Origin: [Phialemoniopsis] sp. UDSM-2020
Lineage: Eukaryota; Ascomycota; Sordariomycetes; Thyridiales; Thyridiaceae
Reading direction: 5' to 3'
Assembly (NCBI GenBank): GCA_018873225.1
Contig: JAEILZ010000008.1
Location: forward strand, 1,302,001-1,366,000
Length of the DNA stretch: 64,000 nt
This document shows, piece by piece, positions 1 through 64,000 of this stretch. Made by a program: the position numbers and the translations under genes. The notes under the pieces are model-generated. The model saw only the letters and a program-made list of their open reading frames with translations, ran no database searches and was not told where the DNA came from. Each line of letters begins with the position of its first letter. Within the stretch, counting starts at the first letter, position 1.

Positions 1-1482
1 GGGGACCCTGCCAAGTAATCTCGTTAGAACAAGCTTCGCGTGGAAACTTGGCATTGGTAGGCAAAATCACGCAACATGCGGGGGGCACTGTTGCAGACCC
101 TTGCCCCGTAGTGAAACTAAGGCTGGCTTGGCTCAGGGTTCAAATCTTACTCCTCGCTCCGACAGCCGTCTGCCCCACCGGACTGGGGTATTGATGGATG
201 TCAACGGGGAGTCAGTACCCGATAAAGGCTGGCTCTCGAGTGCTTGTTTTTAATTAGTGCTGTTGGGGAATAACACCCTCTGAAAACACGGCACAAAGAC
301 ATGGCGAAGAATACGAGTGGTAGCACATGGAGCATAAGACCTCAACGTGGGTTGTTCCATGGCTGGCTTGAAATCCCCACAAACGCTACACGATGCCAAT
401 CAGGCTGAGGGTCTATTAGTCATCTCATCCTGGGGACTGTGTGTTGGCGACCTGTTTTCAAGCTCAGGGCTGGAATTTAGTATATTTGTGAGACAAGGCC
501 GTGATCGCCAGCTCGTCGATGGCGGCCTAAACTTTGCCACGTGGATGCAATGCTGGTTTGCCATAACAGTAAATGTACGCCCGGCTACGCTGCGGAGGGA
601 ACCTGCGAAAAATCACTAAAACGTTAGAAGGCTTGACATGGAAATCCAGTACTTTTGTCGGCTCGGCTCGGGCCATGTTACGAGTTCCCAGCCTCCAGAT
701 GACCGCCATGCCCCTTCAGCTTTGCTGCACTTCTTCACAAGTTTACCAATTGGGAGGACACCTTAATCATTTTCAAGCCATCTTTTCTTAACAGAAGAAA
801 CTGACTACTCATTTTACCATGCAGTGTTACCGTTACCTGTTCTATGTATGGCTAGCGAAAAGCTACATGACCAGCACTGAGCAACTGCACGAACACCCAA
901 ATCAACACCATCGCCTAATGGCCCTCCCATGATCCATAATGCAGAACACCTGTTGGCTCAAATATGGCTTTGATGCCTCCGTAGTTTGCCACCAGCATGC
1001 ATCGCCCCAAGCTTGACTCGTTTGCGACTAGTTCGCCGTTTGCCTTTCTCTACCGCGATTCGTTCTTTACGATGCTGGACAAGAAGTGCTGTTTCAGAGT
1101 CAACCTCATGTCACGACATTGGTAGCTGCTCTGCAGCTGGTCCAAGAGACGCGGTCTCGCCCCCGCGACCAAGAAGGTTCTGACAGCTGTGTTAGGCATA
1201 CTTTGAACATGCAATTATGATGAGGCTCAATAGCAAAATCTGTTCACCTCTCCGTCGTGTAGAGCTCCGCGGTCTCTTGATAGTTTGGTTCACATGCTTT
1301 CACTCGTTGAGCCTTGTGTTTTGTTTAACTCACTTCAGTCCACCACTGTATAATATCTACGGGCGCAGCATTTTCTCATCATGTTTCATCGAGAATATTG
1401 CTGTTCCCTAATGACCAGTGATTAAAGTTGCTTACCGTCCCACATCATTCCAAGCATCCCCTTACTCGGTATCGTTTTGGAC
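1..1482. other. Left-edge intergenic sequence
   Basis: No convincing gene. Open frames here are short, mostly lack ATG starts and show no recognisable domain. A T-arm-like stretch near 140-165 does not extend to a tRNA fold. Confidence 0.5.
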
Positions 1483-2625
1483 ATGGCAGCTGTTGCACTC
1501 CTCGGCCTCGGCGTCATCGCCGATGCCATCCAGATCTTCAGTTTCATCGGTGGCATCTTCGGCGGGAGCCAAAGCTCTGACGTCGCGACTCGCGAAGGCA
1601 ACGTGCGCATCTGCGCAGGCTTGGACGGCGCAAAGCTTGCAAACGGAGCGGGCAGGGTGGCCGAAGTAGGACTACTCTCCACTCCCGCCTCTCTTTGAGC
1701 TCGCTCTATCCTCGTATCGCTAACAACTAATTGTTTAGATTCAGCTCTTCAATGCAAATCTGAAGCTGAGGCAAGTTCTTGATGGGAAAGACGTCCCGGA
1801 CGGCGGCTTCAACGACTGGACGTTTACGGACCCGGACAACCAGCAGATTCCAGGCATCGTCATCGCCAACGACAACGACGCCGTGTGTGTCTCGTACGTG
1901 ACTATGACCTGGCCGGATGGCAGCAAGTATGCCTGGCTGGGCGACTGGGGTTGGGTATGCGGCTTGGCGTGGACCTACGGCAATATCTACGTGAGTCCAA
2001 TGTTAGCCTCCTGTTGCGTTGAACACATAACTAACACCACCAACTTCGTGGTCTAGGTTGACAAAGATAACTAGTAAGTTAAAAGCCCCATTTTGCCCTA
2101 TCCTCATACTTCTCAGTAAGCAAGACGCTAACATGCGTTGTGTTCCCCAGTAAGCCGCGATGCACCTGGATAGACAGAGACCACACCAACGAAGCCGGCC
2201 GCCCGCGACCCGAGGCCATCTGGATCCACTTCCCAACCTTCACCGACACAGGACTCAAGGGCAAGAACGCTACGACCGTCTGCGGCAACGGCTTCAACGC
2301 CAAGGAAAATCTGTCGGACGACAAGTGGATGATGGCTCGGGGTGCCGTTGACGACAAGAAGACGAAGTGGGCCGACAGACGCCTCGTTGTGAGCTCCGAG
2401 CCGGCACACAACGCGACGGAACTCTGTCTCAGCCCGACGTCGTGGGGCCCCGACTTTGTATCGCTGTATGAGAACGTCTTCTGCGACATGACCACTCGCG
2501 AGATCCTCCTGCTTTGCGGAGAAGATCTAACGATAGACTGCTACACTGTTCCTGGTACGGGCACTTTGTCCCGGCGCGGCGAGGAACCGTACAAGGACTA
2601 CAGAGAGGTAATCAGCTGGGAGTGA
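1483..2625 (+). CDS. Unknown fungal protein with hydrophobic N-terminus (4 exons)
   Basis: I do not recognise this 308-residue protein. Exons read 1483-1665, 1739-1990, 2057-2073 and 2151-2625; all three introns are GT-AG and all phases agree. The ATG at 1483 starts a hydrophobic segment of about 28 residues (AVALLGLG, then QIFSFIGGIFGG), which could be a signal peptide or membrane anchor. The rest is polar and rich in Trp, Asp and Asn, with cysteines spread through the C-terminal half, as in many secreted fungal proteins. Exon 3 is only 17 nt, yet the codon split across it restores an uninterrupted frame, which supports the model. Its neighbour is a regulator/reductase pair on the right, with no obvious link. 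Function is unknown; the gene structure is well supported. Confidence 0.75.
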
Positions 2626-2882
2626 GTGTTGTGATCTCATGTCGATGGACGATAATCTGCACAGAGTAATATGGCGTGATAGCTTCAAGATCTTTTCATT
2701 TAGTGAAGTGAAGGTTGGATCCAATGACTACGGCGGTACCCTCCTTACAATACCTTTGCTATTCCGTCTTGAAAAGGTGACGCACAAGTCTGATCATCAC
2801 GGATATCAGCACCTAGTTACTTAAATTGCACCTGAATTGAATCATTGTGCTGTAATATTCTTGACGTGGCGAAGATCTTCAG

Positions 2883-4042
2883 TCATACGACTAATGATGT
2901 TGGTGTCAAAATCGCTAGAAGGCCGTATTCCTCAGCGACCTTGCGGTCTTGCAACTGAGCAAAAGAGAACAGACGCTGATAGCTTTCCCTTTCGTCCCGA
3001 TCCAGCAAGCCCAGTTGGTTCTTGGACAGAAGCTCCATCTTCCGGGATGCGTTGGTAACAAGCATGACGTACGACCGATGGTCCTCAAGCATCTGTGCGA
3101 ACACGGCCATGAACAATAACGCCTGGACATCCTCCACCGCTGCAGGCTGCAAAATCAGGTCTGACAGCACCAAAGTCGCGTTTTTGTAATAACTCTTGAC
3201 AACGTGATCGTACTCCTGCTCTGAACCCTGCGCCGTTTTGAGGTACAGAGCCATGGCGATCCAAATGCTCACGATGGCCCATCGGGCTGGGCTACCCGCA
3301 GGTTGTGTGGCGCTCGCCACTTGTTGTTCCTCGCTGAGCCTATCGAGGGTGGCGCGGTCGAAGATCTGGCACTGCTTTGCTATCTCGTCGTAGGTGTTCC
3401 CGACCATGTATCTGAATGCGTCTTGCGACACTAGAGCAGTAAACCCCTCGGGTGTCTTTTGGTCTTCTTGCGCTGCCCGCTTCAACCACCCTAGAGTCTC
3501 ATATGTGCCTTTTGGGTCGAGCAGTATTGGATAACTATGTCTTAGGCGTGATTGAAGCGCCTGCGCATGCGTAGAGGCCGGGCTGTGGATGTCGGTGCTT
3601 GCCATATCTCCGAGTCGGGCCTGCGTCTCCGGCTGTTGATCCTCGCTCTGAGGAACTCTGGAACTGCTTTCCACGCATTAGTGTGGAGTTATCGAAAGCC
3701 GAAGTGCAAAGACGATTCAAAGTACCTTTTCTTACCAAGGCCTCGCATTTTGCGTACGGCCCGGTACTCACAGGGCAGGTTGCCATCGACACACCTGGAG
3801 CATTCGGGTACGGCGCCATCGCAAGCAACCTTTCGTGATCGACAACGTGTACAAGCCTGGGAAGTATTTGAATCATTTGTTAGACACAATACCTTCGCAA
3901 TGAGATGACTCTTCGTAAGAAAAGCTGTCCTGTCGTCCAGGGATCAAGAAAAGAGACCTTGGAACGCTACCTGGAACACTTTCTTCCGGGATTGCCGCGC
4001 GCTGTCAGGAGACTGCTGCTGATGATCAATACTTCTAGTCAT
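2883..4042 (-). CDS. Zn2Cys6 (C6) transcription factor, short form
   Basis: Three exons on the minus strand (4042-3971, 3856-3726, 3663-2883) give 327 residues. The splice between exons 1 and 2 places a basic run (RQSRKK) just before the zinc cluster, which reads CTRC-x6-C-x6-C-x2-C-x6-C (ACTRCRSRK, then DGAVPECSRC, then LPC). The start at 4042 was chosen because no ATG opens the zinc-cluster exon itself, while an exon with a good donor and an in-phase ATG lies just upstream. The C-terminal 250 residues are helical and resemble the middle region of fungal binuclear-cluster regulators, but the protein is short for the family (usually 500-900). The second donor (GTACTT) is weak, so that junction is less certain. 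It is divergent from the NmrA-like gene and may regulate it; that is inference. Confidence 0.75.
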
Positions 4043-4567
4043 CGCGAGAGCAACTCTCTCTGATCACCACTAAAAGTGTACTGCTTAACAAATATTGGCT
4101 GGCCGAAGTAAAGCCCGGCTTCAAATGTTGGAATCAATCTCGGAATCAAAATTGGTGTATTTGTCAGGTTTGGCGGGCTTGGCTGACAGGCCGCTTGGCC
4201 GAATCGAGCCAAGCGTAACACGAGGACTCAATCATTCGTTCCTGCCAAGAAGTATTCTGGCTCATTTCAGGCGAGAAACCGCCCTGCAAGTTCAATTGGG
4301 GTACCTGGTTCGGCAGACAAAACTTTGGTCCCCTGCCGTCTTGATCAAACAACACCTTGAAATTGATTCCGAGCATCGATTTGAAAGCACCAATTACCCA
4401 GGCATAGGTGCTTTATATATGCGGTTATGAAAATTCAGAGAGATTGACTTGCCTATATAATGGCGTGCTTCTCCATGTTTTCTGGGTTCTTTTCCATCTC
4501 CCATCAACGACAGACTTTTTCAACCTTTTGAATCCTCAGACCAGTCAATTGACCTGTTGTATGCAAG
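4043..4567. promoter_or_regulatory. Shared divergent promoter, C6 regulator / NmrA-like gene
   Basis: This 525-bp space separates two start codons pointing away from each other. TATA-like sequences lie near 4411 (TTTATATAT) and 4452 (CCTATATAAT) on the side of the NmrA-like gene. Several CGG/CCG triplets occur, but no clear palindromic C6 site stands out. Shared control is inferred from layout only. Confidence 0.4.
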
Positions 4568-5702
4568 ATGGTTGTCGTAGCAGTTGCCGGTGGTACCGGC
4601 GCCGTTGGTCGCAACATCGTCGAAGCCCTTGTGGCTCAAAAGAAGCATGAAGTCATCATCCTGAGTCGCACGGTAGGTCAGGTCTATCTCGATATTGCCA
4701 CCTATCTTGTCAGCTAACGACGGCCAGGCGGATGCTGCAAAGGAAAAGGAGCTCGGCGTCCGCATCATCGCAACGGACTACAACGATGTGTCGACCCTGA
4801 CCAAGACACTCGAGGACAACAATGTCCACACCGTGATCTCGACGCTATTCATGATGCCCAGTGCTGGAGGGCCCTTGGAGCCGAACCTCATCCGCGCTGC
4901 CGACGCTTCCAAGACAACTAGGCGCATGATTGCCAGCGAGTTTGGGTTCCCGCAGCACGAAGAGTGAGCCGCGCCCTACATGCACGGCCCTGTCAATCAA
5001 ATACTAACCATTCCATGCACAGGGATGCTGACTTGATCTCTCCCATCTCGATGAAACAAGCTTCCCTCCGGGTCCTCGCGACCACCGACAATCTTGAGTG
5101 GACTGTCTTCTACAACGGGTACTTTATGGACTATCTGGGCCTGCCGAACCTCCCGTCCTACCTGTCTCCGCACGTCATGCTCATCGACATGGTCGAGAAT
5201 GCGGCCAGTATCCCGGGCGACGGCCATACGCCCGTCACATTCACCCATTCTTCCGATGTGGGCAAGTTTGTGGCGGCCAGTATGGACCTGAACAAGTGGG
5301 AGCGAGTGAGCGTTGTCATTGGCGACAAGCTCACGCTGAATGAGGTGGTCAGCTTAGCCGAGGACGCAAAGGGTAAGTCAAAAATGCGCATCGCGTGTCC
5401 CGCCAGACGAATGATCATCTTGCTAAGCCCGAGGGAAATCAGGGACCAAGTTCAAAGTTTCATACGACGACGTCGAGAAATTGAAGAAAGCTCAGGCGAC
5501 GGAGCTGCCATCGCAGGCATCGGTGTACGCCAGCCTTCCGGCAGATTCCATCCAAGCCATGAGTAGCAGATTTGGACTCTGGGTGGAACGCGGCGATCTG
5601 GACTTGGACGAGAGCTTGGCGCTGAACAAGAAGTTCCCGGATCTGAAGACTGTCAAGCTCAAGGAGCTGCTTGATAAGGCGTGGAAGGCGCAAGGCTCGT
5701 AG
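4568..5702 (+). CDS. NmrA-like / isoflavone-reductase-like NAD(P)-binding protein
   Basis: Four exons (4568-4672, 4728-4963, 5023-5372, 5443-5702) give 316 residues; every intron is GT-AG and every phase agrees. The N-terminus carries the Rossmann dinucleotide motif GGTGAVGR at residues 8-15, followed by a strand ending IILSRT. Such N-termini belong to the NmrA/isoflavone-reductase branch of atypical short-chain dehydrogenases. Further support is the segment ASEFGF near residue 110 and a C-terminal part with DVGKFVAASM, typical of this family. Members act either as NAD(P)H-dependent reductases or as redox-sensing co-repressors; which applies cannot be told here. A Zn2Cys6 regulator is divergent 525 bp upstream, so a small regulated redox unit is plausible. 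Confidence 0.85.
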
Positions 5703-6853
5703 CAGCAGAGAAGCGATAACATCTATTTCGGGAACATCTGGTACCCATATACGTATGTCTCAATCAATGCGATGTCAGGCATGGCACGTACCCACTCGAG
5801 TCCCTCCCGAGTGCGAACGGAGCTGTGGGCCCCATCAAGCCCTTGGTGACAAGATTTCGAAGCCTACGCATTGCAGCCGGCACGCGTAGGATGTTGTAGG
5901 TGATGTGTCAGCGGTCGCTAGAGCTAAATAAAGGAGTCTACCTATCTGCTAAAGTGGTATGCAGATCGAGCTGTCAGCATGTAGACAGCTGCGATGGCTG
6001 CAATTTGCGAGCCTCGCACTCTCTCAGCGATTTCCAGACCGGAATCGGATATAGCCAAAGGGCTGCCCGGAAACCACAATTACGCCGCGGGAACGTAGTT
6101 TGTCATCCCAGTCGGACAATCAGCCCCCAGCACAGTCCTTTCAAGTGTGCATGTTTGGGCTTTCTAAGCATGACACTTTTATGGAACAATCTCGACGAAA
6201 AGCGTGGCAATGCCAAGGAATTCCAAAAGCGGTCAAAATGTCAGCCATGATTCCGTAAATGGCAATTTTGTCAGCGGTGTCGTCGAAAGACACTCTGGGG
6301 CTTGGGGGGACCCATGAATAGCTTCTAAAAGACAGCGGTAGTGTGGACCCTAAATGCTTCCCGTGCCTCCCTCTAATGCTAGCTAACGTTACGATGTGGA
6401 GACTCCGTTGGAGGGAAGATTCCTCCGAGACGGACGGAGCACGTTATCGCTGCTGCACCACTCGATGCCTGAGTCGTGCACCCAGGGAAATTGTCCGGAC
6501 AGCGAATTTGCTCCCTTTCGTTCACACAAACGGCGCATTATGCCTTTGAATTCGTTCCCTCAACTGCCCTGTCCGCGTGGGCTCCGATCCCGAGTGGCAC
6601 AGCTCCAAGACGTGCCGACCGCTAGCAACGGATCAGCTTGGCCGTGAACACGAACTGTTGACACCTTACTTCCTATACTTGGAGCACCATCTATAAAATG
6701 TCTTCGTCCCCGTTGGCAATCATGGCCATGTTTCTCATGATGCCCTATCTTCCACCCTGACGAAAAGCCTCTAACCCTGAGTACCCAAGTACCCTATATC
6801 TACCAATCCACTCCCGATACCAAGATACACCAACCTCGAGACCGACAGACACA
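5703..6853. other. Intergenic, no gene seen
   Basis: About 1.15 kb with only short open frames lacking domains. The last part should hold the promoter of the dehydrogenase at 6854; a TATA-like CTATAAAATG lies near 6692. Confidence 0.5.
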
Positions 6854-7750
6854 ATGACCGCCGGAAAGCGCACAGTCCTCATCACAGGCTGCTCAGAAGG
6901 CGGCCTCGGCGACGCCCTCTCCCGCGAGCTGCACTCCCGGGGCTGGCGCGTCTTCGCCACGGCCCGCAACCCAGCCAAGCTCACCAAGCTCGCCGCCGAC
7001 ACGGGCATCGAGACCCTCGTCCTCGACGTCCTCGACGCCGCCTCCATCGCCGCCTGTTCCAAGCAAGTGCACGAAAAGACGGGCGGCACGCTCGACATGC
7101 TCATCAACAACTCCGGCGGCGGCTACTCGATGCCCCTGCTCGACATCGACTACGCCCAGGCCCGCGCCTGCTTCGAGCTCAACTTCTGGAGCGTCCTGCA
7201 GGTCATCCAGGCCTTTGCGCCCCTGCTGATCGAGTCAGGGCGGCAGAAGCGCGGCCCCACCATCGTCAACAATACCTCGGGGCTGAGCGTCGTGCCCTGG
7301 CCGCTGTCGGGCATCTACAACACGAGCAAGGCGGCGCTGGCCATGCTCTCCGACACTTTCCGCCTCGAGCTCGAGCCCTTTGGCGTCAACGTCGTCGACC
7401 TCAAGACGGGCGGCGTCAAGAGCAACTTCTTCGCCAACCAGGAAGGGGGCAACTACCCGACCTTGCCCGAGGACAGCGTCTACAACGTCGCCAAGAAGGA
7501 GGTCGAGGTCATCATGAGCGGCGTCGAGCAGGACAAGGTCAAGATGGACAGCCAGACGTGGGCGAAGCGCACCGTCAACGACATCACCAAGAGCACGCCG
7601 CCCATCCGGTCGTGGCGCGGCACCAAGGGCAGCATGGCGTGGCTGGCGACGTGCATCCCCTGGTCGTGGTACGTCGGGAACCTGCTGAAGTCGGGCGCGA
7701 TGGATGTGGTCAAGAAGAACTGGCAGGCCAAGGTTGCCAACAAGGCTTAG
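6854..7750 (+). CDS. Short-chain dehydrogenase/reductase, AYR1-like
   Basis: Single-exon gene of 298 residues. The N-terminus has a β-strand VLITG followed by CSEGGLGDAL, matching the classical SDR cofactor motif TGxxxGxG. NNSGGG (near residue 87) is the structural NNAG-like motif, and the catalytic Ser and YNTSK (near 155) follow in order. The arrangement, length, the CSEGGxG variant and a hydrophobic tail segment (MAWLATCIPWSWYVGNLL) recall the 1-acyl-dihydroxyacetone-phosphate reductase branch (yeast Ayr1 type), which acts at ER and lipid-droplet membranes using NADPH. Substrate is inferred only from similarity of style. The third codon position is very GC-rich, which creates long antisense open frames that are shadows. 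Confidence 0.88.
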   Translation: MTAGKRTVLITGCSEGGLGDALSRELHSRGWRVFATARNPAKLTKLAADTGIETLVLDVLDAASIAACSKQVHEKTGGTLDMLINNSGGGYSMPLLDIDYAQARACFELNFWSVLQVIQAFAPLLIESGRQKRGPTIVNNTSGLSVVPWPLSGIYNTSKAALAMLSDTFRLELEPFGVNVVDLKTGGVKSNFFANQEGGNYPTLPEDSVYNVAKKEVEVIMSGVEQDKVKMDSQTWAKRTVNDITKSTPPIRSWRGTKGSMAWLATCIPWSWYVGNLLKSGAMDVVKKNWQAKVANKA

Positions 7751-8133
7751 ACGCGGACACAGCACAGCGCAGCACAAGTGTATGATGAACGAGCATGATG
7801 AGCGTTTTTGGTAAAGCATTCCTTTGTTATCTGTCGTATGGACAATGTGGGATGAATCATCCTCTCTGTCTTCCATAGCTATTGAACTCGCAGTTGCAAT
7901 AATATCTTCCTTTTGTTCTGTTGTCCGACTCAATCCACATCAAACCAAGTAGCAAATCTGTTGTCTGAACTTAGACCAAGCAAATAGCAATCCAGTGTTC
8001 CATTTCTCTCCATTCAAATAGCAGTTCAGACGTGCAACGACACATCTCATTGAAAATATCATCCTTCAACAGCCAGTTTGTATCTCAGCAACGCTGTTAT
8101 CGATCAGGCACGTTCGTCAACTGTCGGGTAGGT
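7751..8133. other. Convergent intergenic space
   Basis: Short 3' flank between two convergent genes. No extra gene or RNA seen. Confidence 0.5.
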
Positions 8134-9762
8134 CTACTCGACGGGGATGTACGGGCCCCAAGACATCATCTTGAAGACCACCTTCTCGGCATTCTTGACT
8201 GACAGGAGGCGCTCCGCGTACAGCGTGTTGACGAGGTTGAACTGCATGACATCCAAGATGCGAGTGAAGCGCGTGCTCTTAAGGTGATCGGGGTCTCCGG
8301 AGACTTCTCGGAGGGTGAGGTTCGGGTTCCAGACCTGAAACTTGTCGGCTATGTTTTACTTTCGTCAGCAGAGTTGCTCCTGAATGCAGTGCGGACTAAA
8401 AGAGAAATACCAACCTTCAGCCTTGACCCAGCGTCGACCCTCGGGGTCAGCAAAGCTGGCGCGACCTGTAGCGCGGTATCGCCACTCGTTCGACTCGGAG
8501 CGGGAGTGCTCGGGTCTCTTGATCGGGGGAAAGACGAGGTAGACACCCTCAAGGTCAGGGAAGCGCTGCAGGAAGTTGGCGTATCGGCGCATGAGGAGGT
8601 GCAGCGAATGGTCGTGGTCCTGGAAACGCCTGCCACAGCCGACACAACGGGCCTGGCACGGCTCCATGAGGTTGTACTCGCCCTCGGCAACGCAGTAACG
8701 GCCGGGCGGGTTATTCGGAGGTCCCTCGTAAGTCAGCTGCGGGTCAGCATCGTCCTTGGGGAAGTCCGACTCTTCAGGGTGCGGGTCCTCAGTGTTGAAG
8801 TATGTTGCCATCTCGGGGTCGATGAAGAGGCAACGGTCTCTCAGATTCGCGGGAACTTCGAGCGCAATTTTGCGGATTCCATCCTAGTGACTTCCGGCAT
8901 AATCGAGCGCCTTGAAGCACGGGGCCTGTTGGTACTCGTCATCCTTGACGTCCTTGGCGTTTCTGCACCGTAGGGCCCGGTCGAGGAATTTGCAGTAGAA
9001 CAGCTCGTCTTTGGCATTGATTTCCAGTTGCTGGACCGCGAGGCCTCGGTCGGTGTACATCTTGAACATGAATTGGTCATGTTCGCCCAAAGACTCCATC
9101 TTCTGACGCTGAGCGACAGGCGATGCAGTGGTCACGTTGTAGACACGTACGAAGTTAGACTGCAAGTATGGAGGGTAGGTCGGTGTACCATCTTCCTTCG
9201 GGTCTGCGATGGGAAGAGAACCCTCGCATGGTGGAGGCTCGACCACGCCCATCCAGACACGCAATCTGACATTAAGCCAGTGCGCCTGCGGAGCGGACCT
9301 GAAGGGCAATTGGCGAGATTCGTACCGGGAAACGACAACGAAGTTCACGCCGTTCGTCGGCAAGAGCTGCGACACTATTCCGTCGCGCACCTCTTGCGGG
9401 ATCTTGTACTCGATACAGTCGAGGAGTCCCGCATACCACTGGTCCTCGCTCTTGATGCTCGCAGCATCCTCGACAGAAATGCTGGGTGTGTTGCCCGCAA
9501 GTGAACCTGGATAGACGATGTCGACAACGCCATCCTCGTCACCGTCGCCCGACATACACGGAATGCAGCAGGTAACGAGAGCCTTGGCCTTCTTGGCCGC
9601 ATTGATGACCGAGTCGGGAAAAGCGTCAACGATGGCATCAATGATGCCATCAGACGAGACGGAATACGGTGAGGGAGCACGGCGTTGTTGGAGGTACTCA
9701 GGCCATGTCCGAGGACGACTTGGAAGGTAATAACCGCGACTGTCCAGCAGTAATTGATCCAT
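8134..9762 (-). CDS. Unknown conserved-looking gene interrupted by one in-frame TAG
   Basis: Minus-strand frame starting at ATG 9762. The first exon runs to 8415, an intron (donor GTTGGT, acceptor CATAG) follows, and a last exon spans 8348-8134. Total is about 520 codons. The frame is interrupted once, by TAG at codon 293 (8886-8884); the same frame continues on both sides with strong codon bias, so this looks like one gene. I could not find an intron of normal length that removes the TAG and keeps frame: the only in-frame alternative (66 nt, donor GTCAAG) is poor. The protein has no domain I recognise. It is acidic near the N-terminus, has a short Cys pair (CCIPC) near residue 75 and a CVGCG element after the TAG. 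Either it is a recent pseudogene, a read-through gene, or it is corrected by A-to-I editing of UAG to UGG. Confidence 0.6.
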
Positions 9763-10683
9763 AGCTATGGAAGATCGTCGTAGGACTGGGGGTGGTAGTG
9801 ATGGGGATGAAAGAGGAAAGGAAGACACGTTGTGGATGAGATATGTTGGTCAGGAGAGATGCGGGCAGACTTCGCGTAGGATGAAAATAGCAGAATGTGT
9901 GGGTGCGTGTAGGGTTTGAAGATGGTGGGCAGCTCGAGAAGATGACTCTAGGGCTGCCTAGGGCAGTCAAGTCACGAGGTCAGGGGTGTGTGCCGACGTC
10001 AGGCCTGCCAGAAAGGGTAGTCACCAGTTGGAGTTGCAACTCCAGTGACCAGGGGGGCATGTGCCTTGAAGCTGCAGCAGCAACTGACCCGGGGGACAAG
10101 AGCGAAGGGAGTGGCCAAGCATCTAACATTTAGCCCTTGGGCAACGTGTTTGACACTTCAACAAGTTGCCTCAGCTTTACGATCAGCAATATCAACTACG
10201 GACCGGAGTTGGCCACTGCACCTGGTCGACTTCGTGATGGTTCAAGGGGATCATGCCAAGAATCTAGGGGTTGTTTCCTTCCTGAGCTGCCCTGCTGCAC
10301 TCTGGCATGTCCCCTTGCTTTTGACACTTTGCTTCTCAAAGAAGAACGGCAGGGTTCTCAATTGTACTACATCATGACTTCCCCCTTTGACGAAACACCT
10401 TGCTCGGTCCCTCACCAGTGACACTCATCAATATTAACAAACACAGGACCCCGGGTGACCTCTAGGGCTCACAACCGCCGTCTTTGAAGAATTGCCCATC
10501 TTCAGCTCCCACCCTGCGGAATCTCAAGGAACTCCATGAGTCACAAAGGTCAAGTGGCATCATCATCACCACCTCCGTCACCGTCCGGGATGTTTCCGGA
10601 CACTTCTAAGGGAAAAGTGAGGTAGAATTTGGCAGAATTCCGACAGGCTCCGGAACCATCTCTGAGCCTTCGTTTTCGAGGAA
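9763..10683. other. Intergenic, no gene seen
   Basis: Upstream region of the minus-strand gene. Open frames are short and without domains. Confidence 0.45.
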
Positions 10684-10825
10684 ACGTCTATATAAAGGCC
10701 CTCTCCCTCTCCCTCCCCTCCCTCGATCTCTTCCTTTCTCCCTTCATCATCTCTTTTTCCCAATTTTTGATCATCACATTCCAACTTTTCCCTCTCAACC
10801 CCAGCCATCTCAGCCCTATTCCATC
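10684..10825 (+). promoter_or_regulatory. Promoter-like stretch: TATA box plus pyrimidine-rich leader
   Basis: TATATAAAGG at about 10688 is followed by about 60 bp of C/T-rich sequence and then by CCATC(A)TGAGC, with ATG at 10826. This is the layout of strong filamentous-fungal promoters. The frame opened at 10826 (100 codons) has no recognisable product, so the promoter may belong to a decayed or displaced gene at the left edge of the mosaic block. Confidence 0.35.
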
Positions 10826-11789
10826 ATGAGCTACACAAACAAAGACCCATTTCCTTCTTCCTTATTCGCACAACTTATATTATATTCTTCCTTGCAAGTA
10901 CCAATTCTTTCTTCCTTCTATTGCCCACATCTATGTTCGAAGCGGCAAGTTCAAGCAGAGAAGGCAAATACTCAACTGCGTCGGAACCACGCCTTCCAGC
11001 CTGCCTTTGCCACGAGCACCACTGTCCGAGTTGGTATTAACCAAGAACTTTGTTGCAGCGTGGAGCTAACCTCAACACTCAGGTTGCCTTACGTGGCTCC
11101 TGTTTTCCCAGGTTCACATTCACTCTGAGGAGGTATGATGCAGGTAAATTGGATTTGAGCGGATCTTCCCTTATCTCATTTCCATGTTCGTATGCTTGAA
11201 TATTTGACTAACTATTGTCTGCCAGCGAAATTCTTGCACTGAGACCAGTGACCTCGGGGCGACTTTGAGCGAGTGCTCACCGTTTCCGTCCGAGGAGGTC
11301 AAAGAGAAGAAGACATCGAGGCCAACAACAATCGCGACATTGTCGCACATGTCATAGCCTCAGACATCAAAGCTCTTGTCAAGGCGTACAGGCAGTGATG
11401 GCTTTTCACAGCCTCATCTCCTTTTGACTTCACGGCAGACCCAAAGACATTTCCAAGGACTTGTCTTGGGGAAAGGTATGCTCAAAAGGCTGGCTCGTAC
11501 TGCTTGATTCAACTCCAGCGGATGGGAAAGACCAGCTCCCAGAACCAGGCGATGTTGGCGCTCGCTTTTACGTGAGTTTATCAGTATTGCATCGCGAAGT
11601 CAACAAAGCTTCATGCTGATGAAAAGTCCCAGGCAGACATCCATAACGGCACCCGACTTCTACACACCAGCTCGCATCTTGAGCTCGATGACAGGAGTGT
11701 CATCTACCGCTGAGTTCTGCCAGGCCAACTACCCACCGTCTGCGACGCTCGGCCAAGCTCGGCATCCATCTCGAGAAGCCCAGCGTCGC
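10826..11789 (+). other. Decayed coding-like sequence, left shoulder of mosaic
   Basis: Contains short open stretches and isolated intron-like signals but no continuous gene. The first frame after the promoter-like element ends at 11128. I cannot assign any product. Confidence 0.35.
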
Positions 11790-11853
11790 AGAAATATCTC
11801 CTCCTGCCGCTGCTGCCGAGCTCAGCTTCTCCGGCTACGGTACCACGATTTTC
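11790..11853 (+). pseudogene. Fragment of M1 aminopeptidase, C-terminal (ERAP1_C-like) region, copy 2
   Basis: A short stretch encodes SVAEI, a Pro/Ala-rich spacer and LSFSGYGTT. It parallels the better preserved copy at 14482 (SVADKI, then LAFSGYGTT), which matches the ERAP1_C-like region of fungal aminopeptidases of the Ape2/Aap1 type. The reading frame is lost right after. Confidence 0.45.
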
Positions 11854-11989
11854 CCCGGGTGATCCATGATCATGGAAGCATCTGGAGGAGCTCAAGTTAG
11901 CCGATTGAAAGCTTGTGCAGCGCACTCCAGGTGCTGCCACTCAAGTGTGCTGCTTGCAATTTGCGTTCGTAGCCATTCAGTTCGTTTTT

Positions 11990-12135
11990 TTGCCTTTCGA
12001 TATCCCTTATCATTTTCATTTTCATTTTCTCAGTTTTCAATACTCTTTTCTCGTTTTCTCTTGCTTTTTTCTCGTTTTCTGTCCCTTTCCTTTTTTGTCC
12101 CTTTCTTCTTTTTTGTTTTTTTCCTATATATATTC
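11990..12135 (+). repeat. Pyrimidine-rich low-complexity tract ending in (TA)n
   Basis: About 145 bp of almost pure T/C with repeats of the type TTTTC and CTTTT, ending with TATATATAT at 12125-12133. It lies just before the first recurrent gene fragment of the mosaic. Confidence 0.7.
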
Positions 12136-12204
12136 TTCCGCCACATAAGCAGACCGAGACTCTTCACTGGAGCAAGTCGATCCCCCTCGCAACTCCACAA
12201 ACCC

Positions 12205-12350
12205 CTTCGACTCAAACACCGGTAGCGAGAAGAGCCTGCCAACCTCGCTCCACATCCGCCCAAATGATCGGGATGAGTTGGAGAAGCGGGCAAGCCGCGC
12301 TTGTCGTGGCCGGCCTCTTCCCCCAATGCCCACGTCCCTTGAAAGCATCA
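12205..12350 (+). pseudogene. Fragment of recurrent family 2, N-terminal piece (copy 1)
   Basis: Encodes SLPTSLHIRPNDRDELEKRA followed by an Arg-rich stretch RACRGRP. A second diverged copy is at 28085-28200 (SLPTSIHIR, then RDGLEERA, then RRGRPPTPTSL), where it continues into a longer piece. The product is unknown. Confidence 0.5.
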
Positions 12351-13237
12351 TCACCCCGACGAAGCTTTTGCGGCCTCTCCACCACCAGCTCTTCGCCCCT
12401 TTCCGTTTCAATCTGTTTATTAAAAAGACCAATTTCCCTTCCATTCTCAATTACACTACCAGGCTCGGAATCTCCCTTACGACTTCGAAATTTCCTTTCT
12501 GCATATCCCTTTGCTACTCCGACAGTGTCTGGAGCTTCACACGTGTATATCCGACGTTGCAAGAAGCCTCTTCCAGAAGATGCGAAAGCTCCAGGAACTC
12601 ACTTTCGTTGCGATGGATGGAAATTGGTCATGCACATATGGCCGGAACCCTTCCGACACGGATGATGAACCACTGCCTGCTTGGTCTCGCGTGCGACAAT
12701 GGTTGTAAGCTGGAACAAAATGAAGGAAACAGCGTTTTACGTCGTATCAATGACAATTTCCCAAAACAACGGGGTTGTCTTCGTCATTGCCAAATTCGGT
12801 TGGTCAACTTCCATATTTTCCCGTTCTTGAGTTTTCAACTAACTCGGCTCGACAGACTGAGCATTGCAAAGCTTTGGACGTTTAAGCCTTCTTCAGGGGC
12901 GAATTCCAGTCAAGGGGCTCATACAACCAGATCACAGATGCATTCACAGGCCAGCTGGCTGGTACCTAGACACTTGAAGGCAACTTCAATTCAACTCGAC
13001 AGGTGTCCCGAGCCAGGACACTTGTTGCCCACCCGGCTTGCGAAAGTCTGTATCAAAGCTATCGTGGCTTTCACCCCTTCACTCAAACTTCTCTATCATC
13101 CTGGCAAGCCATGAGGGGTAGTCTCCCTCCTGAGATGTGGCGGCATGTGTGTGAGCTGCTTATATAACACACTTCAGAGCGCTCAACTCATGCACAGAGC
13201 GTGCTGAGGCTTGCTCAACTTGGCCAAGCGTCTCACA

Positions 13238-13372
13238 TGATGAATACTTCCACGAGCAGCGGAAGCCTTTCCTTGGCGACAGCACCTTCACTACCGGCGG
13301 CGACAAGTGGCACGCCAGCCGCCCGCTTGACCGGCCTGAATTCGTCAAGGGTCGCGTCAATGACCTCTTTTG
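13238..13372 (+). pseudogene. Cytochrome P450 fragment (CYP52/539-like)
   Basis: In one frame the DNA reads DEYFHEQRKPFLGDSTF, then TTGGDKWHASRP and RPEFVKGRVNDL. This matches the helix B'-C region of alkane/fatty-acid hydroxylase-type fungal P450s, where a W-x-x-x-R motif binds a heme propionate (here WHASR). No heme-binding loop is nearby. The piece ends close to a (TA)n tract at 13588. Confidence 0.65.
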
Positions 13373-13587
13373 CATGCCCACAAAAGTTGTTGGTCAACGC
13401 ATTGCAGCCTCGCTGGCTGTGGGTCCCAATATGAAAACGAGATCCCTGCTCGATTGAGCAAGTCATACATAGAGACTCGGATTCCTTGTGAGTAACTGCG
13501 GTGTTTTTCCCCTTCTTGGCAGTCTCGACTAACCTCTTGACATATATCGACCAGTCGCTTCTACAAAATATTGTCGGTCTTCTCTCG

Positions 13588-13610
13588 TATATATATATGT
13601 ATATATATAC
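13588..13610. repeat. (TA)n tract
   Basis: Imperfect TA dinucleotide run of 23 bp with one TG interruption. It sits between the P450 fragment and unassigned coding-like sequence. Confidence 0.85.
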
Positions 13611-13639
13611 AACTGGAACGCAGGTCCAGTGTGAATAAT

Positions 13640-14020
13640 GATACGACGTGTCCACCGGATCGCACCTGACAATACGTCGAGAACCTCAAGACGAAGTTCC
13701 GCCTCACCGAGAGAATTGGAGCAATACCATGCTGCGGAGGGCCTCCGCTCGTTTCCGGTCAGCCTTGCAGCCACCCCTCCTCGAGCCAAGCCCTGGAGAG
13801 TCCAACGGGAACGTCAGTCCTCGTACCAGCCAAGGTCCTTCTACTGCGACTGCGGCCACCTCCGCGGTCACAAGGACTGGTTTGAGAGCGCCAAGTCCTG
13901 GACGCCTTTGCAGGAAGTCGTCCAGATTGTGCACAGCAAAGTACCGGAGAAGTGGCATTCGGAAATACGATCCGACATCGCCAGGTTTGGCAAGAAATAC
14001 AAGATCAAGGTTGTTTCCAA
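13640..14020 (+). other. Unassigned coding-like segment
   Basis: Two overlapping open frames with coding-like composition, one carrying EVVQIVHSKVPEKWH and IRSDIARFGKKYKIKVV. The product is not recognised. It runs into a recurrent family-3 piece. Confidence 0.3.
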
Positions 14021-14027
14021 CCCGTCG

Positions 14028-14194
14028 AATTTACTCCTGCGGCCACCTCCGCGGCCACAACGATGGACATGGCGCGCGCCCGGGCATCGGTCCAAAACGA
14101 GCCTGTTCGGATTGAAGTCATGCCGAACGGACACATCTGTATCTCGTCGCACGACATCTTTGGCATTGGCATTGGCGTCGAGGGCCTTGATTGA
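14028..14194 (+). pseudogene. Recurrent family 3 piece (copy 1)
   Basis: Encodes TPAATSAATTMDMARARA followed by [15 protein letters not shown] and SSHDIFG, then a stop. A close copy is at 25389-25544 and partial relatives lie near 16247 and 19062. The family is unknown to me; the shared motif is [15 protein letters not shown]. Confidence 0.55.
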
Positions 14195-14481
14195 ACGTGG
14201 GGGGCCATCAGACTGCTTGCCTTTTGCCCTGTCGCCCTGATTTCGCCAATACCATCAATGACGCGGTTTTGCTTTGTGCTTCTTCTTTCTCTCGCGGCCT
14301 TGCGACAGGCTACGAGCAGGCAGAACTGCTGCTCTCTCCGAGTGCTCAAACACGGGCGCTCGTCGGTCAACTGGACCCGAGCTTGTCAAGACGGGCCTAG
14401 ACTAAGCAGTCGCAATGGCTCTCGTCACTTGCCTACCGCGCCGGAGCCTTCCACTGCACGCCCTGTAAGCTCCGGGTGCAG

Positions 14482-14990
14482 ATCACAGCTCAGCGTCGCA
14501 GACAAGATCGCTACTGCCGGGTCTGCTGCCAAGCTCGCCTTTTCTGGCTACGGCACCACCCCCGCTCTGCTCTCCTTCGTTCAGGGCATTAGCGGCGAGA
14601 GCCACTACCGGGTCCTCTCCCAGGCCCTCGATGCCGTCGGCACTGTCAAGGGTATCTTTGTCGAGGACGATTATATATATATATTTATATTTATATTTAT
14701 ATCGACAACCTCAAGATTCTCGAACAGTTCATCCTCAAGCTCATCGACCGGCCCCTAGCTCCATCGACTGGGACTTGCCTGCGGGCGAGGACTTCAACAA
14801 GGGGGTCTTGCGCGAGAGGCTTCTCTTGGCTGCCGGTATCAACAGCCACCCTGGCGTCCAGGAGGAGGCGCTGAGGCGCTGCGCCGCTTCAAGCCCCTCC
14901 GCCAGGACCCGGCCAACAACCGGGCTCACGTCGAGAGAGGCATCTCTGGGCGCATGGTGTACACCACTGACCAAGGCGAACGGTACCACA
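14482..14990 (+). pseudogene. M1 aminopeptidase C-terminal fragment split by a (TA)n tract
   Basis: The part before the tract reads SVADKI, then AAKLAFSGYGTTPALLSFV, SHYRVLSQALDAVGTVK and GIFVED. After the tract it resumes with DNLKILEQFILKLIDRP, IDWDLPAGEDFNKGVLRERL and LLAAGINSHPGVQEEALRR. These match consecutive parts of the ERAP1_C-like helical domain of fungal cytosolic aminopeptidases (Ape2/Aap1 type). Frames shift at least twice after the tract. The catalytic HExxH part is absent, so this is a non-functional copy. Confidence 0.75.
14671..14702. repeat. (TA)n/(TTTATA)n tract inside aminopeptidase fragment
   Basis: About 32 bp of TA and TTATAT repeats that separate codons for GIFVED from codons for DNLKIL. 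In the donor protein these should be adjacent or nearly so. This is one of the clearest cases of a tract placed within a captured coding piece. Confidence 0.85.
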
Positions 14991-15034
14991 ATCTTCTTAG
15001 GATGCTTGGTGGACTCATCAGACCAAGTTTATCC

Positions 15035-15054
15035 ATATATATATCTATATATAT
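15035..15054. repeat. (TA)n tract
   Basis: 20-bp TA-rich run at the end of the aminopeptidase-related segment. Confidence 0.85.
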
Positions 15055-15362
15055 CCCTATCTTCACACAACTTAGCAGCCCTACACTTTCACACCCGGTC
15101 TCCCTGACGAACGCGTTCACTTCGTCACCGACCGCATGCAGCCGCGTCGACCTTTTCTTCTGCATCTTCACGGACGAAGAGGGTTGCTGCGGCTGGCAAA
15201 GCCTTTCTCTCTCAATCGACATCGACATTATGCACGTATGCAAATTCTGGCGCGAGATGCTTCTTCTTCCCGTTTCGATTCAAGCATCACTAATCATGAA
15301 GCAGGCGTTTGTTTCGCTTAATCTCGAGCACCCGCCTGGAGATCCTTCAATCTTGATGATGG

Positions 15363-15693
15363 CTGGTTCTCGTAGCCAGGAGTCCGATGCCGGTAGCCGG
15401 GACAACAAAAAGACCCCGAGCACCTCTTCTTCCTCCAAGCCTCCTCCTGCGAACACTGGTGACCTGGAGAACCCTGTCAACCCGTACAGTGGCGGCACTG
15501 ACGCTGCTGAGCAGCAGTCAGTTGCATCCCCTCCATCTCCCTCAAAGATCCCGAGACCCCGGGCTCTTACCGCGAATGTTACACATTCGCAGTATCAAAA
15601 TCTCAGCTTCCCAGGCCGAACCAACAGCCGGCACCGTTCTGGCTCTGAGCAGCAGCAGTTGGCTGCACTTCTGAGTCCGAGACCGACGGCACT
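15363..15693 (+). pseudogene. Recurrent family 1 piece, C-terminal half (copy a)
   Basis: Encodes SDAGSRDNKKTPSTSSSSKP, TGDLENPVNPY, SPSKIPRPRA, HSQYQNLSFPGRTNSRHR and SEQQQLAALLSP. The same string of motifs recurs at 16290 and 23800-24178. The family is unknown. It is low-complexity and disordered, with the conserved core SQYQNxSFPGRTNSRHR. Confidence 0.6.
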
Positions 15694-15699
15694 GGTTGG

Positions 15700-16289
15700 T
15701 CAAGAGCGTATCAGCTGGTGAAGCATCGAGATACTGCAAGCTGCCCAACCGCGACGGTCAGATTGTTGACACAGTCTCAATTCTGCGAGCCAATGATGAT
15801 ATCAATGGCAATCCTGATGATACTACCGAGCTTTGTGAGGAGCTCGAGAGGAACGCCGACCTGGGTTTGAAGCGAAACCCGGTACGCCACCCTGACCAGC
15901 TCGGCGAAATCATCACTCGTCACTTTTACAAGGACTTTGGAGCTCAGACCAACTGCGGCGAAGCCCCTGAGCCTGTCCTAAAGGCTCTGATGCGAATGAT
16001 TTGGGCTGGCCAGAAAGTGGTGCAGGATATGCCCAAAGTTGTTTGTGATTGCTGAGAGACATCTTGGAGGCGTTCGAGCCTGCGGCTTCTTAGCGTGCGC
16101 TTCTCCGTCCAGACGATGACGAGTGCAACATGCCCGCTTCTGCCACTGACGCCAGCATCGTTACGCAGCTTTGCGCCGGCGTCGGTGCCGAGCAGTACAC
16201 CTCACTCGGAAATCGCTCTGGTAATGCACTCGAGCACCAGGGCCGCTTCCTCACGCCCGCTGCCGCCGCGGCCACAACCATGGGCATGG
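15700..16289 (+). other. Unassigned coding-like segments
   Basis: A 119-codon frame (15696-16055) contains LCEELERNADLGLKRNP and QLGEIITRHFYKDFGAQTNCG, not recognised. A following stretch near 16200-16290 ends FLTPAAAAATTMGMA, which resembles the start of family 3. Confidence 0.3.
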
Positions 16290-16545
16290 CGTGACACACT
16301 GGCAATACCAGAACTTCAGTTTCCCAGGTCGCACCAACAGCCGGCACCGCGCTAGCTCTGAGCAGCAGCAGCAGGCTGAGCCCAAGTCTGATTCCCATTC
16401 TAAGCTCATCCCGGGAGGCTCTGCACGGTACCCAGAGCAACCCGTCTCCCCAGCGGGTTACCTTCGACGAGGAGCCTCGCGTACAGACCCCGGTTCCGCT
16501 GCTAGATGCTCTGATGGACTTTCCCCTGGACCAGGTCAGTGTGCC
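16290..16545 (+). pseudogene. Recurrent family 1 piece, C-terminal end (copy b)
   Basis: Encodes HWQYQNFSFPGRTNSRHR and SSEQQQQ. After a one-base frame change it continues LSPSLIPILSSSREALHGTQ, PSPQRVTFDEEPRVQTPVPL and LDALMDFPLDQ. It extends further toward the C-terminus than copies a and c. Confidence 0.6.
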
Positions 16546-16549
16546 TAGT

Positions 16550-17090
16550 TCCTGGAGGTGGTCTATGTGGAAGGACTGCGGGTCCAGATGGCAGAATTCG
16601 TGGACTTGGTCTCTAGGAATGGAGTGAAATTCGGGCCGAGTCCTGCGGCCACTCGTACGCCACTTTCAGCACTGGTGGCAGAGAAGGCATCATGGTCATT
16701 GATGTCATCATTCATATGGTTCATGTCGACGAATGTCGACGTAGGTGTAAGTTTCGGCCTGCCACCTCTCCCTTGACGATTTCATTCCTAACAAGAATAC
16801 TTATTGAGGTATATATATCATTTATATATATTTATTCACATTCAGCCTCCGACTTTGGGTCCTTCTTATCCGGCACCCACGGCACCGCCAGCAACGGGGC
16901 CAACCCGGTCCCTCCTCCCGTATACGACCCCCGCGGCCCATCCGGCGCGCCCGGAGCCTGGCCGGAGGACGAAAAGACTCCTACCAAACCCACGACCAGC
17001 ACATTCAGCAATTCCACCCACCCCTCCAGCAACAGCAACTACACCACGCGCACCGCAGGAGCCGGACCCTGTCCGCGACATCTACGATGA
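16550..17090 (+). other. Unassigned coding-like, Pro-rich segment with (TA)n tract at 16810-16835
   Basis: One frame reads ASDFGSFLSGTHGTASNGAN followed by VPPPVYDPRGPSGAPG, a disordered Pro/Gly-rich sequence. No family was recognised. A TA-rich tract separates it from the preceding piece. Confidence 0.3.
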
Positions 17091-17092
17091 GC

Positions 17093-17110
17093 ATATATAT
17101 ACATATATAT
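17093..17110. repeat. (TA)n tract
   Basis: 18-bp TA-rich run between the Pro-rich segment and the next family 1 piece. Confidence 0.85.
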
Positions 17111-17179
17111 GGGTACACGGATAGTCACATCAACATATCTTACTTTGAGAAGCCTCTGCGGCCAAACACCAATTTGTTG

Positions 17180-17780
17180 TGACGTCCGAGTCGCGCCATA
17201 CCATCCATCCCCGGGCTACATTCTCTCCCCGGTCCAGGCCGCACCAAGCGCCTGTACTTTTGGGACTGCTTCAACCGAACATGAACCCATTCCTAAATAT
17301 GTACGGTGGCCACTGGGCTGTAAGTATTCGTTCTTTTGGTCCCCTATATCGGTATTTACTAACGTGTTATGGCAGGCTCCCATGCCTACTCCCCAGACCC
17401 AACCCGAGGCTGACGGAGAGAGCGAGGCTACCTCGCAGGCCGAGTGGGATCTGTTCCTGAGCACCGCCGTCCCAGCCGAAGACCAGACTACCGAAGCTGC
17501 CACCGCTGAGCAACCTACTGGCCTCAGTGCTTCTCTCTACCGAGGGGAGCAGGACAAGAAGGAGATAAAGAAGAAGAAGAAGGCCCATGAGCAGCCTGAT
17601 GATTACCTCGTCTCCACCTAGGTCATGGACATGTTCGTGGGAAGGACAGCGTCCAAGCCACAGCTTGGATCAACAGCGCCATTCTTGGTGCTGTTGCTGC
17701 CATTGCCGCTGGCATTTGGCTGAAGAAGAAGTCGGGGACAAGTGCGATATTACCAGGTCGCACTACTGTTGAGCCGACGG
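17180..17780 (+). pseudogene. Recurrent family 1 piece, N-terminal half with retained intron (copy d)
   Basis: Reads RHTIHPRATFSPRSRPHQAP, GLLQPNMNPFLNMYGGHWA, then an intron at 17320-17375 (56 nt, GTAAGT, TACTAAC, CAG), then APMPTPQTQPEADGES, QAEWDLFLSTAVPAEDQT and a Lys-rich stretch. After a break a membrane-like segment follows (INSAILGAVAAIAAGIWLKK). Paralogous pieces lie at 26086 and 23500. The retained intron argues for capture from genomic DNA. Confidence 0.65.
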
Positions 17781-18400
17781 GCTCGGCCCAAGTCGACTCG
17801 CTTCCTGCACAACAGTTTCTCTGTCTATCTGCGACCCGCGCTGCAGAGGCCGGAGAACACAATTCCGTATTTGTCACCACTAAGGGTCGTGCTGGCTCCG
17901 ATGAGACCGTGCTTGAAGATCCCACGAGGCACTATTCGGCCTCGTGCGAGGGTTGTGCTACTTCCCTGCCACCACTGACTGGCTCGATGGCCTCAACAAG
18001 CACCTCAACCAGTGGGACAGCGGCCCTTACCGCCACATCTACAACAATGCCTACCGCCGTGCTCTTTCGTACAGCGTCTCGACTTCAGCCGCGGCTTGTA
18101 CACCTCAACGCCCTTGGTCGGCCTCCTTTCTCAGAAGGCTGAGCCGAAGTGGAATGATTCTGAAAGCGACCCCTCTAAGCTTCAGGGCCCCAACTAGCAG
18201 CTTAAGGTCTGAAGACCACATATAGCCAACATCGATCTTGCATATCTGGAAAACGCTAACACTGTGATTGATTTGATCACTTCAATTAATCGATCGTGAC
18301 TTCAGGAGATCTCGAGGAGCACTTTCAACCACGATCTTGGAAACCCATCTAGAGAAAAACCTCAACAATACCTACACAACCTGCGACTCAACATCAACAT
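17780..18400 (+). other. Unassigned coding-like segment
   Basis: One frame contains CYFPATTDWLDGLNKHLNQW and YRHIYNNAYRRALSYSVS, another RGLYTSTPLVGLLSQKAEP. They are not recognised. The last 100 bp look like a fungal 5' leader leading to ATG 18401. Confidence 0.3.
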
Positions 18401-18560
18401 GCCTCCTGTAAGTTGATATTTCCGCAAACACTTCTGTCACGCCATGAACTGACTTATACAAACCCAGCGCCCTAAACACACTCTCCACCCACGTCCGAGA
18501 ACTCCTCCTCCTCCCAAACCGCACCAGAGACCAGGTCTCTTGGGTTTGCAAAACCCCAAC
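18401..18560 (+). pseudogene. Recurrent family 1 piece, extreme N-terminus with intron (copy e)
   Basis: ATGCCTCCT is followed by an intron-like segment (GTAAGTTGATA to AACCCAG) and then codons for RPKHTLHPRPRTPPPP and GLLGLQNPN. The intron and flanks resemble 26086-26150. It ends abruptly before the alanyl-tRNA synthetase piece. Confidence 0.5.
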
Positions 18561-18648
18561 ATCTCTTCCCAACCAACTGTGACCTGCAAGCACCATTGCG
18601 CAAGACCATCTCGCACATTCATGCGCGCCATTCAATCTCAAAGCCTAC

Positions 18649-19062
18649 TTGAGACTGGACCAAAATGGCAATGCGGAACAATACGGCAGCGACGCCGCCT
18701 ACCAACTCGTTGCCCATCATATTCGCCGACTGAGTTCGTCTATTGCCAACGGTGTAGTGCCCAATAATGATAGTCGATATATATATACATACACGCACAC
18801 ACACACACCTCTATATATATATATATATATGCTCCGTTGACCGACAATTTCTACGACGTGGTGTTCGCTACGCTCGGAAGTACTTCAAAGCCGAGATTGG
18901 CTCTTTCTTCTCCAAGATCCTACCTGCGCTTGTCGAGCAGATGGGCGACCAGTTCCCAGAGCTAGCTAAGAAGCAAGCGGACATCAAGGAGACTCTTGAC
19001 GAGGATGAGGAGGCATTCGAGCGAACCATCGACCGCGGCAAGAGACAATTTGAGCAGGATTT
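18649..19062 (+). pseudogene. Alanyl-tRNA synthetase fragment split by a TA/CA tract
   Basis: The first part encodes DAAYQLVAHHIRRLSSSIAN and [10 protein letters not shown] 53-bp TA/CA/TA tract follows. The second part encodes [60 protein letters not shown] and RGKRQFEQ. Together these match the conserved helical region after the AlaRS catalytic core (the A-x-x-DHIR-type motif, NxxR and LRRxxRxxR motifs). Only this region is present, so the copy cannot be active. Confidence 0.8.
18778..18830. repeat. Compound (TA)n(CA)n(TA)n tract inside AlaRS fragment
   Basis: A 53-bp compound microsatellite: TATATATATA, then CATACACGCACACACACACA, then CTC and a (TA)n run. It replaces the codons normally linking NNDSR to VLRR in the AlaRS piece, so it lies within a captured coding unit rather than at its edge. 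Confidence 0.85.
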
Positions 19063-19470
19063 TACTTCGGCCGCAGTCATCATGGTCATGGACACGACCC
19101 GCCCACCCGATGCAGCACGTAGAACGAGCCTGTCCGCATCGAGGTCGTGGATGCTCTGTCAGGTATTGCGCCGCACGACCTTTTCGCTGGGTTCGCCGTC
19201 TGTCATGTCTTTCTGCACCAAGAAGTCTGCAGGTACCCAGACTAAGCTGACCGGCAAAAGTCCTGGCGCGCTTGAGGTTCTCAAACAACATGGAGACATC
19301 ATTGTTATGCACGGCGAGGAAAATTATCGCCAATTCATGCGCAATGGCGAGCCTTGGGGCAAGCGACGTTCTGCCAATCACCCAGAATCTGTCCATTCGC
19401 CGCAGCCTACAGATCAACATCACCGCCCATCTTTAACTTGCTCAGTGGCAGCCCTACTTGGGGATGTATA
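19062..19470 (+). pseudogene. Family 3-like start joined to unassigned coding piece, ending in (TA)n
   Basis: Immediately after the AlaRS piece the frame reads [20 protein letters not shown], resembling the beginning of family 3. Another frame then reads [15 protein letters not shown] further stretch carries [30 protein letters not shown] run closes the segment at 19467. Confidence 0.4.
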
Positions 19471-19599
19471 TATATGAGCTATTCCACGCATCTATCCTCC
19501 ATCGTCATTCTTTTCCCCTCCATCCCCGTTCGAACCATCGCCACACTTTGGCAGAGGCGCAGTTCGCAACAACTGCATGAGCCTCATTTATAACGACCT

Positions 19600-19896
19600 T
19601 GCACGTCGCTCGCGCCCATCGACCACATTGTCCAAGGCTGTCGAGATTGAGCAAGCAGCTTATGAGGTCTACAAGCTCACCTCGAGTGTTTACAAGACGA
19701 ATCTCAGGTCCCTCTTCCAAAACCTGAAGAACAAGCACAAGGCCGGGCTGGGTCGAAGAGTCGGGCGTGATTACCCCTGCCCGTTTCGTGGCCATGGACC
19801 TTGAGGAGCTCAAGTCAGGTGACCTCGAGAAGCTTGAGGAGTACGAGGACGAGACCTTGCCTTCTCAGCTGACCACACAGGATTATCCCACTACCT
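19600..19896 (+). pseudogene. TFIIS central-domain-like fragment
   Basis: Encodes LSKAVEIEQAAYEVYKLTSS, VYKTNLRSLFQNLKNKHKAG, LGRRV, then after a one-base frame change SGVITPARFVAMDLEELKSG and DLEKLEE. This is the order of motifs in the TFIIS middle domain (E-x-x-L/A-Y, RS-L/LF-NLK-x-x-x-x-x-L-x-x-x-V-x-x-G-x-I-x-P, M-x-x-EL-x-S), found in TFIIS and Bye1/Spp-type proteins. The zinc ribbon is absent. Confidence 0.75.
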
Positions 19897-19975
19897 AAGC
19901 GTATATGAATCATTCGATCTGTTAGTAACTTGGGACGAAATTTACCAACAAACCGTCAACCATTCTCACGCTCAC

Positions 19976-20890
19976 TTGCTGGGCAGAAGAAGGCGCAGGA
20001 GTCAAGCGCTAATTTCTGTCGTCCAAAACATCACAGCTGGTATGGAAGGTATCGTCCTTCTTGAGCTGCACTCCAACACTTCTGAGGATGACGCGGCCGT
20101 GCTGTTCAATTTCACCGGTCTGAGCATCTCGGTTTCAACCGGACAAGGGCATCTCATCCTACTCACTCGGCCAGTCTGGTCAAGTATATATATATATCCA
20201 AGCACTCAACACTCCTACCAGACACGGAGGAGCAACTGAAGGACCTCAGTGAAGTGATTAACCAGCTCCTGGACATCGATCACGAGGACTTGTTGCCCCA
20301 GAAGGCCGAGTATGTTGTCCTAGGCCGCAATGAGTCTGGCCGGGACAAGGCCGTGCCGGATCATGCGATCACGATCGTGTCTCCCAAGTTGGGGGTCTCT
20401 GTGTGCGCCGATCACGAGAGGAAGGTCTGTTCAGACTGTGCCTTCTCTGGTATCAAGCCTGTGCCCAGCATAGCGAACCAGCATGATACTGGGGTTCTAG
20501 TCGACGGAAAGCAGTGAAAACCCGTTCTCAACGACTCTGCCCCTCGCCCTTTGCCGGTCAGGTGCATGCGTTGCAACCAGAGTCAACTGTCGGGTTCAGT
20601 CCAAACAGGAAAGTACTTGAGTTCCTAAATGCTGCTTTCAACTCGTACGACTTGGGGTTCTCAGCAGAGCTCATCACCTTTAATACCGTCCTGGCAATCC
20701 GAAAGAGGACCTACCTTTTCCTCATGAGCAATCAAAAGTTGATGAGTCTCTCAAACCTACATGTGCTTAGGCCGTTCGTCACGAGCGCGTGCTTAGCCAT
20801 GTATATATATATATATTTATATATAGGGATCATCGAATCCCACGTCAAGATCGCTCGGGTTCCTGCCGCCTCCTTCGGTACAGAGTCTTT
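19976..20890 (+). other. Unassigned coding-like segments with (TA)n tracts at 20185-20197 and 20802-20825
   Basis: Three stretches look coding: one with SNTSEDDAAVLFNFTGLSIS, one with DLSEVINQLLDIDHEDLLPQ and PDHAITIVSPKLGVSV, and one with VLEFLNAAFNSYDLGFSAEL. None is recognised. Each is bordered by a TA-rich run or a frame break. Confidence 0.3.
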
Positions 20891-20894
20891 TGGA

Positions 20895-21060
20895 CAGCGG
20901 TCTCGAGGTCAGTCTGAGCCAAAGCACTTCCTTCCGCAAATATGGCCGAGACTGTGTCACCCCTGACCAGGAAGAGAGCCAACCTTCCATCGGTGAAGTC
21001 CTTCGTCGTGTGCCGTCTCCTCCACTGTCGGCGCAGACTCTTTCCGTCTGTAGTGGCCCG
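20895..21060 (+). pseudogene. Recurrent family 2 piece, central part (copy 1)
   Basis: Encodes GLEVSLSQSTSFRKYGRDCV followed by TPDQEESQPSIGEVLRRVPS. It is nearly identical in protein sequence to 28459-28600 (GLEVSLSLSTSLRKYGRHCV), which lies in a longer copy. The function is unknown. Confidence 0.6.
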
Positions 21061-21129
21061 CAGCTCAACCACCTTGACAATACTGCCGATTCTGTCAACA
21101 TCGAGGGACCCCTTGGAGTTCACCCTCTG

Positions 21130-21330
21130 ACTCTCGTCCATCCGTCTATCATCGCCGCTTGCTGTGCCCGACGCATCTTCTGGACTCTGGCCATCTGTGC
21201 GGGCCTGGGCGTCATCTCGTTCGCGTGCTCTCTGGCGGTCATTATCGCAGAGGCCGATGTCTCTGGCGACTTTCATTATGGTCTAATCATCTGGGCTTCT
21301 TTGAGCTTCGTCTGGTGTCTAGCCTCGCCC
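21130..21330 (+). pseudogene. Fragment of a membrane protein, unassigned
   Basis: Encodes two hydrophobic segments: IFWTLAICAGLGVISFACSL followed by AVIIAEA, and YGLIIWASLSFVWCLASPIW. It is probably a piece of a multi-span membrane protein. The family was not recognised. Confidence 0.4.
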
Positions 21331-21367
21331 ATCTGGCTGGGTCAAAGACGCGAGCAGACAGGCTTTC

Positions 21368-21530
21368 ATGCAGCAGCAGGACGAGAGATCTTGGCCGTCA
21401 AAGAGAGAATACCTAGAAACCCACTACAAGATTCTGCGCAGGGAAGGCGGCGAGGCCCTCCGGGGTTCCACCGCTACTTATAGGGCGGACCCGGCCATGG
21501 CCGAAGACGATATATATATATATGTCGATC
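21368..21530 (+). pseudogene. SF1 helicase (NFX1/ZNFX1-type) N-terminal fragment
   Basis: Encodes DERSWPSKREYLETHYKILR followed by REGGEALRGSTATYRADPAM and AEDD, interrupted by a (TA)n tract at 21511-21523. The pattern W-x-S-x-x-EYL-x-x-HY-x-LLRE-(D/G)-x-x-x-LR resembles the region before the helicase core of UPF1-like NFX1-type helicases. A P-loop piece of such a helicase is 6 kb downstream. Confidence 0.45.
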
Positions 21531-21599
21531 ATGCATATCAAGCACGTGTACTCGTCATCCTTCTCGCAAGATGGCGCAGGACTTCCGCGAAAGCCCGCC

Positions 21600-22200
21600 G
21601 CCTCCCTTTGCGGAGAAGAGCAGCGCAGAAAACTGGGCGATGGCATCGCTCTTTTGTCGTGCCATCACAGCTTTCCTCTCAAACCCAGACACGATGCGGA
21701 CTCGCCAGTCCTATATATATATATACATACATATATCTATCATGTTGAGAGAGCCAAAGGCAGACTGCCGACAGGGCAGCTGAGATCCTTGTGAAGGAGC
21801 TCAAGTCGAGGTTGGTACAGGTCTCACTACGTTCCAGACTCAAGTCACAACTCCTTTGCGAGAACTACAAAAAACGCATCCTCAAACCCAAACACCCAAC
21901 ATGCTTCGACCGCCTCAAGGAGGCTTTCCCCAAGAACCAGAAATCCGAGCAAGGTAAAGACACTGAACATTGCCAACAATGTAGAACGATCACCGAGGAT
22001 GCCCGACGACGCGTTAACCAACAGCTCTGGGAGACTATCGCTCCCCTCGATCAACCAAGGTAGCTTTTGTTCGCTGCGAGAGAGCCAAAGTCAAAGTCAA
22101 GCCGGCGCGATACTTCTACACCCAGTTGCCTATCCTCGCAGCACCCAAGAATGACATCGACGGGACCGGACTCAAAGCACAGCAGTTGAAATACTACTGC
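21600..22200 (+). pseudogene. Recurrent family 4 pieces (copy 1) with (TA)n tract at 21712-21737
   Basis: Encodes EKSSAENWAMASLFCRAITA, broken by a TA-rich tract. Further on come KVKPARYF-type residues (near 22090), matching EKSSPENQVMAWLFWTVITV and KAKPARYFSS at 29715-29880. The sequence between the two is unassigned but coding-like (SQLLCENYKKRILKPKHPTC). Confidence 0.45.
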
Positions 22201-22339
22201 TGGATTGTGCGGGGTCGTACAATGTACGATTGACCTGTTGAAGATGGCCACAAGCCCACCGATGCAGAACAAGTTAGCACCTCAGAGTCACTGAGTTATC
22301 TCGCCGACCTCGCATCATTCGACTCCAACGGCATATCGC

Positions 22340-22740
22340 ATGCTGCCAGGTATGGGCCCTGGCCGGCTTCCGTGCCGTCACAATCTGGCCTCGAGTCCCC
22401 GTCACCCGCTTTGCTCAACGCCAGGGATGACCGCACATTCGAGACCCTCAAGAACCTGCGTACCTCGGCCTTTGGCGCGGAGTTCTCCAGTCTCGCAGCA
22501 CTCGATAGCAACGCGTCGGGAAGCAGCTCCCCTGCGAATTGGGCAGTGGACGAGCACTTTGGAAAGCGCGCAATGCATTCGAGCGCGTTCCGCTACGCCA
22601 AGCCGAAGCTGATGAGCAGCAGCGCCTTTGTGATCGCCAACGACGAATGTGCGTGCTACAGACAAGAGAGAGCTGTTCGATATTATATACGTATATATAT
22701 AATCAGCCTGATCACTTCGTTACACGGCTAGGGGCGACCC
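22340..22740 (+). other. Unassigned coding-like segment ending in (TA)n tract 22681-22702
   Basis: One frame runs through LLNARDDRTFETLKNLRTSA, FGAEFSSLAALDSN and WAVDEHFGKRAMHSSAFRYA. It is coding-like but not recognised. Confidence 0.35.
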
Positions 22741-23490
22741 AGGGTTGCCTTCTGTCCTCCCTCCACTGCCAAACACCGAGTAGTTCCAGACGGATAAGGA
22801 CGCAACCTACGGACCTGAGGAGACCTTTCGAGTTGGCATGGCTTGCCACCAGTACGGCTGTTGTTCAAGCCAGCACGAGTGGAACGGCTGGAGGTATGAG
22901 AGCAAGCAGTGCTTGTATTTCCACCAAGCTGGCCTTGTCACCCATCCTCCCCAGACCGAGGTCACGAAGGAGCACAAGCAAATTTTGCAGGAGTTCGGCA
23001 CGGCACCACTACCCCCAAGTCGGACGTCAAGGAACGTTTCAAGGTTCACTGCATCACCCGAGTCGGCACTCAACAATACGGAGGCCATTTTTCTGAAAGC
23101 CCCGCCCGAGGTTTTAAGGCGTTCGCCGCCACTCGATGCTCCCGCAGGCCGTTCTCCTGTGGCCGCAACGGAGCGTAATGTGGTTCACTCCTCTTGTTCG
23201 CCATGGTAGCAAACTTGTGGCTGCCACTTGTTACTACAACGCGGACTGCCAGCTCAAGGATTGTACGGAGCACCAGTCGTGTTACAACGACATGGTAAGG
23301 TCAAGCGGGCTGATAGTCTCACAATCTCGAGAGCCGGCGAAAGGACACGGCCAGCCAGGCGCTGCATGTAACCAGAGGCCGCAGCTTCGGCCCGATTCTT
23401 GTTGTTCTGTCTCGACCTTGGGTCAGCCAGTCCAGGACCCGGTACTTCGCGAGTATCACACCGGCGACCTGACATCGTTGGCAGTGGCTG
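22740..23490 (+). other. Unassigned coding-like segments
   Basis: Frames change several times. One reads ATYGPEETFRVGMACHQYGC and another KSDVKERFKVHCITRVGTQQ. No family was recognised. Confidence 0.3.
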
Positions 23491-23499
23491 CAGGCTAGC

Positions 23500-24178
23500 C
23501 GGTGGGGTTGATCGCCCATCTAAGCTATTGGAGCATAGCTCAGAGCTCGAGTGGGACTTTTTCTACAGCACGTCTGCATTGGCCGAGAACCACGTTATCG
23601 AAGCTGTCGCCGCTGAGGATCGGACCGGCCCCAACGAGCCGATTATGGAGGAAGGAGGAGAAGGCAGCCAACGAGCAGCCTGATGAATACCTCGACCTGT
23701 TTGTAGGATTCACGACAGTGCCCAGGCCACGATCTGGGTCAACATCGCTATTCTTGGCGTTGTCGCCACCATTGCTGCTGGTGTCTGGATGAGTCCGATG
23801 GCGGCGGCCAGGGAGAAAAGAAGACCCCGAGAACTTCTTCTTCCTCCAAAGCCTCCTGGAGCGACCACTGGAGACTTGGAGAATCCCGTCAATCCATACG
23901 ATGGCGGGATTAATAAGCAGCAGTCTGCTGTTGCTAGTGGCTCACCGTCGAAGATCCCGAGACCCCGGGCACCTCCCGCGGATGCCATACATTCCCAGTA
24001 CCAGAACTTCAGTTTCCCCGGCAGGACTAACAGCCGTCACCGCACTACGAGTGAGCAGCAGCAGGCTGCCCTTCTGAGTCCGAGCCTGATTCCAATTCTG
24101 GGCTCCTCAAGAGAGGCCCTCTATGGCCCACCGCGCGTCCCGACCCCTCAGCGGGTGACCTTTGACGAGAAGGATTGA
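23500..24178 (+). pseudogene. Recurrent family 1 piece, longest copy (copy c)
   Basis: In broken frames it encodes SSEWDFFYSTSALAENHVIE, EQPDEYLDLF and a membrane-like segment (WVNIAILGVVATIAAGVWM). It then runs 130 codons in one frame through TGDLENPVNPYDGG, SPSKIPRPRAPPADA, HSQYQNFSFPGRTNSRHR, SEQQQAALLSPSLIPILGSS and PTPQRVTFDEKD. It joins the two halves that are separate in other copies and so gives the order of the ancestral gene. Confidence 0.65.
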
Positions 24179-24224
24179 GAAGGAGGGGAAACGTTCCCAG
24201 ACCGCACAACTGTCAACCGCTTTC

Positions 24225-24423
24225 AAACCATGTTGGCCTCTCGAACGAGGTCCCTGCAGATCGCTTCAGTGCCAAGGGAGTCTACCACCCCGACGAGGAA
24301 TATCATGGCACAGCCAACTCCACCAAAGCCTACTGGCTCGAGCAAGACTTCCGGGTGTTCGACGCAAGCTTCTTCAAAGTTGTCCCGAAAGAGGCCGAGG
24401 CGATGGACCCACAGCAGAGATGA
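24225..24423 (+). pseudogene. Polyketide synthase ketosynthase N-terminal fragment
   Basis: Encodes VPADRFSAKGVYHPDEEYHG, TANSTKAYWLEQDFRVFDAS and FFKVVPKEAEAMDPQQR, followed by a stop. The order P-x-DRF, YHP, F-LEQD-x-x-x-FDASFF and EAE(A)MDPQQR is that of the N-terminal part of fungal type I PKS ketosynthase domains. The catalytic Cys region does not follow. Confidence 0.85.
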
Positions 24424-24539
24424 GGCTCTTTATATTGCAATCTTTGATGTCTTTACATTCTGATATCGTTGCGATCGTATCGCCGCTCTCTCGTCGACAC
24501 ACTCACGTCTGCGAGTTGTTATGTATCATCTCGTCTTGG

Positions 24540-25388
24540 TCGCAGATCTGCTAGAGGTTTCACAAGAGGTTGAACAACTTAGACGCCTGTCAGCCGACCA
24601 ATCGCACAAGATCGAGGATCTCTCAAATCTCCTTGTCCCATACAGCCCTTCTGCCCACATTCCAGGACTGGATTACGACGGCTCTCAGGGGCCGGAGTAT
24701 TTTGACATTGATCAGTTCATCTCAAACGATGCGTACGACAACGAGTCTGCTTTCAACCATGGCGATTTCTCCGGCACAGAGTACCTCCTATGCCATCATC
24801 GCCGTTTTCCATGTCATACCTATCTTGGACTCCGAGTCTGGGGTACATATTTATATATATATCTATCTACATACCAAAATCGCAACTATCACGCAGCGCC
24901 CCTATACAGGAGGCCTGGACCAGAACCCTCCAGAAGTCGACATCACATGGGCAGATATGGATGATGCTGCTTTCGACCCCAATCAAGAGCTCGTCGTGGA
25001 TTTGAGGTTGGTCTATGCAACGGCACCTCCTCATCAATCAACCATTCGGTGCAATCCGCAGTGGGACATGGACCTTGTCGGTCCATACTCGTATCGACGT
25101 CTAGATCCGGACTACCACGAACCTCCGCCGCCGAGTACACCAGACTCGCTTGAGTCCTACTCCTGCAAGGAGTGTGACGGCCTCACGTGGCCGTGTAGTT
25201 CGGCGTACATAGAGGCATCGAAGAAGCACCCGAGCCACCACTCATCGTACAACTACGGTACGATGTCCAGCATGATGTCCGACATGAGAGACAAGTCCTT
25301 TTCCGGAACGTCGAGAAGCATTCTCGTCCAAGTGCCACCGTGGGCCTACCACTACCTCATCTTGGCTCAAACGGCGGTGGTCTTCTTC
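24540..25388 (+). other. Unassigned coding-like segments with (TA)n tract at 24846-24870
   Basis: One frame has LEVSQEVEQLRRLSADQSHK and LDYDGSQGPEYFDIDQFISN. After the tract comes MDDAAFDPNQELVVDLRLVY, then CKECDGLTWPCSSAYIEA. The segments are not recognised. Confidence 0.3.
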
Positions 25389-25544
25389 TCACCCCTGCAA
25401 GCCACCGGAGCCACGACGACGGAGATGGCTCGCGACCGTGCCTCGGCTCAGAATGAGCCTGTTCGCATCGAAGTCATGCCTAACGGGCATATCCGTATGT
25501 CTTCCTATGACATCTTTGGCGGTGGTGTCGAGAGCCTCTGTTAA
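25389..25544 (+). pseudogene. Recurrent family 3 piece (copy 2)
   Basis: Encodes [19 protein letters not shown], then [19 protein letters not shown] and YDIFGG, then a stop a few codons later. It is the best match to 14028-14194. Confidence 0.55.
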
Positions 25545-25734
25545 GATGGGGGTGTCGCAGCTTGCATATACTTTGGCCGACTGGATGACTAGACGCAAGC
25601 AGCCGTCTCTTTTTAAATGTGATTGTCGCTCTACACATCGCGAGCTCTGTTCGGAGAACTTATCGCTTGCTTGGGTGAAGCTCAATCCAAGCCTGGGTCC
25701 CTTCTGTTCCAATCTGCAAGCGCCTACTACTCTC

Positions 25735-25835
25735 GTTCCTTGGCCCTCGGCACCATCTGGACAGCCACTCCGAGCGAGTGTCAACTCGTTCGGCTTTGGC
25801 GGTACAAACTCGCATGCCGTACGTTTCAGGTACAG
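25735..25835 (+). pseudogene. Polyketide synthase ketosynthase C-terminal fragment
   Basis: Encodes [20 protein letters not shown] followed by GGTNSHAV. The string [16 protein letters not shown] is the signature at the end of type I PKS ketosynthase domains, where the His belongs to the active site. It lies 1.3 kb after the N-terminal ketosynthase piece with unrelated sequence between. Nearby QLAYTLAD resembles the KS-AT linker. Confidence 0.8.
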
Positions 25836-26085
25836 CAGCCATCCCTCCGCGTGTGAAGGCCCACTAGCCAACTTCTTCAAGAAGCTTCCAGCTGTCACCA
25901 TATGACACGAGCAGCCAGACTGCCATGATGGCCATGGTCGATTCATTCGACAATCTTTGAACTTCGGCCGATGCAGGGTAGCGACCGCGCGATGAGGAGC
26001 ACGGAGGCTACCCTTCCAGTGGCCGATTATTCGACGACTTTCTGGGCAGCGGTCAATTTTTCAAAGGCTGGGGCCTAAGTAGCCT

Positions 26086-26630
26086 CCTGTATGTTGATAG
26101 CTCCACAATCACCTCTGTCACGCCATGAATTGACTTGCACGCACCCAGCGACCCCGACACACGATCATCCCCGGGCCAGATCCCCTCGGCCGCCCAGGCC
26201 TCACAAAGCGCCCGAAATTTCGGGTCTCCTACAGCCGAACATGAACCCGTTCCAGACTGTGGCCGGTGGTGGTTGTTGGATGGTAAGTATTCATTCAGTT
26301 CGTCTCTAGCGTTGGTGGTTCCTGACATGCTACCGCAGGCTCCAGTGCCGACCCCTGAGACTCAGGACGATGACGGAGGCAGCGACTTTGCCTCGCAGCC
26401 TGAGTGGGACTTGTTCCTTGCTAATGCCGCACTGGCAGAGGACCACATCGTTGCAGTTTGCGGCCACTCAGGGCCCTACCGGCCCCAACGAAGCGGTCCT
26501 AGAAGGAGGACAAGCAGGACAAGAAGGACAAGAAGAAGGAGGAGGCAGCCAAAGAGCAGCCTGTGCCTTGTGTACACCTTGACTCGGAACCGAGGCGCTA
26601 TTCGAAGCTGACGCCTCACCATCTTGCCGA
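26086..26630 (+). pseudogene. Recurrent family 1 piece, N-terminal half with retained intron (copy f)
   Basis: Begins with an intron-like segment similar to that at 18410. It then encodes HDHPRARSPRPPRPHKAPEI, GLLQPNMNPFQTVAGGG and an intron at 26283-26338 (56 nt, GTAAGT to GCAG). It continues APVPTPETQDDDGGSDFAS, QPEWDLFLANAALAEDH and a Lys/Arg-rich stretch. The intron has the same length and place as in 17180-17780. Confidence 0.6.
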
Positions 26631-26766
26631 GGATGACTAAGTATGGCAATGCCGCCACTCAGTCATTGCCGGTTGAGAAGCGGCTTAAGGACTGAGACGA
26701 TCCCCTGGGGCAATTCTTGGACTCGCTCGCATCGCCGAACTGGCCGGACCTCCTGGAGGGAGAAAG

Positions 26767-26910
26767 ATGGTCCAGTCTGAGACACTGGCAGTCAGCACAG
26801 AGGGTTTCTACCAGACCATGGCCGGCATCGGTCCTGACTACTCCGGCCCTTTCAAGTCCATTCTTTCTTTGGAGCGAAGGTTTGGCTTTGCCTTCTGTGG
26901 TTTCGATCAC
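26767..26910 (+). pseudogene. Polyketide synthase dehydratase-region fragment
   Basis: Encodes STEGFYQTMAGIGPDYSGPF and KSILSLERRFGFAFCGF. F-Y-x-x-x-A-x-x-G-x-x-Y-x-GPF is the start of the second hotdog half of PKS dehydratase domains. It is consistent with the ketosynthase pieces 1-2.5 kb upstream coming from one PKS donor. Confidence 0.65.
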
Positions 26911-27028
26911 AAATTTCACGATAGAAACCCGATCCACTCCCTCAGGTTCAACTTGAATATCCGACAAGCTTCGAGCCGGCTCGACAAGATCATATGAGAA
27001 CCGCTCGTGGCCTGAGAGCATCGAGGCG

Positions 27029-27672
27029 TTGGGCCGGAACATCAAGGCCAGGATTGTGGGCCTAGTTGTACTTGGATTGTATTGTCGAACCTTCTGGCAT
27101 CGTACCGTTCTCGCACTATTAGCCATCGACCCTGCCTGGCCTGTCCTCGAACGTTGGACTTCTCTTCGTCCTTTTTTCGAAGTTGATCAGTCCGCTGCAT
27201 ACATTGCTACAGACCCCAACTTGGACCTGGCTACGATGGTGGACCGTCTGCCCCCGTCCATCGATACTTCGAAACCGGACTTCAATGCTGTCACAGAGAT
27301 CATAACGATCAAAGAGCAGTTGAAGAACTGCAACATCCTCGAGGCCCTGCCACCGACAAACGAGCACGAACAAGTCCTTCTACAGTGAGCTTCTGTCGCT
27401 CGAGGGAACAATGATAGTCGGCTCGCCCTTCGAGAAGTTCGATGATAACAACGGCCCAGTTCTTCTCGCAGTCCTGAAGTCGCTGATTCACTTCATCCAG
27501 GACGTTGCCCCAGGTCACCATAAGCGTGTCTCGAGTCTAGATGAGTCGCAAATTGAGGCTCTGGTCCGGAATCGTCTCGAGAGAGCTGGCCATCATCCAA
27601 GGCCCTCCTGGAACCGGCAAGACTTTTACCTCGGTGGCTGTTCTCGAGGTGATGCTGGCGAATCGTCATTGA
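27029..27672 (+). pseudogene. SF1 (UPF1-like/NFX1-type) helicase fragment with Walker A
   Basis: The last part encodes LDESQIEALVRNRLERELAI followed by IQGPPGTGKTFTSVAVLEVM, with the P-loop codons at 27601-27624 (one base of frame change before it). LD-x-SQ-x-x-AL and QGPPGTGKT are motifs Q and I of SF1B helicases such as the UPF1 and NFX1-type groups. A stop follows shortly after and no later helicase motif is seen. The preceding 350 bp are open and contain DPAWPVLERWTSLRPFFEVD, probably from the same donor. Confidence 0.7.
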
Positions 27673-27752
27673 GATGCGAATGAGTGCTCATGTTGGCCGT
27701 ATGGCGCTAGAGTCTTCCTCAGTCTGGGAAAAGGGAAGTATATACCTTTTTC

Positions 27753-27957
27753 TATATATACTCAACATCCTTCTCCCCCGCCCATGTCCTCCTTCATCTT
27801 CTTCTATATATATTCAACATCCTTCGCCCCCGCCCACGTCTTCCTTCATCTTCCTCTATATATAATCAACATCCTTCGCCCCCGCCCATGTCCTCCTCCA
27901 TCCTTTCTATATATATTAAACGACCTTCGCCCCCGCCCATCTCCTCCTTTCTTCACC
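27753..27957 (+). repeat. 52-bp minisatellite, four units, each starting with a TA tract
   Basis: Units start at 27753, 27805, 27857 and 27908 (periods 52, 52, 51). Each begins TATATATA, then TCAACATCCTTC, then a C-rich GCCCCCGCCCA block and a TCCTCCTTCATC-like end. It links a TA tract to a fixed neighbouring sequence, unlike most other tracts in the block. Confidence 0.85.
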
Positions 27958-28084
27958 TACCTCCACCTCATTCCTCACATCCCGTCTTCGACGACAACGA
28001 CTCGCTACCATCCCCCTATATATCTTCCTTCAAACTATATATATATCGCATCCACAATATCCTCCCACCGCATTCGAGACGAGC

Positions 28085-28900
28085 CTCCCGACTTCCATCC
28101 ACATCCGCTCCAAAAAGCGGGATGGACTGGAGGAACGAGCTAACCGTCCTCGTCGTGGCCGGCCTCCCACCCCGACGTCTCTTAGCAGGGTCGATACCAT
28201 TACGGAGCCATCTGCGGCCCCGGCGGTCGTTAGGTCAGTGAGCGGACGTCACCCAAGCCGACCTGATACGCCTATCCCGGGCCCATCTTCACCTGTTGCT
28301 CGGTCGCCAGGTGCGTACTCGCCGCCCGCGGGCTTGCCTGTCGTCCGAGACTTCGTTCGGAGGGATCTCCGTGCCATACTCCTCGGAGATGAGGATGGTG
28401 ATGTCACTCTCTCACTCCGGGCCATGGTCGGAGACTATAACCGTCGTGGTGGTCTGGAGGTCAGCCTAAGCCTGAGTACTTCCTTGCGGAAGTATGGCCG
28501 ACACTGTGTGACCCCCGACCAAGAAGAGAGCCAGCTTTCTATTAGGGAAGTCTTGCGTCGTGTCCCGTCACCACCGCCTTCGCGAAGGTGTAAAGCACCC
28601 TACGTCGCCACCCCAGAGAGCTTCCCATCCACTCGACACTACGCAGACTCGGAGGACGATTTCACCCGTCTCCAGTACCGAGAGTACTTGACCGCCAAGC
28701 TCCAGGGCCGCTGTCTCGATCCTCCCGAGAAAGACGAGAACAGCACCGTAGTCAGCGGTCTTAGCGTGCCCGTGACCGTCGGCGGTGCCAACCCAAGTGA
28801 CGGCAGTCTGGCACAGCCGAAGCCCGTCTCTGTCCGCTCCGAGTTCCGCACAGACCCTTTCTGTCCGTCGTGGTCCATGGAAAAGCCATTTATATTCTCG
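28085..28900 (+). pseudogene. Recurrent family 2, longest copy
   Basis: Begins SLPTSIHIR (as at 12205) and continues over about 230 codons in one frame with RPDTPIPGPSSPVARSPGAY, LLGDEDGDVTLSLRAMVGDY, GLEVSLSLSTSLRKYGRHCV, TPDQEESQLSIREVLRRVPS and REYLTAKLQGRCLDPPEKDE. It is a disordered N-terminal part of an unknown protein, possibly nuclear. It ends near a TA tract at 28927-28940. Confidence 0.5.
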
Positions 28901-28926
28901 ACATTTTCGAGATCTGGCCAGGCGAC

Positions 28927-28940
28927 GTATATATATTTAT
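28927..28940. repeat. (TA)n tract
   Basis: Short TA-rich run ending the family 2 piece. Two smaller ones precede it at 28017-28023 and 28036-28046. Confidence 0.8.
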
Positions 28941-29102
28941 CTCCACTCCAACGATCTTTCCTCCTAGGGAAACACATGTCACAGATCCCCCTTGTCACTT
29001 CACTCAGATTCAGCACTTATATCGCAGAAAAGCCCATAGCCGCCATACATTTCCAAAGTCGGAACCGCTTTCCGACACCTAGCATACATGAGACCGAGTC
29101 GC

Positions 29103-29490
29103 CATGTCTTCTAATAGCCACAACGATGAGTAAGTTTCTCCTGATTGCTCCTTTTTGGGCCATAAATTATCAGCCCCTTCAACACCCTGAATGCAATCTA
29201 TCTGCATCTACTTACTCTTTACAGATCTTCCGATAATAAACACCTCCCCCCTGGATAACGTCCGAAAGAGCCTCGATAAGGCTAGCTGGGCCTCTCCGGT
29301 AAGTGTAATCGCTGTCGAAGGTGAGGGGTTCGAAACCGAGGAGGGAGGACATGAGAAGAGCAAGGGCATCATCCCCCCAATATACCAGGATATCGACGTC
29401 GGACCCGGCCGCCAGATCCTTGTGAGCCTGCCCAGCCTCTACGGGGCCGAATGGTTGTCCGACCACCGGAAACCATCCTGTCCTGCTTGA
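29103..29490 (+). pseudogene. 5' end of an unknown gene with two intron signals
   Basis: ATGTCTTCTAATAGC is followed by a donor GTAAGTTT and an acceptor TTTACAG. It then reads a short exon (LPIINTSPLDNVRKSLDKAS) and a second donor-like GTAAGTGT. No continuation is recognised. Confidence 0.35.
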
Positions 29491-29699
29491 CGATCCAACA
29501 CCCCCTGCATAACCCGCAGCCTCCGCAGCCCACGCGCCCGCCGTCGTCTGGCACGAGCGTCAACATCACATTGCAGCTGGCCAACGGCATGCACATCGCC
29601 TGCACGCGGAGCGACCCCAACCCCGGCGACGATACTACTGAGAGTCTGGTGCTGACCCGACGACCTGAGACAACGTTCAATCCCGGCTGGCTAGGGCCT

Positions 29700-30190
29700 C
29701 CGGAGCTGTGTGGTTGGAGAAGAGCAGTCCGGAGAACCAGGTAATGGCGTGGCTCTTTTGGACTGTCATCACAGTTCTTTTCTCAAACTCAGAGAAGTTT
29801 GATTTTATCGATGGGGACTCGCCATTCCTCATCAAGCAAGCTGAGAAGGCCAACGGCAAAGCCAAGCCGGCGCGATACTTCTCGTCACTACCATCAACCT
29901 GTTCGCCCAACATGAACTCGCCCAACATGAGCTCGCCCAACATGAGCTCGCCCAACATGGGCTCGCCAACATCAGATGAAGAAGACACAGACTTCATGTG
30001 GAAGTTCTACCACGCGAAGCAGAAGAACCCCAACCTGGAAGGCATGGCGCTCCTTGACGCGATCTTCGAAGGTGACCCTGACGGCCGCCAGGGCTACATC
30101 GGCGACTTCATCAAGAAGAGTCTCAACCAGCCCTACGATGCAGCCGAGCGCAAGTCTCTCATCGCCAAAGCCATCCCCAGAGACTGTCAA
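29700..30190 (+). pseudogene. Recurrent family 4, longest copy
   Basis: Encodes EKSSPENQVMAWLFWTVITV, IDGDSPFLIKQAEKANGKAK, PARYFSS and four units of SPNMx. It continues DFMWKFYHAKQKNPNLEGMA, DAIFEGDPDGRQGYIGDFIK and DAAERKSLIAKAI. The first part matches 21600-21710. The product is unknown. Confidence 0.45.
29903..29962 (+). repeat. 15-bp coding minisatellite, four units
   Basis: Four copies of TCGCCCAACATGARC in frame, encoding SPNMN/S repeats inside the family 4 copy. Confidence 0.85.
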
Positions 30191-31750
30191 TTGAAGCGAC
30201 TTGGCATCCATAGTTTAGGGTTGGGGCGGCAAAACTTGCCTCAAGACAACGAGGCTTTAATACAGAAGCTCTCACCTAGGCAGCCCACTAGAGCTGCCAG
30301 AGACACCCTAGAGGCGCGGTGCTCCCCATCGGGATCCAGGCCGATCCCACCGACACGGTCGCTTCCTTGCAGGACGAGTGGCGCCACTCAGACGCACCCG
30401 ATGGCCGCGAAGTCTCGCTCGTCACCATGGGCCACGTCTTCGATACCGAGGTCATCACGAAGACCCTCTTGTCCATCCTATTCAACCAGGGCTCCGACAA
30501 TGTCCCCGCGGGAGACATGCACCACCTGGTGGCCGGCCGTCCCCGCTGACGAGCGAGGTCGGCTCGCAGGGCATCGAGACACGGGTCTTTGCCGTCAAGG
30601 AGCAGCCCCTCCGCGGCATCAACAGCGACTTTCACAACCTCGATCAAGAGGAGAATTTTATGTAAGCTCATACTAAATACCGTCCGTCTCGTTGATACCA
30701 CCTTACTAATCAAACAGATTTGCGAGACCAGCTCCGCCGATGCAGGACCCTACTGTCCCCCCGCAGCCCCAACACTATGGTTGCTGGTTCTGTTCCTGCA
30801 CCGACTCACATGGCACAGCCTCCTTCGCATCCCATTCAGAGGGCATGGTCATACCCATCTTCCATTCAGCCAACTCGCAAATGTCCCTTCACGGTCTCGC
30901 CGAGGACTACCTTGAGTACATTGACGAGGATGAGAGTATCGATATGGGATGTCTTGGCTTAGATACATTCTCGCGGCGAACCGCACGACAAGTTCCTATC
31001 GAGGCTCAGCAGGCCGCTTCGTGCGCAGCCTCGGGAGACCGGGCTTCCATCACTAACCGACCGACTCCAGTCGCCACTGCCATTAAACACCCAACCGCGC
31101 AGCCCGTGGGACCCGTCCCGAACATTGCGCAGCGCAACGACATACACCACAAGGCCCGCCCTGCGACTCCCAGTCGCACGGGTGAGACGTCCGCCACGCC
31201 AATCTTGTCGCCCGAGCTGATCAACACTCTTCATTTCCGCACGATCTGCGGCAGCTTGCCTATTACCTCTGGGTTGCTAGAGGTCGCAAGAATGAAGACC
31301 TTTTCTTGACAAAGATCTCCGGCACCAGCCCAACTATGGTCTCCACCCCGAACGCCACACTTCACCAGTACCTTCCCGAGTACGATCTTCCCAGCCAGAA
31401 ATTTGTCGTGTGCGCACGCCCTCGCTCAAGTCGGGCGAGCAGCCGGCGCCCAATCTGTGCAGGAAGTGCCGGGTCGTCAAGGCCACCGCACGTCTTTCCT
31501 TTGAGGCGAGTTTCAAGTCCAAATGAGTCTATCTGGTCATCAGTTGTGGCCATACAAGGGCTGTATGCTCCCTTTTCCTGTCGTCTTTTCCTTCATGTCC
31601 TCCAGCTTGACTCCGCTTCTTGACATCCTTCGCTTGGTGGATCAAGGATTCGTTGTACATATATATCATCCTCTATATAGACAAATCTCCTTGAAGTCGC
31701 ATCTCTTCTTCTTCTTCACGTTTTCTTCCATGCACATATCTGTCTGAAGT
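30190..31750 (+). other. Unassigned coding-like segments, right end of mosaic
   Basis: Open stretches include SLQDEWRHSDAPDGREVSLV with MGHVFDTEVITKTLLSI (near 30340-30500), HGLAEDYLEYIDEDESIDMG (near 30890) and NLCRKCRVVKATARLSFEAS (near 31460). None is recognised with confidence. TA-rich runs at 31656-31668 and 31673-31678 mark the last mosaic piece. Confidence 0.3.
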
Positions 31751-32104
31751 TCAGACATACTACAGGCTTTTCAAGAGCCCGCCACTAACATGCCCTATCC
31801 CAAAACCAAAGCACATAATGCCTATAACAAGTGACATTAGGCAACTCCCTGTCTTCCTAACCTTCTATATCAAGCAATCTCCTTCGGTGTAATAGTCTTC
31901 GAGAGAGCCTCACCCTTCAACATAGATCACATCACCGAACGAAGCAAGGCTTTCACGTACCCAAACAGTTAGACTACGTATCATCGCAGCCCGGTAAGTC
32001 AGATATTTCACACAACAATCATCGTAACCAACTATTCAGCCTGAGGATGACTCTTTTACAATCATCGTCAATGGCTGCTGTATAATGCAATCCTTAAACT
32101 TTCA
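31751..32104. other. 3' flank of the YrdC-like gene
   Basis: No gene seen. Ordinary AT-rich sequence with no TA tract. Confidence 0.45.
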
Positions 32105-32896
32105 TCATTCCTTGTGGTCGAGTGAAACACCAACACGCTTCACGCCGTCAGTCTTCCACACCGGGTCCTCCACAAGCTCGACGCCAAACCAGCGCTTCAT
32201 TCTGTCGCGTAGGACCTCGTACCCGGCACCGAAACGGATGGTCTTCATCTGAACAAGATCAAAGATCGTACCCGACCTCCCGTAGATGTGGTACTTCTGC
32301 AGACCATAATCAACGACCAAGTCGGCCGATGCAATGATCTCCGGCTCGATGTCCTGGATGAGAAACTTGGCACCCTGGCCCGTGATGTTGGCACTCGAGC
32401 CGACCATCAACTGCCCATCCTCGTCGTTCAAACGGCCAATCTCTCTGAGAAGCGGGCTCTCAGAGATGGCGATGCCCATGGTGTCGCCTTTCGTGACCTT
32501 CTCCATGGTCGCAGGGCTGAGCTGCTGCAGGCGAGGGTGGTCCTTGCGGTAGTTGGCGATGAAGCCCACCCACGCGCCAACTTCCTCGGTGATGACGCGC
32601 GTCATCTCGAACATCCTGGCGCTTTCAGTCGGCGTATCGCCGAGGAGATGTATTTGCTCATGCTGTTTGTATGTGCCGATGATGCCCAGCGTGTGGCCTG
32701 GCTTGCGCTGCTTGGCCCGGAAGGCCCTGTCGATGCCTTCGGCACTGCTCGACAGGAAGCCGTAGCCGGTGTCAGTTGGCACGATGACTACACCGCCGGC
32801 CTTGAGCGTGTGAAACACTTCGAGGGCGTCACGTTTTACGTTGGGGACTGAGCCCGGAATGGGGATGATGCGAGGGGCTTTAGTTGGCACAGCCAT
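32105..32896 (-). CDS. YrdC/Sua5-like domain protein
   Basis: Single exon, 263 residues, ATG at 32896. The N-terminal half reads ALEVFHTLKAGGVVIVPTDT followed by GYGF, the L-x-x-GG-x-V-x-x-PTDTxYG signature of the YrdC fold. KQRKPGHT then occupies the place of the K-R-P nucleotide/threonine-binding motif, and the SSANITGQG loop (near residue 180) matches the conserved SAN-x-SG element. Sua5/YrdC proteins make threonylcarbamoyl-AMP for tRNA t6A. This protein has only the YrdC domain and lacks the Sua5 C-terminal domain, and GYGF/GHT differ from the usual pattern, so it may be a paralogue with another role. It is transcribed toward the mosaic block. Confidence 0.8.
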   Translation of the reverse strand: MAVPTKAPRIIPIPGSVPNVKRDALEVFHTLKAGGVVIVPTDTGYGFLSSSAEGIDRAFRAKQRKPGHTLGIIGTYKQHEQIHLLGDTPTESARMFEMTRVITEEVGAWVGFIANYRKDHPRLQQLSPATMEKVTKGDTMGIAISESPLLREIGRLNDEDGQLMVGSSANITGQGAKFLIQDIEPEIIASADLVVDYGLQKYHIYGRSGTIFDLVQMKTIRFGAGYEVLRDRMKRWFGVELVEDPVWKTDGVKRVGVSLDHKE

Positions 32897-34162
32897 CTTG
32901 AGAGTGAAGAGTGATTCAAGGTGGGAGCTCTAAGAGGAAAAGACGATGCTTTTGAAAGTGGTCATCATAGATTCAGGGGTGCCTGGCTTCACAACTTATA
33001 TCCTAGAGTATCGCGTGTCGCCTGTGGTGTCAAGGCAAGCCCAAGTCGTGTAAGTTGCGATACCGGCTCCATGAATCTGTCGTATACTGTCGTATAACAC
33101 TATGTCATTCGGTAATAATTTGATGGTACACCCAACTGCACCTGGGGTCTACCGGGGATGGATGCTTGGCAGCAGATGTCGGCAAACCGGCCGGTGCCGA
33201 TTCGGCACAGCTGGGCGGGGACTGACACTACCAACTCACTTTGAGTTTCATGGTCGCTGTGTGCGGCGTGATCCAGACCATGAACGCTCCAGTCAGCAGA
33301 TCGATGTCGTCCAAGTGGACTCCAGAGTGCGATGCACACCATCGCCAATAAGCCGACTTTATTCATGTCCTTCGCCTCGAATCACTTCCCACGCATTTCA
33401 ATGACGGTGGGGAAGATCGATGTCTGGGCAAAACACACCCCCGCACCCTCCCCAGCTTCTCCACCTGCAGCTTTAGCGTGGGTTTTGCCGGTCTGTCGTT
33501 GAATTTCGCCGGTGTACTCCGAGGTGGAGACATGGAGGCATCGGCTTACACCTTACATTGCGAGACACCGGCGACGTATCTTGTCTTCCTCTTTTCTGAT
33601 TCCTTCTCGGTCACGAGAAAATGATGGCATTATGCACTGGAAGGTATTCAACGTATTGATGATTCGGCAAGCAGCCCCTTGCAAACTACGATATGCACCG
33701 GCAATGGTACCCGCCGGATAGAGCGAGAAATGTAACCATGCAGGGTTCTTGCCAAGCATGGCCTTTGCCCTGGACTAATCAGAAGTGTGATAGATCAAGC
33801 CAAGAGGCTGCTCGAGCGATGACGCGCCTCATGATCCTCCACATGTTCGCACTGGGGTAGTGGACTCAATCCCCAGACCAGTCCTCCAAGTGGAGGAGGG
33901 TCGGACGGCGGGAATCCGGAGATCTGAGGAAGTCACCAGTACATTGTGTTTGGGTGTACCCAACTCTATCAAAGTAGGGTTGAGTTTGTTCAATTGGGTA
34001 CTTCCATGGTTCTGGTTAAAGGATATCGGATGCGGTGTATTTAAAAGAGACCTGCGCAGTCAGGTTAGCTAATGTCATGAGCTCAATTCCTTCTTATCTA
34101 TGGTCTTAGGCTACCTAAAGATATTCTATCAAGTGCAACAATAGTGGACTCCATAACCAACC
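32897..34162. other. Divergent intergenic region
   Basis: About 1.27 kb between divergent starts. No gene seen. A TATA-like GTATTTAAAAG lies near 34037, about 125 bp before the dioxygenase start. Confidence 0.5.
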
Positions 34163-35346
34163 ATGCCTTCCAAGACGCTCCCTCACGCCGACCACTTCGA
34201 GCCCGTCTCGCCGACGTCCGAGCCCATCGACTTTGTCAACCTGTCCATCGTCGACCTCGCAACCTACGACGATGGGCCCGAAGCACGTGAAAAGCTCGCA
34301 GACCAGATCCTCAAGGCTATGACCACGCAGGGCTTCTTCTACCTCGTTAACCACGGCCTGAGCGAGGAGGACATCTCGCGCCAGGTCGACATCGGCCACC
34401 ACATCCTCAAGAACACCTCCGACGAGGAGAAGCACGCGCTGCAGGCGCCCATGATCGAGGAGGGGTCGTACCACGGCTTCAAGCCGCGCGGGCACTGGCG
34501 CACGGCGGGCAACGTGCGCGACAAGGTCGAGAACTTCAACGTGTACCGCGACATGAGCCTGCGCAAGCAGCCGCGCGCCATGGAGCCGTTCAAGCCCGAG
34601 GTGCAGGACTTTATCGACTTTACGCACAAGCAGATCCTGTTCAAGCTCCTGCGCCTGTTTGGCATTGCGCTGAAGCTCGACGACGAGGAGTTTCTGGTCA
34701 AAGCTCACAGCTTCGACGGCCATGACGAGACGTGGTTGAGGTACATGAAATACTACGACGAGTTCACCGAGGAGGAGAAGAAGGACACCAAGGGCCTGTG
34801 GCTTGGTGGTCATCAGGATTTCACCTCTCTGTCTATTCTGTTCAGCCAGGTAAGGCAACCTTCTCTTACCCGACACTAATATCTGGACTGTGCTAACAAA
34901 AAATCCCATTGGAAAAGCCCATGACTTCATTGCAAGTACGAGAGTTTGAGACGGACGAATGGAAGTATATCAAGCATATCCCTGGGGCCATCATCGTCAA
35001 TGCCGGCGAAATCATGATATGGTGGACTGGCGACTACTTCAAGGCGTCCATCCATCGCGTCTTTGAGCCTCCCGTCGACCAGCGAGGCCATGATCGCTGC
35101 AGCGTGTTCTATTTCTGCGTTCCCAACGATGAGGTCGTCATCAACACCCTCCTGGACCAGAGCCCGGTACTCAGAGAGGCCGGCGTGAAGATGGCCCACA
35201 CTCCAGAGGATGCCCCGACCTCGAAGGAGTGGTCTAACGGTCGCATCGCCATCACTGGAAGGAATGCCGTGTGGGACAAGAAGGAGGGCTCCGCCAATGT
35301 CGTGGTCGAGAAGGTCGGCAAGGTCACGACCCGCTGGTTCAGATAG
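34163..35346 (+). CDS. 2-oxoglutarate/Fe(II)-dependent dioxygenase (isopenicillin-N-synthase-like)
   Basis: Two exons, 34163-34849 and 34918-35346, join in phase to 371 residues. The N-terminal DIOX_N part reads QILKAMTTQGFFYLVNHGLS near residue 50. The jelly-roll core has the iron ligands HxD in GGHQDFTSLSIL (near 217) and the distal His in ASIHRVFEPP (near 290), in the expected order. These enzymes couple oxidative decarboxylation of 2-oxoglutarate to hydroxylation, desaturation or ring closure of a small molecule. The usual RxS co-substrate motif was not obvious. It is convergent with a Zn2Cys6 regulator (46 bp between stops), with an MFS carrier beyond, suggesting a small metabolic island. 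Confidence 0.88.
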
Positions 35347-35392
35347 TTCGACATAGATCATCAGTAAAGCTGCTAAACTTGTTCCCATGGCC

Positions 35393-37528
35393 TCATGAAG
35401 TATTCTGGAAGTGATTGTCCAAAGAATTGACAAGTCCAGAGCTCAAGTCCACATTCGCAGCCCAGTCGTAGTCCGGAAACACCTCGTTTGAGAGAAAGAA
35501 CGTTGCGTCGGTGATGGATGTAGGCGGCATCAACTCCAAGGCCATCTGAGGATCCTCTGTTGTCTGTGTTGGTTGCTCTATGATCAAAGGCGGAGCTAGC
35601 ACACCTGTCAGAAGCTTCACCAAGGACTGCGCATTAATTCAAGACACTTACATGTACTTGAGCTTTGGACATCTTCCCGGTAGGGGTTCACCTGTCCTGC
35701 AAACTCCTCTCTCCACCACCAGAAGCAATCAAAGACGACGCTCATAGACAGACGGCTACGTATCCGGATCCCCAGACTCTCGATCGAGCCATCTGGGCGC
35801 TTGAACGCGTTTTGACTAGTCCACAGCTGACTGAGGATACTGACCCCTCGAGCGCCCAGGTCATCGTTCTCAACCGATGTTTTTCGGAAGAACACAACAG
35901 CGGATAGATATGCTCTCTCTCCGGCACTCTTGTCCACAAAAGTGGCTAGCTCGCTCCTGCTTATCTTGAGGATGGATATGGCAGCCAAGATGACTGTCTT
36001 CTCAATGAATTGAGGGCAGACTTCGATCAGATGATCTGCTTCATCCTGGGCCATAATCTCCTGGATCAAGCTGCAGGAAACATAATAGATTGATATCATC
36101 CCCTCCTTGTTTGGAGTAGTGGGGTTTTCGAAGAAGTAGTAGGCCAGAACGTGCAGGCGAGAGCACAGGAGATAGATAAAATCTGACACCCTTAAGTGAG
36201 TACGATAGTTTCAAGGCTTTGTGAACTGTCGAAAGACTCACTCGTGGGACTCAAAGCTTGTTTTCTCAACCCCAGTAGCTGCGCATCGAACAGCTTGATA
36301 GAGGGGTCGAGCTGGTTGAATTGTGTTAGCATATTCGTAGTAGGAAGAGCCTGCACAATGCAAGCTGTTGCAGTCATGAGAATAGCATGCATCTTCTGTC
36401 GTTGCTGTATCTCTTGCGGGTATTCGCCTCGCAATGCTTCAATGTGCAAAGTGATCGTGGTCGGATCTGCCAGTACGACAGGGGAAATTCCTTCCCGGAG
36501 ACTTGTACTAGTAGATAGCATCATGCAGTGCATCCATAGCTTGGTCCTGAAGGACTGTTGGGTATGGGCGCCAGAGTCAAGTGGACGTCTGGCAAAGTCT
36601 TGACCACTGCCAATGACATGGAGACCAACTTGCATGGCCAAATGCATCGCCGCACCACAGAGAAGATGGCTGAAGTCTTTCTGCATAGTGCCAGCAGGTA
36701 CAGGCCAATGACACAATAGTAAGAGGCCTTGAATGGTATGGATTGGCGTAGCCCTGGTCTCTAATGCCTGAAGAGCCATCATGTTGATCCTGGGACTCAT
36801 GAGACTGAGAAGTGTCGGGTCCTTGGTGTATCGCCGGCTGCCGACAAACACGATGGTCCAGAATAGAAACGGAGATAACTCATAGTAGGAGTCGGGGCCG
36901 AGGCTTGGATCTAAGATTGGTATGAAGGGGAAATTCCGACGGAAGAATCTGGATACTATGACATAAGCCTAGGGTCTTCTGGTGAAAAACAGAGGGTAGA
37001 CATGTACCTACAAGTTGAAGCAATCTTGAATCCTGTCCGCTTCCACGACTTGAGAATCTAGCAAGCGGCCAGAGCAGTGACTGTCATTTGAAGCGATCAA
37101 TGAATCAGTCAAGATGACGGGGGAGAGGCTGAACGATGGCGTCGTGGCTGTCGTGGGACGCGGATGCTCGGTAGTCTCTTTAGACTGGCCATCAGTCGAT
37201 GGCGATGGCGGAGTACTCGACGAAGCTCTCCTCAGCCCGTTATACCCTGCTCCGTTCTGTTTCAATTCCTCGAGCTCCCGCTGAAGCTGCGCCTTTGTCT
37301 TCCTCACGCTTGCGCTGGATGTCAAGACGCACTGAAGGCCCAACCTCCGGCACCTCGAGCAAATATCCGGGGGCGATGCATCGCATCGGATCTAGCATTC
37401 AGTAAACAGCCAAGGTCAGCAAATAAAGCCGCACATGGCCTACGATCAGTGGTTGGCGAAGCCAGAGGCCTGGCTACCTTTTGCTGCTGACACTCTTTGC
37501 AGGCTTTACTTCGTTTCCCCGGTGGCAT
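35393..37528 (-). CDS. Zn2Cys6 transcription factor with fungal_trans-type middle domain
   Basis: Five exons (37528-37478, 37391-37012, 36948-36242, 36182-35652, 35604-35393) fit phase throughout and give 626 residues. The zinc cluster is split by intron 1: KACKECQQQK is joined to IRCDASPPDICSRCRRLGLQC, giving C-x2-C-x6-C-x7-C-x2-C-x6-C. A short coiled-coil (KAQLQRELEELK) follows, then a Ser/Pro-rich linker. From residue 140 the helical regulatory domain of this class begins (FFRRNFPFIPILDP). The C-terminus has an acidic, aromatic stretch (SNEVFPDYDWAANVDLSSG) that could activate transcription. It likely controls the convergent dioxygenase and/or the divergent MFS carrier; that is inferred from position. 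Confidence 0.87.
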
Positions 37529-38294
37529 CCTTGAGAAGAAAGGGGGTGGATCTTGAGGTGTTTCAGCCGCCCAGAAGGCACATATTCACCTTGTCTGTCC
37601 GCAGCTATCTTTCAATGCCTCTCGATCAATTGGTCGTGTTGTTGCGCCGTGATATCTGCTGGGTACGATAGAATACAAAGAAAAGAATTATTGCGCCAAT
37701 GATTCCGTTGCAACTGGGCAATGGAGACATCTCCATGCTCCCTAATACCCCGCACGCGCCCCATACCAATCAATCTCGGAGCCGTAGCGGCCACCAGACC
37801 TCACTAAGCACCTTGCGTCTTGACGAAAGTCATCACAAGAATTTGGGGAGCGGGGATCAGCTAGCACTAGAGAGATTTTGATCTAGAGGTCTTGGCTACC
37901 ACCAACCAGCTTGTATTCAATACCAAGCTTACCCTTGCCGAGAATTGGTCCACGACATCGGCGAACACCATGTGGTTTTCAACCCATTCGCCGAGTTCGC
38001 CGGTAGGGGTATGCACCACTCTAGTCTCAGCTTTCTCCGCAAAATCATCCTACCCCAGAGACACTAGCATGTTGGCAGGAATCGATACTGTCCAGACCAA
38101 ACCAGAAGGGTTGAGATGTCAGAAACTCTACTTTGACAGTGCATATGATGGCGTGTATGCATTGCTCTATCTTGGCGCCAATTCTTAACCTTGGAGATAA
38201 AAAGGACAGCGAAACCCTAGTTTCCGAGTTTGTGATCATTCAACTCTCCCGCCAACTTTTCTCCTAACATCAACCATCGAAATCCATCACGACC
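37529..38294. promoter_or_regulatory. Divergent promoter region, C6 regulator / MFS carrier
   Basis: 766 bp between divergent starts. Direct and inverted CGG/CCG elements occur, for example TTCGCCGAGTTCGCCGG near 37988, which could serve zinc-cluster proteins. No gene seen. Confidence 0.35.
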
Positions 38295-40094
38295 ATGACA
38301 TCCCTCAAGGCAGAGGTGCTGACGAGCGAGAACAATCATTTAGAGGACGCAATGGCCATCGAGGTCCCAGTAGTGGAATTGACAGAGAAGAAGTCCAAGG
38401 CCGAGAAGCGGCTGGTTCTTAAGCAAGACCTTGTGATCACCACGTTGCTCTCGGGAGGCTACTTCTTTGCTTATCTGGTTTGTCGATCTCATCTTATCTC
38501 GCTTGTCATTTGAGTTGTGTTGATGGTAGCTCTCAGGATCGTGGCGTGATCGGCAACGCAAGGCTCCTGGGCTTTCAAGAGTCAGCCGGGCTTACCAACG
38601 GCCAATACTTTAATTGCTTGATGATGTTCTGTAAGACACAGGAAACAAACATTGGAGTCTTTTAACATCCAGGCTAATGGTTTTCTCTTTTCCTTAGATC
38701 TTGGCTACATGGCCTTCGAGTTTCCGGCCTTCATTCTGATCAGGAAATACCACGCACCCACGATCTACGGTCTATCTCTCATCATATTCGGCGTTTGCGG
38801 CACCTGTACCGCTTTTGTGACTAATTACAGTCAAGCCTTGGTTGTGCGACTTCTTCTTGGCTGTGGTGAAGCTACAGTACAAACCTCGTTCCTTTATATT
38901 TCTCTTTGGTATAGACGAGAAGAGCTTGCACTCCGTGGGGGTAGGTTTCAACCTTCTTAACGATTCAACCAAGATGCTGATTGGAGAGAAGCCTTCATAT
39001 ACTGCGCGACGCCTATTGCAGGAGCCATCGCCGGCCTGGTCGCTTATGCTGTCGCTACTGGTATCCGGAGCGCTCGTGGCCTCGAGTCGTGGCAGTGGAT
39101 GTTCATCATCGACGGTGTGCCCACTGTGGCTTGGGGTTTCTTGGTGTGGTGCTTGCTTCCTCGCTTTCCGGAGAATGAGGTTGAGACCAAATACTCCATC
39201 TTCTTCCGCAGCGAAGAAGAGAAGCGACTCATTGTTCAGCGATCTATCGCGGGTAAGTGGTACCCCATCCTCCAATAGCAGTGGCTAACCGAGATGGAAG
39301 CTCAACACGTTATGCATGCCAAGATCCAGTATCGTCAAGTTGTAGAAGCTCTCAAAGATATCAAGGCTTGGATGATGGCCTTTGTTGTCGCAACTCTAGG
39401 AGTCGCCCTTGCTGCCTTCGGTGTTTTCTTACCGACCTTTATCAACGAGTTCGGGTTCTCCAAACGTAGGTAACTCCCAAGCTGTTTCGGAAGAAGTATC
39501 CCTGTGAATTACACATGCTCATCATTCATCTCTTTAGTCACCACACAGCTGTACACGATGATCCCTTACGCTTGTGCCTTCGTCGCCTTGATTGGAATGG
39601 CGTACTTGTCGGACAAGATGAGACAGAAAGCCGTGCCTATCCTGGGCCTCACTCTGCTGGCGATCGTGGGCTTCATTATGCTCATGACAACAGTTAACAA
39701 AGTCGCTCTTTTCGTGGGTGCCTGCCTGATCACGACTGCCGTCTATCCCGGTATCGTCATCAGCTCCTCGTGGATCCCTTCCAGCCATGGCGGCTACACC
39801 AAGAGAGCAACGGCCACCTTCATCACGCAGGTATTCATTCAGTGCTTCTCCATCATGAGTACACAGATCTATGACACCCCACCGCGCTTCATCAAGGGCC
39901 ATAGTGTGCTGTTAGGTCTGATGGTCACCAGTCTTTTCGTGACCGTCCTGTTGGCGTGGATCATGAAGAAGGCCAACGAGAAGAAGGACAAGGTGGCTGC
40001 AATGTGGCGGGAGAGGGGCGAAGTGAACCCTGACCAGGCCAAGACATTGGAGGAGCTGTGCGATAAGCATCCAGACTACAGATATGTCTACTAG
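38295..40094 (+). CDS. MFS transporter, anion:cation symporter (Dal5/allantoate-permease-like)
   Basis: Six exons (38295-38477, 38537-38630, 38698-38940, 38974-39252, 39301-39465, 39538-40094), all in phase, give 506 residues. After a charged cytosolic N-terminus comes the first membrane helix and then the motif DRGVIGNARLLGFQESAGLT, the D-R-x-N-I-GNA-x-x-x-G signature of the fungal ACS family (Dal5, Tna1, Vht1). Loop motifs and twelve hydrophobic segments follow, with the usual long central loop (FPENEVETKYSIFFRSEEEK). Such carriers import small organic anions such as allantoate, nicotinate or vitamins at the plasma membrane. It is divergent from the Zn2Cys6 regulator. Confidence 0.88.
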
Positions 40095-41281
40095 AAGACT
40101 AGGTAGCATCCACGAGCACTGGCTTGTTGTGATCGTTGAAGCCCTAACAACATATTACGATATGGAATTAGCTCGAGACAAGAGAGTTCGTGTCTGTTTC
40201 CAGATGCCAAGTCTCCTTTCAATTACTTGAAAGACACAGTCCGTTGAAGCTTGATCGGCCCCTCTGATTGACTTACTCTGTCGAGTGTTGACTTATCAAG
40301 CAGTGCCTTCACGCGAGGGAAAGAGACACAGTTGGGACCAAGTTGTCATCATCAACGATGGTAGAACATTTTCAAGACCCGGTCGCAGCCCGAAAGACGA
40401 AAGGCCGATTAGTAAGAGAAACAACTCAACTCGTCCCTGTCGCTCATTCAGCCGTTGATGAATCTCGGACTCCGACCCACACCATCAACGGACGGTCCTT
40501 CCCGCCGGCTTCCCAAGAATGGATAACCTGGATTTGAGTCACTTCGCATGAGCATGTGGAGTGCCCTCGCCGTAATTTCGTCACCCAAAATAAGAAGGTC
40601 CGTTCTCCTGTCCTTCGCCCGTAGGTGTAGCCTGGTTTCGGGCCCTCGCCAACGAGTCCAGCTCTGTTGCTTCGTCTCGATGGCTCGCAAACACCTCCAG
40701 ACACAATTCTCAACCTTAGACCGGCTACATAAACTCCAGTATCCATAAGCCATACATGTTGCAACAATCTCTCAAGTACATACCACCGCTAGATGCAGTG
40801 TGGCAAACTGCTTCTTTTCCGAGCCTTGCCGCTGCGCCTTTTCACTGCCACCAGACCGGCAAGACTTGCTTGTCCAAGTGTGCGTGGCACAGCCGAGCCG
40901 CGTCGGGCGCCACTTCATCACAACTTATCTAATGACGTTACATTTGACTCGTCCTATGCACTGTTTATTCTCGCTCTCGTCTGTGAAGAACTAATACCTT
41001 TGCACAGAGTGATCGACCCCCTGTTTTCCTAGATCGAGCAAATTACTGTTTAACCGGCGTCAGGGTTTTTTGAACTAGCCACTCATCGCCTGTTGAACCT
41101 TCTCTCTGCAGGAACGGAGATGAAGTTCCCGCACACCGACGATGGAGCTATTCTCACTCCTAAGTCTGTCAACTCGGAACACTCCGCCAAAGCCTGTGTA
41201 TATAAGTACCACGTGTGGCACTGGAACCAAAAGGGACTCTCTTGCCAATCCATCTTCTCACGAACCTCCATTACTTAAAAA
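40095..41281. other. Intergenic, promoter of the AA9 gene at right
   Basis: About 1.2 kb without a supported gene. TATA-like GTGTATATAAGT at about 41196 is 86 bp before the AA9 start codon and fits its promoter. Confidence 0.5.
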
Positions 41282-42311
41282 ATGTTGCGTTACCCCACGA
41301 TAGCTTCGTTGTTGGCGGGCCTAGGCACCGTAGTCGCACACGGTGGTGGCCAGCACTATATCATCGATGGAGTGACATACAGAGGGTAGGTCTTTCCCAT
41401 TTCCAATCTTCAAGAGATAGAAATAGACTAACTGAGGCTGAATTCTGTCTGCAGTAATGAAAAGTTCATCAACAACACAGAGGGCAGCATTCAACGCGCA
41501 TGGAACTGGGATTACGACTACCACGGCCTCGTCCTGCACCACCCAGACATGGCCTGCGGCAACAACGGCGCGCCCCACTCTAATTCGCTCTACGCCCCGA
41601 TCCAGGCCGGCGACATCGTCACCGTCAACTACACCGTCGAGGATGGGCGCTTCACTCGCGAAGAGTGGTCTCGGCCCTACACCTTTGGACACCCGTACGG
41701 TCCCATGCTGGCCTACATGGCTGCCTGCCCGGAGGAGGGATGTGAGGGTGTTGACATCAAATCCCCAATATGGTTCAAGGTTTGGGAGGCAGGACTGCTA
41801 AACGGAACGTGGAAGCAGGGCCACTGGGCCATGGCCGATGTCTTCTGGGGCGCCAACCTCGACATCCCGACCCCGGCGACGCTCAAGCCCGGCAAATACC
41901 TCTTCCGGCACGAGATGGTGAATCTGGAAACTGGGCCGGTCCAGTGGTATCCCAATTGCATTCAGCTCGAAGTGACCGGGCAGGGCAATAGCCTTCCTAC
42001 AAGCGAGGAGCTTGTGGCCTTCCCAGGCGCCTATGATTATGTCAGTTCCGTCGGTTGAAATTCCTCTCGGTCTCTTTCGTTCATGTCGCCGTCTCTCCTA
42101 TCATTGGTTCTCTTTGCCTCAAACATCTGGACTGACATGGTGCTGCGTTTAGGACCTTGATAAGAGCTACTCTATGAGCCGTAGTGACTGGTTTCATTAT
42201 GAGCACGCCAATGATACCGTGAGTACACCTCCAAGCCTGGACTCGGACGGCAGCTAACGGAAAACGTCGAAGGTGTATCCGATGCCCGGGCCACCTGTGT
42301 GGCAGGGATAA
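41282..42311 (+). CDS. AA9-type lytic polysaccharide monooxygenase, secreted
   Basis: Four exons (41282-41385, 41455-42040, 42153-42218, 42273-42311) give 264 residues. The first 19 residues are a signal peptide, and the mature protein begins with His (VVA|HGGGQHY), the N-terminal copper-brace ligand. The second copper His lies in FGHPYGPMLAYMAAC (near residue 127) and the axial Tyr in QWYPNCIQLEV (near 223). Cys pairs are placed as in AA9. Such enzymes oxidatively cleave cellulose or related glycans outside the cell using copper and a reductant. The His motif has two residues before GP (HPYGP) instead of the common one, so substrate choice may differ. The last two short exons encode a tail (YSMSRSDWFHYEH) that would be missed if translation were followed into intron 2. 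Confidence 0.87.
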
Positions 42312-42707
42312 GAGGCAGGGGGTGTGCGGCCAGTCATTGATAGGCCTGACCTGCAATATGAAGATCAAGGGCAAAGTTGACCTTGCGCAAGGAGTTACTC
42401 AGTATGTTTGCTTCGCTGATTGGAACTTGAATGTCAAATGATGCCGGGGATACGTCAGCACATTACTTGAACACCATCCAAATTCAAAAGAATTTTGTGA
42501 TGTTTCTCTAAGATAGTAGATAACGCAAGAACATTCAAGTTCCTAAGCTTTTGAAAGCATGAGTAAGGTATCAAATTTTGAAGCGTTAATGAAGAATGAA
42601 AAAGCCAAGAGACTCCTTCACACGAAAGTAATTCTGACTACTCCTCGACCACCCTTCTCCCAATCGGGTAAGCTCAGCAATTTGAGATAGCTATCGCTGT
42701 CACTCTC
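42312..42707. other. Convergent 3' flank
   Basis: Between convergent genes; no gene seen. Confidence 0.5.
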
Positions 42708-44809
42708 TTACACATCAACAGCCTCCTTCTTCTCCGGGACAACGGTGTCGCTGCCGGCGGGTCCATTGACGCGGACCATTTGCGTGAGACCGATCTCGGT
42801 GTTGATCTCCTCCATGCGCTCAAAGTCGGCCTGAGACGTGCCCTCGGAGCCAAAGATAATGTCCTAAATCTCTTGATTAGCATACTCATTTCCCTTTCAT
42901 GATGAATGGAGGATGTCTCACCATCTCCTCGAGCGTCAGACGCTTCGTCTCGGGGACAAAGAACCAGATAAACGCGGCGCCCATGTACGTGAGTAGGCCG
43001 AAGAGGATGTACGTGCCGTAGGTGATGCCCTGGAGCATGTCGGGCGTGACCTGTCCGACGATGAAGTTGTTCCTGCGGTTACAGAATGTCAGTCCTCGCT
43101 GGTCTCAGAAAATCGGATCAAAGGTCCGGTCAGCACTTACATCCAGTTACTCGACGCGCCCAACGACACACCATACGGCCGCGAAGACAGAGGCCAAATC
43201 TCAGCGATGATGATCCACGCGCAAGGGCCCCAGGAGTAGCCAAAGTGGATGACGAACAGCCACACCATGCAGACCGCCGCCCAGCCGGCCGCCGCCTCGT
43301 CCATCCACCGGTTCATGTCCTTGGCCACGATGACGGCAATGATTATATGGCACGTTGCCATGCCTACAGCGCCCACAGCAAGCACCGGCTTGCGCCCGAT
43401 GCGGTCGATCCACAGCACCGAGGGGATGGTGGCGATGAACATGACGATGCCGACCACGCCCGTGGCCAGCAGCGACGTCGTGTTGCTGCTCATGCCGAGC
43501 TGCTTGAAGATGGTCGGCGCGTAGTACAGCACGGCGTTGATGCCCGTCCACTGCTGGAAGAACATGACGACGGTGCTCACGATCACGCGCTTGAACATGG
43601 CGCGCGTGCGGAACAGGCTGCCGATGGCGACGAACTGCAGCTTGAACGTGTTCCAGGCCGTCTGCTCGCGCAGGTGCGGGAAGTGCTCGGCGACGGTGCG
43701 CTTCTCGAACAGGGACTGGGCCTTGATCTCGAGGAACTCGAGCTCCATAAGCTCGTGGCCCGGCTCGAGCCCGCGCAGGTGCGCGAGCACGGCGCGCGCC
43801 TCGTCCTCGCGGCCGTGGTGGATGAGCCAGCGAGGGGAGAAGGGCATGAAGATCATGCCGAAGAAGAGGATGATGGCCGGGGCGAGCTGCAGGCAGATGG
43901 GGACGAGCCAGGCTGCGTCTGTCTGGGTTTCGACCGAGGTGCCGCCGATGTAGTTTGTACCGCTACACGTGGGGAATATGTTGTTAGTACTTTGGGCTTT
44001 ATCTTGCCATATGATGGGTGGTAATGGGGATATCATACTAGTCGATCCAGAAGCTGACCATGATACCAAAGGTGATGGCGAGCTGCTGCGTAGCGACGAG
44101 AGCGCCGCGGACCTCGGGAGGCGCGACTTCGGAGTTGTAGATCGGGACAATGGTGGCCAGGCCACCGACACCCATACCACTGCAAGCTCTCATGTCAGTT
44201 CATCGTGTCCAAGCTGCACCACCGGGCTGTGTGAACATACGTGATGAATCGTCCAGCCAGGATAGCCTGGTATCCAGCACTGATGGCAGTAGCCTGGATG
44301 ACCACGCCGAGCATGAAGACAGCACAAGCGACCAGAACACCGTACTTGCGCGACATGACCTCAGCAACAAACCCAGACAGCAGCGTGCCGAGCCAAGCGC
44401 CGAGCTCCAGAATGGCCGTCAGCCAGCCCTTCTTGGTCTGGTTTGCCGAGTCGTCGAAAGGGTCGTACTCGCCCATATCTGTTTATTTCATGCTGTCAGC
44501 CGACCTCGTAACCTAATCAAAGCCGTCTTTTCCCTTTGTCATCACTATCGCCAAGACAACGGCTCACGCTGCAAACATGAAAAAGAGACCCAAGGACTCA
44601 CGTTTCTTGAACGAAGGCATAGCGAGCACACCCGAGAACATGCCCTGGTTGTATCCGTACAGCACACCACCGATGCAGGCAAAGGCCGCGATGCGGAAGA
44701 CCTTGAAGTTCTTCCACAGGGCTCGCGCACCCGAGGCGCCCATGAGGGCCTGACGCCTGTGAAGGGCGGCATCGTAGAACGCGGTGCCCGCGTCGGCTCC
44801 GCCACCCAT
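42708..44809 (-). CDS. MFS sugar transporter (SP family)
   Basis: Six exons (44809-44602, 44478-44241, 44179-44039, 43962-43141, 43072-42922, 42863-42708) agree in phase and give 571 residues. Sugar-porter hallmarks are present in order: GYNQGMFSGVL in helix 1, GRFIT-GMGVGG after loop 4, PESPRW-like FSPRWLIHHGREDEA, FFQQWTGINAVLYYAPTIF in helix 7, DRIGRKPVL in loop 8-9, and PETKRLTLEEMD near the end. Twelve membrane spans are expected. Fungal relatives import hexoses, disaccharides or quinate at the plasma membrane. It is convergent with the AA9 gene, so both may serve plant-biomass use, though no shared control can be seen. The long + strand open frames in this gene are antisense shadows. 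Confidence 0.9.
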
Positions 44810-46741
44810 TGTTGCTGATTATCCTCTTGTTCGAAAGTTTAACTAGGTTCAAGTGAGATTGATGGGCCGAGTGCACGTCTGCCGGGAGCTGAAGAAACGA
44901 GAAGGAGCTGAAGGGCAAGGCAAGGCGCAGCAGCACTGAGACTTATCAAACACAAACGAAAGGGGATGGGCTCGGTTCCCAAAGACGCGGGAGATGGGAC
45001 ACACTCTTCTTAAGAAAGAGCCCGGGGCCCTGGGGTCAACGACGATCACCCATTAACCCCATTCGTACGTGCATGCGTACGAGAGGTAGGTGCTGCAATA
45101 ACACCGCTGCAATAAACACGCACAAACAGGCACAGACGGGCAACGCATTGTCCCACATATCCAACCCCATGTTCTGGACCCATCGGATCTGCTCACGGTC
45201 ATCAAGGGATTTTCTGGATTTTCCCGCGCAAATCACCAAGCAGAAACCGGAAGGGCAGATCAATTCCCACCCCCCAGAAGCGGGGACAGCCAGAGTGGTA
45301 GTGAACCAATACGCATACGCATTTCTGCTTACCTGACCCTTACCATAAGGCTCCATCTCGCCGGCGAACGAGACAGAATGCTACACCACCATCATCCCCC
45401 ATCCAAGAGACGGGCCGGGATGAGGGGTAAATTGGGGTTCGTTCGTCAGATATATCCTGGCCCTAACCACGCACTAGGTAGATGTGATGGGACAATGAAC
45501 CCCAGATGGTGGGCGCGCCGGATGAACGGTTAAGGTAGAACGGGCCCTGCACATATTGATGACCTCGAAAGGAGCGTTGGCACCATCGCAGACGCGGTCA
45601 TCTGTGCATCCCAAGCTTGAACCTGCTCGGTTTCCCATCCCGGGTCATCTTCCGGCGAAGGCCTCCACGGGGGCAAAACACGTCCTCCAAAGGGCGAAGA
45701 AACTAGACACCTCGTAACGAAACTTCCCCGGGCCAAGCACCGGGAAATCAACCGTTCGGCCTAGCTTCGGCAGAGACAGAAATCAAGCAAAGAGGCGGCG
45801 CGTGCAGATCATGTAGCTTACCTTGCTAGCTCCGGCTGCTGTCAAGGTGGACAGGGTAGCATCGGAGAGCAATTTAGCCTGAATCGCTTTGCTGGGGCAC
45901 CACAAATCGCAGACGCGGGACAAAATCCCCGGTCTCCATTGGCCCATGTTAAATCCCCGATCCCCAGCGGCAGTGCTTTGCGGAAAGAAATGAGGAGATG
46001 TATCGGGCCTTCTTGGCATCATCGGTAAGGAACCAAACCTTCGTACGCGCTACAACTTGCTTGAAGCGGAGCTTGACGAGCTTGAAGCTGGTCAGGTTGT
46101 TGAGATCGTTATGTAATCATCAGACCGCTGGGTCAGACTTCGAACCTCCAAGGAACGTCAGGTACGCTGGCAAAAACAAGCAAGTTCAAGTATCGATTTG
46201 TTCTCTTCTTGCGCATTTACTGCTTTGTTGAAATCCAAGTAAAATAATCATGCAAGGGTGGGCATATCATCCCCGCAATAGTCTATGTGACCACAAACGA
46301 AGCTCATGGCTAGTAAAGTACAAACAAATTCGAGAAGACAGCCCTCGATACCCTGCTAAGGAGTGATTATGGTAAGGGGCTATTCAGCCTTTCATCTTGT
46401 TCTCTTCGTCCCTTGACCTCCATGCTATGCCCTTTGGAAGGATCGTGATGTTGCGACAAACAAAAAGCCAACGTGTCGTTGCGTCCACGATAAATCAGCA
46501 AAAACAAAAGCCGCCAACGCCATCGAAAGGGTGATGTTCCCTTGAATAAGGTTTCCAGAGGTGCAGAATGAATGTATGCACCAGTCCCATCTCCGTGTTA
46601 ATGCAAATGAAAACCACGAGATGAGTCAACAGATAGGAGAAAAAGATGTAGAAAGAAAGAAAGAGAAAGAAAGATTGTGAGAATATCGGCTCGTGACCGG
46701 ACTATAAGCAGCAACAAAAGCAGAGTCATACTCATGAACCC
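44810..46741. other. Intergenic, no gene seen
   Basis: About 1.9 kb holding the upstream region of the sugar transporter and the 3' flank of the Myb-like gene. Open frames are short and without domains. Confidence 0.5.
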
Positions 46742-47857
46742 TCAGACCCTCCGGCCAGGGCCAGGATGGATGATCGCATCGATGCCCATCCCGCCCTCGC
46801 TTCCCAGGCGGCCCCCCGCACCAACAGCATAGCCACCCTGTTGGTGGTGCTGCGCGCTGCCGTACCCGGCCGCGTGGTGGTATCCCTGCGCGGCGTATGC
46901 GCTGTAGCCGTAGCCGCCGCTAGACGAGCTCGCGACCGACGAGTGCGGCTCAGGCGAGCTGCTGGCTCCGCCCCCGCCGTAGTGCGCCTGCATATCGTCC
47001 TCCTCCTCGTCCACGTCTACGGCCGGAGTCAGCCCTCCGATCCCCGAGATGCCGGAGTCGTCGTCATACCCCGATAGGCCCTGCTGGCCCATGTGCTGCT
47101 GTTGGCCGCCCTGCTCGAGTCGCTCGCGGCGGGCGCATGAGCGGCTTGCGGACTGGAGGTTCTTGAGGCCCCTGGACATGCACTGTTGCACCAAGACGTT
47201 AGTCAGGCTGCCTTTTCAAGTAAATTTCTTTTCCAAGGAGGCAAATCATACCTTCTGCTCAACGACGTTCCATTTCTCGCCGGTCCTTTGTGCCAGAGGT
47301 CCCCAGATCTCCTTGCGCATCGTCATGTACTCCCGCGCCAGCCTCTCCATCTTCCTCGCGTCCCAGTCGTCCGCGCCACGGCGCTCCATAAGACGCTCGT
47401 GGCGTTTGCGGCAGGCATTGGGAGTCTTGAAGGGAAAGTATGATGCTTGGATCTGAGCCCAGTTCTGGCCTTGCGCACGGGCCTGAAGCAGAGTGGCATC
47501 GTCCTGTGGGCTCCAAGCCCCTGAAGAGGCGCGGTGCTGCTGCGGCAGGCCGGTCGACGAGGACGATGAAGGCATGTCGGCTGCGGTGACGGGTGGAATG
47601 CTCAGCGGGGGAGGGGCGGCGACGGCGTAGGGGTCGTAGGTCTGGACGGAGAGTTGAGCTTGGGAGGAGGAAGCGCCCATGCCGTCGTAGTAGCCTCCGC
47701 CTACAGCCTGGCGAGAGGTCGTTGCGGTACCCGGGTAGTACGTCATGGTCGGAGCGAGAGACACGGGCATCGGCATGGTGTGCTGCTGTTGCTGTTGATG
47801 ATGGATTTGTTGGTGCTGGTGATGATGCTGGCTGCTTGAGCGAGTGTGTTTCGGCAT
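46742..47857 (-). CDS. Myb-like (SANT) DNA-binding protein, Gln/His- and Gly-rich
   Basis: Two exons (47857-47252, 47182-46742) give 348 residues. The N-terminus is a His/Gln-rich low-complexity stretch, followed by a Ser/Pro/Tyr-rich linker. One Myb-like repeat spans about residues 112-160: GAWSPQDDATLLQARAQGQN, W-x-x-IQASYFPFKTPNACRKRHERL. Its three aromatic/helical positions (W, W, F) match the SANT pattern, and the third helix is basic. A second helical region (KMERLAREYMTMRKEIW, WNVVEQK) follows across the intron. The C-terminus is acidic, then Gly/Ser/Tyr-rich and disordered. It is likely a nuclear regulator; targets are unknown. An unusually long (3 kb) upstream space suggests complex control. 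Confidence 0.85.
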
Positions 47858-50800
47858 GCTCTCAGTAATGCGTCGTGGATGACTGATGTAACAAAGAAAG
47901 GCTCGTGAAATAACAGAAAGAGACTCGTAGGTCTTAGCGATAGATGATAATGCTCCGTAGAAAATGGTACTTTTGTATCGTCAAAATGCACCGTCTATTT
48001 GGGTATCCTTGAGAATAGGAAAGATGACCAAGAAAAGAGATGGAGGATTAATGATTATTCGTGGAACATCAGCTGTGTCAGAGATTCGTGAAAGAGACTG
48101 TTGATATCGAGAGGGTCGAGATGGGCCTCAAGCCGGGAGGCGGAATGACGAAGGTTTCGAGGGTGAGAGCGAGAGAGGAAGGCAGGCTGTTTCGTATCAA
48201 ACGAATGAATGGCCTCCGGCAAGTGAGGATATCAGAGAGAGAGAGAGAGAAGCGAGGAAGACACAGACAGACACGAGAGAGACAAGAGAAAAAATGGAAA
48301 TGAAAAAGATAGGAAAAAAGACAAGAGGAAAGATCTTGTTTGGTCACGATGGTAGTGGTTTGGGGAGGCTCGAGGAGAAGAGACCAAAACGAGAGGCCGG
48401 CCGTCGACGGGGCGTTGATGGTCTTTTAAGGACGGGACGAGGTGTTGGTCGCGGAGGCCAGAGCGGCAGGGCAGACAGGGCAGCGGATAGGTCGAGCTAA
48501 TCTGGTGCGCGCGTGCGGCACCAAACAAAGAAGCAGAGTGTCTGGGGGCTGTCGATCTGAAACATGGGCAGATCAGCAGCTTCGTCTGTATGAAACCAGG
48601 TCGGCGTGTCTGAAGAGGCCGGCAGCGAGACCTAGGGCCGCGGATATTGGCTGAGAGGCATGTCGATGGCGTCTGTCTGAAGTTGGGCGGCTACATCGTC
48701 GACCGTCTTGTGGGTCAATCAAGCTTGGGAGAAGGAGGGCAAGGCGGCTAACGGGTCACGGATGGGGCCGCCAAGGTGGGCATTTGGGATGATGGAGAAG
48801 AAAGGAGCAGGATAGAGGGAAGGAGCAGTGACATCCGTTTTGGCGGACATACGCAGCACCGAGACCGGTACCGGTGCACAGTCCTCCAGGGCGGTAGAGT
48901 AGGAATACGCATGAAGTGAGAAAGGCAAGATCATCGGAGTTGGATGCACAGAGAGAAGAGACACGCGCGCGCCGACATACAGACATGCAGACCGGTGGGG
49001 AGCAAAGACTGCCGCTGTGGAGATGAAGAGGTCCCATCATTGACCAGGGCATGGAGGCGGAGACCGGGGGAGGGCGGCACGGGAGTGGTCTAAAATAGAA
49101 GGCTACCGCAAGGACAGCAGGCGTGGACACCCAAATAGGCGCCAGCCTCGCGGAAGGCAGAACAGCCGTGCTGAATAAAGAAAAAGATACAGTAGCAGTG
49201 CGTGGAGAGAGTGTGGTGTGCATGCCCGAGCACCAAGATGCCAAGCAGCAGGCAAGGGTGGGTGACTTGCAGGTAGAAAGTACGGTCCTGTGCTCTGCGA
49301 CGAGAGCAAGACTACCGCAAATGAAAAGGCGACAAAAATGCCAGGAAGAATTTGGAATCAAAAGCAAAGACAAAGGGCAGGCAGACGCAAGCCCCAGGCC
49401 ATCATGAAGCCACACAAACTAGCGAGCGAGATGGCATCAAAGACAGGGAGAAGCAGGCACACAATGACCTCCAAAGCGCATCGCTTGATACGATGGGCAG
49501 GTCTCACACTCCACGATGGGTTGACTTGCCCAATCCCTCTGTCCAAAGAAACTTGCACGCAGAGCAGCCGATAAAAGGAGCAAAAGAATGACAAGCAGGA
49601 AAATGAACAGACTTTTCTGCGAGGAGAGAGACAGAAAGCAGGCAGGGCAGCGAGGCGGGAAGGGTACCTTGCAGCATCATAGATTGCCCTGCAGGTGCGG
49701 GGTACCTACCCTTCCGTCCATCCATCCCGAAGGTCTGGGTGCGAATCAGAACGAGAGCAATTGAGGTCCAAAATAGACTTTGAAACATCTTCGCAATCTG
49801 GATGTTTCTCTAGGCTGCTCGGGAGCATCAGACTCCGTAGGATTGGTCCCGGGCGGTAAACATTGCAGGTCAAAAGAAAGGGGGGAGATGGTGAATGATG
49901 ATGGAGAAAAGCACCGAGCTCCAGGGCTGAGGTTGGAAGGGGGGAAAGAAAAGCTGCTGCAGGCGCGCGTCTAAAAATTAGCATGTCTTTCCAGGCTTAG
50001 CTCGGTCGCTATTTATGGCCCTGTAGTGGGCTGAGTCCGCCCTCATTGGCTGGCGCCAAATTGCCAATGTACCACTTGCCATTGCCAGATTAGCCAGGCG
50101 GGGCAGGTACCGGGGCAAGCAAGAGCGACACCACCACCTGATTTGTACACCAACAACAGCTCATGCACGCTCGCATCTCATCGCCATCCCCAGCATAGTA
50201 ACGTATGATCCCAACTAGGAAGAAATGTACAGAAAGATGGCCGTATGCGATCCTCTGTTTCGAATCATGTCTGTTGGCTCTTTTCACGAGCCCGCTATGA
50301 CAATGTGCTGCTAAAACCGTTAGCTTCTTCAACCATGAAGTCGCGTCAAGCAGGGAAATCATCGTCGCTCCTAGCGGTTCAAGCTTGCGCATCAGCGCTT
50401 ACGATTCTGACCTTCCGAAATTCCGTTCTCGAGTGCAGCGAAAATCACAGTCATTGCTTCACCAATCTCACCATTTCCAGTAGCATTCCCCCAGGCCTTG
50501 AGCTAGGCCGCCCAACCGGAAGCCTCGCCGGACCGCACTAGACAGTCGTGGACGACCGCGACCCTAACTGGGCCGGTCCCACGAGGCCGTGAAACAACAG
50601 AATTGTTTCTCCCCGCCCAGTCTGCCTACGTCTTGACCGCCAGACCGCTTGTTTCATCGCTGCAAGCACTCAAAAGGGACGACCAACAGGCAAAATCTGC
50701 AGTATTTGAACACAAGTAGTGAGATTTCCGGTGTAGACCCTGCCGTATATCGTAGGTAGTGTACAAAGTAAAATGAAGAACAATGGCCCCCAAACAGATG

Positions 50801-50908
50801 CTCTACCCATGCCTCCAACAACCAACATGCAATGCAGATGATGCTCTACTCTATCAGACGACAATTCTCGTACACCAACTTCCTTCTCCTATTTCCAACA
50901 GTAGTCGA
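47858..50908. promoter_or_regulatory. 3-kb upstream region of the Myb-like gene
   Basis: No gene is supported here. A TATA-like GCTATTTATGG lies near 50009, more than 2 kb before the start codon, and G/A-rich sequence fills much of the space on the + strand (C/T-rich on the coding strand). This fits a long 5' leader or a large promoter, as found for developmental regulators, but could also hide a noncoding transcript. Confidence 0.4.
48234..48251. repeat. (GA)n microsatellite
   Basis: About nine GA units within a G/A-rich stretch (48220-48310) upstream of the Myb-like gene. Confidence 0.85.
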
Positions 50909-52510
50909 TCACCTAGGCGCAGCAGGCGCCGCGGTCGCCACCACAACCTGATCGTCCTCGACGTCCTCCCACTCGTCTTCGTCAATCAGGTCTGGCTCGC
51001 CCATCACGCTGCGCCACGCCCGCTGCCACATACCCTTCTTCTGCAGCAGGGCGAACACCAGGATGACGGGCAAATGCCACACGCTCGCCCAGAACAAGCC
51101 CCGCGCCGACCCAGCCTGGCCCTCAAGCTTCCAGAACCTGTATGAGTCGCGTAGCACCCATGCGTTGACCGGTAGCGTCGTGATCGCAAACGTCCACTCC
51201 GTCACGCCGGCCGCACAGAGCCCAACGCACAGCGGAATGAAGACGAAGCCGTAGCGCAGTGCCACGCGCCCGTTGCGCGCTGGATTCACCCACGCTAGCA
51301 TCTTGAGCCCGGCGTTCTTGTACTCCTCCCTGATAGACCACGAGAGCGCCATAAAGTGCGGAAACTGCCACGCGTAGAGCAGGAATGCAAGGATCCAACC
51401 TCCAATGCTGGAACCGTCAGAGGCGAATAGTAGCTCTCTGAATGAGCCGTCGCCCGTGGCCGACTCGCCTGCCGCCGCAGCCCAGCCCATGAGCGGCGGT
51501 ATACCTCCAACCAGAGCCCCGACCCAGGTATTCAGCCAGTGTAGGCGTTTCATCGGCGTGTAGATACCCGCGTAGAGGACGATATTGGCCAAGCCCAGGA
51601 AGGCTACGGTGGGATTAACGCCAAATTGCAGCGCGGCTACGCCTGACACGCCGCAGACAATAGCGAATATAACAGCGGCACGCTTTGAGATCATGTTACG
51701 GACCAGCGGTCGATTCCGGGTCCGTGTCATCTTTGAATCGGTATCGGGTTCGTAGATCATGTTGAAGGCGTTTGCGGACGCCGAGCACAGCGTCGTTCCC
51801 GTCGTCAGGAAAAGGAGCGTAAGGGGCGATAATGACGGCGTAGTAGCGGCGACCTCGTTGAGTAGAGAGGAAGAGAGGAAGGAAGGGACGGGGTAGAGGG
51901 CGTAAGGCGCCATGGCCGTGAGAACAACCAAGGTCGTCAGGCGCGGCTTCGAGAGGGAGAGGACGGCGGAAAGGTATCGCTTGAGGGAGTCGGGTCGTTG
52001 CTTTTCGGCGAAGGTGGTGAGTGTCGAGGATGCATTGGAGGGAAGATCGCTCGGCGAGCCGTTATCGCCGGCAGCGGCAGCCGCTTCTGCGGCGGCCTTG
52101 CGGCGGGCGGCCTGTCGCCTTCGATGGGGCAGATCTTGGTCTATGTATAGGTTCGACGACGCCGTCGTAGCATCTTGGCCAGAGGCCTTTGAAGTCTCGG
52201 CTGAAGCAGCAGACGAAGAGTTGCCGCCGACGGTCGACGATGTAGCTACCGGCCGGGTAGATTTGGGCAGTATGCTAAACCGCTCAAAGATGGTGTTGGA
52301 GAGGAAGTAGCCCGAGTTCAGTCGCCGCGAAGCTACCGCTGTGGCGGCAGCGGCCTGTCGTGACTTCGAGGTCGTCGAGAGAAAGCTTCCGAAGCTTCCC
52401 TCGCCAGCCGGTCGCCGTGCACGGCTGAGCTGTGGCAGCACCGGCCGCTTGGCGCATTGGCTGCAGACGCGGCCATTCAAGGCGCGCATGGTGAGGCCCG
52501 GCGGTCGCAT
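50909..52510 (-). CDS. COX10: Protoheme IX farnesyltransferase, mitochondrial
   Basis: Single exon, 533 residues, ATG at 52510. The first ~150 residues are basic, Ser/Ala-rich and disordered, as for a mitochondrial targeting region. The UbiA-type prenyltransferase core starts near residue 185 (LSLSKPRLTTLVVLTAMAPY). It contains the Asp-rich catalytic motif NMIYEPDTDSKMTRTRNRPL (N-x3-D/E-x-D-x2-M-x-RT-x-x-RP) near 248. The second conserved loop is YTPMKRLHWLNTWVGALVGG, followed by PPLMGW. About seven to nine membrane spans are visible. The enzyme adds a farnesyl chain to heme b to make heme o, the first step of heme a synthesis for cytochrome c oxidase, in the inner mitochondrial membrane. The C-terminus has an extra acidic/Ala-rich tail. 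Confidence 0.95.
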   Translation of the reverse strand: MRPPGLTMRALNGRVCSQCAKRPVLPQLSRARRPAGEGSFGSFLSTTSKSRQAAAATAVASRRLNSGYFLSNTIFERFSILPKSTRPVATSSTVGGNSSSAASAETSKASGQDATTASSNLYIDQDLPHRRRQAARRKAAAEAAAAAGDNGSPSDLPSNASSTLTTFAEKQRPDSLKRYLSAVLSLSKPRLTTLVVLTAMAPYALYPVPSFLSSSLLNEVAATTPSLSPLTLLFLTTGTTLCSASANAFNMIYEPDTDSKMTRTRNRPLVRNMISKRAAVIFAIVCGVSGVAALQFGVNPTVAFLGLANIVLYAGIYTPMKRLHWLNTWVGALVGGIPPLMGWAAAAGESATGDGSFRELLFASDGSSIGGWILAFLLYAWQFPHFMALSWSIREEYKNAGLKMLAWVNPARNGRVALRYGFVFIPLCVGLCAAGVTEWTFAITTLPVNAWVLRDSYRFWKLEGQAGSARGLFWASVWHLPVILVFALLQKKGMWQRAWRSVMGEPDLIDEDEWEDVEDDQVVVATAAPAAPR

Positions 52511-53041
52511 CGTAGAGTGACTCTATGGCTCATGGCGCCATAGTCCGGGCGTCACAATTGAGAGTGTCTCGTCCCAAGAAGCGGGGGGAGCGAGGTCGTG
52601 ATCGCAATGAGGAGGGCAAATCCGTGTGGTGTGTTGTGAGATCAGATCACCTTGGATCGTCAATTCTCAAATCGGAAGTTTTGCTGGACGCCACATTTGT
52701 GGCTGCCGTGACTTCACCCGACCCACTTTTCCAACACACACTGACGCGACCTCCTTCCTCCAAGTCCCAGGTGGCTCTTGCTTGATGTCGAGCATGACTG
52801 TACGGAAATATAATCCTCATATTACCACATTTCTCTCGTGGAGCTTCTATATTCACGTTTAATAATGGGTTTGGATGCACACATGAACCGGAGATCCCCG
52901 GCCAAATCACTACCCAGAACAGCATGCTCCTGAGAAAAAAAGAGTACTTCGTACAAGGACTGCGGGCTCGAAGTAAATCCAGTAGGTCGTTAATTGATCT
53001 TCTATATATAATATGAAGCTGATTCGGGCTTTCCGGGCCAT
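52511..53041. other. Intergenic, promoter of COX10
   Basis: 531 bp upstream of COX10 and downstream of the next minus-strand gene. A short TATATATAAT run near 53003 is the only clear TA tract seen in noncoding DNA outside the mosaic block. Confidence 0.5.
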
Positions 53042-54905
53042 TCAACAGGCACCTTGGGCTAGTACCGCCTTGGGCTCAATGACCTCTAGCTGAACCGCCG
53101 CCTCCTCATGTTTTTGTAGTTGCGTCTCTGGGATGCATCTGTAGGTTCGGAACTTTCTCGCGGGAAGCTTTGCATTGAACTGCTGCCTATTAGCCAGATT
53201 GAGTGATAAACGGAATACCTTGTTACTTACCATCTGGTTGATCTCCTCAAGTGTGCGCCCGTACGTCTCCGGCAAGAAGAAGAACGTCCACACCGCTGCG
53301 ATGACCGATGCCGGAAACCATATATATCCGTACCGCGGGCCCCAATTCAACGCGCTAGGGTTAATGAAGTAAGGTGTCGTGAAGGTGACAACCCACGAGA
53401 ACAGGAAGCCAACTGCTGAGGAGAAACCAAATGTGTAGCTCCGCAGCCGCTGCGACGGCAACTCGCCAGCGACAAGCCACGAGTAGCACGCAACCATACT
53501 CTGTTAGAATAAGTTAGCAAGCCTCTGTCACGGCGCAGATGTCTTTGCACTGCTCAACCTACAGTGTAGAACACAAAGTACAACCCCGTAAATGCTACGA
53601 TGGCTCTCCCCGCGGCCGGCGTCCCTCCAAACTTGTCGTAGACAACAGCCATAAGGAACTGAAATAGACCCGCAAGAAGCAGACCGCCAGTCAAAAGGAT
53701 GCGGCGCCGGCCGTATCGAACGACGATTAGTGCGTTGCCGATGATCGCGATCAAGCTACACGCGCTGAGGATGTTGGACATGGCGAACGGATCCTTGACC
53801 TTAGCCATGCCCAGGAAATAGGCCTTGTACGCTGATGAAAAAGCATTAGCGAGATTCCCGGCGATGGATCCTTCTGATTCGAACCTACAAATGACAAACA
53901 TGGATCCAGGACATCCTTGAAGGGAAAGGGCGCAGACCGAGAGGATGGTACGGCGCCGGTTGATAGGGTCGCGGAACATATCCCAAAAGCCAATACCGCT
54001 CTGATCTTCGCGCTCCTTTTCTATGGCGAGCCGCATCTCCGTAGCTTCGTTTGCAGCGTTGGTTCCGCTGGGCCTGAGCCATTCGACCGAGTACACCCCT
54101 GCCTCATATTTGTCATTGAGAATGAGCCATCTCGGCGATTCCGGAATGAAGAACATGGCCGTGAACAAAATCGCAGGGAGCACGTAAATAAGACCTAGCG
54201 GTATCAGATATGCAGATTTATCTGGTCTCTTAGCTGTCGCCCAGTCGATGACTGTTCCAAGCAGGGTTCCCTAACAATTACAGAGTTAGAAGATGCGCAC
54301 GCAGTTGATGCCAACCCACTTCTGTTTGCTTACAAAGGAAGTACAGAACTGGAAGAAGCTGAAGAACAGCCCGCGATATTTCGCAGGGCTAGTCTCCTGA
54401 ATGTACAGTTGCGAAAAGGTCATGAAGCAGCCATTCGAGATCCCAAGAACGAGACGGCCGACGTACAACGCCCCGATATCAGTGGTGGTCATCATGATGA
54501 TGTTTGCCACTGCACATAACAGTGCCCCGAGCTGGACACATCGGCGACGTCCGAGCTTGGCGCCAATAACGCCTGCCATGCCAGAGCTGATGAAGGCTCC
54601 GAGAGTCATCAATGAGGTAATGAGTTGCTGACGTGTAGTCGAGATGTTCCAGCCGAGTGGCACCTTGGGATCCTCGTACCCGAAGACCTGTCTCATGACA
54701 CTGAGATCAGTATGACAATTCTTGACTGAAAAACGTGCTGGCAAGGGGCTGTAGATGGACTTACGGCGAGAAATCCTGGCATTGCTTGAAGGCCTCCCAC
54801 TAGACCAAAGTCCAGCCCGTATTGCATTGGGGACAGCAGCATGAAGCCACAAGCAACGAAGCATCGCCAGTTGGCATGGATAGTGTCGTTGTTTTGTTCT
54901 GCCAT
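53042..54905 (-). CDS. MFS sugar transporter-like protein
   Basis: Six exons (54905-54765, 54687-54334, 54270-53889, 53831-53563, 53500-53231, about 53182-53042) give about 518 residues. Motifs are GLDFGLVGGLQAMPGFLA in helix 1, GAKLGRRRCVQLG in loop 2-3, GRLVLGISNGCFMTFSQLYI with ETSPAKYRG, PESPRWLI in the central loop, GRRRILLTGG in loop 8-9 and PETYGRTLEEINQM near the end, all typical of the sugar-porter family. The intron at 53888-53832 is 57 nt (3n) and contains no stop, so it can be missed; splicing it out gives the smoother SMFVISYKAYFLGM. The usual QQxxG helix 7 motif is replaced here by unrelated residues, suggesting a non-hexose substrate. It is divergent from the P450 gene. Confidence 0.85.
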
Positions 54906-55395
54906 GGCGAGAAGAGTAGAAGGAGATTGTAGGATTGCCTAGATGAGACAGCCTTCATGAAAAGAAAGGAAGCTGAATTGCCAGACATTTAAATGAATCT
55001 GCGAGGCGCTTACACCGCCAACCCCAGGGATCAATCCCCACGGGGAAGCGGAGAACCCGACGACCGGATTTGCATTGCATCAGGAGAATTGGCTCCGATG
55101 AGATATTGAGGTACACAAAATATGTAATGAACCACCAAGTCTGGTTTCTCTTCCAAGACATCGGAGATCCAAACCTACATGCGAGACCATCGGGCCAATG
55201 ACGGTCGTTGTAAAGGGGTGAAAACTCGGAGGGGCTCCGAACTCATCGGACCCAATTCGCCGACCGCCCAATACGACGCCCCTCTGTCCACATGGCATCA
55301 GGCCAACGATTTAAAACATCGCGCCTGTCCCTTTTCGCAATAGATCGCGGGGTGAAAGTATCGAGTAATCGCTGACTGAAGCAAAGCTCTTTACG
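54906..55395. promoter_or_regulatory. Divergent promoter, MFS carrier / P450
   Basis: 490 bp between two divergent start codons. It contains CGG/CCG triplets, for example CGACGACCGG near 55056 and CTCGGAGGGGCTCCG near 55228, of the kind bound by zinc-cluster proteins. No TATA box is obvious on the P450 side. Shared control is inferred. Confidence 0.4.
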
Positions 55396-57210
55396 ATGGA
55401 CGCATTGCCTCAACTCGGCCATTGGCCAGTCATTGGACTATGCGCATTTGTGCTTCTTTTCCTCATCGTGAGGCCTTGGACTTCACCTCTAAGCAAGGTT
55501 CCTGGTCCCTTTTTGGCGAGATACACTAGGCTGTGGCTCTTCAAAGAGGTATATCGAGGGACCTTCCCACAAACAAACATCCAGCTTCACCGGAAATACG
55601 GTAAGAGCATCCCGTGCCTGGTCAGATGCAGGCTTCTGACCATCTGCAGGCCCCATTGTACGAATAGCACCAAATGAGTACAGCATCGATGATCCAAGCG
55701 CAGCAAAGACCATCTATGGCAGTGGCAAGGGCTTCCGAAAGGTATGTCGGAAATGACACCTCCGTCGAAACTCCTCAGTTCCTTCCTAATCACGGAAATA
55801 CTTGCTGATAATGGTTCAGTCCTCATGGTACGAAGCGAGCGGCAACCCCTTCAGCGCAAGAGCGAGCATGTTCATCGAGCCCGACCCGCACCTCCACGGC
55901 GCAGCACGACGCAAGATCGCCGCCGCATACTCCATGACGAGTCTCGTGCAGCTTGAATCCTTCGTTGACAAGTGCTCAGAAGTACTGAAGTTAAGGCTGG
56001 ATGAGTTTGGACACTCAGGCGCAACGATGGATGTGTCTCACTGGATGCAGTGCTACGCCTTTGACGTGATAGGCATGATTACCGTGCGTCCTACGTATTC
56101 AGACTCCTTCGCCCGTCTAGCTATGTGCTGATCTGTATTCAGGTTGGTGAGCGATTCGGATTTCTTGACAAGGGCGAAGATGTCCAGGGGATCATGTCCT
56201 CCCTCACCGACTACCTACTATACTGTGCACGCGTCGGCATTTTCCCCGAGTGGCACAAGACCCTCTTCCGACGGCAGATGAGGTCGAGCAAACTGACAGG
56301 TTTGGCGCATATCCGCAAATTCGCCGCGAGACGGCTCGAAGAAAAGTACGACAGGATAGCAACGGACGAAGAGCTTGCAGATCCTTCTGCACCCGTGGAC
56401 ATGATCACCAGGTTTCTCCGCCTCCACCAACAGAACCCGGATAAGATTAACAAGGAGGAGATCGCCACTGTGGGCATCATGAACGTAGGGGCTGGCTCCG
56501 ACACGACTTCGATCAGTCTCTCATCAGTACTGTTCAACCTACTAAAGTACCCGAGGACCATGCAGCGGTTGCGCGAAGAAATCAAGGACTTTGAAGCAAG
56601 GGGAGTCATATCCGATCCCGTCACGTTCTCAGAAGCACAAAGCATGCCTTATCTCCAGGCTGTTCTCAAGGAAGCTCTGAGAATGCATCCTGCGACTGGG
56701 CTGATTCTTGGTCGCGTCGTGCCCCCCGAGGGCGCCACCCTGGCTGGGCAATACTTTGGTCCTGGTGTGAGTAAAGTTGGTTGTTCTAATTTGATTATCC
56801 CATTATCTAATGCAAACGCCAGACTGTCGTCGGCATCAACTCTTGGGCAGCACACGCGAATCAGGACGTGTTTGGTGCTGATGCAGATGACTTCCGGCCC
56901 GAAAGATGGTTGGAAGAGCCAGAGCTAGTCAAGAGGCGCGAGTCTTACTTCATGACTGTAAGTGATTCCATTCTTTACTACTACATTCTTAATGCTTATC
57001 GTGATCATTCGACAGTTCGGCCAAGGATCACGGACGTGCATTGGCAAAAACATCAGCCTGATGGAAATGTCGAAAGCCATCCCACAGATTGTCAGACACT
57101 ACAATCTTGTCCCCGATACCTTGTCAGGAGCGCCCGAATGGAAGACAGAAAACGTTTGGTTTGTGAAAACGAGGGACTTCAACTGTAAAGTACGCAAGCT
57201 AGCTAGCTAA
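55396..57210 (+). CDS. Cytochrome P450 monooxygenase (pisatin-demethylase-like group)
   Basis: Six exons (55396-55600, 55650-55741, 55820-56083, 56143-56766, 56823-56957, 57016-57210), all in phase, give 504 residues. An N-terminal membrane anchor (VIGLCAFVLLFLIV) and a Pro hinge (SKVPGPFLARYTRLW) come first. The I-helix reads VGAGSDTTSISL, and the K-helix ExxR is EALRMHP. The PERF region is FRPERWL and the heme loop is FGQGSRTCIGKNIS with the Cys ligand. This overall style matches fungal class II P450s of the pisatin demethylase/CYP65-like type, which detoxify plant compounds or tailor secondary metabolites. It is flanked by a divergent MFS carrier and a convergent Zn2Cys6 regulator (46 bp between stops). 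Substrate is unknown. Confidence 0.92.
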
Positions 57211-57256
57211 ACGGGAGTAATCAGACTAAGCCATTGCCTAATGTTTTTCCGATTCT

Positions 57257-59689
57257 TTAACTATGAAAGTCGGGAAGGAGGTCGAGGACATCCTGACCTG
57301 GTGAGAACGTGCCTGATATCTGCATTAGCTGCTCCATAAAGTCTTCATCAACATTGACGTCAAAAAAGCCAAGATCTTCCAACATGTTCTGAGATGTGTC
57401 GAGGTCGGGGAAAGGGTCGAGGTTACTGCTAGCGATGTTAGCTTAAAACCCAAGAAAGCGATTTTGACGCAAATGGTACCTGAAATTTCCTGCAATGTGA
57501 GTGCCAGTCTCGGAAATTGGCTGGTAACGAGGCGAAGCGGAGCTTGTGACCGGTCTTTCATCCAACCCAAACTTTTGTAATTGGTAAATCGTCTCAGGAA
57601 GTAGCTGTTTCGGCCAGCCGAATTCGCCAATCTTTCTGAGCACGTTGAGGTATCTTTGCGGGTGGATCTCATGGACCTCGGACCCCAATGTGCCCGAAGC
57701 AATGAGTCCTATTTGCATGACCTGTAGGCCCACGAGGTAGTCGTACACGACCATACTGGACACGGTATTTTGGGTAACCATCGTCTCGAGGATATCAAGT
57801 GCCGTCTCTCCGGCCGAGACACATGTCCTGGCAGCCCCCTCAAAGTACTTGACCTTCGAGTTCCCGGCAAGGTCATCTCGACGGAAGGCAAAGCACATCA
57901 GGAAAGGCCTGGTGACGAAGATGACTGCCATCCAATACCGGAGGTGGAGCAGCGAGATTGCTCTGCGGTGGCAGGGAGCTATCAGTGATGATGAAGCCAG
58001 GTCGAGGTGTTGTGATAAACTGCTGCGCCACTGTTTCAGTGACTGCATAGACATCTCAAAGTGCGACTGGCTGAGCTTGCAGCCTTGCTGAATTGGTCCG
58101 GTATACAAGCGATGACGAATCTCCTGGATGAGGTGACTCAAGCTGACGCAATGCTGAAGATACTCATGGGGCGTATGCAAACCGGGGCTCACTATCTATG
58201 AATGGGTTAGAAATGGTGGATCGTAGGCAGACCCGGTGTCAGGGCTTACCTGTTCGGACGGTAAAGGAGGATTCCAAGGACAGACACTCGATGAGGTCGA
58301 GAAAGAAGGCTTTCCTGACTGAAGAGAAACGTCTTGATCCAAGAGAAACAAGCTCCACCACAGACGACGTGAGTGCTCCTTCGCAACAACGCCCGAAGGA
58401 TACTTGTCGAGGTGCAAGCCAAGGGAGAAGGCAATTCGACTGGCCATTCCGATGTGTAGGTAGGAGGAGTTTGTCAATCCATGGGATCGGAGGGCCAGAG
58501 CCTATCACCTATTAGCAGAAGCATTATCGAATGTTGGTGCCCAGTCACTTGCCAAGAGACTGATCGCTCTGATGCTGTCGAGGTCACCTTCCTCGCAGAC
58601 CTTGGAGGTAAGCAACTTCGCCTTCTCCAACGCTACGCGGGCCAGTTCCTCATCAGGTTCACCGCTTGAGATCGGAATACAGGATGCCGTAAGTGCAACA
58701 ATGCTGTGCAGAGAGCAGAGCCACGAGTCCGTAGTTTGCTTATTCCTTCCGGTCCATGTCGCCTCTACGCGACTGTAAAAGTCCTCAGACGAATAGAGCC
58801 AATACATGGGATGCACTTCTTCAAAATAGCGGCTTGCACAGGCAAGGAGCGTATCTTGGGATGGAAGTACCGAGGGATCTACCGGTCCAGTCTCGAATAC
58901 TGATCGCTGTAGCTTTGCGCCTGGGAGCATCGCTCTGACCCACGTTGGGATCACTTCTCTACTATGGGGATGCGACTTGGTCTTCAAAACCCAGTCTCGA
59001 ACTGCGATGTTGAAACCGGCTCCGGACTCAGCTCCCATGTAACCTGCCACGTGTTAGCTTTACACAACTCAATGGCATTAGTCGACTAGATCTCACGGTA
59101 TTCTCCCTGAGCATCGGCCATCAGACAGCCCAGATCCTGGTGGAGGCCAACGATCTCGGGCAGCAAAACGTCATCACTTGCTCCTGTTACTTCCGCTGTA
59201 TCTTCCGCAGGAACGGCTTCATTTGCATTTGGGGATTTTACCGTAGCTCTTTCGGGGCTAGCCGTTGTGGTTTCCTTATTCGACTGCAAGAGTAATGATT
59301 TGAGATTTTGTATTGAGAGGTCCTCATTGGGAAACGTCTGCTTGCAGAGTTTGTGGAGCAGGCGATATTCCTCTTCTGAGACGAAGTAAAATGGCTTCTG
59401 TCTTCGTTTGGTGAGGTCCGTCGAGCAAATCTGATCGACGCTGCGACAGTAGTTGCAAGGGGTGGAAGGGTCTAGAGATAACTTCAGCATTGTGAGGCCG
59501 TGAAATCTGTGTTAGCAGGGACTTTCAGACCTGATCGAATACACTAGATGAGGATACAGTCAGTTCAGAGCCTCGAATTTTAGCGTGATTTAGCCATACC
59601 TTCGTTTTCCGGGCCTTGCATCGATCGCAGCTCATTGCAGCCTTGTTCGAGCGAGGGCGCTTCTGGCCCTTGTGCAACGGGCTAGCCAT
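57257..59689 (-). CDS. Zn2Cys6 transcription factor with a 13-nt micro-exon
   Basis: Proposed exons are 59689-59600, 59543-59531, 59471-59097, 59043-58553, 58501-58250, 58195-57480 and 57428-57257, giving 702 residues with all phases consistent. Exon 1 ends CDRCKARKTK, the micro-exon gives CIRS, and exon 3 continues DPSTPCNYCRSVDQIC. Only this join completes the zinc cluster C-x2-C-x6-C-x8-C-x2-C-x6-C. The two introns around it are 56 and 59 nt with CTGAC/CTAAC branch-like sites. The intron after exon 4 uses a GC donor (GCAAGT). The fungal_trans middle domain runs through MYWLYSSEDFYSRVEATW, SSYLHIGMASRIAFSLGLHL and RRLWWSLFLLDQDVSLQSGK. The C-terminus is acidic and aromatic (LEDLGFFDVNVDEDF), a likely activation region. 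It is a probable regulator of the adjacent P450/MFS pair. Confidence 0.85.
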
Positions 59690-60327
59690 ATGGAATGTGA
59701 TTGACTGTGCTTCTTACAGGTGAAGATGCGAGCCTAAAGCTTTTACACAAGTCGATCCACTGTTCAGCAATGCAGCTCTTGGACGGTGTCCCAAGGTTCA
59801 AACAGGGGATTATGCGGAGAAGTGTGGCAACGTACATGGTAATCATGACCAAATGAAAGGATGGGCTTCCTGTCAACTGCCGCTCTGATAGAGAACAGGC
59901 TTCCCCGCAAACCAACGAAGCTAGAATTGCTTTCGGAGCTTGGCGTGGAGAGACGAAAGCCTGGAGATCGCAGTTGGTGGACTTCGGAAGTAATTCTCCG
60001 ATCGTTTCGACATCGGCCATCCCAAGTTGTGGTCAGATGAGCCATTTGCTATGTGATTGGGGAAGCTGGTGACCGAAGGCCCAAGGTCACTGATCAGGAT
60101 AAGGGCGAATGTGTTTTTCTTGGTGCAAAATGTGGTATTTCATCGAGCGATGAGATCAAGGTACAAAACCAGATTCCTCTAAAACACCTGATATTGTCTA
60201 AATTAATACCTTCAACTCCATGCTGCCCAATGCGATGCTCCCCAATGCCATGCTAGCCAACTCCAGCTATCTAATAAAATAAGTCAAGATCCCATATGCA
60301 AGTAGGTATAGCACCAATGATGACAAT
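59690..60327. other. Intergenic, no gene seen
   Basis: Upstream of the regulator and downstream of the secreted-protein gene. The short frames show no domain. Confidence 0.5.
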
Positions 60328-61329
60328 TCAGCCGCAAACGTTGGCCAGAGCGGGGTCGAGGCCAATGTAAAAGACGCGGATGAGGATGAAGCCCAGCGTC
60401 TGACCCGCACGCCGGATCTGCGCACCGAAAGACTCGCGCGCGCCGTCGTTGGCCGGGTCATTGCGCTGTTGGATCGCCCAGTCGACGACCTCGCGCCTCT
60501 CGTCCTCGGAGAGTGCCCCCACGTTGTGGTTGTTGTGCGCGATCCACTCAAACGCAACGTCGGTGCCGGCGTCGGCGCGGTAGGCCCGGGGCGCAACGGA
60601 GCCGGCGCGCCCTTGCGTGGTCCGCCAGTCGGTGAGCAGGTTCTCGGAGGCGATCGTGAGCGCGCCGTCGCGCATCGTCTCGGGGGCGCCCGAGGCCACG
60701 CGGATGTTGGCCGAGAGGTCGTTCGTGTTCGGGATGTTGACACTGTTGTTGTTGCTCCAGGTACCCTCGGTGCGCTTGCCCAGGCGCTCGGACTCGTGCG
60801 TCTCGAGCTCCGTGATGTTCGCCGGCAGCTCCTCGGGGATCGTCCGAGCGGGCAGCTCCTGGGTCTCGTCGAGGCCGCTGCGGCGGCCGAACAGCGCCCT
60901 GCGCTTGTTGCCCGGGTCGGGCGTGTTCTTCTTGGCCACCTTAACAAAAGCCTTGTACTTGGTGTACTTGAAGTAGTCGTCGAGCGAGACGTAGCCGGCG
61001 ACGTTGCCGCCCTCCTTGTGCCTGCCGTGGACGACGCGGGCGGCCAGCCAGGCGGTCTCGTAGCCGATCGGCCGCTTCACGTCGGACGAGTCGCACATGG
61101 AGATCTCGCACTCTCCTGATGTCGCCAAGCTGACGCAGCCATGCTCGGCCTCCGGGACGGTCTGCCCGAACTTGTCTTCTAGCTTGTTGGTTGCCTCGGC
61201 GCAGTCCTTTGTCGACGCTCGCCAGCCCTTGTGGCCTTGGTAGTCGTCAGGAATACCGAAGGACTTGCAGTTGATGATCTAGCCGGCGGCAATACTGCCG
61301 AACAGAACGAGAGAGAGGAGGGGCTGCAT
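60328..61329 (-). CDS. Unknown secreted protein gene with in-frame TAG in the signal peptide
   Basis: The frame runs from ATG 61329 to TGA 60330-60328, 333 codons without introns. Residues 1-16 read MQPLLSLVLFGSIAAG, a typical signal peptide. Codon 17 is TAG (61281-61279), and the frame then continues IINCKSFGIPDDYQGHKGW with strong codon bias to the end. A single C-to-T change from CAG would explain it, and the restored Gln would sit at the expected cleavage site. The body has Cys in the first third and dibasic sites of Kex2 type (NKRR, GRRS, GKRT). It then has a polar, Asn/Thr-rich region and a C-terminal hydrophobic patch (GQTLGFILIRVFYIG). No family is recognised. It may be a recent pseudogene, or UAG may be edited or read through. 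Confidence 0.6.
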
Positions 61330-62100
61330 GCTGATTGAAAAGGTATAAGAGGTCAAGATGTGATCTGGTACCGTGGTCTAGCGATGTGGGATTGATGGTA
61401 CTGTGATGGTGATAGTATTGCGTAGCTTCATCTTCATCAATTGACGAGACTTGCGCTTCTTATACACAATTGAACGTCCTTGACAATTCTTCTGATCATT
61501 TCTTAGCAGATGTGAAGGCATCATGAATGCTGAACACAGCCACTTTGCTTTGAGCAGGCACCAGCTTAATGGTGATCTTAAAAAAAAAGTCTCAAATTTT
61601 CCCAAAGCGTATCGACTTCCTCCTAACGCCGAGGTTCGTTGCAAGCTTGAAGATGATGTCTGAGTTGATCAGTGCACCGCGAAGTAGTTTAGCGCATTCC
61701 AATACCTGGTTCCGATAAATTGGCTAAGTCGCTATATTTTTAGCTGTGCATTGTGGCTATGGCGGCGCTTCAAAGCAGCGCGGCTAAGCGCACGTCTCGG
61801 ACTCTGCTCGCACTCTTTCAGCCCGGACCCTGGCTGTCAGCAATCTTGATAAAGCAGATGCCTGGCACAGCCGACGAGGAGATCTACTGACGACATGTCA
61901 GATCTCTCAATAACATCAGAACTCTATTGAGATCGGGCTAAGTGCCTTGGTGGGAGCAACGGCTCGTGCCGCTCCCACCTCGGAAGCTAATTGCACCTCA
62001 AGCCTAGACGCAGCCACGTTTGAGCATCCATCCTCAGCATTCCGATCCCCTGGATAGAACACAATTGCAAGCGCTTCAACATCACAAGTCACGTGAAAAG
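61330..62100. other. Intergenic, no gene seen
   Basis: Upstream of the secreted-protein gene and of the tRNA. A TATA-like CTTATACC lies near 61347 on the minus strand, about 20 bp before the start codon. Confidence 0.45.
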
Positions 62101-62248
62101 GGCAAGATGGCCGAGCGGGTACGTTATCACGATATCCGCAACTCAGTGGCACCAGTAACTAACTCAGTATCTAGTCTAAGGCGCTAGCTTCAGGGAACTG
62201 AAAAATGCTAGTCACATTGTGGCGTGGGTTCGAATCCCACTCTTGTCA
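62101..62248 (+). tRNA. tRNA-Leu(CAG) with a canonical 11-nt intron and a 56-nt D-loop insertion
   Basis: With the insertion removed, all parts of a class II tRNA-Leu fold. The acceptor stem GGCAAGA pairs with TCTTGTC (one G-U), with discriminator A. The D-stem is GCC/GGC with loop GAGCGGTCTAA. The anticodon stem is CTAGC/GCTAG with anticodon CAG at 62191-62193. The variable arm is a CAC-ATT-GTG hairpin, and the T-arm is GTGGG-TTCGAAT-CCCAC. An 11-nt intron (62195-62205) follows position 37, as usual for nuclear tRNA introns. The D-loop is split by 62119-62174, which starts GTACGT, contains TAACTAAC and ends CTAG. Internal box A (TGGCCGAGCGG) lies just before the insertion and box B (GGTTCGAATCC) is intact. 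A T5 run at 62257-62261 fits Pol III termination. Confidence 0.85.
62119..62174 (+). other. Spliceosomal-intron-like insertion in the tRNA D-loop
   Basis: 56 nt, the same length as several protein-gene introns in this window. The 5' end is GTACGT, the branch-like CTAAC lies about 14 nt from the 3' end, and the 3' end is CTAG. It contains no TTTT run that would stop Pol III. No target-site duplication is visible. Confidence 0.7.
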
Positions 62249-62650
62249 TGCATATCTTTTTGCTCAGACCCACGAGGGTGTGTGCTCCTTTTTTTCTCAA
62301 CGAAATGTCACTGAGAAAGCACAACTGGTTGTTACAGGACATCTCGGAGGGGCTAAGACATGAAAGGTAGTGGTCACAAGCGGGAACTGGAACTGGAAGT
62401 CTGTTGGCGACTTGGGCAATGTTCTTTGGGGGTTTACTTGGAATTGATGTATATTTAAAGGAGTGTCGTTGTCGTTGTTGCACTGCTATGAGCTCTCAAT
62501 GGCATTACGAGCAACAGATGATTGAGTCTTCACCCATTGTCATGGTCAAGCGACAACCCAAGTTTTGAGCTAGCTCGGCCGAAACTACCTCAACCTTGTC
62601 GACGCAAAGAAAGAGCTCTGTCATAGAAACGCTCGCCACGACCATTATCC
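62249..62650. other. Short intergenic space
   Basis: tRNA 3' flank and 3' flank of the MYND gene; no further gene seen. Confidence 0.5.
62257..62261 (+). terminator. Pol III T-run after tRNA-Leu
   Basis: TTTTT begins 9 nt after the tRNA 3' end. Confidence 0.75.
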
Positions 62651-63401
62651 CTATCGCGGAGGAAGTGGGAACTCGGCATAGTCCTCGTAACCGACCCAGT
62701 CAAACAGGAAGAAAGCCCGCAAATCGTTATCTCTGATGAGCTTGCAGTCGCGCTTATGGCCTTTGTCGTTCCAGCCGGCCAGTTGGCACTCCTAAAAGTT
62801 GTCAGTGGTGACACCGAGTATCCAACGCGTATTCAACTTACCCGGCCGCAATACCAGAACATTGCGCACTTGGCGCACTTGAGAAGATCCTCCTTCACTT
62901 TGTCACATCCATGGCAAGGTCTACCAGAGAACGGGTAGTACTTATAGACCCGATCACCCAACTTGAGCACTTCATCGAGCGTCGCGGGGATGATCTAGAG
63001 ACAAATTTCGATGGTTTAGTGTCTGTAGCCTCTGTAGCAATGCAACCAGGGTATTTTCCTACCATGATCGTGTTCTCGTTCTCCTGACGAATCCCGACCT
63101 GACCGTCAAGGAATTCGTGCGGGTCTGGGTCTATGATGGCGACAGTATATCCCTTCCGCAGCTTGGGCCCCATTTCGTTGCCTCGACCGTCGGTATAGAA
63201 AGCCAGTGTCACTTCCTCGCCCGCTTTATCACGGACCTTGAGCACCACGCGCCCGAACCGCTCCACGTCGACGATTTCCGCCAAGAAGCAGGCGTGTTGG
63301 GCATCTTCGTACTCATTCAGCTCATCGAATGGCGGGAAGATCTCATCGACTCGAAGTTCGGCCGGGTACCAGCGGTCATCTCCTTTCTGCGCCCTCCCCA
63401 T
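62651..63401 (-). CDS. MYND-type zinc-finger protein
   Basis: Three exons (63401-63063, 62994-62842, 62791-62651) give 210 residues in phase. The first 110 residues have no recognised domain and look like a small β-rich module (VVLKVRDKAGEEVTLAFYTD). The C-terminal finger reads CHGCDKVKEDLLKCAKCAMF, WYCGR, then across intron 2 ECQLAGWNDKGHKRDC. This is the MYND pattern C-x2-C-x(7-11)-C-x2-C-x4-Y-C-x3-C-x(7)-H-x3-C. MYND fingers bind proline-rich peptides in partner proteins. Fungal proteins of this length often have no known role. It is divergent from whatever lies at the right edge. Confidence 0.88.
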
Positions 63402-63624
63402 TATTGTTGAATTTGGTGCTGTTTGTGTGACGTCTCGACTTGAGAAGAGATTGGAGTCTTGAAGACGAGGTTGATGTGGGGGACGACGTGGATGTGGAAG
63501 GCGGAGATATTGCAGTGATTGCGGCTGAGCTTACTGAGGAGGCGGTGTGGTTTGAAAAAGCAATAACAGCACCGTCGCTCGACCTTGCAGATTATTAGCT
63601 GATATTGTTAGTGCAAACACCACC
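63402..63624. other. MYND gene upstream region
   Basis: No feature beyond a probable promoter for the MYND gene. Confidence 0.4.
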
Positions 63625-63894
63625 TCAACCGAGGGACGCATCCATATGGAAGGCAGGACGAAAGAGTTCTAGAAAGCACAACAACCTCGGCTGATAACTG
63701 GGGTTTTCTCTTCTACCAGTGTCCATCAGTTGGATCCGATTCACAACTAGAAACGACTTGAGCGGGCTGTTCTCGCACTGTAGCCTTGGGAGGTCGGTGA
63801 TCGGCGAAAGATCATCCAGGTGTTTAAGGCAATTCACGAGCGCCAACATGTCAAATGGGTTTGTGTACAGGTACTTCGGTTGCGCAATGATGAC
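63625..63894 (-). CDS. Possible last exon of a gene running off the right edge
   Basis: A 90-codon open frame ends at TGA 63627-63625. It is preceded by an acceptor-like GTGTAG and reads VIIAQPKYLYTNPFDMLALV, then NCLKHLDDLSPITDLPRLQC and SPLKSFLVVNRIQLMDTG. It looks coding, and the acceptor allows an upstream exon beyond 63,9xx or outside the window. No family is recognised; Leu-rich spacing hints at an F-box/LRR-like protein, which is a guess. Confidence 0.35.
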   Translation of the reverse strand, partial: VIIAQPKYLYTNPFDMLALVNCLKHLDDLSPITDLPRLQCENSPLKSFLVVNRIQLMDTGRRENPSYQPRLLCFLELFRPAFHMDASLG

Positions 63895-64000
63895 CTACAC
63901 GAGCACTCAATCATGCCATATTTGAGAACGGGCTATTGTTACGTTATTAGTAGGTGAGTTGGCACTTGGGCAACAATCAGGTGTTACGATACGCAAGCAC

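Follow-up and report, generated by a model that had tools for sequence, protein, structure and literature searches.

The window analysed here, a stretch of 64,000 nucleotides, corresponds to C10:1302001-1366000 in a 44.18-Mb genome of 11 contigs. It carries a sugar transporter gene (42711-44809), 95% identical over 79% of the query to Thyridium curvatum E0L32_004640, and a COX10-like gene (50984-52510), the protein of which is 84% identical to T. curvatum E0L32_004642. Given that the locus numbers of the two homologues are nearly adjacent, the window looks syntenic with T. curvatum, a Sordariomycete, and the genome is taken to be that of another Sordariomycete near this species. On the forward strand, at 62101-62248, lies a tRNA-Leu(CAG) gene that reads as tRNA-Leu only after 56 nt (62119-62174), situated between G19 and T20 of the D-loop (numbering by hand), are taken out (Table 1). 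With introns allowed, ARAGORN mistakes the unspliced locus for a tRNA-Pro(agg) carrying an "intron" of 58 nt; once the insert is removed, the same program reports tRNA-Leu(cag) with an 11-nt intron in the anticodon loop, and RNA folding of the sequence with both introns out gives a cloverleaf with a long variable arm. The boundaries of the insert leave room for a 1-nt shift as the only alternative placement. Neither an Rfam scan nor an ARAGORN scan of the whole window detected any tRNA, because the insert hides the gene. The element that ends at the insertion point is box A by its consensus, and a box A followed by a GTRNGT donor occurs once in the window, as compared with 0 matches in 100 shuffles. 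The shorter intron contains CTGA, complementary to the anticodon loop. Thus the initial annotation was right that the tRNA-Leu(CAG) fold appears only without the insert, that the insert has a GTACGT donor, a CTAAC and a CTAG end, and that the gene has a separate 11-nt intron in its anticodon loop.

Table 1. Features of the interrupted tRNA-Leu(CAG) gene (positions in the window)
Feature	Position	Strand	Basis
tRNA exon 1: acceptor 5' strand, D-stem 5' strand, D-loop to G19	62101..62118	+	Same as the C5:4015258 paralogue
Box A, TGGCCGAGCGG, intact; its end is the exact insertion point	62108..62118	+	Sequence
Putative 56-nt spliceosome-type intron, D-loop positions 19/20	62119..62174	+	Missing in the C5:4015258 paralogue; GTACGT, CTAAC, TAG; ARAGORN
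5' splice site GTACGT	62119..62124	+	Sequence; the tRNA-Gln(CTG) insert has the same donor
Branch-like CTAAC, with 62162 as the presumed branch A (12 nt before the insert's 3' end)	62159..62163	+	Sequence
3' splice site AG (CTAG)	62173..62174	+	Sequence
tRNA exon 2: remainder of D-arm, anticodon stem 5' strand, anticodon CAG (62191-62193), G37	62175..62194	+	ARAGORN, paralogue
Conventional SEN-type anticodon-loop intron, 11 nt, after position 37	62195..62205	+	ARAGORN puts an 11-nt intron 1 nt later
tRNA exon 3: anticodon stem 3' strand, variable arm, T-arm, acceptor 3' strand, A73	62206..62248	+	Same as the paralogue
Box B, GGTTCGAATCC, intact	62227..62237 (C10:1364227-1364237)	+	Pattern match
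T5 run 9 nt downstream of the tRNA, probably the Pol III terminator	62257..62261	+	Sequence

When the genome was checked for other tRNA-Leu(CAG) genes, one without the insert was found at C5:4015258-4015350, which is also the best other match to the window gene and reads GCGG directly followed by TCTAA at the corresponding site. The spliced window gene and this copy are equal at 89 of 92 aligned bases, with one gap, and all differences fall inside the anticodon-loop intron, which has diverged in the paralogue and measures 12 nt there versus 11 nt in the window gene. The exons are identical and intact, and the flanks look unrelated. About 600 nt from the uninterrupted gene, at C5:4015933-4015986, there is also an inverted tRNA-Leu(CAG) fragment. 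Given the uninterrupted sister gene with its identical exons, the window copy's own function is not guaranteed, and one could argue that this copy is a pseudogene disabled by an intron-like sequence while the C5 gene does the work. We consider this unlikely. No decay of exons or promoter is seen in the window gene; on the contrary, its exons, its two promoter boxes A and B and its terminator are perfect even though the anticodon-loop introns of the two copies differ and their flanks look unrelated, and the insert has all the splice signals. Moreover, 20 other genes are built alike, including the five Lys(CTT) genes found. The suggestion in the initial annotation that this is a disabled tRNA is hence very unlikely to hold for the class as a whole, and it stays a possibility for the window copy alone.

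A whole-genome survey identified 22 inserts in 21 nuclear tRNA genes. It drew on matches to RF00005 and to box B, a variable-loop/T-arm pattern, blastn and a tRNA-Leu 5'-exon pattern, and loci were read by means of ARAGORN and of a script for acceptor and T-arm pairing. The RF00005 scan, in which 63 of 930 first-look candidates were scored, gave at least 64 matches; 15 were on C3, a contig of 28.9 kb in which tRNAs of mitochondrial type are clustered, and all 49 matches outside C3 were read. The box-B pattern gave 90 matches (30 obtained as loci, 40 fetched, 13 already known), the variable-loop/T-arm pattern 34 (13 fetched, 9 already known) and one further genome search 62 (8 obtained as loci, one more read later). 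With 0 mismatches, the tRNA-Leu 5'-exon pattern had 5 matches, four known and the fifth being L162; with one mismatch it had 7, namely four known tRNAs and three that were fetched (L163, L164 and L165), among which L164 was rejected as a tRNA by eye. As the survey is incomplete, the 21 interrupted genes are a lower bound. The scans also require an intact T-arm and acceptor, so that the finding of intact boxes A and B is partly a matter of ascertainment, and for the same reason we make no claim that insertion sites avoid these boxes.

The interrupted genes comprise the Leu(CAG) gene of the window, three Leu(CAA), five Lys(CTT), two Trp(CCA) and three Pro(AGG) genes, and one each for Gly(CCC), Arg(CCG), Glu(TTC), Cys(GCA), initiator Met, Ser(GCT) and Gln(CTG); one Pro(AGG) gene has two inserts plus a conventional intron. 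By hand numbering, the inserts lie at 18/19 or 19/20 in Leu, Lys, Gly and Glu, at 21/22 in Trp, at 25/26 in Arg, at 26/27 and 45/46 in Pro, at 31/32 in Cys, at 32/33 in one Leu(CAA), at 33/34 in initiator Met, and at 34/35, inside the anticodon, in Ser and Gln, which makes 13 isotype-and-site combinations among the 22 inserts. ARAGORN called the correct isotype for 0 of 18 genes before removal of the insert and for 17 of 18 after it. For three genes read later, removal led to the right call for Pro (L157), to Leu(CAA) L162 being miscalled as Met, and to no call for L163, the 3' end of which lies outside the fetched sequence. Uninterrupted copies were found for initiator Met, Gln, Cys, Ser(GCT) and Leu(CAG). 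Rfam, blastn and pattern searches of the genome yielded no tRNA gene for elongator Met, Phe or Tyr; these genes may be interrupted at several sites or may simply have been missed. An elongator Met pattern had three one-mismatch matches, and the one fetched is no tRNA. Among 5S rRNA genes, 26 of 27 matches were over the cut-off and were uninterrupted at 118-120 nt, in a scan that is blind to interrupted 5S genes. A search for relatives with one exact pattern each in a viral contig set and a genome contig set gave 0 matches.

The inserts share the signals of introns in mRNA. Their starts are GT in 21 cases and GC in one (the Cys insert, GCAAGT), 21 of 22 end in AG, and all 22 have a CTAAC, CTAAT or TTAAC, the A of which lies 10-15 nt before the insert's end. 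Taken together, a G[TC]NNG[TC] start, an AG end and a branch-like motif are present in 21 of the 22, with boundaries set by hand where the tRNA fold allowed a choice of about 1 nt, as compared with 82 of 2,000,000 random window segments passing the same test (about 4 in 100,000), the lengths of which were taken from 20 of the inserts. The signals are therefore far beyond chance over the whole set. Leu(CAA) L069 (C1:2349114-2349272) has a good donor and branch site and a GG at the expected AG 3' end; this gene may be dead or may use an odd 3' end. Insert lengths range from 48 to 99 nt with a median of 57. Four mRNA introns in the sugar transporter gene, placed by means of the T. curvatum homologue, measure 58-76 nt, so that the inserts fit their size class; three of the four have CTGAC or CTAAT near the 3' AG, and one shows no clear CTRAY in the part of its sequence inspected. 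Likewise, 13 de novo candidate mRNA introns measure 45-90 nt. In donor and AG ends, in the branch motif and in mRNA-intron-like length and signals, the inserts agree with U2-type spliceosomal introns.

Features of Pol III transcription are found around the inserts. A T5 or longer run occurs within 40 nt downstream of 12 of 18 interrupted genes as cut, versus 1.5% of random 41-mers; some of the other six genes were covered by less than 40 nt of flank, one Trp gene had its T run inside the cut, and the two Lys genes on C6 have a T7 about 40 nt downstream. The window gene, with boxes A and B intact and a T5 present, would accordingly be grouped with Pol III small RNA genes that have mRNA-type introns. 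Avoidance of T runs within the inserts was considered as a proof of Pol III and dropped as uninformative, T5 being present in 0 of 19 inserts, 0 of 13 de novo mRNA introns and 2.4% of random 56-mers. In the inverted Lys(CTT) pair on C6 (C6:1465507-1467516) a conserved, hairpin-like 3' trailer, CAATTCCCGATGCTCCAGA..TCTGGA, precedes the T7, and the trailer of the other three Lys genes begins with the same CAATTCCCG. Inverted tRNA pairs within about 2 kb are also seen for Pro (C4:3138641-3139913 and C8:2737460-2737877), Val (C6:2798904-2799230) and Gly (C7:4191805-4192025).

Introns outside the canonical position pose the question of whether the inserts could be ectopic substrates of the tRNA splicing endonuclease. 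Introns of archaea and Cyanidioschyzon merolae are likewise found in the D-loop, the anticodon arm and elsewhere, with several per tRNA gene (PMC3978253, PMC8450103), C. merolae having them at D-loop, anticodon-loop and T-loop positions (PMC3978253). Those are bulge-helix-bulge (BHB) introns cut by an endonuclease, whereas the inserts described here have spliceosomal signals and are alike in sequence (GT/GC, CTAAC, AG) rather than in structure. Either of the two strict BHB topologies, with a 4-bp helix, fitted 0 of the 20 inserts outside L162 and L163. By hand numbering, none of the inserts is at 37/38, where the window gene has its other intron, the one of 11 nt. Indeed, of the 21 interrupted genes, 15 have a conventional 37/38 intron besides the insert, 12 of them counted by ARAGORN with the right isotype among 20 fully read genes and the other three, all three Leu(CAA), by eye. 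The inserts thus differ from conventional SEN introns in position, in their sequence-defined ends and in lacking strict BHB geometry, and an ectopic SEN or BHB origin is highly improbable.

An equally remote alternative would be that the inserts stem from a recent burst of introner-like mobile elements and have no long functional history. Many genes are struck, and the lengths are similar, as such a burst would leave them. However, a search with 19 inserts and three introns of the U6 gene as queries at E up to 10, in which 24 candidates were scored, found nothing beyond the queried loci except the related insert of a Pro paralogue, L157, and a degenerate Glu fragment. These 19 inserts therefore belong to no family of many similar copies at that cut-off, and inserts at shared sites have diverged to as little as 20 of 54 equal positions.

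All five Lys(CTT) genes found are interrupted, and all at one site. No uninterrupted Lys(CTT) was found when this genome was searched by blastn with the spliced Lys sequence, a search that is not exhaustive, since three interrupted Lys genes were also missed by it. The exons of the five genes agree at 65 to 72 of 72 positions and the inserts at 20 of 54 to 50 of 57; leaving aside the L147/L153 and C6 pairs, the inserts are equal at 20-31 of 50-58 positions. The mature sequences, four of them distinct, are 100% paired, with pair 28-42 being AU, CG, GC or UA, pair 29-41 AU or UA, and pair 49-65 AU or GC. In 500 shuffles of the four distinct sequences, the covariation score was reached by 3, the count of pairs with two-sided changes by 40 and that of further pair types by 29. 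Between L147 and L153, the inserts of which are clearly related (50 of 57), the exons differ at 2 of 72 positions, 28 and 42, and these form a single compensated pair, C28-G42 versus A28-U42. Because of this compensated pair and the full pairing in all five genes, the Lys genes seem to have gone on evolving as functional tRNAs in their interrupted state. A single ancestral insertion for all five is suggested mainly by the shared site, most of the inserts being too diverged for proof; if the insert is ancestral, the other exon changes would also have arisen in interrupted genes.

Other isotypes show the same kind of change. The interrupted and uninterrupted Cys genes have only two exon differences, which together amount to an A-U to G-C pair change, and two of the three exon differences between the initiator Met genes do the same (both by eye). 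The exons of insert-bearing genes are, to judge from these substitutions, under base-pairing selection. Among the Trp, Pro(AGG) and Leu(CAA) copies read, it is those without an insert that are damaged, which speaks once more against the inserts being marks of pseudogenes. No uninterrupted Trp gene with a normal D-arm was found in the genome searches; the sole insert-less Trp relative found (L155, C9:476062) has an abnormal D-arm and keeps its SEN-type intron. Two insert-less Pro(AGG) copies on C8 (L159 and L160, C8:2737460-2737877) and one insert-less Leu(CAA) copy (L165, C8:3609929) also keep the SEN-type intron and have damaged T-arms. These Trp, Pro and Leu(CAA) copies would fit an origin from half-spliced precursors, the spliceosomal intron alone being gone from the copied RNA; descent from never-interrupted ancestors is possible as well.

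The tRNA genes are not the only small structured RNA genes with such introns in this genome. The canonical U6 gene at C9:709155 has three GT-AG introns, the second of which splits ACAGAGA and the third of which is without a clear CTRAY site by eye, and removal of the three leaves a canonical U6 followed by T7. Two more U6-like copies (C6:154783 and C5:1318111) are diverged and have no introns. The lineage thus tolerates GT-AG introns in small structured RNA genes, and the tRNA genes extend that tolerance. According to a 2017 paper, frequent interruption by an intron is known, among small structured RNAs, only for U3 and U6, and U3, in general a Pol III gene, has normal spliceosomal introns (PMC5832005). 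The introns of fungal U6 snRNA and U3 snoRNA are likewise GT-AG introns with branch sites; unlike there, the hosts here are tRNAs of many isoacceptors, with sites inside the anticodon and beside the internal promoter. Spliceosomal introns in ascomycete nuclear rDNA, named and cited in PMC11782384, provide another example of mRNA-type introns in a non-coding gene outside Pol II, with a Pol I rRNA as the host there and a Pol III tRNA here. In the open-licence literature, no report of spliceosomal introns in tRNA genes was found among the matches listed (by title and abstract start), and a report elsewhere is possible. Passages of PMC4090602, PMC8450103, PMC5832005, PMC11782384, PMC13149111 and PMC3978253 on related subjects hold no mention of them.

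Removal of the inserts restores canonical tRNAs, paralogues have insertion sites in common, and the splice signals are kept while the interiors vary. We conclude that the window insert is very probably a U2-type GT-AG spliceosomal intron in a nuclear, Pol III-transcribed tRNA-Leu(CAG), to be removed before endonuclease splicing. This agrees with the earlier proposal of a Pol II-style intron placed right after box A of a Pol III gene, which gains support from the 21 interrupted genes and 13 isotype-and-site combinations, from signals kept in paralogues with differing insert interiors, and from compensatory changes in insert-bearing genes. In all likelihood, complete-signal spliceosomal introns number at least 21 in 20 tRNA genes, or 22 in 21 if the gene with the aberrant 3' end is included. 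Their removal in vivo, which we infer from sequence, could proceed as follows. Pol III would start from the intact boxes A and B, the distance between which is lengthened by the insert, and would stop at the downstream T run. The nuclear spliceosome would take the insert out as a lariat, and only then would the precursor fold, allowing SEN and ligase to remove the anticodon-loop intron. Since inserts in the D-loop, the anticodon arm and the variable loop would disturb the fold that SEN reads, splicing by the spliceosome first is the likely order.

With many tRNA genes apparently interrupted by mRNA-type introns, the mRNA-splicing machine of this fungus probably must process tRNAs too. If the inserts are removed by the spliceosome and SEN acts thereafter, tRNA maturation would depend on the spliceosome as one of its enzymes, for Lys(CUU) and Trp at any rate. 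It is likely, if somewhat less firmly so than the intron assignment itself, that introns have entered tRNA genes repeatedly in this lineage, that no working uninterrupted Lys(CUU) or Trp gene is left, and that the spliceosome, followed by SEN, has become obligatory in tRNA maturation. In the tRNAscan-SE 2.0 paper, noncanonical introns are described as being searched for in archaea (PMC8450103); inserts of the kind seen here, if they are spliceosomal introns, would explain tRNA genes missed by standard finders in such genomes. They would also provide a naturally occurring set of sites of intron gain in short RNAs whose structure is known exactly, and models of intron gain would become testable because both the target and the result are completely known. 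tRNA splicing is taught as being independent of the spliceosome. A genome with spliceosome-dependent tRNA precursors would break that rule and would mean that the spliceosome is open to tRNA transcripts made by Pol III, and two splicing machines acting in order would tie mRNA splicing capacity to decoding.
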